From: a bacterium
Lineage (GTDB): Bacteria > Sysuimicrobiota > Sysuimicrobiia > Sysuimicrobiales > Segetimicrobiaceae
Assembly (NCBI GenBank): GCA_035703895.1
Contig: DASSXJ010000228.1
Span: 1 to 44,790, forward strand
Reading direction: 5' to 3'
Length of the DNA stretch: 44,790 nucleotides
Shown: piece by piece, positions 1 to 44,790 of the stretch
Numbering within the stretch: the first letter of the stretch is position 1
Layout of the letters: each line of letters begins with the position of its first letter
The notes under the pieces: model-generated
Database searches by the model: none
Seen by the model: only the letters and a program-made list of their open reading frames with translations
What the model was told of the DNA's origin: nothing
Translations under genes and position numbers: made by a program

Positions 1-614
1 CGACCACCGGCCATCCCACGCGCCTGGCGCCGCTCCGTCTCTCGGATGGTTGCCGCGGAAGCGACAATCTCTAGAAGGCGCTCTCGCGGGAGAAAGAGCA
101 CCCCATCGGCATCAGCAATGACGAGGTCGCTCGACGTCACCAGATGCGATCCAACTCTCGCCGCGTCGAACACGTCTGCGGGCCTCTGGTCGAGACGCTG
201 CGGGCCGGTCGAAATCACGCCGAGACTGAAAAGCGGCAGGCCAATCTCCGAAATCTCCCGGCTGTCGCGATGAAGTCCCCAGATGACGATCCCGGCAAGG
301 CCGGCGCTCTTGGCCTCCAGCGTGATGAGATCGCCGACACACGCCTCATCGAGGCGGCCATCGTTGTCGACGACCAGAATGTCTCCCGTTTCCGCTTCCT
401 CGATCGCCTCAAGAAAGACGTCGACACTTCCAACGTGCCGCACCGGGCGCGCCCGGCCGCTTGCCCTCATCCCGGGGGCCGCGGGACGCATCGCATGTGG
501 AGCACAGCGCACGGGCACGCCGAGACGCAGGCATGCATCCGCAAGATGCGCGGTGGTCAATTCGCCAAGCAGAATCCCGTCCTCCGCCTGTGGCAAAGAC
601 AGCCCTCCATTCAT
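1..614 (-). CDS. RraA-like / HMG aldolase-family protein (3' end outside window)
   Basis: A continuous minus-strand frame of about 204 codons runs from ATG at 614 off the left edge. It contains 'GDILVVDNDGRLDEACVGD', then 'AKSAGLAGIVIWGLHRDS', and ends visibly with 'DADGVLFLPRERLLEIV'. These match the RraA-like fold: the G-D loop, the (H)RD motif that in the 4-hydroxy-4-methyl-2-oxoglutarate/oxaloacetate aldolases supplies Arg and Asp, and the C-terminal 'ADxDGVxxxP' strand. Family members are soluble, act as divalent-metal aldolases or decarboxylases on pyruvate-containing acids, or in some cases regulate RNase E; they are often misnamed demethylmenaquinone methyltransferase. The start is uncertain: no Shine-Dalgarno is seen before ATG 614 and a TTG lies a few codons upstream. 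It is read after miaA, in the same direction, across a gap of about 60 bases. The family call is firm, the substrate unknown. Confidence 0.85.
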   Translation of the reverse strand, partial: MNGGLSLPQAEDGILLGELTTAHLADACLRLGVPVRCAPHAMRPAAPGMRASGRARPVRHVGSVDVFLEAIEEAETGDILVVDNDGRLDEACVGDLITLEAKSAGLAGIVIWGLHRDSREISEIGLPLFSLGVISTGPQRLDQRPADVFDAARVGSHLVTSSDLVIADADGVLFLPRERLLEIVASAATIRETERRQARGMAGG

Positions 615-677
615 GACAACACGGCACAATAGGGCGCAGCCGTCGATCGCTTCAACCAGCCGCTGCGTCTCGAGTCA

Positions 678-1592
678 CTAGCCGCACAGATCACGGATTC
701 GCGCGGCGACCACCTCCGGCGGATCGTCCCCCACGTCGAGCCACCGGTACCGGCTGTCCGCCCGGAACCACGTCAACTGCCGCTTGGCGTAGCGCCGCGT
801 GTTGCGTTCGAGGAGCGCCCGGCTCTCAGCCAGGGAAAGGACCCCCTCGAGATGGGGCACGATCTCCTTGTACCCCAACCCCTGGAGCGCGGGTAGCGTC
901 TTGGGGTATCCCGCGGCACCCAACGCCCGCACCTCATTGACCAAGCCGGCTGCCAGCATCTGGTCGATGCGGAGGTGAATGCGCTCGTAGAGCTTGGCGC
1001 GGTCTACGGTGAGCGCCACCATGACGGCATCGCACGCCGCGGACCGCTCTTGGAGGGCCGAGATCGGGACCCCGGTCCTGCCGTGCACCTCGAGCGCCCG
1101 GATGGTCCGTCTGACATTGTGGGGATGAATGCGGGAGGCCGCCGCAGGATCGATCTGATCCAAACGTCGGTGCAGCGTTCCTGGGCCGCCGGCGCGCTCC
1201 TCGGCCTCCAGCGCGGCGCGAAGCGTCCAATCGGGCGGAGCGGGTGGGATCCGAAGCCCGTCCACGACGGCGCGGATATAGAGACCGGTTCCTCCGACGA
1301 GAAGCGGCAGGTGGCCTCGGGCTCGGACCGCGTCGATCGCCGCAAGGGCGCGGCGCTGGTAGAGAGCCAGCGTGACGACCTCGTCGGGCCGAGCGATGTC
1401 CAGCAAGTGATGAGGGACCCGCTCGCGATCTTCCGCGCTCGGTTTCGCGGTCCCGATGTCCATGCCGCGGTAGAGGGTCCGCGAGTCCGCCGCCACGATC
1501 TCGGCGGAGCACTGCTCGGCGAGCGCGACCGCCACCGACGTCTTTCCTACCGCGGTCGGACCCGCGATGACGATGAGAGGCGGGCTTCCCAT
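678..1592 (-). CDS. miaA: tRNA dimethylallyltransferase MiaA
   Basis: MiaA transfers the dimethylallyl group from DMAPP to N6 of A37 in tRNAs that read UNN codons; the product is the substrate of MiaB, also encoded in this window. The 304-residue protein starts at ATG 1592. It shows the P-loop 'GPTAVGKT' near residues 11-18, then 'DSRTLYRGMDIGTAKP' and 'VGGTGLYIRAVVDGL', and ends with the tRNA-binding 'ALQGLGYKEIVPHL' and 'RRYAKRQLTWFR'. Length is typical for the family. The Gln usually found in the DSxQ motif is Thr here, a minor change. The frame is open further upstream, but that extension overlaps the preceding gene and is not part of the conserved fold. The gene starts 8 bases after the HEPN-like gene, implying cotranscription. 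Confidence 0.97.
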   Translation of the reverse strand: MGSPPLIVIAGPTAVGKTSVAVALAEQCSAEIVAADSRTLYRGMDIGTAKPSAEDRERVPHHLLDIARPDEVVTLALYQRRALAAIDAVRARGHLPLLVGGTGLYIRAVVDGLRIPPAPPDWTLRAALEAEERAGGPGTLHRRLDQIDPAAASRIHPHNVRRTIRALEVHGRTGVPISALQERSAACDAVMVALTVDRAKLYERIHLRIDQMLAAGLVNEVRALGAAGYPKTLPALQGLGYKEIVPHLEGVLSLAESRALLERNTRRYAKRQLTWFRADSRYRWLDVGDDPPEVVAARIRDLCG

Positions 1593-1600
1593 GGCCCGCG

Positions 1601-2188
1601 CTAGCGGCGTCGGCGCGGTCCGGCGGCCTTCGCCGGGGCCCCCCTCGCAGCGGCTATAGGGGGGGTGACCCCGACGGCCGGAGGGCGGTGCGGCCGGGCG
1701 TCGAGCCAGATAAACTGACGGGGAGGGGATCGGCGATCCATTTCGTAGAACGCCCGATAGAGGGTGCGGGCGATCTCGACCGCCCGCGCCGCGTTTTCGG
1801 CGGACAGCAGTGCTTCGACCCTGGTCTCCCCACCCCGGTTCGTCCCCTGCACCTCTTCGTATTCGCCTTTGTAATGGGTGAGCATGTTCCGCCAACTTCG
1901 GAGGGTGGACAGCGCCCGCAGTTCCTCTCCCTCATCCTTGAACGTCTTCCCCGTTTTGCTGACGAGGCGCGTGACCTCCATCCATTTCCCCTCAGGCGAC
2001 ATGCGATCGTAATGACGGTACCGGCTCCCGAGCCGGTCTCCGCCGACCATGTTGATGAACGCCTCGAGCGCGAGGAAGGACATCAGGATCGAGACGAGGC
2101 TGTGGGTCTGCTCACCCTCGCGGTTTGGCGGGGCGCTCCGCGCACACCGTGCCGCCGCCTCCGCATGCTCGCGTGCCAGGGCGAACAT
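1601..2188 (-). CDS. HEPN-like protein of unknown function upstream of miaA
   Basis: A 195-residue soluble protein with no signal peptide. The N-terminal two-thirds looks all-helical: 'MFALAREHAEAAARC', then 'SILMSFLALEAFINMVGG', and later 'LRSWRNMLTHYKGEYEEV'. The last contains R-N-M-L-T-H, an Rx4H motif typical of HEPN domains, where Arg and His form a metal-independent RNase site in active members. The C-terminal 45 residues are rich in Pro, Ala and Arg and look disordered. A stop codon lies in frame upstream and no other ATG intervenes, so ATG 2188 is the best start. It ends 8 bases before miaA. I infer a HEPN fold; catalytic activity and target are unknown. It could also be a non-catalytic helical-bundle protein. 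Confidence 0.6.
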   Translation of the reverse strand: MFALAREHAEAAARCARSAPPNREGEQTHSLVSILMSFLALEAFINMVGGDRLGSRYRHYDRMSPEGKWMEVTRLVSKTGKTFKDEGEELRALSTLRSWRNMLTHYKGEYEEVQGTNRGGETRVEALLSAENAARAVEIARTLYRAFYEMDRRSPPRQFIWLDARPHRPPAVGVTPPIAAARGAPAKAAGPRRRR

Positions 2189-2313
2189 CGTCTGCTCCAG
2201 ATGGGTGCGCTCCCAGATCTGTTCGCCCGAGTCGGGGGCGGGCGAAGACCCGCGCGGCGGCGACGCGGCCGGCGGGGATGCCTAACCAGCTGAGGGAGTC
2301 GCAGGGGCCGGAT

Positions 2314-2358
2314 GGGCGGGGGCCGCGTGGGCGGGGCCCGTGTGGACGGGGGCCGCTG
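2314..2358. repeat. Three degenerate 15-base direct repeats upstream of mutS
   Basis: Three adjacent units, GGGCGGGGGCCGCGT, GGGCGGGGCCCGTGT and GGACGGGGGCCGCTG, lie in the 286-base gap between the divergent HEPN-like gene and mutS. No clear promoter was recognised in that gap. If the open frame of mutS is extended upstream, the repeats fall inside it and encode a low-complexity Gly/Arg stretch unlike any MutS N-terminus. That is one reason for preferring the downstream mutS start. Confidence 0.45.
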
Positions 2359-2474
2359 CTGCAGGTGCACTCGCAGATCGACGGCGACGCCGCCGGCGGC
2401 TACGCGTCATGCTCCTTGAGTTCGGCGGGGGTCAGGGGGACCCTGCCGTGGGACGACGAAGAAAGACTGCGGCC

Positions 2475-5162
2475 ATGGATGAACTCACTCCCATGATGCG
2501 TCAGTATCGGGCGCTCAGAGATCAGCATCCCAACGCGATTCTCCTCTTTCGGCTCGGAGACTTTTTCGAGGCGTTCTTCGACGATGCGCACGTGGTAGCG
2601 CGGGAGTTGCAGTTGACACTCACGAGCCGGCCGGTCGCGAAGGGCCAGCGGATCCCGATGTGCGGCATCCCCCACCACGCGCTCCCCCCCTACCTGCGCC
2701 GCCTGATCGACCGCGGGCATCGGGTGGCGATCTGCGATCAGGTCGAAGATCCGCACGCGACCAAGACCCTCGTCCGGCGCGAGGTCGTGCGCGTCGTGAC
2801 GCCGGGGACGGTGATCGAAGATGACCTGCTCAGCGCCCGCGAGAACAATTTCCTCGGGGCCGTGGCGTCGAGCGAGGATGGATGGGGCGTGGCGCTTGCC
2901 GACCTGTCGACGGGAGAGTTCTTCGCGACGGAAGGCGACAGCCCGACCGACCTCCAGGCCACGCTCGCCCTCTGGCATCCTCGTGAACTGCTCATCCCCG
3001 ATGACTCCGCCCCCTCCGCGCTGTTGGCCGACGCGACGGCGACGGCGTACGATGCCCGCCATTTCGATCCAACGGCGGCGGCCGCGGCGCTGCGCCGACA
3101 CCTCGGGGTCGCATCGCTGGACGCGTTCGGGTTGTCGGAAGCGCCTCTCGCGACCGGGGCCGCCGGAGCCCTCGTCCAGTACCTCAAAGACACGCAAAAA
3201 GGACCGCTGCCGCATCTTCGCACGGTGCGCCTGATTCCCCGAGGGGCGGGGATGCTGCTCGACACCGCGACAGAACGCGCGTTGGGATTGTGGTCGGGGT
3301 CGCACGACGCGAGACAGCGGGCCACGCTGCTCGACGTGCTCGACCTGACGGACACGCCCATGGGCGCGCGTCTGCTCCGCCGCTGGCTCCAGCAGCCCCT
3401 GCTCGATCTGTCCCGGATCACCGCCCGGCTCGATGCGGTCGAAGCGTTCGTATCGGGGGCAGCCGCGCGAGAGCGCCTCCGCGCCACCCTGAGACCACTC
3501 GGGGACATCGAGCGCCTCTCCGGCCGCTTGAGCCACGAAGCGGGGACCCCCAGAGATCTCGCCGCCCTGCGCACCGCCCTCGAGGCGTTGCCCGCGATCG
3601 CGCCGTCCCTGCTGGGCTTGACCGCCGCCGCGATCTCGGCGCTCGCCCCCCAGCTTGCGATCCCGCCCGACCTGGCGGAGCTACTTCAGCAAGGGCTGGT
3701 CGATGCGCCTTCGCCGTCGCCCAAGGAGGGCGGGCTGATCCGGCCCGGGTTCGATCCGGAGGTCGACACCCTTCGCGAAGGGAGCCGGGCCGCGCGGGAA
3801 TGGATCGCCGGGCTCGAAGCCGCCGAGCGGGCGCGCACGGGAATCCGCAGTCTCAAGGTCGGCTACAATCAAGTGATCGGCTATTATATCGAAGTCAGCA
3901 AAGCCAATGAGCATCTCGTGCCCCACGACTACGTTCGCAAGGCCACGCTGGTCAACGCCGAGCGATACATCACGGCCGAGCTGAAGGACCGCGAGGCGCT
4001 GATCCTGACCGCACAGGATCGCATCGCGGCCCGGGAATACACGGTGTTCTGCCAGCTGCGGGATGCCGTTCGCGCCCGCATCGCGCCGCTCTTGGCCGCA
4101 GCGAGCGCGGTGGCGGAGCTCGACGTATTCGCCGCACTCGCGGAGGCCGCGGTCCGCTACCGGTACGTGCGCCCGCGGCTCACCGAGGCGCGGACCCTGC
4201 GCATCGTCGAGGGCCGCCATCCGATCGTGGAGCAGGCAATCGGCGCTCCGCGGTTCGTCCCGAATGACCTCACGCTCGGCGCCGGTGAACGTGACATCCT
4301 GATCGTCACGGGACCCAACTTCGGCGGCAAGAGCACCTACATCCGGCAGGCGGCGTTGATCGCGATCCTGGCCCAAACCGGCAGTTTCGTTCCCGCGGCG
4401 GAGGCCGAGGTGGGCCTCGTGGACCGCATCTTCACCCGGGTGGGGGCGACGGACGACCTTGCGGCGGGCCGGAGCACGTTCCTGAACGAGATGATCGAGG
4501 TTGCGCGCATCCTCACACAGGCGACGCCCCGGAGCCTCGTGATCCTCGACGAGGTGGGCCGGGGGACGAGCACGTACGACGGGATGAGCCTCGCGTGGGC
4601 GGTGGTCGAAGATCTGCACGACCGGGTGGGCGCGCGCACGCTCTTCGCCACCCACTACCACGAACTCACTGAGCTGGCGTCGCAACTGGCGCGCTGCGCA
4701 AACGTTCAGGTCCTCGTGCAGGAACAAGGCCAGGACATCGTGTTCCTTCATCGGGTGGCGGACGGCGCGGCGGAGTCCTCGTATGGGATCCACGTCGCCC
4801 GCCTCGCCGGAGTGCCCGAATCGGTCGTGCAACGGGCGCGCGAGGTCATCAAGGGGCTCGAGGGGACCGCGGCGAGCCAGGCAGGCCAGCGATCGCCGCG
4901 CAGGCGGGGGCCTTCACGGAGCCAGCAATTACCGCTCCCCCTCCCTTCTCCCGTCGAGGACGCGCTGCTGCGGGCAGACCTCTCGAGAATGACCCCCCTC
5001 GATGCCCTGAACTTCTTGTCGGGGCTCCGCGCGCTTGCGGAGCAGGGCGACGCCGGCTCCCGGCGGGATGCGGCCCCGTCCACCGATCCGCCCGCGGGGA
5101 GCCGCTCGCCCGGCACGGTGATCCCCTTCCCCAAGCCTCCGGGCGCGGCGCCACGGCCGTGA
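2475..5162 (+). CDS. mutS: DNA mismatch repair ATPase MutS
   Basis: MutS recognises mispaired and looped-out bases and recruits MutL. From ATG 2475 the protein has 895 residues, normal for MutS1. The N-terminal mismatch-binding domain shows 'PMMRQYRALRDQHP' and 'RLGDFFEAFFDDA', with the Phe-x-Glu mismatch wedge (F-F-E). Then come the connector, lever and clamp domains, and the ATPase with Walker A 'TGPNFGGKSTYIRQ' near residue 612, 'RSTFLNEMIEV', Walker B 'LVILDEVGRGTST' and 'ATHYHELTEL'. The tail before the stop is Pro/Arg-rich, with a short helical segment 'MTPLDALNFLSGLRAL' typical of the MutS C-terminal dimerisation region. The frame is open upstream to 2340, but the family begins at the chosen Met, which has a purine-rich GAAGAAAG upstream. 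The stop overlaps the mutL start. Confidence 0.98.
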   Translation: MDELTPMMRQYRALRDQHPNAILLFRLGDFFEAFFDDAHVVARELQLTLTSRPVAKGQRIPMCGIPHHALPPYLRRLIDRGHRVAICDQVEDPHATKTLVRREVVRVVTPGTVIEDDLLSARENNFLGAVASSEDGWGVALADLSTGEFFATEGDSPTDLQATLALWHPRELLIPDDSAPSALLADATATAYDARHFDPTAAAAALRRHLGVASLDAFGLSEAPLATGAAGALVQYLKDTQKGPLPHLRTVRLIPRGAGMLLDTATERALGLWSGSHDARQRATLLDVLDLTDTPMGARLLRRWLQQPLLDLSRITARLDAVEAFVSGAAARERLRATLRPLGDIERLSGRLSHEAGTPRDLAALRTALEALPAIAPSLLGLTAAAISALAPQLAIPPDLAELLQQGLVDAPSPSPKEGGLIRPGFDPEVDTLREGSRAAREWIAGLEAAERARTGIRSLKVGYNQVIGYYIEVSKANEHLVPHDYVRKATLVNAERYITAELKDREALILTAQDRIAAREYTVFCQLRDAVRARIAPLLAAASAVAELDVFAALAEAAVRYRYVRPRLTEARTLRIVEGRHPIVEQAIGAPRFVPNDLTLGAGERDILIVTGPNFGGKSTYIRQAALIAILAQTGSFVPAAEAEVGLVDRIFTRVGATDDLAAGRSTFLNEMIEVARILTQATPRSLVILDEVGRGTSTYDGMSLAWAVVEDLHDRVGARTLFATHYHELTELASQLARCANVQVLVQEQGQDIVFLHRVADGAAESSYGIHVARLAGVPESVVQRAREVIKGLEGTAASQAGQRSPRRRGPSRSQQLPLPLPSPVEDALLRADLSRMTPLDALNFLSGLRALAEQGDAGSRRDAAPSTDPPAGSRSPGTVIPFPKPPGAAPRP

Positions 5163-6877
5163 GCGCACCCGGGCGGGATATTCGGGTCCTCCCCCCCACC
5201 GCGGCCGAGCGCATCGCGGCCGGAGAGGTCGTCGAGCGGCCCGCCTCGGTCGTTAAGGAGTTGATCGAGAACAGCCTCGATTCCGGCGCGCGGCAGATCA
5301 CGGTGGAGATCGAGGGGGCGGGCCACCGGATCATCCGTGTCAGCGATGACGGTGAGGGGATCCCCGCCCGCGATCTGCCCCTGGCGTTCCAGCGGTTCGC
5401 CACCAGCAAGATCCGCGTCGCAGAAGATCTGCACCGAATCGACACGTACGGGTTCCGTGGCGAAGCCCTCCCCAGCATCGCCGCGGTCGCGCGCATCGAG
5501 ATGGTGACGCGGCTGCGCGGAGGAGACGCGATGCGCATCAGGCTCGTGGGAGGCGCGGAGCCCACCCTCGGGCCGGCGAGCGGACCGCCGGGCAGCACGG
5601 TGACGGTCGGGGATCTCTTCTTCAATACGCCGGCCCGGCGCAAGTTTCTCAAGTCACCCGCCCGTGAAGCCGCCGTGATCGCCGAGACGGTGGAAGCGTT
5701 GGCCCTGGCGGCGCCCGATGTGGCGTTCCGTCTCAGCAACGATGGGCGGGAGGTCCTATGGTACCCTCCCGAGCGGTTTGGCGACCGGGCCAGGCGGGTC
5801 CTCGGATCGTCGGTGGCCGGGCACACCCTCGATCTCGAGGCGACGATCCCCGTGGGGACCCTCGAAGGGGTTCTGGGCACCCCCCAGGTCGCGCAACCCC
5901 GGCGCACGCACCAGTGGTTTCTCGTCAACCGCCGTCCGGTTCGCAGCCCGCTCCTCGCCCGCGCCCTCGCGCAGGCGTATCACACGCTCATCCCTAGTGA
6001 TCGACACCCCGCGGCCGTTCTCTCCGTGCGGCTCCCACCCCAGGATGTCGATGCCAACATCCACCCGCGGAAAACCGAGGTCCGGTTCGCAGACGAGCGG
6101 ACGCTCTTCGAGGACGTCGTGCGTGAGGTCCGGCGCGCGCTTCACCGGGTCCCGCTCGTGCATGTCATCCCCGGCGCGGGACCCCACGTCCTCACCGCGC
6201 AGCGCACCGACGTCTACACCGGGGAGATCGATCCCGTCGAAGCCCGTGCCGCGTTTCGCGGCGCACCCGAAGGCGATGGGGCACAGACGGCCCGGTGGCC
6301 TTCGATCCGGGTGATCGGCCAGCTGGCGCACACCTATATCGTCGGCGAATCCGGGGGCGACTTGATCCTCATCGATCAACACGCCGCGCACGAACGCGTC
6401 CTCTACGAGCGGCTCCTGGCCGCCCGGACCCGTGACGGCGCGCGCGCCCAGGGACTGGTCACGCCCCCGGTCCTCTCTCTGACACCCGCCGAGAGGACGT
6501 TGCTCGACGAAGCGGGGCCGGCCATCCGCGCGATCGGGTTCGAGGCGGAGCCGTTCGGCCCTGGACTGGTTCGCCTGACGGCCGTGCCGGCGATCGCCGT
6601 GGGGCGGGCTCCGGACACCCTGTTCCGCGCGTGCCTGCGTGACCTCGGCGGCGACGGCGGCCCCCACGCCGGCCGCTCACTCGAAGAACGCCTCGCGATC
6701 GCCACCGCCTGCCACACCGCGGTCCGGGCGGGCGACCCGCTGCACCCCGCGATGATGGCGGATCTGCTCGACGCGCTCGCGCACGCCGAGGATCCATTCT
6801 CGTGCTTTCACGGACGCCCGACGATGATTCGGGTTCGGGAACGCGACCTTGAACGATGGTTCTATCGGCGAGACTAG
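5159..6877 (+). CDS. mutL: DNA mismatch repair endonuclease MutL
   Basis: MutL is the GHKL ATPase that couples MutS recognition to strand incision. The GTG start overlaps the mutS stop (GTGA), so translation is coupled. The ATPase motifs are intact: 'ELIENSLDSGA' (motif I), 'SDDGEGI' (motif II) and 'TYGFRGEALPS' (motif III). The C-terminal domain carries 'DQHAAHERVLYE', the exact DQHAx2Ex4E metal-dependent nicking motif, followed by 'ACHTAVRAGDPL' and 'FSCFHGRPTMIRV'. At 572 residues it is a compact but complete nicking-type MutL, as in bacteria without MutH. The usual Cys-Pro-His-Gly-Arg-Pro motif reads Cys-Phe-His-Gly-Arg-Pro; the metal-binding Cys and His are kept. Confidence 0.98.
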   Translation: MSAPGRDIRVLPPTAAERIAAGEVVERPASVVKELIENSLDSGARQITVEIEGAGHRIIRVSDDGEGIPARDLPLAFQRFATSKIRVAEDLHRIDTYGFRGEALPSIAAVARIEMVTRLRGGDAMRIRLVGGAEPTLGPASGPPGSTVTVGDLFFNTPARRKFLKSPAREAAVIAETVEALALAAPDVAFRLSNDGREVLWYPPERFGDRARRVLGSSVAGHTLDLEATIPVGTLEGVLGTPQVAQPRRTHQWFLVNRRPVRSPLLARALAQAYHTLIPSDRHPAAVLSVRLPPQDVDANIHPRKTEVRFADERTLFEDVVREVRRALHRVPLVHVIPGAGPHVLTAQRTDVYTGEIDPVEARAAFRGAPEGDGAQTARWPSIRVIGQLAHTYIVGESGGDLILIDQHAAHERVLYERLLAARTRDGARAQGLVTPPVLSLTPAERTLLDEAGPAIRAIGFEAEPFGPGLVRLTAVPAIAVGRAPDTLFRACLRDLGGDGGPHAGRSLEERLAIATACHTAVRAGDPLHPAMMADLLDALAHAEDPFSCFHGRPTMIRVRERDLERWFYRRD

Positions 6878-6887
6878 ACGAACCGCA

Positions 6888-8222
6888 TCAGACCGCCACA
6901 CCCGCTCCGATCCGGCCGTGGAGCACCCAGGACCCGGCTGCGGTGATCTCCACCGGTACCGCGCGGCCGATGAGGTCGGGGTCCCCGTCGACGGTGACGA
7001 CCTTGTTCGTCCGCGTGCGTCCAACGACGCCGCCGCGCGTGCCTAGGCTCTCCACCAGCACCTCCTGGCGCGTCCCGACCAGCGGCTGGTTGACCTCGGA
7101 GGCGATTCGCGACACGAGGTGATTCAGGGCGTGGAGGCGCCGGCGCTTGATCTCGTCGGGTACCTGGTCAGGGTACCCTGCGGCGGGGGTCCCCTCCCGC
7201 GGGGAATACACGGCGGTGTTGACGGCGTCGAACCGCACCTCGTTGACCAGCCTGACCGTGCCATCGAACTCCTCGTCGCTCTCACCGGGAAACCCGACGA
7301 TCACGTCGGTGGTCACGCTCGCGTGCGGCATCGCCGCCCGGATGGCGTCGATCGTCGTCCGGTACTGCGCGGTCGTGTACGCACGATGCATTCGCCGGAG
7401 CACGCGGTCATCGCCGGCCTGCACGGGCAAGTGAATGTGTTCGCACACCTTCGGGAGCGCCGCCACCGTCCGGATGAGTGTGGGGGTCATATCTCGGGGA
7501 TGGCTGGTCGTGAACCGAATCCGCTCGATCCCGTCCACGCCGTGGACTAAGTGCAGCAGGTCGGCGAGACTGCGACGCGGGGTGAGGTCGTGCCCGTAAC
7601 TGTCCACGTTCTGGCCGAGCAGGGTGACCTCCCGGTACCCCTGGGCGGCCAGGCCCTCGACCTCGGCGACCACGGCCTCGGGGGGAACGCTCCGCTCGCG
7701 CCCCCGCACGTACGGGACGATGCAGAACGTGCAGAACTTGTTGCACCCGTGGATGATATTGACGAACCCTCGGACGGCGCTCCCCCGGAGCGCCGGCAGG
7801 ACGGGCAGTGGGTGATCCCGTTCCGAACGGTCCCACACCTCGTACACCGGCATGCATCCATCCCGGACCTGACGGATCAACTCGGGAAGACGATGAATGT
7901 TGTGGACGCCGAAGACGAGGTCAAGGTACGGGGCGCGCTCCCGCACCCGCTCCCGCTGTTTCTGGACGAGGCACCCCGCGATGCCGAGAATCAATCCGGG
8001 GCGTTGCCGCTTGATCGCCCGGAGCTCGCCCAGCCGCCCGTAGGCTTTCTCGTCCGCCCCCTCACGAACCGTACACGTATTGAGCAGGATGATATCGGCG
8101 TCCTCGGGGTGCTCCGCCGGCTGATATCCCATCCCCGCGAGCAGCGCAGCCATCGCCTCGGAGTCCCGGACGTTCATCTGGCAGCCCTGGGTGATGATGT
8201 GAAATCGCTGTGGCGATCCCAT
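6888..8222 (-). CDS. miaB: tRNA-2-methylthio-N6-dimethylallyladenosine synthase MiaB
   Basis: A radical-SAM methylthiotransferase that adds the methylthio group to C2 of i6A37, the step after MiaA. The 444-residue protein has the full architecture. The N-terminal UPF0004 domain has cluster ligands Cys14, Cys50 and Cys84 ('TQGCQMN', 'NTCTVRE', 'GIAGCLVQ'). The radical-SAM core has Cx3Cx2C at Cys160, Cys164 and Cys167 ('HGCNKFCTFCIVPYVRGRE'). A C-terminal TRAM domain follows ('QEVLVESLGTRGGVVGRTRTNK'). It converges on mutL with a 10-base gap, in which no terminator fits. Confidence 0.97.
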   Translation of the reverse strand: MGSPQRFHIITQGCQMNVRDSEAMAALLAGMGYQPAEHPEDADIILLNTCTVREGADEKAYGRLGELRAIKRQRPGLILGIAGCLVQKQRERVRERAPYLDLVFGVHNIHRLPELIRQVRDGCMPVYEVWDRSERDHPLPVLPALRGSAVRGFVNIIHGCNKFCTFCIVPYVRGRERSVPPEAVVAEVEGLAAQGYREVTLLGQNVDSYGHDLTPRRSLADLLHLVHGVDGIERIRFTTSHPRDMTPTLIRTVAALPKVCEHIHLPVQAGDDRVLRRMHRAYTTAQYRTTIDAIRAAMPHASVTTDVIVGFPGESDEEFDGTVRLVNEVRFDAVNTAVYSPREGTPAAGYPDQVPDEIKRRRLHALNHLVSRIASEVNQPLVGTRQEVLVESLGTRGGVVGRTRTNKVVTVDGDPDLIGRAVPVEITAAGSWVLHGRIGAGVAV

Positions 8223-8467
8223 CTCCGATTCCCCCCGTCACCGCCTTAGAGTGTACCGTCCTCGACCGGCGGAGTCCAGCAGACGGCGGCCAGCGCAGAC
8301 CGCGCTCGTGTTATAGTGCAGAGGGGGACGTGCTCCACCGAGTGAGCCGGCCCAGGCATGGGTACAATATGGCCGGGGGGATGACCCGACCGATCTCGTA
8401 AGGGTCGATGTGTTTAGCGACCGGAACGCGACTGGAACGCGTGACCAAGAAAAGGAGGGGGAACACA
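8223..8467. promoter_or_regulatory. Divergent intergenic region between miaB and the YSC84 gene
   Basis: This 245-base gap separates divergent genes and so should hold both promoters. On the plus strand a TACAAT hexamer at 8363-8368 is the best -10 candidate, and a TATAGT lies about 45 bases upstream, but neither has a convincing -35 at the usual spacing. A strong Shine-Dalgarno (AAGGAGGGGG) ends the region just before ATG 8468. No gene was found inside it. Confidence 0.35.
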
Positions 8468-9043
8468 ATGCGGGCACCGAGAGTCGGTGGGAAAATCGTG
8501 TGGGCAGTGTGCCTCTGTCTGTTGGGGAACCTCATGCTGCCCGGCATGTCGCATGCCGCGACCGCCCAGGCGATCGACGCGGCCGCGGATAAGACGCTCG
8601 ACCAGTTCAAGAGCCAGGTCAAGGGCGCCGACGCGTTCCTGCGCGACGCGAAGGGCTACATCGTGTTTCCAGAGGTCATTCAAGCGGGCATCGGGATCGG
8701 GGGGCAGTATGGCGAAGGCGTGCTGCGCACTGGGGGCACGAGCCAAGCCTACTACAGCTTCGCCGCCGGCTCGATCGGGTTCCAGCTTGGGGCCCAACGC
8801 AAGTCCATCATCATTGTCTTCCTACAGGATCAGGCGCTGCGGGACTTTCGGGAAAAGGCCGTGGCGGACAAGGCCTGGAATGTCGGGGCCGACGGATCGG
8901 TCACGGTCCTCAACCTGGGGGCTCAAGCCTCCATCGACTCCGCGACGGTCAATCAGCCGATCGTCGGCTTCGTGTTCGCGCAATCGGGGCTCATGTACAA
9001 CCTCAGCCTGCAGGGAGCCAAGATCTCGAAGTTACAGAGATAA
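8468..9043 (+). CDS. Secreted YSC84-related lipid-binding-domain protein
   Basis: A 191-residue exported protein. It has an N-terminal signal sequence of about 28 residues ('KIVWAVCLCLLGNLMLPG', then 'SHAAT'). The mature part fits the YSC84/SYLF family: 'FLRDAKGYIVFPEVIQAGIGIGG', 'YGEGVLRTGG', 'YYSFAAGSIGFQLGAQRKSI', and a C-terminal 'QPIVGFVFAQSGLMYNLSLQ'. Eukaryotic members bind phosphoinositides and actin; bacterial ones are periplasmic or secreted proteins of unsettled role, probably at the envelope. The start at 8468 is supported by an AGGAGG ribosome-binding site and by the signal peptide; upstream in-frame codons would destroy that arrangement. Confidence 0.85.
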   Translation: MRAPRVGGKIVWAVCLCLLGNLMLPGMSHAATAQAIDAAADKTLDQFKSQVKGADAFLRDAKGYIVFPEVIQAGIGIGGQYGEGVLRTGGTSQAYYSFAAGSIGFQLGAQRKSIIIVFLQDQALRDFREKAVADKAWNVGADGSVTVLNLGAQASIDSATVNQPIVGFVFAQSGLMYNLSLQGAKISKLQR

Positions 9044-9131
9044 CCAAGGCGGTGTTCGGTCGGTCGGAGATGGTGGGCGGGGCGGAGGAAATTCCGCAGG
9101 CGTCACGAAGGAAGACCGACAAATAGCCGGG

Positions 9132-9150
9132 CCTCCTCACGGAGAGGAGG
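9132..9150 (+). promoter_or_regulatory. Stem-loop sequestering a ribosome-binding site
   Basis: A perfect 7-bp stem CCTCCTC / GAGGAGG with a 5-base loop. The 3' arm is the Shine-Dalgarno of the zinc-ribbon gene that starts 6 bases later at 9156. Pairing would hide the ribosome-binding site, so translation could respond to temperature, a ligand or an upstream ribosome. Whether it regulates is inference. Confidence 0.5.
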
Positions 9151-9155
9151 GGGGA

Positions 9156-9584
9156 ATGATGCCAACCGCCGTGATCGCCATCTGCTCCAACCCTGACTGC
9201 ACGCGCCACGCGGCCGCCCCGGTGTCGAACGAGCTACCCCATGATTGCCCCACCTGCGGCGCCGCGATGCTTGACCGGTGCTGGAAGTGCGAGCAACCGC
9301 TGGCGGACCCGTTTTCGTCGTACTGCGCGCACTGCGGGGTGCCGCTGAAACGGATTCTCCCGAGGTCCGAGCCCCGGGAGCCGGTGCTCGCCATCTGCTC
9401 GAACCCCGAGTGCACTGGGGCGGTACGAGCGGTCATGACCGCCGCCTTCCCGTCACGCTGCCCGATGTGCCACGCGCCGCTGATCTCGCACTGCTGGAAG
9501 TGCGGTGCTCGAATCGTCGAAGCCGAGCAGCATTACTGCCAGATGTGCGGGGTCCCGGTCAAGCGGGCGCGCACAGTCGTCTAG
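9156..9584 (+). CDS. Tandem double zinc-ribbon protein of unknown function
   Basis: A 142-residue cysteine-rich protein made of two 71-residue repeats. Unit 1 has Cys10, 15, 31, 34, 42, 45, 57 and 60; unit 2 has Cys81, 86, 102, 105, 113, 116, 128 and 131. The intervals are identical in both. Each unit reads 'CSNP-C', 'CP-C', 'CWKC' and 'C--CG', enough ligands for two zinc sites per unit, four in all. There is no signal peptide or membrane segment. ATG 9156 or the immediately following ATG 9159 may be used; both follow GAGGAGGGGGG. Similar treble-clef or rubredoxin-like ribbons occur in nucleic-acid-binding and protein-interaction factors, but I do not recognise a named family. It converges with the next gene, overlapping by 4 bases. 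Confidence 0.8.
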   Translation: MMPTAVIAICSNPDCTRHAAAPVSNELPHDCPTCGAAMLDRCWKCEQPLADPFSSYCAHCGVPLKRILPRSEPREPVLAICSNPECTGAVRAVMTAAFPSRCPMCHAPLISHCWKCGARIVEAEQHYCQMCGVPVKRARTVV

Positions 9585-10048
9585 AGCTGGAAGTCGACGA
9601 TCGCCGTCACCCCCACGCCGTAGACACGGTGGAGGTTCCCGGCGAGGGGGTTGAGGCTGTCCACGGGCACTAATCCCTTCAGCCGCACCGCGCTCAGGAA
9701 CGATCCCTCGATCTGCGCCACCGCCTGCACTTTGTTGACCGCCGCGGCGGGCCCCTGAACTTGCGCAGCCCCGATATACGACCCCGGGTTGCCCGAGACA
9801 ATCCCCACGCCGACACTGAGAATCGGGACCACTTTGGTCTTGTCCTTGTTCGCCGCCTTGTTGTTGAGCATCAGGGTGTTGATGGCATCGTTGATCTGGG
9901 ACCCATAGGTCTTCACGACGTATCCGATACCGAAGAGCTTGATGGCCTGGACGATGACGTTCTGGGCCACGGCCTGCGCCGCCAGGCCGCCGACCAGCGA
10001 TCCCGCGAGGAATACCGACACAAGCGCTCCGACCAGGTGTCTACGCAT
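9581..10048 (-). CDS. Small secreted protein of unknown function
   Basis: A 155-residue protein from ATG 10048, which has a GAGGGG ribosome-binding site at good distance; a GTG two codons upstream is too close to it. The N-terminus is a clear signal peptide ('RRHLVGALVSVFLAGSLVGG', then 'AAQAVAQN'). The mature chain has no Cys. It is rich in Val, Ala, Gly and Asn, with 'IKLFGIGYVVKTYGSQIND' and a C-terminal half of alternating beta-like segments ('VVPILSVGVGIVSGNPGSYI', 'RVYGVGVTAIVDF'). It was not assigned to a family. It is convergent with the zinc-ribbon gene and downstream of the MFS gene across a 99-base gap that shows no terminator. Confidence 0.7.
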   Translation of the reverse strand: MRRHLVGALVSVFLAGSLVGGLAAQAVAQNVIVQAIKLFGIGYVVKTYGSQINDAINTLMLNNKAANKDKTKVVPILSVGVGIVSGNPGSYIGAAQVQGPAAAVNKVQAVAQIEGSFLSAVRLKGLVPVDSLNPLAGNLHRVYGVGVTAIVDFQL

Positions 10049-10147
10049 CGTCACCCCTCACCAATTCGACAGGCGCTCCGGCCCTCACGAACCCTTCCGT
10101 CAGCACACCGGCGTACACACGGCTCTACCTACGCAGGGGCACGCCCT

Positions 10148-11464
10148 TCAGTTCGCGGGCAGCCGGACCGCCTCCGCGACCTCTTCGAGCGATCGACCCG
10201 CCGTCTCCTCCCCAAAGAACACGATGACGAGCACGGCGATCACGAGGGCGCATGCGAACACGCTCAGCGCCACGGCCCGTCCACTGGTCCAGGAACTCAT
10301 GAGCACGCCCAGCAGCGCAGGCGACACGATGCCTCCGATGCGCCCGGCCGCGGAGGCCCATCCGATCGCCGTCGCTCGGATCCGAGTCGGATACAGCTCG
10401 GCGGCGTAACTCAGGATGACCGGCCATGCGGCCAGCACCCCGCCGGCGAGTGCGATCGCCGCGATCACGAGGCCGGCTTCATCGGAGGCGGCCCCCACTC
10501 CCACGGCCCCCACGGTGCCGAGGGCGAGCCCCGTCACGATGACAGGCTTCCGCCCCACGCGGTCGATGAGCAAGGTGGCGGCGACCACCGGAATGGCCAT
10601 CACGATGGAGACGAACAGCGCCGCCTGCGCCGGGTACGGGAATCCCCCGGCCGACAATATCGCCGGCAGCCACACCACGGGACCGTTGTAGGCGCTGATC
10701 ATCACGAACCAGACCACCCAGATCACGACAGTCCGCTGTCTAAACCGCGGGCTCCACAATTCAGCGAGGTGCACCCCAACCGAGACCCGGCCGGCCTGCT
10801 CCTGCGCGGGGAGTTCCGGGTACGCGCCGAACTGATCGGCCAGCGTCTGCGCCAGGGCCTCCGCCTCCGCACGCCTTCCGTGGGCGAGGAGGTACCTGGG
10901 GGACTCAGGCACGAGCCACAGGGCAACGACCGAGAGCACGATCGGAAGGAGACCCACCAGGAACACTTCCCGCCAGCCCGCGCCGTGGGCCAGGAAGACG
11001 CTGCCGAGCGCGGCAACGATCCAGCCCAGGACCCAGATAACCTGAGTCCATCCCAACAACGCGCCCCTCGAGGCCCGCGGGGCGAACTCCCCCACCAGGC
11101 TCGTGGCCACCGGCGCTACACCCCCGAATCCCACGCCGGCGAAGAAGAGGAGGACGACGAGCACGGCAAGGGACGGCGCGAACGCCGCCGCCCCGATGGC
11201 CAGGGAGCTCAGCGCGACGGTCGCCGCAAAGCCGACCCGGCGCCCAACCCAGTCGGAGACATAGCCGATCAGGACCCCGCCGGTGAGCTGACCCGCGCCG
11301 GTCGCCATGATGAGCACGCCGGCCTGACCCGGCGTCAGCCCCCAGGACGTCCTCAACCCCAGCAGCGCGAAGCTGATCACCCCGAGATTGAGCCCGTTAC
11401 TCCCAAAGGCCAGCCCGGCAAGCAGGGTGACCCGCCCGTGAAGGGTGTTCGCTGCCCGCCTCAA
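10148..11464 (-). CDS. MFS transporter, metabolite:H+ symporter type
   Basis: A 438-residue integral membrane protein with about 12 hydrophobic segments. The loop 2-3 signature is present ('GYVSDWVGRRVGFAATVAL'), with a related loop in the second half ('DRVGRKPVIVTGLALG') and 'LVPESPRYLLAHGR' at the end of TM6, which resembles the PESPRWL of sugar and aromatic-acid carriers. The family moves sugars or carboxylic and aromatic acids with protons. Translation starts at TTG 11464, overlapping the stop of the glutaryl-CoA dehydrogenase gene, so the two are coupled. A dicarboxylate or aromatic acid leading to glutaryl-CoA is a reasonable substrate guess, from context only. Confidence 0.88.
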   Translation of the reverse strand: MRRAANTLHGRVTLLAGLAFGSNGLNLGVISFALLGLRTSWGLTPGQAGVLIMATGAGQLTGGVLIGYVSDWVGRRVGFAATVALSSLAIGAAAFAPSLAVLVVLLFFAGVGFGGVAPVATSLVGEFAPRASRGALLGWTQVIWVLGWIVAALGSVFLAHGAGWREVFLVGLLPIVLSVVALWLVPESPRYLLAHGRRAEAEALAQTLADQFGAYPELPAQEQAGRVSVGVHLAELWSPRFRQRTVVIWVVWFVMISAYNGPVVWLPAILSAGGFPYPAQAALFVSIVMAIPVVAATLLIDRVGRKPVIVTGLALGTVGAVGVGAASDEAGLVIAAIALAGGVLAAWPVILSYAAELYPTRIRATAIGWASAAGRIGGIVSPALLGVLMSSWTSGRAVALSVFACALVIAVLVIVFFGEETAGRSLEEVAEAVRLPAN

Positions 11465-12648
11465 GCCTGGGGTGCGCCGAAGGCGTCGAACCCCGTAATG
11501 TCCCGCCCGAGGATCAGCGTGTGGACGTCGTACGTGCCCTCATACGTATCGACGGATTCGAGATTGGCGGCGTGGCGCATGGCGTGGTATTCAAGCGTGA
11601 TCCCATAGGCCCCGAGGATGGTCCGCGCGTCCCGCGCCACGCGCAACGCCATGCGGACGTTGTTGCGCTTGGCCAGGCTGACGTGCGTGTACCGCATCGT
11701 CCCCGCGTCCTTGAGCCGTCCCAGCTGATACGCCAGCAGTTGCGCCGTCGTGATCCCGGACAGCATGTTGACGAGTCGTTCCTGAATGATCTGGGTCGCG
11801 GCGATCGGGCGCCCGAACGCCATCCGCTCGCGAGCGTACCCAAGCGCCTCCTCGTAGCAGGCGATCGCGGCACCCACGGCCCCCCAGGCGATCCCGTAGC
11901 GCGCCTGCGTCAAGCACGACAGCGGCTTTCCGAGCCCCGCGCCGCCGGGAAGCACGTCCTCCTCACGCACGCGCACGTTCTCGAGCACGAGCTCGCTCGT
12001 CACGGAGGCGCGCATCGACGCTTTCGTATGGATGTCGTGCGCGGAGAACCCCGGGATCTTCGGATCGACGAGGAACCCGCGAATCTGGCCATCGTCGGCC
12101 TTGGCCCACACGAGGGCGACGTCGGCGATGGACCCGTTGGTGATCCACATCTTGGTGCCGTCGAGGATCCAGCCGCCGGGGGCGCGGCGGGCGCGCGTCT
12201 GCATCGCCGCCGGATCGCTTCCGGCGTTCGGCTCGGTCAGCCCGAAGCAGCCGATCTTCTCGCCCGCCGCCATCGCCGGCAGCCACTTCTGCCGCTGCGC
12301 CTCGCTCCCGTATGCATAGATGGGGTACATGACGAGTGCGCCCTGCACCGAGGCGAACGAGCGCACCCCGCTATCCCCACGCTCGAGCTCCTGCATGATG
12401 AGCCCGTAGGCGATGTTGCTCATGCCCGCGCACCCGTATTCTTGGGGGAGGTTGGCCCCAAACAACCGCAGCGCGCCCAGCTTCGCGACCAGCTCCCGCG
12501 GGAACTCGCCGGCGAGCCAGGCCCGGCCGATCTGCGGGATCACCTCCCGGTCGACCAACCTCGCCACGGTGTCGCGTGTCAGGCGGTCCTCGTCGGCGAG
12601 CAGCGGATCCAACCCAAAGTAATCAAGTCGTGCCGTCCCGTTCGTCAT
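11461..12648 (-). CDS. gcdH: Glutaryl-CoA dehydrogenase-like acyl-CoA dehydrogenase
   Basis: An FAD enzyme of 395 residues (ATG 12648) that would oxidatively decarboxylate glutaryl-CoA to crotonyl-CoA. Acyl-CoA dehydrogenase hallmarks: 'CFGLTEPNAGSDPAAMQTRA' at the flavin and substrate site, 'WILDGTKMWITNG', 'ARYGIAWGAVGAA', 'RMAFGRPIAATQIIQERL', and the C-terminal 'YEGTYDVHTLILGRDITG'. The last matches the GcdH group, its Glu being the catalytic base. The N-terminal 'GLDPLLADEDRLTRDTVARL' is also GcdH-like. The frame is open well upstream, but that region is antisense to the ABC permease gene. A family III CoA-transferase gene 4 kb away, of the type that activates glutarate, supports the assignment. 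A related short-chain dehydrogenase cannot be excluded. Confidence 0.9.
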   Translation of the reverse strand: MTNGTARLDYFGLDPLLADEDRLTRDTVARLVDREVIPQIGRAWLAGEFPRELVAKLGALRLFGANLPQEYGCAGMSNIAYGLIMQELERGDSGVRSFASVQGALVMYPIYAYGSEAQRQKWLPAMAAGEKIGCFGLTEPNAGSDPAAMQTRARRAPGGWILDGTKMWITNGSIADVALVWAKADDGQIRGFLVDPKIPGFSAHDIHTKASMRASVTSELVLENVRVREEDVLPGGAGLGKPLSCLTQARYGIAWGAVGAAIACYEEALGYARERMAFGRPIAATQIIQERLVNMLSGITTAQLLAYQLGRLKDAGTMRYTHVSLAKRNNVRMALRVARDARTILGAYGITLEYHAMRHAANLESVDTYEGTYDVHTLILGRDITGFDAFGAPQA

Positions 12649-12775
12649 GGAGGCACCATTCGCAAACACCGCGGAGGTCTCCTGTGCATGGCCAGGAGGA
12701 CCCCCCTTTCGAATCGGAGAAGGAGCGATCCCGCGGAACCCCACGGGCCGAACGCGCGCCCGGGAAGGATGGCCT

Positions 12776-13726
12776 CTGGGTTCGTATCTGGTCCGCCGGT
12801 TGCTGCTGGCGCTTCCCACGGCGCTCGGCGTCCTCGTCGCCGTGTTCCTCCTGATCCGCTTGGTGCCCGGGGACGTGGTGACGCAGTTGGTCGGCCTCGA
12901 GGCGACGATCTCGCCGCAGCGCGTCGCGGAGTTGCGAGCGCTCTTCGGGATCGACCGGCCGCTCCCGGCGCAGTTGGGGGAGTATGTCGGAAACGTCGCC
13001 CGCGGGAACCTGGGACGGTCACTCCGCACGGGGGTGGCGATCGGTCCGGAGCTCCTGCGGCGCTTTCCCGTCACGATCGAGCTCGCGGGATGCGGCCTGC
13101 TCGTTGCGCTGGCGATCGGCGTACCCGTCGGGGTGACCGCGGCCCTCCACCGAGGGCAGGCCGGCGACTACCTCGCCAATATCTTCGTCCTGCTGGGCCT
13201 GTCGATCCCGTCGTTCTGGCTGGCCGTACTGCTCATCCTCGCGTTCTCGCTCCGTCTGGGGTGGTTGCCTCCGACCGGGTATCTCGCGCCGCAGGAGGAT
13301 CTGAGCGAGAACGTGAGGCACATGCTGCTTCCGGCTCTGGCCCTCGGCCTCGCGCTCGCCGCGGCGATCGCCCGCATCGTCAGATCGAGCTTGCTGGAGG
13401 TGCTGGGTCGCCCGTTCACGCGCACCGCCCGCGCGAAAGGCCTGGGGGAGCGCCGCGTGGTGATCGGGCACGCGCTCCGGAACGCCCTCATCCCGGTGGT
13501 GACGGTCGTCGGCCTGCAGTTCGGGACCCTGCTCGGCGGCGCCGTGATCATCGAGCAGATCTTCAGTCTCCCGGGGATCGGGCGCTACGCCCTGGAAGGG
13601 ATCAACCTGCGCGACTATCCCGTGGTCCAGGGGACGGTCCTGGCGATCGCGCTGGCGTTCGTGTTGGTCAACGTCTGTGTCGACGTGGCCTATGGCTTTC
13701 TCGATCCCCGCATCCGGTACGACTAA
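12776..13726 (+). CDS. Peptide-type ABC transporter permease (DppB/OppB-like)
   Basis: First inner-membrane permease of a dipeptide/oligopeptide/nickel-type importer. It shows the N-terminal TM 'YLVRRLLLALPTALGVLVAV' followed by 'RLVPGD', the periplasmic 'LRALFGIDRPLPAQ', 'YVGNVARGNLGRSL', the EAA loop 'RTARAKGLGERRVVIGHALR' and the terminal 'VDVAYGFLDPRIRYD'. The start is unusual. The family begins just before 'SYLVRRLL', where the only candidate is CTG 12776, with GGAAGG eight bases upstream. The alternative is ATG 12647, which would add a 43-residue extension with no family counterpart and overlap the divergent gcdH start. The permease gene that follows overlaps this one by 35 bases. Confidence 0.9.
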   Translation: MGSYLVRRLLLALPTALGVLVAVFLLIRLVPGDVVTQLVGLEATISPQRVAELRALFGIDRPLPAQLGEYVGNVARGNLGRSLRTGVAIGPELLRRFPVTIELAGCGLLVALAIGVPVGVTAALHRGQAGDYLANIFVLLGLSIPSFWLAVLLILAFSLRLGWLPPTGYLAPQEDLSENVRHMLLPALALGLALAAAIARIVRSSLLEVLGRPFTRTARAKGLGERRVVIGHALRNALIPVVTVVGLQFGTLLGGAVIIEQIFSLPGIGRYALEGINLRDYPVVQGTVLAIALAFVLVNVCVDVAYGFLDPRIRYD

Positions 13727-14579
13727 CCGGGTCCGGACCCCGCGCTCGTGGTTGGGGCGGCGCCTCCTGCGCCATCCGGGAACCCGGGTCGGCGGAACTC
13801 TCCTCGGCGTGATCGTGCTCGCGGCGATCGCCGCACCCGTCCTGGCCGGGTACGATCCGATCCGCATCGCGCCTGCGCTCCGCCTCCAGGGCCCCGGCGC
13901 CGCGCATCTCCTCGGCACCGACATGTACGGACGGGATACGTTCGCCCGCGTGCTGTACGGGGGACGGCTCTCGCTCGCCGTGGGGATCTTGTCGGTCGGG
14001 ATGGCGCTCATGGTCGGAGGCACCGTCGGCGCGCTCGCCGGGTTCTGGGGACGATGGCCCGATGCGCTCATGATGCGGATCTCCGACGTGGTCCTCGCGT
14101 TTCCGGCGATCCTGCTCGCGATCGGACTGCTGGCGTTCCTCGGCGGCGGATTCTGGAACGTGGTACTGGCGATCGCGATCGTGTACTCGGCGCCGATGGC
14201 CCGCGTCGCCCGAGGAGCGGTGCTGATGGTGCGGCACGAGGAGTACGTCGAGGCAGCCCGCGCCGTGGGCGCGGGGGATGCGCTGATCCTCTGGCGCCAC
14301 CTTCTCCCCAACGCCGCCGCGCCGGTGATCGTGGAGAGCACGCTTCGCCTCGCGTTTGCGATCCTGGCCGAGGCCGCACTCTCCTTCCTGGGACTGGGCA
14401 CCCAACCGCCGGCCCCAAGTTGGGGCCAGATGATCGCGGAGGGCCGGACGGTGATGACCTTCAGCGCGTGGCCCGCGATCGGCCCGGGGATGGCGATCAC
14501 GGCGACCGTCCTCGGGTTCAATCTGTTGGGCGACGCGATCCGCGACGCGCTGGACCCGCACCAGGGCACCGCGGGCTGA
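13692..14579 (+). CDS. Peptide-type ABC transporter permease (DppC/OppC-like)
   Basis: Second permease of the peptide-type importer, 295 residues from ATG 13692, overlapping the preceding gene by 35 bases. Signatures: 'AHLLGTDMYGRDTFARVLYG' before TM2, 'GRLSLAVGILSVG', the EAA loop 'EEYVEAARAVGAGDALILWR' followed by 'HLLPNAAAP', and 'LSFLGLGTQPPAPSWGQMI' near the end. An N-terminal TM ('GGTLLGVIVLAAIAAPVLAG') is followed by the usual OppC N-terminal region. The two ATPases that normally complete such systems are not adjacent. An OppD-like ATPase lies about 19 kb away at 33683 but belongs to another operon. Confidence 0.93.
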   Translation: MAFSIPASGTTNRVRTPRSWLGRRLLRHPGTRVGGTLLGVIVLAAIAAPVLAGYDPIRIAPALRLQGPGAAHLLGTDMYGRDTFARVLYGGRLSLAVGILSVGMALMVGGTVGALAGFWGRWPDALMMRISDVVLAFPAILLAIGLLAFLGGGFWNVVLAIAIVYSAPMARVARGAVLMVRHEEYVEAARAVGAGDALILWRHLLPNAAAPVIVESTLRLAFAILAEAALSFLGLGTQPPAPSWGQMIAEGRTVMTFSAWPAIGPGMAITATVLGFNLLGDAIRDALDPHQGTAG

Positions 14580-14644
14580 GTCTCGAACGTAGTAGGATCG
14601 CACGGGATGACCCGCTGCGGCGGTGGGCTCGAGGAGGAGACGGC

Positions 14645-16195
14645 ATGAAGCACATCCGGTGGGCAATGGTGTTGGGTCTCGTCGTGCTGCTGACGATCCA
14701 ACCGTCACTCGCCCAGCCTGCGAGTCCGCGTTACGGCGGCACGCTCCGCGCAGGCATGCAGACCGATCCCGTCGGGCTCGACCCGCACCTGTCCACCGCG
14801 ACCGCCACGCGGAACATGATGGAAAACGTGTACGACACGCTGGTGATGATCAACGCCGAGGGCAGGATTGCGCCGGGGCTCGCCGAGACGTGGAAGACGT
14901 CCGAGGATGGCCTCACCTGGACCTTCGCCCTGCGTCGAAACGTCAAGTTTCACAACGGCCGGACGATGACGCCGGACGACGTCGTCTACTCGATCAACCG
15001 CATTCGCGACCCGCGCACGAAGTCTCCGCGCGCGACCGACTTTCAGTTGGTGGACTCGATGACCCCCTCAGGTCCGGCATCGGTCGCCATCAAGCTCAAG
15101 CAGCCGTTCAGCCCCCTCTTGGCGAAGCTGGCGTGGTCGACCAACGCGGTCGTGCCGAAGGAAGTCGTCGAGCAGGACGGGGATCTCAACACCCACCCCG
15201 TGGGAACGGGCCCCTACCGATTCGTCGGCTATGCGCCGCAGCAGCGTCTGGTCATCGTGCGGAGCGGCGACTTCTGGGGGGTGGACGGCGCGGGGCATCG
15301 TCTCCCATATGTCGATCGGATCGAATTCATGTTCTTCCCGGACGCCGTGGCCCGTGCCACCTCGCTTCGCACGGGGACGGCGGATTGGATCGAATACGTC
15401 CCCTCCTCTGAGATCCAAAGCCTCAAGGCGGACCCGAACGTCGAGGTGATCGGCGGCCTGTCCGCCAACTTCCGCGGCCTGTATATCAACAACGCCGTCC
15501 CCCCCTTCAACAACGCGAAGGTCCGGCAGGCGATGGCGTGGGCGGTGAACCGCAAGGAGATCGTGGACACCGCCCTGTTCGGAGTCGGCGGAGTCGTGGC
15601 CACCGGCACAACCATCCCGCCGGGGAACTACTACGCGCTCACCAAGAACGTGTACGACAAGGTGGACGTCGATCGGGCCAAGCGGCTCCTCGCCGAAGCC
15701 GGGTTCGCGAACGGATTCGACGCGGATCTCTACGTCACCAGCACCTACGATTTCCTCAGGGCCCCCGCGGAGGTCGTCCAAGCCCAGCTGGCCAAGATCG
15801 GGATCAAGTTGCGCATCACCGCCGCGGACTGGAGCGTCTACCTCCCGACGGTCTTCCAGAAAAAGTTCACCCTCACGATCTTGGGGAACTCCGGGCAGTC
15901 GGATCCGGACGACTTCCTCTATAACCCCTTCCACACCGGCGCGGGTGGGAACTACTACAATTACTCAGACGCGCAGTTCGACAAATTCATCGAAGACGCC
16001 CGGAAGACCGCGAGCGAGTCCCGGCGGCGGCAACTCTACGAGCAGGCGCAGCTGCGGCTCCAGGAGACCGTGCCGATGGTGTTCCTCTTCCACTCGACCC
16101 AATACGAGGCGGTGCGTAAGAACGTCCTCGGATACCGGCACTGGCCCAACACGTCCTACTTGGGCCTGCGGTGGACGTGGATGGCCGGCCGTTAG
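14645..16195 (+). CDS. Extracellular substrate-binding protein, SBP family 5
   Basis: A 516-residue exported receptor for the adjacent permeases. The signal peptide is 'KHIRWAMVLGLVVLLTIQ', cleaved near 'SLAQP'. The mature protein begins with 'GGTLRAGMQTDPVGLDPHLS', then 'YDTLVMINAEGRIAPGLAE', 'WTFALRRNVKFHNGRTMTPD' and 'NNAKVRQAMAWAVNR'. These are signatures of family 5, which binds peptides, nickel, heme precursors or other small ligands. A strong Shine-Dalgarno (GAGGAGGAG) lies just before ATG 14645. The usual family order places this gene first; here it is last, 65 bases after the permeases. With gcdH and a CoA-transferase on both sides, an acidic ligand rather than peptides is possible. 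Confidence 0.93.
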   Translation: MKHIRWAMVLGLVVLLTIQPSLAQPASPRYGGTLRAGMQTDPVGLDPHLSTATATRNMMENVYDTLVMINAEGRIAPGLAETWKTSEDGLTWTFALRRNVKFHNGRTMTPDDVVYSINRIRDPRTKSPRATDFQLVDSMTPSGPASVAIKLKQPFSPLLAKLAWSTNAVVPKEVVEQDGDLNTHPVGTGPYRFVGYAPQQRLVIVRSGDFWGVDGAGHRLPYVDRIEFMFFPDAVARATSLRTGTADWIEYVPSSEIQSLKADPNVEVIGGLSANFRGLYINNAVPPFNNAKVRQAMAWAVNRKEIVDTALFGVGGVVATGTTIPPGNYYALTKNVYDKVDVDRAKRLLAEAGFANGFDADLYVTSTYDFLRAPAEVVQAQLAKIGIKLRITAADWSVYLPTVFQKKFTLTILGNSGQSDPDDFLYNPFHTGAGGNYYNYSDAQFDKFIEDARKTASESRRRQLYEQAQLRLQETVPMVFLFHSTQYEAVRKNVLGYRHWPNTSYLGLRWTWMAGR

Positions 16196-16202
16196 GATCG
16201 CC

Positions 16203-16649
16203 CTATTTGACCCACAAGACGCCGAAGTGGTTGTCGACGACATCCGCCGCCTCCGTGAACGTAAAGTTCGACGTGATCAGGCCCCGCGCGCCGTCGAACT
16301 GACCTTCCCCTCCGTCCACGCGCCACATCACCGATCCATGCATGGTACCCGCCTGCGGGCTGGGCCCGAGGTAGCCCTGGCCGACGGTGGTAAAGCGCAA
16401 CCGATGGCCCGACCCGAAGGAGATGGTCCCCGATTCTTGAAACGTCGACTCCCCGGTCCGGGTCACCGTCGACTCGAACGACGCCCGTCCCTCAGCCGTC
16501 GGGCGCAGGGATCCGCTCACGCCCTGGGGCCCGACATTCGAGGTGATCGTGCAGCTTGGGGCGGTCGTGGCCGCCTTGACGACGTTGGGCGATCCTGGAA
16601 CAGGCGCCGCCTTACCCTTGAACTGCAGCGCATACATCATCTCCCTCAT
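16203..16649 (-). CDS. Small beta-rich protein of unknown function
   Basis: A 148-residue protein with no signal sequence; GGAGGTGA precedes ATG 16649. The chain alternates short beta-like segments with Gly and Thr turns: 'FESTVTRTGESTFQESGTIS', 'HRLRFTTVGQGYLGP', 'GSVMWRVDGGEGQFDGARG', and a terminal 'DNHFGVLWVK'. The pattern 'G-GQF-GARGLITSNF' resembles small beta-barrel families of the allene-oxide-cyclase type, such as DUF3224, where a Gly-rich strand is followed by a barrel-closing segment. That comparison is from memory and weak. It lies between the binding-protein gene (converging, 7 bases apart) and the CoA-transferase. Confidence 0.65.
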   Translation of the reverse strand: MREMMYALQFKGKAAPVPGSPNVVKAATTAPSCTITSNVGPQGVSGSLRPTAEGRASFESTVTRTGESTFQESGTISFGSGHRLRFTTVGQGYLGPSPQAGTMHGSVMWRVDGGEGQFDGARGLITSNFTFTEAADVVDNHFGVLWVK

Positions 16650-16690
16650 GCCCCCTCACCTCCAACAGTGAGAAACGCCAACGTCTCGGT

Positions 16691-17908
16691 CTAGATGACT
16701 CCCAGAGATCGCAGCCGGGTGATCTCGTCGGAGCCCACCCCCAGATCCGTCAGCACGTCGGCCGTGTGTTCCCCCAGTCGCGGAGGAGGCCGACGGATCG
16801 ACCCGGGTGTCCCTGAGCACTTCACGGGAAGCCCCGGAATAGTGATGCGTCCGGCCGACGGATGGTCGACCTGCACCAGCATCTCCCGCGCGTGGACCTG
16901 CGGGTCCTCGACGATTTCGTCGACCGTGTAGATCGGCCCGCACGGTACACCGGCGGCCTGCAACGCCTCGAGCCACGCCGAGGCCGGGCGCGTCTGGAGC
17001 AGGGTTTCGAGCACCGGGATCAACTCGGCCCGGCTGCGGATCCGGTCGGGGTTCGTCCGGAAGCGTGGATCGTCGGCGAGCGCGACACCGGCAACCTCGC
17101 AGAACCGGCGGAAGAGCCGGTCGTTGCCCGTGCCGAGGGTGATGTAGCGCCCGTCGGCGCAGGCAAACGCCTGGTACGGCACGACGGTCGCGTGCGCAGA
17201 GCCTCGCCGGGGAGGAATCTCTCCGGATGTCAGGTAGATCCCGACGTAGTACGAAAGCCAGGAGATCTGCGCGTCCATCATGGAGACGTCGAGGACCTGG
17301 CCTGCGCCTGTGCGGCCGCGGGCAAGCAGCGCGAGGGTGATCGCATAGGCCGCGTACATGCCGCCGGCGATGTCGGCGATCGGGATGCCCACCCGCACTG
17401 GGGCGCCCCCCTCCTCGCCCGTCGTCCCCATCACGCCGCCCATCCCCTGCAGGATGAGGTCGAACGCAGACCGATCCCGGTAGGGTCCGGTCTGCCCGAA
17501 CCCGGAGATCGCGCAGTAGATGAGGCGCGGATTCCGCCGGCGGAGCACCTCCTCGCCGATTCCCAGCCGGCTCATCGTCCCGGGGGTGAAGTTTTCGACC
17601 AACACATCCGCCCGATCCGCCAGCTTCAAGAGGAGCGCGACCCCGTCGGGGTGGCGAAGGTTCAGCGTCACGCTGCGCTTGTTCCGGTTGACGCTCAGAA
17701 AGTAGATGCTCTCCCCCCCCGCGAACGGGGGTCCCCAAGCCCGCGCCCCATCACCCTCGCCCGGCGGCTCGACCTTGATGACATCGGCCCCGTAGTCGGC
17801 CAGCATCGCCGTGCCGAACGGACCCGCCATAAATCGCGTCAGATCGAGGACGCGGATGCCCTCCAACGGCCCCGCCCCATGGCTGCGCACAGCCGGCTCG
17901 TCGCTCAC
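16691..17908 (-). CDS. Family III (CaiB/BaiF) CoA-transferase
   Basis: A 405-residue enzyme moving CoA between carboxylic acids through an aspartyl-CoA thioester. It begins 'PLEGIRVLDLTRFMAGPFG', then 'YGADVIKVEPPGEGD', 'VNRNKRSVTLNL', 'ADVLVENFTPGTMSRLG', 'YCAISGFGQTGPYRDR', and 'GIPIADIAGGMYAAYAITLA', with the Asp of the family's catalytic position. The C-terminal part has 'GDRPRFRTNPDRIRSRAEL'-like and 'GVPCGPIYTVDEIVEDPQV' segments. The start is GTG 17908, with GAGGAG six bases upstream; earlier Met codons in frame lack this. Its nearness to gcdH suggests succinyl-CoA:glutarate or a related acid CoA-transfer, but formate/oxalate- or carnitine-type activity is not excluded. Confidence 0.9.
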   Translation of the reverse strand: MSDEPAVRSHGAGPLEGIRVLDLTRFMAGPFGTAMLADYGADVIKVEPPGEGDGARAWGPPFAGGESIYFLSVNRNKRSVTLNLRHPDGVALLLKLADRADVLVENFTPGTMSRLGIGEEVLRRRNPRLIYCAISGFGQTGPYRDRSAFDLILQGMGGVMGTTGEEGGAPVRVGIPIADIAGGMYAAYAITLALLARGRTGAGQVLDVSMMDAQISWLSYYVGIYLTSGEIPPRRGSAHATVVPYQAFACADGRYITLGTGNDRLFRRFCEVAGVALADDPRFRTNPDRIRSRAELIPVLETLLQTRPASAWLEALQAAGVPCGPIYTVDEIVEDPQVHAREMLVQVDHPSAGRITIPGLPVKCSGTPGSIRRPPPRLGEHTADVLTDLGVGSDEITRLRSLGVI

Positions 17909-17982
17909 ACACCTCTCCTCGGTTCCAGACATCGCGGGCACAAGCCCCATCATTCGACGTCACGGCTGGTGTTCATCTCCCG

Positions 17983-18023
17983 GAAAAAATACCGGCCGGC
18001 GGCACCGGGCGGTGCCGCCGGCC
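17983..18023 (-). terminator. Rho-independent terminator (minus strand)
   Basis: A perfect 13-bp stem, 17994-18006 (GGCCGGCGGCACC) with 18011-18023, and a 4-base loop. On the minus strand it is followed by TATTTTTTCC, giving a six-U run at 17989-17984. It would end the small transcript from the promoter at 18282-18309 and any read-through from the kinase operon, 75 bases before the CoA-transferase start. If termination is conditional it would be an attenuator for that gene. Confidence 0.85.
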
Positions 18024-18153
18024 TCCATCGTCTTCGCTACCTCGACTCAGCCCCCGTGGAGCGCTGCTCCACCTCGCGGGAGACGCATCTCCCTGATCGG
18101 CGGGAGGTCGAGGGTTTCATATGAGGTAGCGGGCCGAGAGTCCCGCTGCCCCG

Positions 18154-18222
18154 TTACTGCTTCGGGGGAGTCTCCCCCTGTGGATCAGTATTACGCTTCG
18201 ACAGACGGACGCGACGCCTCAT
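18154..18222 (-). CDS. 22-codon basic small ORF
   Basis: ATG 18222 to TAA 18154 encodes a very basic 22-residue peptide beginning MRRRVRLSKRNTDPQ and ending with Pro-Pro-Lys-Gln. An exceptionally good ribosome-binding site (GGGAGGAGG) stands six bases before the ATG, and a near-consensus promoter about 60 bases upstream. The codons before the stop fold into GGGGGAGTCTCCCCC. It has no run of a single regulatory amino acid apart from three consecutive Arg codons near the start, so it is not an obvious amino-acid attenuation leader, although Arg-dependent stalling is conceivable. It could be a translated small protein or a leader peptide coupling ribosome movement to downstream folding. No homologue is recognised. 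Confidence 0.5.
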   Translation of the reverse strand: MRRRVRLSKRNTDPQGETPPKQ

Positions 18223-18281
18223 CACCCGCCTCCTCCCTTGAGGATAGCAGTCGTCATGTGTGCCGATGTTCGTCACTTTCC

Positions 18282-18309
18282 ATTGTACCCCTCGCCACGA
18301 CCGTGTCAA
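18282..18309 (-). promoter_or_regulatory. Near-consensus sigma-70-type promoter (minus strand)
   Basis: On the minus strand TTGACA (18309-18304), a 16-base spacer and TACAAT (18287-18282). This is among the best promoter matches in the window. It lies in the gap just after the kinase stop and fires into the 22-codon ORF and the stem-loop array. Predicted start near 18275. Confidence 0.75.
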
Positions 18310-18319
18310 CACCGGAACA

Positions 18320-19291
18320 TTAGTGACGGAGCAGCACTTCCGCGATGAGGACTGCGACCGCCGTCCCGAGCGCGACCAACCCGAGAACGACGAGGGGGTG
18401 CCGAAGCAGATTCTCGCCCGGCGGGGCACCCAAGGGAGGATCGGGCCGCGAGAGCACCGTCATGTCGGCTGCGTCCGGATGCCGGAGCGCGTCAAGGAAG
18501 GCTCCCGCGTGCGGAAACCGCTCCTGTTTTCGCCGGCGCATCGCCGTCGCGATGATCGCCGCGATCGCCGGGGGCACCTCAGGCCGCAGCGTCGCCAGCG
18601 GTTCCGCGTCCATGTTGAGGTGCTGGTACATCGTGCTGAGGGGATTTGCGCTGCGGAACGGCGGCCGTCCCGACACTAGTTCATAGAAGATCAAGCCGAG
18701 CGCGTAGACGTCGGTCTCGGGGCCACCCCGCTCTCCGCGGATCTGCTCGGGGGCCATGTACTCCGGCGTCCCCACCAGCCCGGAGAACCCGCGCCACGTC
18801 ACCCGCGGCGCGCCGTCGAGCAGCGCGATCCCGAAATCGATGATCGTCACACGAACGTCGACCCTGACAAGAATGTTTTCGGGCTTCAGGTCGCGGTGGT
18901 ACACGTGGTGTTGATGGCAATAGGCAACCACTTCTGCGAGGTTGGTGACGATCTCAATCGCCTGCGGCACCGGGAGCGGGTGCGACTCACTCACGAAGTC
19001 CCGGAGGGGCCGCCCCTCCGTGTAATCCAGAACGAGATAAGGGGGGCGCGCATCTTCGCACGCTTCGATCAGCCGGGGCACCCCGGGATGGTCCAGGATA
19101 CGACCGATGGCCACCTCCCGGCGGAATCGCTCGTATGCCGCAACCTCGCCGAGTTGTGCGGGGTCGAGGAACTTGAGCACAACGGCGGCCCCGCTGCGCA
19201 GGTCTCGCCCCTGGAACACGGCGGCTTCGCCGCCATGTCCCAGCGGCCGCTCGACGACGAAATGACCGACCTGATCGCCAGGGCCCGGCAT
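18320..19291 (-). CDS. Membrane-anchored Ser/Thr protein kinase
   Basis: A Hanks-type kinase of 323 residues. Gly-rich loop 'LGHGGEAAVF' (17-26), ATP-anchoring Lys40 ('VVLKF'), catalytic loop 'YHRDLKPENIL' (Asp134), 'IIDFG' (Asp152), activation segment ending 'GTPEYMAPEQ', then 'SDVYALG'-equivalent 'ETDVYALGLIFYELVSGRPP'. A single C-terminal membrane segment (about 298-320, 'HPLVVLGLVALGTAVAVLI') leaves almost nothing outside, so there is no PASTA or other sensor domain. That differs from PknB and suggests an intracellular or membrane-associated input. It lies 21 bases after the PP2C gene; bacterial kinase and PP2C pairs usually act on the same substrates. No strong Shine-Dalgarno is seen. 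Confidence 0.93.
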   Translation of the reverse strand: MPGPGDQVGHFVVERPLGHGGEAAVFQGRDLRSGAAVVLKFLDPAQLGEVAAYERFRREVAIGRILDHPGVPRLIEACEDARPPYLVLDYTEGRPLRDFVSESHPLPVPQAIEIVTNLAEVVAYCHQHHVYHRDLKPENILVRVDVRVTIIDFGIALLDGAPRVTWRGFSGLVGTPEYMAPEQIRGERGGPETDVYALGLIFYELVSGRPPFRSANPLSTMYQHLNMDAEPLATLRPEVPPAIAAIIATAMRRRKQERFPHAGAFLDALRHPDAADMTVLSRPDPPLGAPPGENLLRHPLVVLGLVALGTAVAVLIAEVLLRH

Positions 19292-19312
19292 CGGGAGGCT
19301 CGTGTGAGGCGG

Positions 19313-20098
19313 TCAGCCGGTGATGCGGATCGCCAGCACGGTCAGATTGTCAAACCCACCCCGCCGGTTGGCTTCTCGAACGCAGGCCGCCGCCGCTGCG
19401 TCGGGGGGAAAGTTCGTGAAGGTGGCGCGGACGTCCTCTGGGGTCAGGTGTTCGAGCACACCGTCGGTCGCGAGGATGAAGCAATCGCCGCGCTGCGCCG
19501 GGCCGCTCCTGAGATCGACCGCAACCAAAATGTCCCCGCCGATCGTTCTCGTCAACAGGTGGCGATGCGGGTGGCGATCGGCACCCGGGGCGTCCACGAG
19601 GCCGAGGCGCCGCATCTCCTGGACGATTGTGTGGTCTCGGGTCAGCTGCCGAACCGCGCCGCCGCGGACCAGGAAGGCTTTGGAATCCCCGACGTGTCCG
19701 AGCCAGTACCGTCCGCCGCGGACGACGAGCGACGTCAGCGTGGTCTGCATCCCGGAGAGCGCGGGATGCCCCTCGCGAAGGTGATAGACGTGAAGGTTGG
19801 CCTGTTCGATCGCCCGGCGGAGGATCCGCCCGGGATCTCCTCGCAGGTTGAGGTAATATTCCTGAGCGACCGTGTGCGCGGCTTCCGCGCTCGCCACGGC
19901 TCCCCCGCCCGCTCCCCCGACGCCATCGGCGACGATGAACAGGCTCCCGCGGCTGGCGTGCAGGAGCGGATCTGTAGGGACTTCATAGCGAACATAGTCC
20001 TCGTTCTTCGGCCGGACCCGCCCGGGATCAGTCGCGCTGCCGACTTCCAGGCTCAGCGACTCGGTGGGACGAACAGGCGCGCGCGGGACCTGCTTCAC
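19313..20098 (-). CDS. PP2C-family Ser/Thr protein phosphatase
   Basis: A 261-residue soluble phosphatase of the PrpC/Stp type, probable antagonist of the neighbouring kinase. All metal-binding motifs are present: 'GRVRPKNEDYV' (Asp34), 'LFIVADGVGGAGGG' (Asp58), 'LGHVGDSKAFLVRGG', 'FILATDGVLEHLTPEDV' and 'GGFDNLTVLAIRI'. This contrasts with the degenerate SpoIIE-like protein at 40522. The start ATG overlaps the stop of the ANTAR regulator gene (ATGA), so the two are translationally coupled. Confidence 0.95.
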   Translation of the reverse strand: MKQVPRAPVRPTESLSLEVGSATDPGRVRPKNEDYVRYEVPTDPLLHASRGSLFIVADGVGGAGGGAVASAEAAHTVAQEYYLNLRGDPGRILRRAIEQANLHVYHLREGHPALSGMQTTLTSLVVRGGRYWLGHVGDSKAFLVRGGAVRQLTRDHTIVQEMRRLGLVDAPGADRHPHRHLLTRTIGGDILVAVDLRSGPAQRGDCFILATDGVLEHLTPEDVRATFTNFPPDAAAAACVREANRRGGFDNLTVLAIRITG

Positions 20099-20691
20099 CC
20101 CGTCTTGCCCTCCAGCGCGATGATCGCCTCAGCGATCTCGACGATCGACCTGCGGGAGCTCTGAGCGAGGCGGCGCAGGCGCGACGTCGCCTCCGCTTCC
20201 GTGAGCCGGTATCGATCGCGCAAGAGTTGGGTGGCCGCCTCGACCTGGTTCACCGTGCCACGATCAGCCCTCGCGGGGCGATCCGCAGAGGCGCGTCGGA
20301 GCCATATGAGCTCGGCAAACCGGGCGCGCGCCACCTCGATCGCGGGACCGATGTCCGACTCCCGCACCGGCTTCATCAAGTACGCCAGCACGCCGGCGTC
20401 GGCGGCCTCCTCCACCAAGCTGCGCTGGTTGTAGGCGGTCAGCACGATGATCGGCACCGGGTGCTCGGCCATGATCCGGCGGGTCGCCTCGAGCCCATCC
20501 ATCCCGGGCATCTTGATGTCCATGATGACGACGTCCGGATCGAGGGCGGCGACTTTCTCGACCGCGTCCTCGCCATCGGCGGCCTCGCCGACGACCCGAT
20601 AGCCGAGATCTTGCAGCATCGCCCGCATCCCCATCCGGATCAGCGCCTCGTCGTCGACCAACAAAACATCCCCGGCTCCCCGCTCAGTCAT
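20095..20691 (-). CDS. Response regulator with ANTAR RNA-binding domain
   Basis: A 198-residue protein. The N-terminal receiver has the acidic pair in 'LLVDDEALIRMGMRAML', the phospho-acceptor Asp58 in 'VVIMDIKMPGMDG', then 'IIVLTAYNQ' and 'AYLMKPVRES'. The C-terminus from about residue 145 is an ANTAR domain ('VEAATQLLRDRYRLTEAEAT', 'RLRRLAQSSRRSIVEIAEAI'). Known ANTAR regulators bind paired hairpins in leader RNAs and block transcription termination. It is the first gene of the phosphatase and kinase operon, and no histidine kinase is nearby, so the Ser/Thr kinase may be the input. A terminator-like hairpin lies 46-83 bases upstream of its start. Confidence 0.95.
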   Translation of the reverse strand: MTERGAGDVLLVDDEALIRMGMRAMLQDLGYRVVGEAADGEDAVEKVAALDPDVVIMDIKMPGMDGLEATRRIMAEHPVPIIVLTAYNQRSLVEEAADAGVLAYLMKPVRESDIGPAIEVARARFAELIWLRRASADRPARADRGTVNQVEAATQLLRDRYRLTEAEATSRLRRLAQSSRRSIVEIAEAIIALEGKTG

Positions 20692-20736
20692 TCGTCAGCC
20701 CCCGCCGCGGCGCCGAGTGGCCCGCGAGTGTCACTC

Positions 20737-20774
20737 CAAAAACGAAAGCGCCCCCGCCCTATCCGGCGGGGGCG
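20737..20774 (-). terminator. Terminator-like leader hairpin upstream of the ANTAR gene
   Basis: A perfect 10-bp stem, 20749-20758 (CGCCCCCGCC) with 20765-20774, and a six-base loop. On the minus strand it is followed by TTTCGTTTTT. No minus-strand gene lies upstream for it to terminate, so it most likely acts as an attenuator in the leader of the ANTAR-PP2C-kinase operon. The loop (GGATAG on the RNA) does not show the A1/G4 pattern of known ANTAR target loops. Confidence 0.6.
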
Positions 20775-20789
20775 TCTCGGCCCATGGCC

Positions 20790-20819
20790 ATGCTACCATG
20801 CCCCCACGAATCGATTCAA
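20790..20819 (-). promoter_or_regulatory. Possible promoter of the ANTAR-PP2C-kinase operon
   Basis: Minus strand TTGAAT (20819-20814), 18-base spacer, TAGCAT (20795-20790). The match is moderate. It would start transcription a few bases before the leader hairpin at 20774, which makes the attenuator reading possible. It is divergent from the stronger plus-strand promoter just beside it. Confidence 0.4.
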
Positions 20820-20826
20820 GGCCGGG

Positions 20827-20855
20827 TTGACAGTGAACCGGAGAGTCGCTACTAT
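20827..20855 (+). promoter_or_regulatory. Sigma-70-type promoter of the APC permease gene
   Basis: TTGACA at 20827-20832, exactly 17 bases of spacer, and TACTAT at 20850-20855 on the plus strand. It points at the APC permease that starts at 21010, giving a leader of about 150 bases. Confidence 0.75.
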
Positions 20856-20888
20856 CATGGCAAGCACCCGGACGTGCATGAGGCCTGG

Positions 20889-20917
20889 ACGCCGATCCTT
20901 TGATATGGGGTCGGCGT
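20889..20917 (+). promoter_or_regulatory. Leader stem-loop upstream of the APC permease
   Basis: ACGCCGATCC (20889-20898) pairs with GGGTCGGCGT (20908-20917): ten pairs, one a T/G wobble that is tolerated only in the plus-strand RNA, as expected for this leader. TTCTGTATTT follows, a weak U-rich tail. It could be an inefficient attenuator or a 5' stabilising hairpin. No known riboswitch is recognised. Confidence 0.4.
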
Positions 20918-21009
20918 TTCTGTATTTGGCCGACGGCCGCGACGCCCCGACTGCCCCGGCGCAGTGGATTCGCATTCTACGGAATAGACGAATCGAGGAG
21001 GCGTCGTGC

Positions 21010-22545
21010 ATGTCGAACACCACCGGGTTTCGTAAGAGCCTGACGCTCACCGGCGTGACCGTCAACGCCATGGCGCTCATCGCGCCGGGAGCCTTCTTGT
21101 GGATCACCTACCAGGTCCAAGCGTCCCAGGTCGACGCCGCCGGTGCGTCCACCGCGATGGACATCTGGCCGGGACTCGCGCTTGCGCTCGTCCTCGCCTT
21201 CCTGACCGCGATCTCGTACTCGATGCTGAGCAACCTGTACCCGGATGCCGGAACGGGATCCTCATATTACTTCGCGGAGAAGGCGTTCCTCGACAAGGAG
21301 GAAAGCACGTTTCACCGCTGGGCCCGCCTCGCCAAGTACGTCGTCGGATGGATCTCGCACCTCTACTACTGGGTCTACCCGGGCGTGATGGTGGCGATGA
21401 TGGCGACCATGATCGTGTACGTCCTGGGTCTCTTCAACGTGACTCTCCCGCCGGTCGCCCAGGTCGCCATCGCGGTGGTGTTCTCCTTCGCCACGGCCTA
21501 CGTGGCCTACCGGGGGATCTCCGGATCCACCCTGGCCAGCCTGATGATCAATGTCATCCAGATCGCGGCACTCGTGCTGATCTCGGTCCTGGCGCTCAGC
21601 TACCGGTTCGGCAACCCGCAGCACGTGACGTTCCTCCACCCGACGCTGTCGAGCGTCGTGCTCCCGCACAACCTGAGCCACGTTCTCTTCCAATCGACGA
21701 TCGCGATCCTGCTGCTGGTCGGCTTCGAGTCGGCCACGGCGCTGACCGCCGAGGCCCTCCACCCCAGTTTTGTGAGCCGCGGCGTGATCCTCTCATTGAT
21801 CATCCAGGGCCTGATCGCCTACCTCTTCGAGTACTTTGCGGCAAGCGCCTGGGTCAACACAGCCTACACCTTGAAGGACGCCAAGGGCAAGGTACTCGCG
21901 GGGTTTGACGCGGCCGGCTTCTCGCAGGCCCCGATCGGTGATATGGTGAGGAACCTGGGCGATACGATGCTGGGCGGCATCGGGTTCCCCCTCCTGCTCA
22001 TCATCGCGCTGACGGTTGCGATCGCCGTCTTCGGGACCACCCTCGCGTGCATGAACACGGGCGTCCGCCTGACCTACGCGATGGGACGGGACGAAGAAGT
22101 ACCGGCCATCCTCGGTCTCCTGCACGGCCGCTTCGCCACCCCACACTTTGGTGTGTGGATCATGGCGGCCGTCTCCGCGGTCATCGGCGGGTTCGGGGTG
22201 CTTTCCGTCATGAACCTTACCGCCATCACGTTCCTGTCGAACATCGGCACGTTCCTGCTCTACGGGCTGACCAACGTGGTGGCTTTCGTCGCGTTCCGCC
22301 GGGCGCCCCAGGCTCATACCGTGAAGCACGTGCTGGTCCCGCTTCTCGGAGCGTTCGCCAACCTGGCGATGCTGCTGGCGGTGATCTACTTGGGGATCCT
22401 GGGCGGCGGCGACACGCGCACCGCCGCGCTGATCTCGCTCATCTCGACGGGGGTGTGGTTCGCCGCCGGGCTCTTCTACTTCGTCTCGAACACCCGTGGG
22501 CGGAGCCGGGAGATCTGGGTCGAGAAACAAATCGGCACCGCGTGA
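21010..22545 (+). CDS. APC-superfamily amino acid permease
   Basis: A 511-residue integral membrane protein, about 12 or more TM segments, of the amino acid-polyamine-organocation type. The N-terminus 'SLTLTGVTVNAMALIAPGAF' holds the typical unwound TM1 region. 'YPDAGTGSSYYFAEKAFL' follows TM2, 'VGFESATALTAEALHP' marks TM6-7, and 'CMNTGVRLTYAMGRDEEVPA' is the conserved loop after TM8. The start at ATG 21010 follows GAGGAGG; the open frame further upstream contains the promoter and leader and is not coding. Substrate could be an amino acid or amine; not determinable here. It is a single gene with its own promoter and downstream hairpin. Confidence 0.92.
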   Translation: MSNTTGFRKSLTLTGVTVNAMALIAPGAFLWITYQVQASQVDAAGASTAMDIWPGLALALVLAFLTAISYSMLSNLYPDAGTGSSYYFAEKAFLDKEESTFHRWARLAKYVVGWISHLYYWVYPGVMVAMMATMIVYVLGLFNVTLPPVAQVAIAVVFSFATAYVAYRGISGSTLASLMINVIQIAALVLISVLALSYRFGNPQHVTFLHPTLSSVVLPHNLSHVLFQSTIAILLLVGFESATALTAEALHPSFVSRGVILSLIIQGLIAYLFEYFAASAWVNTAYTLKDAKGKVLAGFDAAGFSQAPIGDMVRNLGDTMLGGIGFPLLLIIALTVAIAVFGTTLACMNTGVRLTYAMGRDEEVPAILGLLHGRFATPHFGVWIMAAVSAVIGGFGVLSVMNLTAITFLSNIGTFLLYGLTNVVAFVAFRRAPQAHTVKHVLVPLLGAFANLAMLLAVIYLGILGGGDTRTAALISLISTGVWFAAGLFYFVSNTRGRSREIWVEKQIGTA

Positions 22546-22557
22546 TACGAACGACCT

Positions 22558-22593
22558 CGGGGGGAGGTGCAGGCGGGGCTGCATCTCCCCCCG
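22558..22593 (+). terminator. Strong stem-loop after the APC permease gene
   Basis: A 15-bp stem, CGGGGGGAGGTGCAG (22558-22572) with CTGCATCTCCCCCCG (22579-22593), loop of six. The single G/T wobble is compatible with plus-strand RNA. It starts 13 bases after the stop codon. There is no clear U-tract, so it may terminate weakly, need Rho, or protect the 3' end. Confidence 0.6.
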
Positions 22594-22665
22594 AAGCGTC
22601 GATCTTCGGTCCGGGCCCTACCCTCGCCCCCAGGATTTCTCATGCGCACTCCGGAAAGATCCTCG

Positions 22666-23610
22666 ATGGCCCAGCGCGTTCTCGCGGGACCGCGGCCGGG
22701 CACGACGCGCCCGCTCGGCTCGCCTCGGGCCGTGATCCGACGGCGGCGCGAGATCGTCGTGGCCTACCTCCTGCTCGCCCCGGCCCTGCTGTTCGTCATG
22801 GGCCTCCTCGCCTACCCGATCGGCTGGGAGGTGTGGGCCAGCCTGACCAACAGCTCCGTGCAGCGCGTCTCGGCAAGCTACGTCGGCTTGTACAATTACC
22901 TGGTCTTTCTCAACGATCCGGAGTTCTGGGTTGCGGCCCGCAACACGATCGGGTTTCTTGCCCTCACGGCCGCGCTCAAGCTCGCGCTCGGGACCGCCGT
23001 GGCCCTGGCGTTGTGGCGCCCCTTCCGGGTCCGGCCGATCGTGCTCCTGGCCGTGTTCCTGCCCTGGGCCTATCCCGCCGGCGCCGCGATGATCGGTTGG
23101 GATCGGTTCATGAGCCCTCCGGTGCACACCGCCTACAGCGTCCTCATGGGGAACCTCAGCGTCTACTTCGATCGGTGGCTGGGCAACGGCACGTGGGGGT
23201 TCCTCACCCTCGTCCTCGTCAATAGTTGGCGCGGCGCGGCGTTCACTGGGATCTTCCTGCTCGCCGGGCTCAACGGGCTCCCGCGAGAACTCTTCGATTA
23301 CGCCGCCCTCGAGGTTCGGACCACGTGGCGGTGCTTCCGATTGGTGACCCTGCCCCTCCTCCGACCGTTCTTGGCCCTGGCCACGCTCCTCTCCCTCACC
23401 ACCGCCGTCGCCGACCTGGGGAACGCCTGGCTCCTGACGGGCGGGCGCAACGTGTACCCGATCGTCTGGACCGACTCCTTCCGCTACGCGCTCATTGCCG
23501 GGCAGTGGGGAAAGGCCTCCGCGCTCGCGCTCATGCTGGTCCCCGTGCTGGCGCTCCTCCTCTTTGCCTGCTACCGGCTGTTTGACCCCCTCGAGGAGGG
23601 GCAGCCATGA
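22666..23610 (+). CDS. Carbohydrate ABC permease, MalF-like (first tandem copy)
   Basis: A 314-residue CUT1-type permease with six or so TM segments. 'EIVVAYLLLAPALLFVMGLL' is TM1, 'WVAARNTIGFLALTAALKLA' and 'AVFLPWAYPAGAAMIGWDR' follow, and the EAA loop is 'PRELFDYAALEVRTTWRCFR' then 'LVTLPLLRP'. It resembles the protein at 24513-25454 over its full length; both begin Met-Ala-Gln when ATG 22666 is chosen, which settles the start over ATG 22642. It overlaps the next gene by 4 bases. There is no binding protein or ATPase beside it. Sugar or polyol import is inferred from the family. Confidence 0.9.
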   Translation: MAQRVLAGPRPGTTRPLGSPRAVIRRRREIVVAYLLLAPALLFVMGLLAYPIGWEVWASLTNSSVQRVSASYVGLYNYLVFLNDPEFWVAARNTIGFLALTAALKLALGTAVALALWRPFRVRPIVLLAVFLPWAYPAGAAMIGWDRFMSPPVHTAYSVLMGNLSVYFDRWLGNGTWGFLTLVLVNSWRGAAFTGIFLLAGLNGLPRELFDYAALEVRTTWRCFRLVTLPLLRPFLALATLLSLTTAVADLGNAWLLTGGRNVYPIVWTDSFRYALIAGQWGKASALALMLVPVLALLLFACYRLFDPLEEGQP

Positions 23611-24470
23611 CGGCGCCCCGCTGGCTCCACCCGTGCCTCCGGGCGTGCGGGCTCGCGCTCATCGCCGCCGGGAGCGTGTTCCCCATCTACATGATCGCGA
23701 TTGAATCGCTGAAGTCCGTCCACGAGGACGTCACCGGAAATCCCTTGATCGTGCTCCATCCCACGCTGAAGTGGTATCTCGGCCTGTTCGACCCGGTCGT
23801 GTGGCTGCGCGGCGAGATCGCCGTTCAGAGCGTCCCGTTCCTCGTCTGGCTCGCCAATACGGCGATTGTGTTTGCCGGCGCGCTCGCCATCACGCTCGTC
23901 ACGAGCGTGATGGGGGCCTACGCCCTGGGGCGCCTCCGCCCCCCGGGGTGGCGCACCTGGCGGCGGGCCTTGTTCGCGACCTACCTGATCCCCCAGTCGC
24001 TTTTGTTTCTCCCCCTGTACACCCTCGTCTTTCGCCTCAATCTGGACGACAACTTGCTCGCCCTGATCCTCATCTACCCGATGCTCGCCGTGCCGTTCTG
24101 CGTCTGGCTCCTCTCTGCCTACTACCAGCGGCTCGATCCCGAGGTCGAAGAGTCTGCTTACATCGAAGGAGCCAGCCGCACGACGGCATTCCTCCGGATC
24201 ATCCTGCCCATGAGCTGGCCGACCGTGGTCGCGGCGGGCGTCTTCGCCTTGGGGGTGATCAGCAGCGACTCGATCTTCGCCGCGGTGTTCCTGCCGAACC
24301 AGTTCCACCAGACCCTCGCGGCCGGTCTCGGCACCATGGGGCCGAGCATGGACAATCTCTCGGTGGTGGCGGCCGTCAATCTGGCGGCGGGGACGGTCGT
24401 GCCGATCGCCGCCCTCTCGGCCGGGGCCTACGTGCGCGGGCTGACCGCCGCGATGGTTGAAGGCGCCTGA
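23607..24470 (+). CDS. Carbohydrate ABC permease, MalG-like (first tandem copy)
   Basis: 287 residues, the partner of the preceding permease, starting inside its last codons (ATGA). TM1 is 'GLALIAAGSVFPIYMIAIES', then 'LKSVHEDVTGNP', 'NTAIVFAGALAITLVTSVMG', 'AYALGRLRPPGW', and the EAA loop 'EESAYIEGASRTTAFLRIIL' with 'PMSWPTVVAAGVF'. It ends 'YVRGLTAAMVEGA', like its tandem paralogue at 25451. Structurally a standard CUT1 second permease. Substrate unknown. Confidence 0.92.
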   Translation: MTAPRWLHPCLRACGLALIAAGSVFPIYMIAIESLKSVHEDVTGNPLIVLHPTLKWYLGLFDPVVWLRGEIAVQSVPFLVWLANTAIVFAGALAITLVTSVMGAYALGRLRPPGWRTWRRALFATYLIPQSLLFLPLYTLVFRLNLDDNLLALILIYPMLAVPFCVWLLSAYYQRLDPEVEESAYIEGASRTTAFLRIILPMSWPTVVAAGVFALGVISSDSIFAAVFLPNQFHQTLAAGLGTMGPSMDNLSVVAAVNLAAGTVVPIAALSAGAYVRGLTAAMVEGA

Positions 24471-24512
24471 GCGCGTAGGGAATCCCGCGGGCCCCGTGGA
24501 AGGGGTCCGCGT

Positions 24513-25454
24513 ATGGCCCAGATGGTCGCGGCGCCCTCCGGCGCGAAGAACGGGCAGGTGTTTGGGAGGGGAGAGTTGGCGCGCCGGCGACACGACGTCG
24601 TCGTCGCGTACCTGTTGCTCGCCCCTGCGGTGTTGCTCGTCCTCGGCGTTCTCGCGTATCCTCTCGGCTGGCTGGTCGAGATCAGCCTGACCAACTCGTC
24701 GGTCCTGGACACGAGCACCAAGCTTGTATGGCTCGGCAACTACGCGGGATTCCTTCGCGACGCGGAGTTCTGGCGGGCGTCCGCCAACACGCTCGGGTAC
24801 CTCGCGATCACGGCCATCCTCAAGATGGCGGTGGGCGTGGGCATCGCGCTCCTGCTCGCACGTCCGTTTCCGGGGAGGCCGCTCGTGTTCGTCGCCACAT
24901 TCCTGCCGTGGGCGTACCCAGGCGGCCTCGGCGCGGTCGGCTGGTACTGGTTCCTGATCCCCCCCCTCCACTCCTCGTATTCTGTCTTCATGGGGGATCT
25001 GCACCTGTTCTTCGACAGCCGGCTGGGGGAGGGAACCTGGGGGTTCATCAGCCTGATCGCGTTCAACGTCTGGCGCGGCGGGTCGTTCGTCGGGATCTTC
25101 CTGCTTGCCGCGCTCAACGGGATCCCAGAAGATCTCTTCGACTATGCCACCACCGAAGTCAAGAACGCCTGGCGGAAGTTCTGGATGGTTACGGTGCCGC
25201 TGCTGCGGCCGTTCCTGGCGCTGGCGACGTTCCTCTCATTGACCGGGGCGGCCGTCGATCTGGGGAACGTCTATTATATATCCGGGTTCCGCAACGTGTA
25301 TCCGATCGTCTGGACGCAGGCGTTCCACCTCGCGCTGTTCGGGGGACAGTGGGGGCGGGCGGCGGCGCTGTCGCTCATCCTCATGCCCGTGCTGACCCTC
25401 ATCCTCTTCATCTGTTACCGCGTATTCGAGCCGCTCGAGGAGGACGTCGCGTGA
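24513..25454 (+). CDS. Carbohydrate ABC permease, MalF-like (second tandem copy)
   Basis: 313 residues, from ATG 24513 with GGAAGGGG upstream. Diverged copy of 22666-23610: compare 'VVVAYLLLAPAVLLVLGVLA', 'TFLPWAYPGGLGAVGWYWF', 'LHSSYSVFMGDLHLFFDSRL' and 'RNVYPIVWTQAFHLALFGGQ' with the matching segments there. EAA loop 'PEDLFDYATTEVKNAWRKFW'. It starts 42 bases after the first pair, so all four permeases may be one transcript. Confidence 0.92.
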   Translation: MAQMVAAPSGAKNGQVFGRGELARRRHDVVVAYLLLAPAVLLVLGVLAYPLGWLVEISLTNSSVLDTSTKLVWLGNYAGFLRDAEFWRASANTLGYLAITAILKMAVGVGIALLLARPFPGRPLVFVATFLPWAYPGGLGAVGWYWFLIPPLHSSYSVFMGDLHLFFDSRLGEGTWGFISLIAFNVWRGGSFVGIFLLAALNGIPEDLFDYATTEVKNAWRKFWMVTVPLLRPFLALATFLSLTGAAVDLGNVYYISGFRNVYPIVWTQAFHLALFGGQWGRAAALSLILMPVLTLILFICYRVFEPLEEDVA

Positions 25455-26317
25455 GGACGACCCGGCGCTTTCGCCGGCTCGTCCAGGGCGTCCTGCTCGT
25501 CCTTCTGGCCGCATACAGCATCTTTCCCATCTACATGGTCACGGTCGAGTCGCTCAAGACCGTCGACGAAGATGTCTTCGGCAGCCCCTTCTATGTCCGC
25601 CATCCTTCTTTGGAGTGGTACCAAAATCTCTTTGAAGAACACGAGTGGATGACCCACGCCAGAATCGTCACGCGCACGGTCCCGTTCCTGGTCTGGTCCA
25701 GGAACACCGCGATCGTCTTCAGCGCAGCGCTCGCGGTCATCCTGCTCAGCAGCCTGATGGCCGGGTACGCCCTCGGCCGCCTACGCCCGCCGGCGTGGCG
25801 AGGGTGGCGCCGGGTGCTGTTGGCGACGTTCCTCATCCCCCAGACGATCCTGTTTCTCCCGCTCTATAAGGTGGTGTTCCACCTCCACCTCGACGACAAT
25901 CTCCTGGCGTTGGTGCTGACGTATCCGATGCTGGCGATCCCCTTCTGCGCGTGGCTGTTCTCCGTCTACTTCCAGAAGCTCAGCCCGGACATCGAGGAAT
26001 CCGCGTACATCGAGGGAGCCGGCCGGTTCACCGCGTTCTTGCGCATCGTCCTCCCGATGAGCTGGCCCGTGGTCGTCGCCGCCGGGCTCTTTGCCCTCGG
26101 GGTGATCAGCAGCGACTTCATGTTTGCCGGTGTGTTCCTCCCCAACCAGTGGCATCAGACGATCGCGGCCGGGATGGCGACGATGGACGTGAGCCTCGAA
26201 GACCTCTCCGTGGTCTCCGGGATCAGCCTCGGCGGGCTCCCCGTCCTCCTGATCGCCGCGCTCTTCGCCGGCTCGTACGTGCGCGGGTTGACGGCGGCGA
26301 TGATCGAAGGCGCCTGA
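25451..26317 (+). CDS. Carbohydrate ABC permease, MalG-like (second tandem copy)
   Basis: 288 residues. GTG 25451 overlaps the upstream stop (GTGA). TM1 'GVLLVLLAAYSIFPIYMVTV', then 'ESLKTVDEDVFGSPF', 'YALGRLRPPAWRGWRR', EAA loop 'EESAYIEGAGRFTAFLRIVL', and end 'YVRGLTAAMIEGA'. Diverged copy of 23607-24470. Its last 95 bases overlap, antisense, with the dehydrogenase frame on the other strand, which seems to have lost its own 3' end there. Confidence 0.93.
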   Translation: MRTTRRFRRLVQGVLLVLLAAYSIFPIYMVTVESLKTVDEDVFGSPFYVRHPSLEWYQNLFEEHEWMTHARIVTRTVPFLVWSRNTAIVFSAALAVILLSSLMAGYALGRLRPPAWRGWRRVLLATFLIPQTILFLPLYKVVFHLHLDDNLLALVLTYPMLAIPFCAWLFSVYFQKLSPDIEESAYIEGAGRFTAFLRIVLPMSWPVVVAAGLFALGVISSDFMFAGVFLPNQWHQTIAAGMATMDVSLEDLSVVSGISLGGLPVLLIAALFAGSYVRGLTAAMIEGA

Positions 26318-27143
26318 CGCCGCCGAGGCTGCGGGTGAGCTCTTGGATCATCCGCGCGCTCAAGGGGACGAGGCGGGCAGGGAGGCCGAGGTCCCGCGCG
26401 AGAGCGAGCGCGAGAGCGGTATCCTTCACGAGGATGTCGAGGGAGGATCCGGGGCGGTAATCGCGGAGCCAGGCGGCGACCGTGGGCCAGTTCTCGACGA
26501 CCCACGTCGTCCCGGTGCACGTCCGCAGCACCTCCCACAGCCGCTCGGCCGGAACACCCTGCGCGGCGGCGAGGTCCGCGACCTCGCGCGCCGCCAGCAG
26601 GCTCGTGGTCAAGAGCACCTGGTTCGCCATTTTCACGGCGGTCCCGGCGCCGACATCGCCGACGTGCTCGATCTGCGACCCCATCGCGCCCAGCACGGGC
26701 CGCGCCGTCGCGAGGTCCTGGATCGAGCCGCCGACGATGATGGTGAGGGTGCCTGCCTCGGCGCGGGCCCGCCCGCCGCTGACGGGGGCGTCGAGGAACG
26801 CGAGGCCACGTTCCCGCGCGGCGGCGCCGAGCCGCCGCATCGACGCGACCCCGATCGTGCTCATCACAATCACGATCACGTCCGCCCGCGCTTCCTCAAG
26901 CACGCCGCCCGGGCCCAACACGACCTGCTCCGCCTGGGCGGGAGTCCGCACCATGACCACGATCGCATCCTGACCGCGCGACGCGGCGCCGACGGATCCG
27001 ACTCGCCGGCCCCCCACGGTCTCCAGGGCCTCGACCGCGGCCGCGCGGATGTCGTACCCCGTCACCTCAAATCCGCGGGCCGCGAGGTTCGCGGCCATGG
27101 GCAAGCCCATCTCGCCGAGCCCGATCACGCCGACCGTCTTCAT
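26223..27143 (-). CDS. 3-Hydroxyisobutyrate dehydrogenase-family enzyme with replaced C-terminus
   Basis: A beta-hydroxyacid dehydrogenase (3-hydroxyisobutyrate or tartronate-semialdehyde reductase type), 306 residues. NAD(P) motif 'GVIGLGEMGLPMAANLAARG', substrate motif 'FLDAPVSGGRARAEAGTLTI', 'GAGTAVKMANQVLL', and the catalytic Lys in 'SLDILVKDTALALALARDLG'. Homology ends near residue 269 ('SARMIQEL'). The last 37 residues are an Arg/Ser/Pro-rich tail with no family character, encoded mostly antisense to the end of the convergent permease. Family members normally have another 20 or so helical residues there. It may be inactive or partly active. The start at 27143 overlaps the amidohydrolase stop (ATGA). 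Confidence 0.82.
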   Translation of the reverse strand: MKTVGVIGLGEMGLPMAANLAARGFEVTGYDIRAAAVEALETVGGRRVGSVGAASRGQDAIVVMVRTPAQAEQVVLGPGGVLEEARADVIVIVMSTIGVASMRRLGAAARERGLAFLDAPVSGGRARAEAGTLTIIVGGSIQDLATARPVLGAMGSQIEHVGDVGAGTAVKMANQVLLTTSLLAAREVADLAAAQGVPAERLWEVLRTCTGTTWVVENWPTVAAWLRDYRPGSSLDILVKDTALALALARDLGLPARLVPLSARMIQELTRSLGGVRRLRSSPPSTRARTSRRRARRSGGRGARRG

Positions 27144-28321
27144 GCGGGCGCTCCCTGCGGCTCGAGATAGACGATCCGGCCACGACTCACGACCAGGCGC
27201 ACCCGGCGCAGCGCGGCGATGTCTTCGACCGGATCCCCCTCCACCGCGATCACGTCGGCGACCTTGCCCACTTCGACCGTGCCGAGCGAGGAGGCCAGGC
27301 CGAGGGCCGCCGCCGGCCACGCCGTTGCCGCCTGGATCGCGCGCATGGGAGACTCCCCGAGCCTCACGAGCCAGGCCAGCTCGTCCGCGAGGCACCCATG
27401 GAGCGCGTCCGTGCCGACGACGTATCGCATCCGCCGCGCGATCACCTTTCGCGTCGTCTCCAGCGCACGGTCGGCCAGCCGCCGGAGCCGTGCGTCGGTC
27501 TCGGGGTTACGCTCGAAGGCGTGCGCCCGCGGTCCGCAGAGCACGCCGGTGGTGAGCGTGATCAGCGTCCCGTAGCGCTGGACCAGGTCGAGGTCCGCGT
27601 CGGTCAGAAACCATCCGTGTTCGATGACGTCCAGTCCGCCGCCGATGGCGGCGGCGACCCCGGGTCCGCCGAGAAGGTGGGCCGCGACAGGGCGGCCGGC
27701 TTCGTGCGCCTGTCTGACGGCGGGGGCGACGTGAGCCTCCCCGTAATAGCATGTCGTCGGGTCGACCGAAGGGTTGCCCACGCCATCGGAGACGAAGAGC
27801 TTGACGAAGTCAACGCCGGCCTCGAGGTTGTCGCGCGCGGCCCGCTCGATCTCCTCGGGGTCGTCGGTCAGCACGGAGGCGACCGCCCCGCCGGAACATC
27901 GAGGCGATCGAATGGCGCGCCCCGCGGCGACCAACCGGGGACCGACGATCGCTCCTTCCTCGACGGCGCGCCGGACCGCGAGATCGATTCCATGGAGATC
28001 CCCGCACATCCGGACGCCCGTCACGCCGGCCCGGAGATCTTCGAGGATCCGGCTCACCCCGTTCGCCACGTACTCGCCCGCCGGCACCCGGACCTGCGCG
28101 GAGAGCTGGCCTCGGCGTGTGTCCAGGCCGAGGTGCGAGTGAAAATCCCACAGGCCGGGGAGCAGGCTGCAGCCGGGAAGAGACAGGACGAGCGGGTCAG
28201 GCGACGGTCCCAGGCGGCCGTCGACCCCGGTGACGCGGTCGCCCTCGATATCCACGCGCCCGGGACGGTGCGGTTGGTCTCCCGCCCCGTCGATCAGCCG
28301 GTCCGCCTCGATCCGGATCAC
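27140..28321 (-). CDS. Amidohydrolase-superfamily metal-dependent hydrolase
   Basis: A 393-residue enzyme of the imidazolonepropionase/prolidase-like branch. Metal ligands: H-x-H in 'GLWDFHSHLGLDTRRG', Lys in 'VDFVKLFVSDGVGNP', His in 'RPVAAHLLGG' and 'VIEHGWFL', and Asp in 'YVVGTDALHG'. The N-terminal small beta domain ('EADRLIDGAGDQPHRPG') and C-terminal 'GTVEVGKVADVIAVEGDPVE' complete the usual composite barrel. GTG start at 28321, 10 bases after the upstream permease. It is encoded with a sugar-type importer and a hydroxyacid dehydrogenase; the substrate is probably a cyclic amide, lactam or peptide-like ligand of that importer. Confidence 0.9.
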   Translation of the reverse strand: MIRIEADRLIDGAGDQPHRPGRVDIEGDRVTGVDGRLGPSPDPLVLSLPGCSLLPGLWDFHSHLGLDTRRGQLSAQVRVPAGEYVANGVSRILEDLRAGVTGVRMCGDLHGIDLAVRRAVEEGAIVGPRLVAAGRAIRSPRCSGGAVASVLTDDPEEIERAARDNLEAGVDFVKLFVSDGVGNPSVDPTTCYYGEAHVAPAVRQAHEAGRPVAAHLLGGPGVAAAIGGGLDVIEHGWFLTDADLDLVQRYGTLITLTTGVLCGPRAHAFERNPETDARLRRLADRALETTRKVIARRMRYVVGTDALHGCLADELAWLVRLGESPMRAIQAATAWPAAALGLASSLGTVEVGKVADVIAVEGDPVEDIAALRRVRLVVSRGRIVYLEPQGAPA

Positions 28322-28331
28322 CGGACGCCGA

Positions 28332-29231
28332 TCACTTCACCGCAGCGCTCGTGATTCCTGAGATGAACTGGTCCAGGAATAGACTGTAGAGCACGGCCAC
28401 CGGCACCCCGATCAGCAGGGCACCCGCCATGAGCGATCCCCAAAAGTACACATCCCCCCGGATCAGGTCGGTGGCGACCCCCAGGGGGACGGGTTTTTGA
28501 TCGCCCACCGACACGAACACGAGCGCGTACAGGAAATCCTGCATCGTCAAGGTAAACGTGAAGATCACCGCGGTGAGGATCCCCGCCCAGCTCACGGGAA
28601 TCACGGTCCGGACGAGGGCCGCGAAGCGGCTGCAGCCGTCCACCCTGGCGGCTTCCTCGATCTCGGGCGGCACCGTCTTGAAGAATCCGCTCAGGAGCCA
28701 GGTGCAGAACGGGATCGTAAACGTCGGGTAGACGAGCACGAGCCCCCATTTGCTGTCGAGGAGATGGGTCAACCCGAGGATACGAGAGAGCGGAATAAAC
28801 AGGAGGATCGAGGGGATCAAGTACCCGAGGAAGATCGCGATCCCCATGTTCTCCGCGCCGGGGAGGCGGAGCCGCGCCAGCGCGTAGCCGGCCGGGATCG
28901 CGGTCAGCAACGTGATCACCGACACCCAGAACGCGATCACAATCGTGTTGTAGAACCAGTGTCCGTATTGGGTATCGTGAAACAGGTAGGTGAAATGATG
29001 AAACGTCGGCTTTTGAATAAACCAGAACGGTGAGGCAAGGGGGTTGACCAGGTCGGCGTCCGTCTTGAACGCGGTCACGGTCATCCAAATGATGGGGAAC
29101 ACCGCGATGATGATGAACGGCAGCAACCCCGCATAGACCAGCACATGCTTGCGGAGCTCCCGCGCCTGCGTGCGCCGCACGGCGGCGGCGACTATGGACG
29201 GTTCGCGGCGCAGGGTCTCGACGCCGCTCAC
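28332..29231 (-). CDS. Carbohydrate ABC permease, MalG-like
   Basis: 299 residues, second permease of the importer fed by the binding protein at 30248. TM1 'VLVYAGLLPFIIIAVFPIIW', then 'MTVTAFKTDADLVN', 'NTIVIAFWVSVITLLTAIPA', 'GYALARLRLPG', EAA loop 'PPEIEEAARVDGCSRFAALV' with 'RTVIPVSWAGIL', and end 'FLDQFISGITSAAVK'. The GTG start overlaps the upstream permease stop (GTGA). Confidence 0.94.
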   Translation of the reverse strand: MSGVETLRREPSIVAAAVRRTQARELRKHVLVYAGLLPFIIIAVFPIIWMTVTAFKTDADLVNPLASPFWFIQKPTFHHFTYLFHDTQYGHWFYNTIVIAFWVSVITLLTAIPAGYALARLRLPGAENMGIAIFLGYLIPSILLFIPLSRILGLTHLLDSKWGLVLVYPTFTIPFCTWLLSGFFKTVPPEIEEAARVDGCSRFAALVRTVIPVSWAGILTAVIFTFTLTMQDFLYALVFVSVGDQKPVPLGVATDLIRGDVYFWGSLMAGALLIGVPVAVLYSLFLDQFISGITSAAVK

Positions 29232-30157
29232 AGCGCCTCACGCCTCCGGAGCGTCCGCAGCAGGAAAAACACGATGGGGAGCAGGATCGGGAACAGCACC
29301 AGGGAGATGGCCGCGCCGCGGCCCAACGCACCCGCTTGGATGCCGATCTCGAACGCGCGCGTGGGAAGGATCTCCGTGGAGTTCATCGGCCCCCCCATCG
29401 TCAGCAGGTAGATGATGCTGAGGTCCGAGAGCGTGAAGACCGTATCGAAGAGCAGGCCGACGAAGAGGATGGGGGCAATGATCGGCACGACGATGTAATG
29501 CCACCGTAGGAAGAAGTTCGCCCCGTCCACTTTTGCGGAGTCGAGGAGTTCCATGGGGACCGAGGACAGCCCGGCCATCAAGACGATCGCGCCAAACGGA
29601 ACTCCGCGCCAGACGTTGACCGAAATCACCGCCGACATCGCCAACCCGGGCTCCCCAAGCCAGTTCGGCCACCCGCTCATGAGGTGGAGGTGGTTCGCGA
29701 CCCAGTTGATCGTGCTGAACTGCGGGTCGAACGCCCACTTCCAGGCGAGAGCGGTGATGACGACGGGCAGCGTCCAGGGAAGGACGACGAGCGACCGAAT
29801 CAGCCGTCTCCCCCGGACCTCCTGTGTCAGGAGGACGCCCAGAATTCCCCCGAGGAGGGCTTTCGCGATCCCGGCGATGACCGTGAACATCACCGTGTTG
29901 CGTAGGGCTTGACGGAACGTGGGGTCTTGAAAGATCGCAATGAAGTTCTGGAACCCCACGAACCGGGCGACCTGGTTCCCCACGGACGCGTCGCTGAGGC
30001 TGAGGTAGAGGGAGAAGAAGAACGGCACCCCAACGAGGACGACCATGTAAATGATGGCGGGCGCCAGCATGGTATAGCCAAACGTGAGGCGTTCGCGGTT
30101 GAACCCGCCCCGCCTCACGTACACTCGAGACCCGGCCGTCAATTCGACGTTCGCCAC
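29228..30157 (-). CDS. Carbohydrate ABC permease, MalF-like
   Basis: 309 residues, first permease of the set. TM1 'TMLAPAIIYMVVLVGVPFFF', then 'SLYLSLSDASVGNQ', 'ALRNTVMFTVIAGIAKALLG', 'LVVLPWTLPVVITALAWKWA', EAA loop 'PMELLDSAKVDGANFFLRWH' and 'YIVVPIIAPILF'. Separated from the binding-protein gene by 90 bases that contain a stem-loop, a common way to lower permease yield relative to the receptor. Confidence 0.94.
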   Translation of the reverse strand: MANVELTAGSRVYVRRGGFNRERLTFGYTMLAPAIIYMVVLVGVPFFFSLYLSLSDASVGNQVARFVGFQNFIAIFQDPTFRQALRNTVMFTVIAGIAKALLGGILGVLLTQEVRGRRLIRSLVVLPWTLPVVITALAWKWAFDPQFSTINWVANHLHLMSGWPNWLGEPGLAMSAVISVNVWRGVPFGAIVLMAGLSSVPMELLDSAKVDGANFFLRWHYIVVPIIAPILFVGLLFDTVFTLSDLSIIYLLTMGGPMNSTEILPTRAFEIGIQAGALGRGAAISLVLFPILLPIVFFLLRTLRRREAL

Positions 30158-30192
30158 CCCGGCGTCCGCTTTACCCTCTCGTAGGGGCTTGT

Positions 30193-30231
30193 CCGCCGGT
30201 CTGCCACACGATCCCGCGGCGAGACCGGCGG
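30193..30231 (-). promoter_or_regulatory. Intercistronic stem-loop between binding-protein and permease genes
   Basis: Perfect 10-bp arms CCGCCGGTCT (30193-30202) and AGACCGGCGG (30222-30231) with a 19-base loop. Position after the receptor gene and before the permeases parallels malE-malF-type intercistronic hairpins that protect the upstream message. No U-tract follows, so full termination is unlikely. Confidence 0.55.
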
Positions 30232-30247
30232 GCCGTTGCGTCTCGGT

Positions 30248-31588
30248 TTACTTGTACTTGGCGTAGATGCCCTTGATCTGACCCAACCCCCACTTGATCG
30301 AGCCCTCCAGGCTGTCCCCGTGACAATATCTCGCCAGCATGTCGGGAAGGACAAATGTCGCGAGGACTTCCGCCGCAGGCGCCGCCGCGGGGCCCGGATA
30401 CCCGAAGACCAGCCCCACCTTGTCCCAGTCCTGCATCAGATCGAGCTTGGGCAGATGCTTCTCGATGCCCGGCATCGGCTTCTTGTACCACGACTTCAGG
30501 TACGGCATGTTATAGCCCTTGCTGGCCTCCAGCGAGAACTTGACGTCGCCGCCATACTGCTCGAGGAATGCCTTCGCCCCCGCCTGGTTCTTCGAGAAGT
30601 TCCAGACGGAGAGGACCGTGACGTCGACGACGGCCGCGCTCCGCGCCGGCCCCTTCGGCTCCGAGCCGGGGACGGCGGCGTTGATCGAGTTGAACAACGT
30701 GGGGTTGCTGTCCTCGACCGAAAAGAGAGACGAGAGCGCGTCGTGGATGTAGAGGGCCACCCCGGAGTCTAGATACCGGTTGTCGGAGACGTTGTCCCAG
30801 GAGAACACCTCCGAGGTCATGCCCTCCGACCACAGGGCCTTGCTGAACTGCATCGCGTCGCGGAGGGCCTTTGAGTCCCAGGCGACTTCCTTGCCGGACG
30901 GGTCGGTCTCATGCACCCCGAACGCATAGAACACCGCCCGCCAGTTGTGGTTGGCGTCGTTGCAGTGGGAGATGGCAAACCCGGTCGGATGGCCTTTGGA
31001 CTTCCCGATCCGCGCGGCGGTACGCATGTTGTCCCAGGTGCTTGGAGACGGCAGATTGTATTCCTTCCACAGGTCCCCCCGCCACATCACCGGGATCGGA
31101 ATATAGAACTCTGGCACCCCGTACCAATGCCCGTTGACCACGGAGAGGTTGGGTGCCATCGGGAGCCAGCCGCCGCCGGCCTTGCCGAGCTTCTCGCAGA
31201 TGTCCGAGACGTCCACCATGTGCTTGTAGTACAAGGTCGTCTGGATCTGCCCGTTCATCTGGAAGATATCGTGCCCCGCGCCCGCGGCGAGCTCGGAGGC
31301 GATGCGGGCCGGGAGGTCGTCGATGCTGATGTGGTCGACACGGACCTCGACCCCGTTGTCCTTTCCCCACTGGACGGCATACTGATCGAAGGCTTTGTCG
31401 TACGCGGGCACGAAGTGGCTCCACGTCAAGATCCGCAGCGCCGTGCCCTTGATCTGCGCGGGGGCCACTCCGACGTCCCACGGCGCCACCCGCCCGAGCG
31501 CCGCCGCGGCGACCCCGGTCCCTGCTGCCGTGAGGAATTGACGCCGGTTGAGCTTCTTGCGTGGGCGTACTTCGAGAGCGCGGTCCAT
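30248..31588 (-). CDS. Tat-exported carbohydrate-type substrate-binding protein
   Basis: A 446-residue family 1-type extracellular receptor. The N-terminus has a twin-arginine signal, 'KLNRRQFLTAAGTGVAAAAL', so it is exported folded. The mature part includes 'RILTWSHFVPAYDKAFDQYA', 'DDLPARIASELAAGAGHDIF', 'GVPEFYIPIPVMWRGDLWKE' and 'AAVVDVTVLSVWNFSKNQAG'. Such receptors bind sugars, polyols or related small solutes. GGGAGG precedes ATG 31588. It is the first gene of the importer operon, followed by two permeases, an amidohydrolase and a hydroxyacid dehydrogenase. Confidence 0.93.
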   Translation of the reverse strand: MDRALEVRPRKKLNRRQFLTAAGTGVAAAALGRVAPWDVGVAPAQIKGTALRILTWSHFVPAYDKAFDQYAVQWGKDNGVEVRVDHISIDDLPARIASELAAGAGHDIFQMNGQIQTTLYYKHMVDVSDICEKLGKAGGGWLPMAPNLSVVNGHWYGVPEFYIPIPVMWRGDLWKEYNLPSPSTWDNMRTAARIGKSKGHPTGFAISHCNDANHNWRAVFYAFGVHETDPSGKEVAWDSKALRDAMQFSKALWSEGMTSEVFSWDNVSDNRYLDSGVALYIHDALSSLFSVEDSNPTLFNSINAAVPGSEPKGPARSAAVVDVTVLSVWNFSKNQAGAKAFLEQYGGDVKFSLEASKGYNMPYLKSWYKKPMPGIEKHLPKLDLMQDWDKVGLVFGYPGPAAAPAAEVLATFVLPDMLARYCHGDSLEGSIKWGLGQIKGIYAKYK

Positions 31589-31605
31589 TCGCGAATCCCT
31601 CCCCC

Positions 31606-31623
31606 GGCTCCCAAATGGGAGCC
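31606..31623 (-). promoter_or_regulatory. Stem-loop in the 5' leader of the binding-protein gene
   Basis: GGCTCCC / GGGAGCC with loop AAAT, ending 17 bases before ATG 31588 and directly before the ribosome-binding site. It may stabilise the leader or modulate translation. No clear promoter was found in the 132-base gap upstream. Confidence 0.45.
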
Positions 31624-31720
31624 ACAGTTCTCCGGTGGCTAGCGCAGCCCCTCGCGAGAATGTACGTAGATACGATGTCGGTCGTTCCCGTCCCTCCCAC
31701 GGCGGGGGACCCCGATTCTA

Positions 31721-32419
31721 TCACGGCGTTTGGGCCAGCGGGTTCTCTACAAGCGACGCGTCGTACTCGTGTACAATGGATCGGCCCAACCTGGCGTCTT
31801 CGAGGCTCATCCGGAAACCGTCGCCGTAGGTGAGGGCGCCGGCGAGCGTGGGGATGGTTCCCGAAAACAGCACCACGGCGGCGCGCTCGGTGAGCCTGCC
31901 CGCCAGCCGATCCAGCCAATACGAGGGGGCCAGCAGCGCACCGATCGGCCCTTCCTGGTACCGCTGCCAGACCCCGCCCGAGCGGACCCAGGCCCGGAGC
32001 ACCAGATCGTCCACGTGGCCGGCGACGTCCGCGTACGCCCAGGCCGTACGGGCCATTACGTTGGGACAGATCTGCTTGCTGAGCGCGATGGAGGTAGCCT
32101 CCACCTTCCGGTCCGTGTGGTCGCTCCCAACGGTCAGCGCGACGCGGTGCTGGGTCGCGACCAGCACGTACTCCACCTCGCCGGAACTCTGCGGGGAGTA
32201 GATCTCGATCCTATCCCCCTGCGTCAGCATCGCCTGAGCCACGGGGAAGACGATGGGGACCGTGTCGGGCGCCGGCACGCCAAGCCCGCGCATCTCCTCC
32301 ACGTGCGCGGCCACCGCCTCGAGGTCGCGCCCCGCCCATCCGGCGTTCAACACCGACCCGATGCTAGGCGTCCACCGCCACACCCCGCCGGCACCGGACA
32401 TCTCGAGCTCGAGAGGCAT
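31721..32419 (-). CDS. DUF2848 family protein
   Basis: A 232-residue protein matching DUF2848: 'LNAGWAGRDLEAVAAHVEEM', 'GLGVPAPDTVPIVFPVAQAM', 'GEVEYVLVATQHRVALTVGS', the hallmark 'SDHTDRKVEATSIALSKQIC', and 'RAWVRSGGVWQRYQEGPIGA'. The family is of unknown function and is thought to be related to the fumarylacetoacetate hydrolase fold, with the Asp-His-Thr-Asp stretch as possible metal ligands. ATG 32419 follows GGGAGG and lies 13 bases after the MFS stop; the longer open frame upstream lies inside the MFS gene. DUF2848 genes usually accompany amidase or transporter genes, so a small-molecule hydrolase or lyase role is likely. Confidence 0.85.
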   Translation of the reverse strand: MPLELEMSGAGGVWRWTPSIGSVLNAGWAGRDLEAVAAHVEEMRGLGVPAPDTVPIVFPVAQAMLTQGDRIEIYSPQSSGEVEYVLVATQHRVALTVGSDHTDRKVEATSIALSKQICPNVMARTAWAYADVAGHVDDLVLRAWVRSGGVWQRYQEGPIGALLAPSYWLDRLAGRLTERAAVVLFSGTIPTLAGALTYGDGFRMSLEDARLGRSIVHEYDASLVENPLAQTP

Positions 32420-32432
32420 CAGCCTCCCAGCC

Positions 32433-33686
32433 TCATCCGAGCACCACCGCTGGGGCCGGGAACCGCCCCAGCACGCTGCGCGCCACCCACGTTCCCCCGA
32501 GACCCACCCCACCAGCCACGAGCAGACCGACGGGAAGGCCCCATCCCCCGATAATCCCGCCCATCATCAGCGCTCCAAACGGGGCTAGGCCGTTAAAGAC
32601 CAGGGCGTAGAGGCTCATGACGCGCCCCCTCAGCGCATCGGGCGTCTCCAGTTGGACCGTGCTGTTTGCCGTGGCGGTAAATAGCACCATCCCCATCCCC
32701 GCGAAAAACAGCTCGGGGGCGGCCACGCCGGGGCGGCCCACCTGGCTGAGCGCGATCAACCCCCCGCAGAGCAGCAGGGCGCCCCAGAGGAGGTACGCAG
32801 GTCGCGGGCCGCGCGCGCTCGTGCCGGCCACGAGCAACGAACCGATCAGCGCCCCGGAGCCCTGCGCGGCCATGAGGAACCCGAACCCACTCGGGCCGAG
32901 GTGGAGCTGGGTGCGGGCGAGCACCGGAACGAACACGTTGAAGTTCATCGCAAACAGGCTCAGCACGCCCAGTGTCAGCAGCACTCTCAGGATCGCCGGC
33001 GTCGACCGGACGAAGCCTACTCCTTCAGCGATATGCATCAGCAATCCGGTTCCGGGCACGACCCGGACCGCCGGCACGACGACCCGCATCGCGGCGAGCG
33101 CGGCGAGGACGGCGAGGAAGCTGGCGGCGTTCGCCAGAAATGCCACCCCGACCCCCCACGCGGCGATCGTCAAGCCGGCGAGCCCCGGCCCGATCAGCCG
33201 CGCGCCGTTGAACACCGAGGAGTTGAGCGCGATGGCGCCCGTGAGATCTTCCGTCCCACCCACCATCTCCACGACGAACGCCTGCCGCGCCGGGACGTCG
33301 AAGGCGTTCACCGTTCCGAGGAGCGCGGCCAATACCGCGACGTGCCAGTACCGGACGTGGCCGGTGGTGGTGAGCAGTCCGAGCGCCAGCGCCAGCAGGA
33401 GGAACAGTGCCTGGGTGCACATGATCAGCGTGCGCTTGGGCACGCGATCCACGATGACCCCCGCGGGGAGCGAGAACAGCAGCACCGGGAACCATTGGAG
33501 CGCGTTGATGACGCCCAGAAGGAAGGGCGAGTGGGTGATCGTCAGGACGAGCCACGCCTGCCCCACGGTCTGCATCCAGCTGCCGATCAACGAGATCCCC
33601 TGGCCCGTGAAGAAGAGGCGGAGGTTGCGATGCCGCAGCGGCGCGAGCACCGCCAGGCGGCCACGATCCGCCGGAAATCGGGTCAC
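32433..33686 (-). CDS. MFS transporter, EntS/DHA3-type exporter
   Basis: 417 residues, about 12 TM segments. The start 'PLRHRNLRLFFTGQGISLIG', 'SWMQTVGQAWLVLTITHSPF', 'LPAGVIVDRVPKRTLIMCTQ', 'NAFDVPARQAFVVEMVG' and 'TPDALRGRVMSLYALVFNG' are characteristic of the MFS_3/EntS group, which exports siderophores, macrolides and other drugs. GTG 33686 overlaps the stop of the preceding ATPase gene (GTGA). Its place in a MerR/RND operon fits an efflux role. Confidence 0.92.
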   Translation of the reverse strand: MTRFPADRGRLAVLAPLRHRNLRLFFTGQGISLIGSWMQTVGQAWLVLTITHSPFLLGVINALQWFPVLLFSLPAGVIVDRVPKRTLIMCTQALFLLLALALGLLTTTGHVRYWHVAVLAALLGTVNAFDVPARQAFVVEMVGGTEDLTGAIALNSSVFNGARLIGPGLAGLTIAAWGVGVAFLANAASFLAVLAALAAMRVVVPAVRVVPGTGLLMHIAEGVGFVRSTPAILRVLLTLGVLSLFAMNFNVFVPVLARTQLHLGPSGFGFLMAAQGSGALIGSLLVAGTSARGPRPAYLLWGALLLCGGLIALSQVGRPGVAAPELFFAGMGMVLFTATANSTVQLETPDALRGRVMSLYALVFNGLAPFGALMMGGIIGGWGLPVGLLVAGGVGLGGTWVARSVLGRFPAPAVVLG

Positions 33687-34492
33687 TCCGCCCAGAGTCC
33701 CAGCCGCTGCGCGCCGGTGACCAGTGTCCGAGTGTAGGGGTGCTGGGGCGCCGCAAAGAGCTGCCGTGTCTCGGCCGATTCCACGATCCGGCCCGCGCGC
33801 ATCACATGCACCAGGTCGCAGGTCTGCGCGACGACGCCGAGATCATGCGTAATCAGGAACAGCGACATCCCGAGATCCCGCTTCAACCGGGCCAGGAGGT
33901 CCAGGATCTGCGCCTGCACGGTCACGTCGAGGGCGGCCGTGGGCTCGTCGGCGATTAGCAATTCCGGCCCCGGACCGATCGCGGCGGCGATGAGGACCCG
34001 CTGCCGCTGGCCCCCCGAGAGTTCGTGCGGATAGCGCTTGAGCAGCGATGGATCCAGCCCCACGAGCTTGAGGGCCTCGGCGGCCCGCTCGCGCGCCCCC
34101 CGGCGGCCGAGGTGGGCCACGATCCCCTCCATGACCTGGTCGCCCACGGACATCACCGGATCGAGGGCGGAGGTGGGTTCCTGGAAGATGATTGCGATGC
34201 GGCGGCCCCGGTACGCCTGCATCGCGCGCTCGGACAGCGGGACGAGGTCGGTCCCGTTCAACAGGATCCTACCGGCGGTGATGCGCGAGGGCACAGGAAA
34301 GAGCTTTAGGACGGCTGAGGCCGTCATCGACTTGCCCGCCCCGGACCCGCCGACCAGGGCCACCGCCGCACCGGCCGGGACGTGCAGGGATACGTCTTCC
34401 AGCACCCGGATGTCGCCGCTCGTCTTGGGAATGACGACCGAGAGCCCCTCGATCCGCAGCTCCCCCCGCGGCGTCACGGTCGGGTTCGTCAT
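33683..34492 (-). CDS. OppD/DppD-like ABC ATPase
   Basis: A 269-residue nucleotide-binding subunit: Walker A 'GGSGAGKSMTAS', Q-loop 'IIFQEPTSALDPVMSVGDQV', signature 'HELSGGQRQRVLIAAAIGPG', Walker B 'LLIADEPTAALD', H-loop 'LFLITHDLGVV'. The C-terminus 'FAAPQHPYTRTLVTG' is the OppD/DppD tail, but the usual Cys-rich extension that follows is missing, so it is shorter than typical OppD (about 320). Its start overlaps the RND stop (ATGA). No OppF partner or permease is adjacent. It could serve the peptide-type permeases at 12776-14579, but there is no evidence for that beyond family. Confidence 0.92.
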   Translation of the reverse strand: MTNPTVTPRGELRIEGLSVVIPKTSGDIRVLEDVSLHVPAGAAVALVGGSGAGKSMTASAVLKLFPVPSRITAGRILLNGTDLVPLSERAMQAYRGRRIAIIFQEPTSALDPVMSVGDQVMEGIVAHLGRRGARERAAEALKLVGLDPSLLKRYPHELSGGQRQRVLIAAAIGPGPELLIADEPTAALDVTVQAQILDLLARLKRDLGMSLFLITHDLGVVAQTCDLVHVMRAGRIVESAETRQLFAAPQHPYTRTLVTGAQRLGLWAE

Positions 34493-37400
34493 GATGTCTT
34501 ATGGGATCGGCGCGGGAACCGCTCCTCGAAGATGACGTAGAGGGTCGGGATCAAGAGCAGGGTCAGGCCCGTCGAGACGGTCAATCCGCCGATCACCGCG
34601 CGCGCGAGCGGCATATTGGTCTCGGCGCCCTCGCCGAGCCCCACCGCCATCGGGATCATGGCGAGGATCGTCGCCAGCGCGGTCATGAGGATGGGCCGCA
34701 GCCGGATCCGGCCCGCCTTGAGCACCGCCTCGCGAACACCCAGGCCCCGGTCCTGGAGTTTGTTCGAGTAGTCCACGAGCAGGATGCCGTTCGACACGAC
34801 AACGCCGACCATCGTGATCACGCCCATAAAGGAGATGATCGACAGGGTCGTGTGCGTCAGGAGGAGCATCCAGATGACGCCGATGATGCCGAGCGGCACG
34901 GTGAACATGATCACGAACGGGTCCACGAGCGACTGGAACTGCGACGCCATGATCATGTAGACCAGCATGAGGGCGAGCCCCATCGCGAACCCGAGGCTGC
35001 CGAAGGCGTTCTGCTGCTGCTCGGTCTGCCCGGCCATGTGGTACGTAAACCCCTGTGGAAACGCCAGCCGGTCCAGCCGGGTGGCGATTTCCTGCGAGAC
35101 CCCGCCGAGGGGCCGGTCGACGACGTTTGCCGTGATATCGATCACCCGCTGCTCGTTCTTCCGGGCGATCTGGAGGGGCTGGCTGCCCAGCGAGATCTTG
35201 GCGACGTCGCGCACCCGAATCGGGACCATGGGACCTGCCGCTGGGGCGGTTCCCGGCCCCGGGTCGGCCAGGCTCGCCAGCGGAATGTTGCCCAGATCCT
35301 CGGTGTGGGTCCGGTATTGGTCCATCAGCCGGACGACGATGTCGTACTCGTTCCCCGAGACCGGGTCGATGAACTGGCTGGCCGTGCCCACGTTTCCGGA
35401 GATCGCCATATCGATCGCGTTGGCGACGGTGGTCGAGGACAAGCCGAGCGTGGCGGCCTTCTCACTGTTCAGTGCGACGGTGAAGGCGGGGTACTGGCCT
35501 CGCGGCGTGATCTGGACGTCGGCGCTGCCGGGCGTGGCGGAGACGATCCCGGCGATCTCCTGGGCGAACTGCGCGCCCACCTGCTGATCATACCCCAGGA
35601 GCTGAATGTCGATCGGAGCCGCCGACCCGAAGTTGACGACCCGATTCTGGAGCCCGCCGGTCCGCACGAACAATTGAACGCCCGGGAACTTGCCTTGAAT
35701 CGCTCGGCGAACGGAGCTCGCGAGGTCGTCTGTGGACCGGTGGCGCTGCGTCGGCGGCACCAACCGGACCTGGACGCTCGCCTGGTTCGTGCCGGCGTTC
35801 CCGCCGAATCCGCCGCCCTTCGAGGGAAACCCGGAGTTCGTGTAAATGGTGACGATGTCGCGAGAGGGGATGGTCTGGCGGATGACCCCCGCCACCTGCT
35901 CGGCGAGACCGGCGGTCAACTGCACGGACGTCCCTTGGGGAGCCTCGACGTTGATCTGGAACTGGCTCTCGTCGGTCACCGGGAAAAACTCCGTCCCGAT
36001 CCCCCGGGCGGCGAAGAGGGAGATGATCAGGACCCCGCCGATCGCGGTCAGGACCACCGCGCGATGCCGGAGCGTCCAGCCGAGGGCGCGCTGATACCCG
36101 TCATCGAGGGCGTCCATCAACCCCTCGCTCCAGCGGTTGAACCGGGCCACGACTCCGTTGCCCTCGATGTTCGCGATGCCCGCGCGCAGCAGTTTGGTGC
36201 TCAGCACCGGGTCGATCGTCATGGACACCACGTAGGACGCGCCCAGCGCGAAGATGATGGTGAGCGCCATGGGCACAAAGAGCCGCTGGGCGATCCCGCT
36301 CAGAAACACCACGGGGAAGAACACCGCGATCGTCGACGCGGTGGAGGCCAAGACGGGGAGCCCGACCTCCTGCGTGGCCGTGATCACCGCGTCGAGCACG
36401 TTGCGTCCGGGAACCGCAAGGTGGCGGGTGATGTTCTCCCGCACCACGATCGCGTCGTCCACCAACCGGCCCATCGCCAGCGTGAGCCCGCCGAGCGTGA
36501 AGACGTTCAGGGTTTGGCCGGTAAAATAGAGCAGCAACAGCGCGCTCGACACCGAGAGCGGGATGCCGAGGCCGACGATGAACAGGCTCCAGAAGCTCCG
36601 CAGAAACACGAGGACAACGGCGAACGTGAGCAGCGCCCCGATGATCGCCTCGTGTCCGAGGGTGTTGATCGCGGCCCGAATGTACCGGGATTGATCGAAG
36701 CCCAGCGACAGCGTCACGCCGGGCGGCATGCCCGTGAGACGGGGCAGGGCGGCCCGAATCGCGTTGACCGTCTGAATCGTGTTGGCGTCCGGCTGGCGGT
36801 TGACAAACAGGACCACACCGGGCTTGCCGTCGACGCGGACGATCTGGGTCTGGTCGGCCGCGGCGTCCGCCACCTGCGCGATGTCCCGAATGTGCACCGG
36901 CACGCCGGCGCGTGTGGTCACGACGACGTCTCGAATCGCCGGGACGCTCTGGAGCAGTGAGGGCACGTTCAGCTGATAGTCGATGCGGTTGTTGCGGAGG
37001 CTGCCAGAGGGAATGAGCGCGTTGTACTTGACGATCGCGTTCTGCACATCCGGCAGCGTCAGGCCCGCCGCGTTCAGCTTGTTGGGATCCACGGCGACGC
37101 TGAACTGCCGGATCAAGCCCCCGTTGACGTTGGCCTGGGAGACCCCCGGCAGCCGTTCGAGTTGTGGCTCAATGACGTTGTAGCCGAGATCGTACAACTG
37201 CCGGGCGTCGAGCCCTCCCCCGCCCACGACCACCTGCACGACCGGGATGTTGGAGATGTCGAACTTGGATACGAAGGGCTGGCTGACCCCCACCGGCAGA
37301 GTTCGCATAACCCGCTGGACATTCTGGATCAGCTCGACCTCGGAGTTGTTGAGGTCCGTCCCCCAGTTGAAGTATACGTCGATGTCGCTGAGGCCCTGAC

Positions 37401-37653
37401 GCGTGGTCGAGAGGACCTGCTGCACCCCGGCCACTCGGGTCACGGCTTGCTCGAGCGGGTAGGTGACGGTGCGTTCGACCGCTTCTGGGCTGGCCCCGGA
37501 GTAGTTCGTGATCACCGTCATGACCGGGATCGTGATCTTCGGGAACAGGTCCGTGGGCAGGCGGGCGAGTGCGATCTGGCTCAGCACCACCACGGCGATG
37601 CTCACCATCAGGATGAAAACCGGGTTCCGTGTCGCGCCGCGCGTCAGAAACAT
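34489..37653 (-). CDS. RND efflux pump inner-membrane transporter
   Basis: 1054 residues, a full-length AcrB/HAE-type proton antiporter. N-terminal '[20 protein letters not shown]' then '[20 protein letters not shown]', porter-domain repeats, and the TM4 motif '[16 protein letters not shown]' with the two Asp of proton relay. Later '[20 protein letters not shown]' and '[20 protein letters not shown]' mark TM10-11. It exports hydrophobic drugs or metabolites with the adaptor encoded 9 bases upstream. An outer-membrane channel gene is absent from the window. Confidence 0.97.
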
Positions 37654-37662
37654 TGGTGGCTT

Positions 37663-39060
37663 CTAGAGCCCCCCCACCGGAACCGGTCGGACCGGCTGGC
37701 CTTCGCGGACGAGATCGATGCCCCGGGCGATGATCTGATCATCCTCCGTGAGCCCGGCGGTTATCTCCACGACCTCTCCCGTGGCCCTGCCTATGGTCAC
37801 CGGATGCCGGTTCACTTTGCCGTCCTTGACCACCCACACAAAGTGCTGGTCGCCGACAGAGACGAGCGCGCCGAGCGGCACGACCAGGACGTCCTTATCC
37901 GCCCCCACCGACAAGCGGGCGGTGGCGTACATCCCGGGACGGAGCAGATGTCCGGGGTTGGCGATGTCGATCTCGACCTGAACGGTCCGGGTCGCCTGGT
38001 CGGCCCCGCCGGCGATCCTCGTGACCTTTCCTTCAAATGTCCGGCCGGGATAGGCGTCGACGGTGATCGACACCGGGGCGCCCCGCTGAATCGCGGCGAT
38101 TTGCACCTCGGTGACGTTCACGGTCACATCGGTTTGATCGAGGTCGGCGATCGTCACGATCGGCGTCGATGTCCCCGGCGTCACGTACGCTCCCGCGTCG
38201 AGGCTCCGGCTCACGACGATGCCACTAAAGGGCGCGGTGATCGTCGCGTTGGCCACGCTCAGCCGGGCATTGTGCAGGGCGGCTTGCTGGCTGGCCGCCT
38301 GGGACCGCTGGGTCTGGACCTGCGTCTGTGCCGAGGCTTCCTGCTGCCGCGCGGCGGCAATCTGGGCGTCGGCCTGGGCGATCTGGGCCTCCGCCACATT
38401 CACCTGCGCCGCCGAGGCGTCCAGGGTCGCGAGCGCAGATTGCACCTGCGCGGTCATGTCGTCGAGGGTCTGCTGTGCGGCCGCCCCCTGCTTCACCAGT
38501 GTGGCCATCCGTTGGTGGGTCGCCTCAGCATCCTTCAACTGCGCGGCCGCCTTCGCGACTCCGGCTTGGGCATTCGCCATCTGGGCTACCGCATTTTGCC
38601 GCCCGGCGATCGCGTTGAGCAATTGCGCGTGGGCGGTGGCGACCGCAACCTTGGCCGTGAGGATACCGTTCTGCGCGGCCAGCGCCGTGGCTTCCGCCTG
38701 AGCGACCTGGGCGTCGAGTTGAGCGTGGTCGACGATGGCGACGACCTGGCCGGCGCGCACGGGGTCACCCGGCCGAACGGTCACCACTTCGAGATAGCCC
38801 GCGGTCTTTGAATAGAGGACGGCGCTCCTGAGCGAGGCGATGTTCGCCGTCAGCGAAAGCGTGACCGGAATCGTGACGCGCTTCGGATGGGCCACACCCA
38901 CCAGCGGAGGCGGCACCGCGCGGCCCTTGGACGTGCCCGTCGATGGAGGATCGGCGCTGGCCGGTTTCCCGACCGGAGCCGGGGCGGTGAACCGGCCGAG
39001 CAGCAATCCAAAGCCCAGCGCCACCACCACCGCGGGGATCCACACCCACGATTTCGGCAT
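37663..39060 (-). CDS. RND periplasmic adaptor (membrane fusion protein)
   Basis: 465 residues, HlyD/AcrA-type. An N-terminal membrane anchor ('WIPAVVVALGFGLLLGRFTA') is followed by a Pro-rich linker, a first half lipoyl domain ('KTAGYLEVVTVRPGDPVRAG'), a long Ala/Gln-rich coiled coil about 110-255 ('QVAQAEATALAAQNGIL' and onward), the second lipoyl half ('NATITAPFSGIVVSRSLDAG') and beta-barrel ('VNVTEVQIAAIQRGAPVSIT'). The hairpin is unusually long and Ala-rich. The ATG overlaps the MerR stop by one base (TAATG). Confidence 0.95.
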   Translation of the reverse strand: MPKSWVWIPAVVVALGFGLLLGRFTAPAPVGKPASADPPSTGTSKGRAVPPPLVGVAHPKRVTIPVTLSLTANIASLRSAVLYSKTAGYLEVVTVRPGDPVRAGQVVAIVDHAQLDAQVAQAEATALAAQNGILTAKVAVATAHAQLLNAIAGRQNAVAQMANAQAGVAKAAAQLKDAEATHQRMATLVKQGAAAQQTLDDMTAQVQSALATLDASAAQVNVAEAQIAQADAQIAAARQQEASAQTQVQTQRSQAASQQAALHNARLSVANATITAPFSGIVVSRSLDAGAYVTPGTSTPIVTIADLDQTDVTVNVTEVQIAAIQRGAPVSITVDAYPGRTFEGKVTRIAGGADQATRTVQVEIDIANPGHLLRPGMYATARLSVGADKDVLVVPLGALVSVGDQHFVWVVKDGKVNRHPVTIGRATGEVVEITAGLTEDDQIIARGIDLVREGQPVRPVPVGGL

Positions 39061-39521
39061 TATGAATGCCCCCCGATCCCCTCGGGGACCCGCGGCGGGC
39101 TCGGGTGCGCGGACAGGCGCCGGAGGTCGCGAACCTGGCGCTCGAGTTGCCGCTGCAGCCGCCCCAGTTGCGTCACCTTTTGGCGGACCGACTGTAGCTG
39201 ATCCTCGGTCACCCGTAGCGCACTCTCGACGGCCTTGCTGCGGCGGGCGGGATCCGACGTCGTCTCCGCCGCCGCCAGGTAGTGGGCACGCGCCTCATCG
39301 GCGTCCAGCATCCGCTTGATCTCGCTCAGGGACAGGCCGAGCAGCTGCTTCAGGTTCTTAATCCGCTCGATCCGCTCGAGGTCGGCGGCCGAGTAGAGCC
39401 GCTGGCCTCCGTTCAGCCGCTCGCTGGGTACCAGCAGCCCAATCTCATCGTAATAGTGGAGCGCCCGCTGGGTGAGCCCGGTACGGTGGCAGACTTCCCC
39501 GATCTGGTACAGCGTGGACAT
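39060..39521 (-). CDS. MerR-family transcriptional regulator
   Basis: 153 residues. N-terminal winged HTH 'YQIGEVCHRTGLTQRALHYY' with 'DEIGLLVPSERLNGGQRLYS' and 'LGLSLSEIKRML', then a long C-terminal coiled coil ('LQSVRQKVTQLGRLQRQLER'). There is no C-terminal effector domain with Cys ligands, so a metal sensor is unlikely; a drug or amphiphile is more likely. ATG 39521 is chosen because the family starts there; the frame upstream crosses the promoter. It is first in the efflux operon, and probably an autoregulator through the palindrome at 39580-39619. Confidence 0.93.
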   Translation of the reverse strand: MSTLYQIGEVCHRTGLTQRALHYYDEIGLLVPSERLNGGQRLYSAADLERIERIKNLKQLLGLSLSEIKRMLDADEARAHYLAAAETTSDPARRSKAVESALRVTEDQLQSVRQKVTQLGRLQRQLERQVRDLRRLSAHPSPPRVPEGIGGHS

Positions 39522-39568
39522 ATGGTTCCTCGCTCCGCATCCGGCCCAGGCCCGGGCCGAGTACTTCG

Positions 39569-39619
39569 ATTTTAGAAGCACCTTACGTGGATGTCAACAT
39601 CCTTCCGGGCACGTAAGGT
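39569..39619 (-). promoter_or_regulatory. Promoter and putative MerR operator of the efflux operon
   Basis: Minus strand TTGACA (39597-39592), 17-base spacer and TAAAAT (39574-39569). Perfect 10-base inverted repeats ACCTTACGTG (39580-39589) and CACGTAAGGT (39610-39619) flank a 20-base centre, with an inner GGATGT-CA-ACATCC. One arm lies in the spacer, the other upstream of the -35, over the stop codon of the upstream gene. The arms are good candidates for MerR binding. The spacer is shorter than the 19-20 bases of classic MerR promoters, so this could be a repressor site. Confidence 0.75.
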
Positions 39620-40525
39620 CACGCACCCGATACCCCCGCATCGACCAGCACCTGGTGGACGCGGCGGATCGCTTCGAGATGGGCCCGCGGGGAATCGAGG
39701 CCGGCCCGCATCGTGTTGACGCTGAGGTGACTCCCACCGATCTCGCGCCACGCGGCGGCCGCGTTCGCCCACTCCGGCGCGCCGTCCGCGAAGTTGATCC
39801 GGCGCTCGAGCCCCACCGTCGCCGGATCACGCCCGGCGTCACGCGCGTAATCCCGCAGACGGCCAACCATGGCTGCGTACCCGCCCGGAGCCTGGGGAAG
39901 CCGCGAGGTCGGCGTCCGAAGGGCCCCCCCGGCCATCCATCCATCGGCCAGGCGCGCGATCCGCCGCAGCACCGTATCGCTCTCACCCCCCCATCCAGAT
40001 GGGGATTGGGCGCTGCACGGGCAGCGGGTTTATTCCGGCCTGGACGATCCGATGCCAGCGTCCGTGAAACGTCACAACGTCCTGGGTCCACAGGGCCCGC
40101 AGCACCGCCACCTGCTCTTCGATGCGCGCTCCCCGCGTACGAAAATCCTCCCCCACCGCCTCGAACTCCGCCTCGTTCCACCCCACGCCCACGCCAAGCC
40201 TGAGGCGCCCGCCGCTCAGCAGATCCACCTCAGCCGCCTGTTTGGCGACCACCGCCGTCTGCCGCTGGGGCAGCACGAGGATGCCGCTGACCAGTTCGAG
40301 GCGGTGGGTGATGGCCGCCAGGTACCCAAACAGCACGAACGGCTCGTGGAACATGTCGCGATGCGTATATCCAATCCATCCCTCGGCGCGTGGGACAACC
40401 CCGAGGACGTGATCGTAGGCGACGAGATACTGGTACCCGGTTTCTTCAGCCGCTCGGGCGAAATCGGCCACCACACGCGGATCTGCGCCGATTTCGGTCT
40501 GGGGGAAGATGACACCGACTCTCAT
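39619..40525 (-). pseudogene. LLM-class F420/flavin-dependent oxidoreductase, frameshifted
   Basis: From ATG 40525 the protein begins 'MRVGVIFPQTEIGADPR', then 'YLVAYDHVLGVVPRAEGWIG', 'ILVLPQRQTAVVAKQAAEVD', 'LLSGGRLRLGVGVGWNEAEF', 'RPIPIWMGG' and a premature stop at 39983. The C-terminal part follows in another frame: 'ESDTVLRRIARLADGW', 'GYAAMVGRLRDYARDAGRDP', ending at 39619. The break is at a run of seven C (plus strand, 39986-39992); removal of one base would restore an intact luciferase-like oxidoreductase of about 300 residues. It is either a true inactivating mutation or a homopolymer sequencing error. The start overlaps the SpoIIE-like stop (ATGA). Confidence 0.8.
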
Positions 40526-41811
40526 CCGGCCACCGCTTCGACGCGATGTCCGGGGCCGATGGAAACAGCCAGCATCGACGCATCCACGCGTGGAGGGACG
40601 CCACCGAGTACGCGTCGACAGATCGCCTCGGCGGGATTCGAAGACCTTTGGCGCAGTTCCGTCTCGATCGCGGCCCGAAGGTCGACCGAGCCCTCGCGCC
40701 GCCCCTCGTCGCACGCGACGAGGCCCGCAGTGTAGAGCACCAGGAGGGACGGGTTCGGCAACGATGCGACGCGGGCCGGACGGAGGTCCGAGCTGCGCAC
40801 GCCCAGCGGCCATCCCCCTCCCGAAAGCACCTCGACGCGACCGCCGGGCGTCCCGAGCATTGGCGGCGGATGGCCGGCGATCGAGTAGGCAAAGGTCAGC
40901 GTTGACGGATCGAGCAGACCGAACACCACGGTCGCGGTTCCGGCCGTCTCAGAAGACAGCTGGACAACACGGCTGGTGCGCGTGAGCACCGAGAACGGCG
41001 AGTGCCCTTCAAACACCAGCGTCCGAATGGCCGCGCGCACCTGGCTCATCATGACGGCCGCGCGCCACCCACGGCCGGGGACGGCTCCCACCGCCAAAGC
41101 CACCCGCCCCTCTGGGAGACGGAACGCATCGTACCATGTCCTCCCCTCTCTCCGTTCGCCCGAACCGTGGAGATGCACGGCACTCAACACCACGCGTTCA
41201 TGCTGCGGGAGATCGCGGGGCAGCAGGGCCAGAGCAAAAGCCTCCGCGGCCCTCTGCTCGAAGTCCGGATCCGGGGTCAGGTCGGCGTCGCGGCGAACCA
41301 GCTCGTGCCGGACCTCTGCGAGCTCCTCACGCAAACGGCGCACCTCGGTGTCGAGGTCCGGGTCCACCGTGGGTGCGGACTTGGCCTGCAGGACGAGCGC
41401 CCGCACGTCCGATCGTATCCCCCGGATCGCGTCGTCACCAGAGTCGAGCAGCTCCTCACAGAGGAGGCCGAGCGCGGGTCCGGATGGCGCGCCCACGATG
41501 AGGATCCCGCTCGACGTCGTGGTGCCGGCGAAGTGCATGCGCATCACTCGCTCCGGCCCCATCACGTTCATCCACCAGTCGAAGGCGACCCCGTGGGTGC
41601 TGATCGCGCCGAGAAACCTCCGGGCCTTGTCCGTACTTTCCCCATCGATGAGCGCCACGAAAGACGGCCTGAGTTCGATCCGTGCGTAGAGCCCGAGATC
41701 GTCGCAGAGGACATGACGAATGATGGTCTGCGCGTCGCAGAGCACGGCAAATCCGGCCCGCCCTTCCTCCGGCGTCTCCCCAATGTTTGTCGTCTCCCGG
41801 ATTGTGGTCAC
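40522..41811 (-). CDS. SpoIIE-like phosphatase homologue with degenerate active site
   Basis: 429 residues. The N-terminal 120 form a compact domain of unknown type ('GFAVLCDAQTIIRHVLCDDL'), then a short coiled coil (about 150-178), then a SpoIIE/RsbU-type PP2C fold from about 187: 'AFALALLPRDLPQHERVVLS', 'TWYDAFRLPEGRVALAVGAV', 'AYSIAGHPPPMLGTPGG', 'WPLGV'. The metal-binding residues are changed: GGD-WYD reads GRT-WYD, the GDVxGHG motif reads GAVPGRG (242-248), and YTDGLVE reads YTAGLVA (360-366). Only Asp410 near the end is kept. It is therefore probably a pseudophosphatase with binding or sensing function. GTG 41811 lacks a good Shine-Dalgarno. Confidence 0.8.
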   Translation of the reverse strand: MTTIRETTNIGETPEEGRAGFAVLCDAQTIIRHVLCDDLGLYARIELRPSFVALIDGESTDKARRFLGAISTHGVAFDWWMNVMGPERVMRMHFAGTTTSSGILIVGAPSGPALGLLCEELLDSGDDAIRGIRSDVRALVLQAKSAPTVDPDLDTEVRRLREELAEVRHELVRRDADLTPDPDFEQRAAEAFALALLPRDLPQHERVVLSAVHLHGSGERREGRTWYDAFRLPEGRVALAVGAVPGRGWRAAVMMSQVRAAIRTLVFEGHSPFSVLTRTSRVVQLSSETAGTATVVFGLLDPSTLTFAYSIAGHPPPMLGTPGGRVEVLSGGGWPLGVRSSDLRPARVASLPNPSLLVLYTAGLVACDEGRREGSVDLRAAIETELRQRSSNPAEAICRRVLGGVPPRVDASMLAVSIGPGHRVEAVAG

Positions 41812-41899
41812 GAGGGCGACGTTCGGCGGAAACGTCTCCTCCCTCCTGCCGCGAGCATGCCGGCCAAAGATAGGTGGGAATAGTCTGGCGGGTTGAACC

Positions 41900-41940
41900 C
41901 ACCGGTGGGGTGAGGAGGTGTGACCTTCTCCCCGCCGGTG
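41900..41940. repeat. Long imperfect inverted repeat
   Basis: 41900-41910 pairs with 41930-41940 over 11 bp, then after a 2-base bulge 41913-41919 pairs with 41923-41929 over 7 bp, loop of three. The two non-Watson-Crick pairs are T/G and G/T, allowed in plus-strand RNA but mismatches in minus-strand RNA, although the adjacent genes are on the minus strand. No U-tract on either side. Role unknown; possibly a bidirectional pause or DNA cruciform. Confidence 0.45.
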
Positions 41941-42040
41941 CGTCTCGTGCGATACAGACGGAGTTACCCGATCAGCGTGCTCTCGCCGATCACGATGGTA
42001 AATGATCGTCCATTCTTATCGTGGAGCCGGCTTCACCTCG

Positions 42041-42484
42041 TTACCACTTGCCCAGTGCGGGTGTGGCAACGAACCACTTCCCGGCCCGCCCGTTGCCGTT
42101 TGCCTCGCCCGGGGCTTTGTCGCCGGTAAACGTGTAGAGCAAATGTCCGTTAAACGTGATCTGCATGCCATGGACTGTGTGGACGGCCCCGACGCTGCCA
42201 AAGAGAATCCTGGGGTCTTTCGTGGGGGCCTTGCCAATGAGCGGCAGCCAGGTCTTTGCGCACTCACCGGTGCACTTGCTCCGGGTCGGGGTATCCGCCG
42301 AGAAGTAGTACAGGGTCAATCCCTGGCTATTCGCCAGCACCGTCCCACTGTTGGAGTCCTTGTCAGTCACTTTGTGCACACCGACAGTATACTCCGCGCC
42401 CTGCACCCGGGGGCTGAGCCCTCCGAACACACCGACGGCCACGGCGATGCTGGCGACGATAGCCGCTAGTACTGAGATACGCAC
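42041..42484 (-). CDS. Secreted COG4315-type repeat protein
   Basis: A 147-residue exported protein with two degenerate copies of the Lipoprotein_15 repeat: 'GLTLYYFSADTPTRSKCTGE', 'CAKTWLPLIGK', and 'GHLLYTFTGDKAPGEANGNG'. The GTG 42484 start follows a G-rich ribosome-binding site and gives a clear signal peptide, 'ISVLAAIVASIAVAVGVFGG'. There is no lipobox Cys, so it is secreted or periplasmic. The C-T-G-x-C-A-x-x-W segment with two Cys is typical. Function unknown for the family. The 234-base gap upstream showed no convincing promoter or gene. Confidence 0.85.
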   Translation of the reverse strand: MRISVLAAIVASIAVAVGVFGGLSPRVQGAEYTVGVHKVTDKDSNSGTVLANSQGLTLYYFSADTPTRSKCTGECAKTWLPLIGKAPTKDPRILFGSVGAVHTVHGMQITFNGHLLYTFTGDKAPGEANGNGRAGKWFVATPALGKW

Positions 42485-42718
42485 GACCTGTCCCCCCCCT
42501 TGACCGAGTGGGCACCGAGAGGAAGATCGACGCCCCGTCAAGCTCCCTCGCACCAGGGAATAACGGATGCGAATACGGCGTGGTTCTCCCGGTTCCCCGC
42601 ATCCCGATCTCCCAGGGCCTGCTTTGCTCTGCGAGGCTTTCAATCCTTCTTTGGAACAAGGCGGGGCCTGGGGAGGGAACTACCGGCGGGGCGAAAGGGG
42701 CGCGGGTTCTCGGCCCGC

Positions 42719-43537
42719 CTACTCGATGACGCCCGCCCCCAGCCCTTTCCCGTAGACGTCGGCGAACAGGGCACATATGAAAGCCACCGGCCCCACGCCG
42801 AGAAGGATTTCCGCGAACGTGGGGCCGGGATCGTCGATGTCGAGCAGGTTGCTCCCCACGTCGGCCATGAGCGTCATGTTCGCGTGGTTCGAGACGAGCG
42901 TGAACGTGTAGAGGTAGTCGTTGAAGACGACGGCCACGCCGAACAGGGCCACGGCGGCCACGGCCGGCCACGAGAGCGGCAGGACCACGTCCCACAGCAC
43001 GCGGAGCGCGCCTGCACCCTCGGCCCGGGCATGGTCGAACAGATCCGTGGGCAGCCGGTGGAAGTAGACCCAGAGCACCCAGGTCCCAAAGGGGATGACG
43101 AGCGTCGGATAGACAACAATCAGCGCCGGCATGCCTCCATACAGATGGAGCCGGGATAGCATCACCGCCAGTGGGATGAAGAGCACTCCCTGGGGAAGGA
43201 GGTAGCTGGCGAACAGCGCGAGCGCGATCGCGTTGGAGAAGCGCAAGCGGTAGTAGGCGAGGCCCAGGGCGGCGAGCACGCTCGCGGCCAGGCTGATGGC
43301 GATCGTCGCCAGGGTTACCATCGCCGTGTTGAGAATGAGCCGCCCGAAGTCGGGATCCCGGAGCACCTGCGCGTAATTGTCCAGGGTAAACTGAGCGCCC
43401 GGCCACCAAGGATTGCCGCTGATCAGCTGGGATTTGCCGCCCTTCAAAGAGGCGACCAGCATCCAGTAGAGCGGGGCGAGCGAAAAGACCAGCATGATCC
43501 CGAGGAATCCACCCACCGCCACCCGGCGAGCGCTCAC
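42719..43537 (-). CDS. Carbohydrate ABC permease, MalG-like
   Basis: 272 residues. TM1 'GGFLGIMLVFSLAPLYWMLV', 'ASLKGGKSQLISGNPWWPG', 'NTAMVTLATIAISLAASVLA', EAA loop 'PTDLFDHARAEGAGALRVLW' with 'DVVLPLSWPAVAAVALF'. Start GTG overlaps the upstream permease stop (GTGA). The EAA loop reads His-Ala-Arg-Ala-Glu-Gly, still recognisable. No receptor or ATPase gene is visible. Confidence 0.92.
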   Translation of the reverse strand: MSARRVAVGGFLGIMLVFSLAPLYWMLVASLKGGKSQLISGNPWWPGAQFTLDNYAQVLRDPDFGRLILNTAMVTLATIAISLAASVLAALGLAYYRLRFSNAIALALFASYLLPQGVLFIPLAVMLSRLHLYGGMPALIVVYPTLVIPFGTWVLWVYFHRLPTDLFDHARAEGAGALRVLWDVVLPLSWPAVAAVALFGVAVVFNDYLYTFTLVSNHANMTLMADVGSNLLDIDDPGPTFAEILLGVGPVAFICALFADVYGKGLGAGVIE

Positions 43538-44412
43538 GGCCGCACCGCCGTCCTCAGCAGATAGACAAGCATGAGGAGGTAAGCGGGCAGGAGCGAGAAG
43601 GCCACGGCGCCGCCCACCCCCACGTCGCCGTCGCGGAGGGCGACCATGAAGGCCATGTGCGGGATCGTCTGCGTGTGGTTGGCGGGACCGCCATTGGTCA
43701 AGACATGGACGATGGCGAAATCGCCGAACGACCCCATGATGGAGATCGCCGCTCCCAACACAAGCGCGGGCTGCAGGAGGGGAAGGACGATGTGAAGGAA
43801 GCGCTGGCTGCTGGTGGTGCCGTCCACCCGAGCAGAGTCGATCACCTCGGTCCCGATCGAGCGAAGGCCGGCCAGCAAGAGGACGGTGAACAGACCGGTC
43901 TCGTGCCAGACGTTCACCGTGATCAGGCTCGCCATCGGCAGGGGACCGAAGCTGCCCAGCCAGTTGACCCCGTTCGGAAGCAGCTTGGACTGCATCAGGA
44001 TGTAGTTGAGCGCGCCGTGGACGTTGCTGAAGAGATAGTACCAGGCCATGGTCCCCATGGTCATGGGGAAGACCAGGGGCAGGAACAGCAAGGCGTAGAC
44101 CAGGCGGCGCCCGGGAAAGTGACGCGCGACGGCCAGGGCGACCCCGATCCCCAGAATCGCCTTGATGACGATGCTCGCCACGGTATACACGAACGTGTTG
44201 AGCAGGGCGTCGTGGTATGTCGGCTGGTGGAGGAGATAAGCGTAGTTGGCGAGCCCGACGAAATGGCCAAGCTGACCGACCTGAGCGTCGCTCAGGCTGT
44301 ACCAGGCCTCGAGTGCGAGCGGAAAGACGATCGCCCCCGCCACGATGAGGAGCGCGGGGGCCGGCAGGACGGCCCGGACGTAGAAGCCCTGTCGCCTAGC
44401 CCTTGCCAGCAC
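43534..44412 (-). CDS. Carbohydrate ABC permease, MalF-like
   Basis: 292 residues, partner of the preceding entry. 'LPAPALLIVAGAIVFPLALE' is TM1, then 'AWYSLSDAQVGQLG', 'LLNTFVYTVASIVIKAILGI', 'LLFLPLVFPMTMGTMAWYYL', EAA loop 'GTEVIDSARVDGTTSSQRFL' with 'HIVLPLLQPALV'. GTG start at 44412, 32 bases after the next gene, so the set continues upstream beyond the window. Confidence 0.92.
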   Translation of the reverse strand: MLARARRQGFYVRAVLPAPALLIVAGAIVFPLALEAWYSLSDAQVGQLGHFVGLANYAYLLHQPTYHDALLNTFVYTVASIVIKAILGIGVALAVARHFPGRRLVYALLFLPLVFPMTMGTMAWYYLFSNVHGALNYILMQSKLLPNGVNWLGSFGPLPMASLITVNVWHETGLFTVLLLAGLRSIGTEVIDSARVDGTTSSQRFLHIVLPLLQPALVLGAAISIMGSFGDFAIVHVLTNGGPANHTQTIPHMAFMVALRDGDVGVGGAVAFSLLPAYLLMLVYLLRTAVRP

Positions 44413-44444
44413 CGGCGATCATTCCCGCCCCGAAGGGGGCTCGC

Positions 44445-44790
44445 TCAGCCCTTCACGGCACCGGCTGTCAACCCGGCCACGAAGCGATCGACGAAGAAGG
44501 AGTAGAGGAGCGCCACCGGGAGCGAGCCGAGCAGCGACGCCGCCATGAGCTCGCCCCAGAAGAAGTCGTCGCCGCGGACCAGCTCGCTGGTGACCCCGAC
44601 GGAAATGGTCTTGGCGATGGTGTCGTTCATAAAAATCAACGAGTAGAGGAACTCATTCCAGGAGAGAGTGAACGCGAACACGCCGGCGGAGAGGATCCCC
44701 GGGAGGGCCAGGGGAATGACGATCCGCACCATCGTCTGAACTCGGGTCGCGCCGTCCACCAGCGCCGACTCCTCGAGCTCGCGCGGGATG
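44445..44790 (-). CDS. Carbohydrate ABC permease, MalG-like (5' end outside window)
   Basis: The C-terminal 114 codons are visible, running off the right edge. EAA loop 'LEESALVDGATRVQTMVRIV' with 'IPLALPGILSAG', then 'FTLSWNEFLYSLIFMNDTIA', 'KTISVGVTSELVRGDDFFWG' and the end 'FVDRFVAGLTAGAVKG'. Because a complete MalG-like gene already follows the MalF-like gene, this belongs either to a separate importer upstream or to a system with two MalG-type subunits. Confidence 0.93.
   Translation of the reverse strand, partial: IPRELEESALVDGATRVQTMVRIVIPLALPGILSAGVFAFTLSWNEFLYSLIFMNDTIAKTISVGVTSELVRGDDFFWGELMAASLLGSLPVALLYSFFVDRFVAGLTAGAVKG

Follow-up and report, generated by a model that had tools for sequence, protein, structure and literature searches.

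The window, as we call the whole stretch of DNA analysed here, is a contig of 44,790 nucleotides from a bacterium of the Segetimicrobiaceae. A Ser/Thr kinase gene (18320-19291) and a family III CoA-transferase gene (16691-17953), both assigned with Pfam, flank a compact minus-strand unit of about 330 bases; such a unit had been described in an earlier note on this DNA, and all of its parts were located there. From 5' to 3', it comprises a promoter (18309-18282), a ribosome-binding site, a 22-codon frame (18222-18154), a stem that we call P1, a three-way junction, a 13-bp hairpin, the bases GGTA and six T. The predicted transcript is about 290 bases long, and as a whole it folds more stably than 200 dinucleotide shuffles (z -3.67). 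The features are these:

18282..18309, minus strand: sigma-70-type promoter TTGACA-16-TACAAT, read from the sequence, with an aligned promoter in nine of nine homologues
18223..18275, minus strand: predicted 5' leader, its start placed by prediction, with ribosome-binding site AAGGGAGGAGG (18239-18229)
18154..18222, minus strand: 22-codon frame MRRRVRLSKRNTDPQGETPPKQ plus stop, of the same length and end in nine of nine, supported by pN/pS and a profile search (E 6.1e-14)
18123..18152, minus strand: stem P1, 10 pairs, five with changes on both sides
18040..18113, minus strand: three-way junction domain closed by stem P2, supported by covariation and covariance model R1
18079..18092, minus strand: hairpin P3, often with a UGCG tetraloop, 100% of cells paired, three of five pairs changed on both sides
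18056..18072, minus strand: hairpin P4, 7 bp here, seen in individual folds and imperfectly aligned between genera
17984..18023, minus strand: 3' hairpin with a perfect stem of 13 bp, then GGTA and six T, a probable terminator

The -35 hexamer TTGACA (18309-18304) starts 10 bases past the stop codon of the upstream kinase gene and is followed, after a 16-base spacer, by TACAAT (18287-18282), which confirms the near-consensus promoter that had been claimed. Among the nine homologous promoters TTGACA is invariant, the second hexamer is TACAAT, GACAAT or GAGAAT, and the spacer measures 16-18 bases. A promoter this strong is unusual for the lineage. Near-consensus sites number one to three per locus examined (12-45 kb each), with one at the unit in every homologue; that of the unit is one of three sites in the whole window scoring at least 10 of 12, and no second promoter-like site lies within 1.5 kb (0.1 +/- 0.3 in shuffles). 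The other two near-consensus promoters of the window are at 20827-20855 (plus strand, TTGACA-17-TACTAT) and 39597-39569 (minus strand, TTGACA-17-TAAAAT). Transcription probably starts about 7 bases past the -10 hexamer. The leader, measured to the ATG, is 51-72 bases long in the homologues, and a purine-rich ribosome-binding site is present in all nine. A start-codon hairpin that looked conserved by eye was rejected, being mostly no stronger than chance or than hairpins at other gene starts.

A DNA search of 12 genomes of Ca. Segetimicrobiaceae (Sysuimicrobiota), which are uncultured bacteria from soil, recovered the unit, whole or partial, in five. The profile built from those five peptides matched in nine genomes, once each (E 1.4e-14 to 1.6e-5), and found the unit in none of 31 other Sysuimicrobiota genomes (E <= 0.001). 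Covariance model R1, which describes the 3' part, hit the same nine places with 109-129 bits and everything else with at most 25 bits; since R1 was built from these nine copies, their scores are high by construction and the informative result is the lack of further copies. Loss of stems, promoter and terminator in relatives is what the earlier note had named as counting against the unit. The opposite was seen: in nine of the 12 family genomes, each with a single copy, the whole set of promoter, frame, P1, junction and 3' hairpin has been retained, and comparison of these copies shows the parts to be conserved. The sole near-complete family genome lacking the unit is G011, 96% complete and of the same genus as the window, in which other sequence stands between the kinase and CoA-transferase genes; the unit is therefore dispensable. 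In G010, a genome that is 68% complete, it was not found beside the acyl-CoA dehydrogenase gene. A mobile origin was considered and rejected: plasmids, phages and viral contigs gave no match, and the single copies sit in a shared neighbourhood.

The 22-codon ORF noted previously was confirmed, with a ribosome-binding site before its ATG. It is exactly 22 codons long in all nine copies (one could begin a codon earlier) and would encode a basic peptide with the consensus MRRR.RLSRRNT...RETPPKQ. The C-terminus is E-T/R-P-P-K-x, with [T/R]-P-P-K-x-stop as the end in nine of nine, and residues M1, R2, S8, N11, T12, E17, P19, P20 and K21 are invariant (n = 9). Over all pairs, pN/pS is 0.58 in the proposed frame, and the two remaining frames give 1.72 and 1.20; column shuffles averaged 1.03 +/- 0.23 and fell as low as 0.58 in 2 of 500. 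These values indicate codon-level purifying selection on the putative peptide, a conservation at the amino-acid level that goes beyond what the earlier note had seen. We take this as good evidence that a peptide is translated, although with so short a frame its strength is moderate. Searches of Pfam and NCBIfam returned no match to the peptide other than one chance match at E 0.8. The perfect stems that had been reported are present in the window copy, but the one that lies within the frame, GGGGGAGACTCCCCC, has not been conserved: just two G-C pairs are left at this place in homologues.

The 5' arm of P1 starts one base past the stop codon in every copy, and the motif TRACGG is kept in all nine. 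P2 has seven pairs, five of them changed on both sides, and the inner part has four pairs, three changed on both sides; in P4, one of three aligned pairs is changed on both sides and 78% are paired. RNAalifold returned P1, the closed junction and the two hairpins. In the model alignment 90% of cells pair, and 17 of 31 pairs carry changes on both sides, which are the compensatory changes that the earlier note had proposed seeking in relatives. The covariation score is 0.454 against a shuffle mean of 0.268 (reached by 0 of 500 shuffles) and at most 0.179 for slid versions; the shuffles ignore relatedness, whereas the slides account for relatedness but lean to the predicted structure. By this comparison the predicted RNA helices covary. 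No long conserved unpaired stretch was found in alignments A4 and A5. Because no such stretch is invariant, we consider it most likely that a protein or the terminating ribosome binds the RNA part by its shape, rather than that this part base-pairs with a target.

The selection on the frame would also fit a gene for a very small protein only, with a folded 3' part that just stabilises and ends the mRNA; indeed, a hairpin right after the stop codon together with a strong 3' hairpin would shield the message from 3' exonucleases. However, compensatory changes have preserved a three-way junction across genera, which exceeds the needs of a stability hairpin, and the mean pN/pS is just moderately low. 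We consider such a protein-only gene unlikely.

On one flank of the unit are an acyl-CoA dehydrogenase gene (Pfam) and genes resembling mutS, mutL and miaB by sequence reading; on the other are PMT_2-type glycosyltransferase and/or kinase, PP2C and ANTAR genes, with details that vary between genera. In the window, Ser/Thr kinase, PP2C phosphatase and ANTAR response-regulator genes follow in a row at 18320-20691 (Pfam). By sequence, such a row apparently also adjoins the unit at locus L053, and the three genes are possibly one signalling operon. The next downstream gene is co-directional with the unit in all nine genomes and varies with genus: it encodes a CoA-transferase in G000 and G008, an acyl-CoA dehydrogenase in G004, G005 and G007, and an NRAMP protein in G001, G002, G003 and G006 (identities from Pfam for representatives and from sequence for the others). 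In the six cases measured it starts 65-144 bases past the hairpin, and no promoter can be recognised before it. A leader would look like this, but the missing promoter tells nothing, since most genes of the lineage show none that can be recognised. Eight of nine genomes have an acyl-CoA dehydrogenase gene farther along this strand.

The junction, the hairpin and the gene behind them, NRAMP in four genomes, could suggest a metabolite-sensing riboswitch in front of acyl-CoA or metal-transport genes, with the junction as aptamer. We think this very improbable. The unit occurs once per genome, its first downstream genes are mutually unrelated, a translated frame precedes the aptamer position, and few unpaired bases are invariant. 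Moreover, the Rfam covariance-model search that had been suggested (Rfam 15) gave nothing above the gathering cut-off, nor any match at permissive thresholds, in the window or the eight homologues; the best sub-threshold matches, of about 17 bits, do not recur among homologues. The genome has its own copies of 6S RNA (RF00013, C315:10925-11130) and tmRNA (RF00023, C145:117-467) elsewhere, and both were rejected as identities for the unit. As a separate observation, 6S RNA was found in 8 of the 12 family genomes and in none of G004, G005 and G006 (genus g3; each 94-97% complete), where it may have been lost or have diverged too far for detection.

The 13-bp terminator with a six-U tail claimed for the window stands in part. 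The 13-bp hairpin (18023-17994) is perfect, but the six T (17989-17984) begin four bases (GGTA) after the stem, and it is therefore not a textbook terminator. An obvious U tract is absent in seven of the nine homologues, so that termination at the hairpin is uncertain. Perfect stems of at least 11 bp are uncommon, with 19 in about 190 kb, but eight of nine homologues have one at the 3' hairpin site; in the ninth, G003, the hairpin is imperfect. The hairpin sequences differ between genera, and their MAFFT alignment between genera is unreliable, so the hairpin was excluded from the covariance model. Transcription ends of the lineage may differ from the textbook form; the tmRNA and 6S genes of the family (loci L100-L116) mostly have no hairpin-plus-U terminator directly behind them. 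A perfect 18-bp hairpin also occurs inside a PMT_2-type glycosyltransferase frame (L049 10919-10959).

The layout of frame, hairpin and downstream gene brings to mind ribosome-controlled leaders, that is, an attenuator in which a pause of the ribosome at Pro-Pro-Lys or at the stop codon of a leader or arrest peptide opens P1 and alters downstream read-through. The fixed length of the frame, its conserved Pro-Pro end and the constant position of P1 are all as such a leader would have them, and ribosomes are known to stall at polyproline stretches (PMC5021804, PMC11611912). The downstream gene is always co-directional, usually after a short gap and with no visible promoter, and at the locus of G011 that lacks the unit (L096, G011:C13:50500-56000) a TACAAT box is found shortly upstream of the CoA-transferase gene, as if a leader had been excised. 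However, the conserved, mutually exclusive terminator and antiterminator of an attenuator were not found in these sequences. The 3' hairpin arm pairs no better with its own upstream sequence (-21.8 kcal/mol) than with swapped sequence from other genomes (-24.4 kcal/mol). Masking of P1, to imitate a ribosome standing at the stop codon, left the 3' hairpin intact in all homologues and brought out no alternative fold that is conserved. The first regulated gene would, moreover, differ between genera. Masking of the Shine-Dalgarno sequence by the 3' part was likewise rejected, since a genome's own sequences have little or no advantage in pairing over swapped ones.

TnaC, Erm and the ilv leaders are ribosome-controlled leader peptides. 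The unit shares with them, and with the ilvB-II motif of Corynebacterium (PMC10272879), a short frame of fixed length, a hairpin after the stop, an end hairpin and a downstream gene; unlike them, it has no antiterminator that we could find and no regulatory codon run except Pro-Pro, and its first downstream gene varies by genus. Therefore, given the changing downstream gene and with no antiterminator pairing found, we favour a stand-alone transcript over a conditional attenuator. The earlier note had offered an undescribed small RNA or a conditional attenuator, of which the discrete small-RNA gene is the better supported, the attenuator having no positive structural evidence. Nevertheless, the co-directional downstream genes, short gaps and missing U tracts leave the leader reading with substantial weight, and we hold it to be possible, if on the doubtful side. 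These points also speak against a stand-alone gene, as do the recurrent acyl-CoA dehydrogenase gene downstream and the loss in G011.

We suggest, with about even confidence, that the unit is a stand-alone, vertically inherited small gene that would combine a conserved peptide with a structured RNA. Transcription from a strong housekeeping-type promoter would stop at a GC-rich hairpin and give a short RNA of about 290 bases. Translation of the 5' half would yield the basic 22-residue peptide, and the 3' half would fold into P1, directly behind the stop codon, and the three-way junction. We infer that both products, the peptide and the folded RNA, have a function. Such a gene would resemble the dual-function small RNAs SgrS/SgrT (PMC4021124) and VcdRP/VcdP (PMC8672173), which are likewise short self-standing transcripts with their own promoter and end hairpin, a tiny frame and a conserved RNA part; on predicted transcription and translation, all nine copies have the promoter, end hairpin and conserved small frame. 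It differs from both in that no homology was found, in that no conserved unpaired base-pairing seed was seen, and in that its reading frame comes first with the folded part directly after. Under either reading, stand-alone gene or leader, the conserved Pro-Pro end and the fixed spacing from stop to P1 suggest that the terminating ribosome touches P1. More speculatively, peptide and junction could be one device, in which the Pro-Pro-Lys-stop end pauses the ribosome, P1 is held open and the junction senses or binds something; we give this little credence, but if true, Segetimicrobiaceae would have a ribosome-coupled RNA regulator of their own, of a kind not yet described.

The unit is real and represents a new family in which a conserved peptide is joined to a covarying RNA; no Rfam, Pfam or NCBIfam family matches it, in line with the earlier note, which knew of no such family. 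Like candidate RNAs that comparative genomics has found in bacteria and metagenomes (PMC2864571, PMC8632094, PMC11109978) it is intergenic, structured and covarying; unlike them it joins a conserved peptide to the structure, a comparison made via Rfam 15 families only. The family libraries searched recognise neither the peptide nor the RNA, so standard annotation overlooks units of this kind. An uncultured, little-described phylum has yielded a new peptide and RNA family, for which the comparative evidence is enough for testable predictions.
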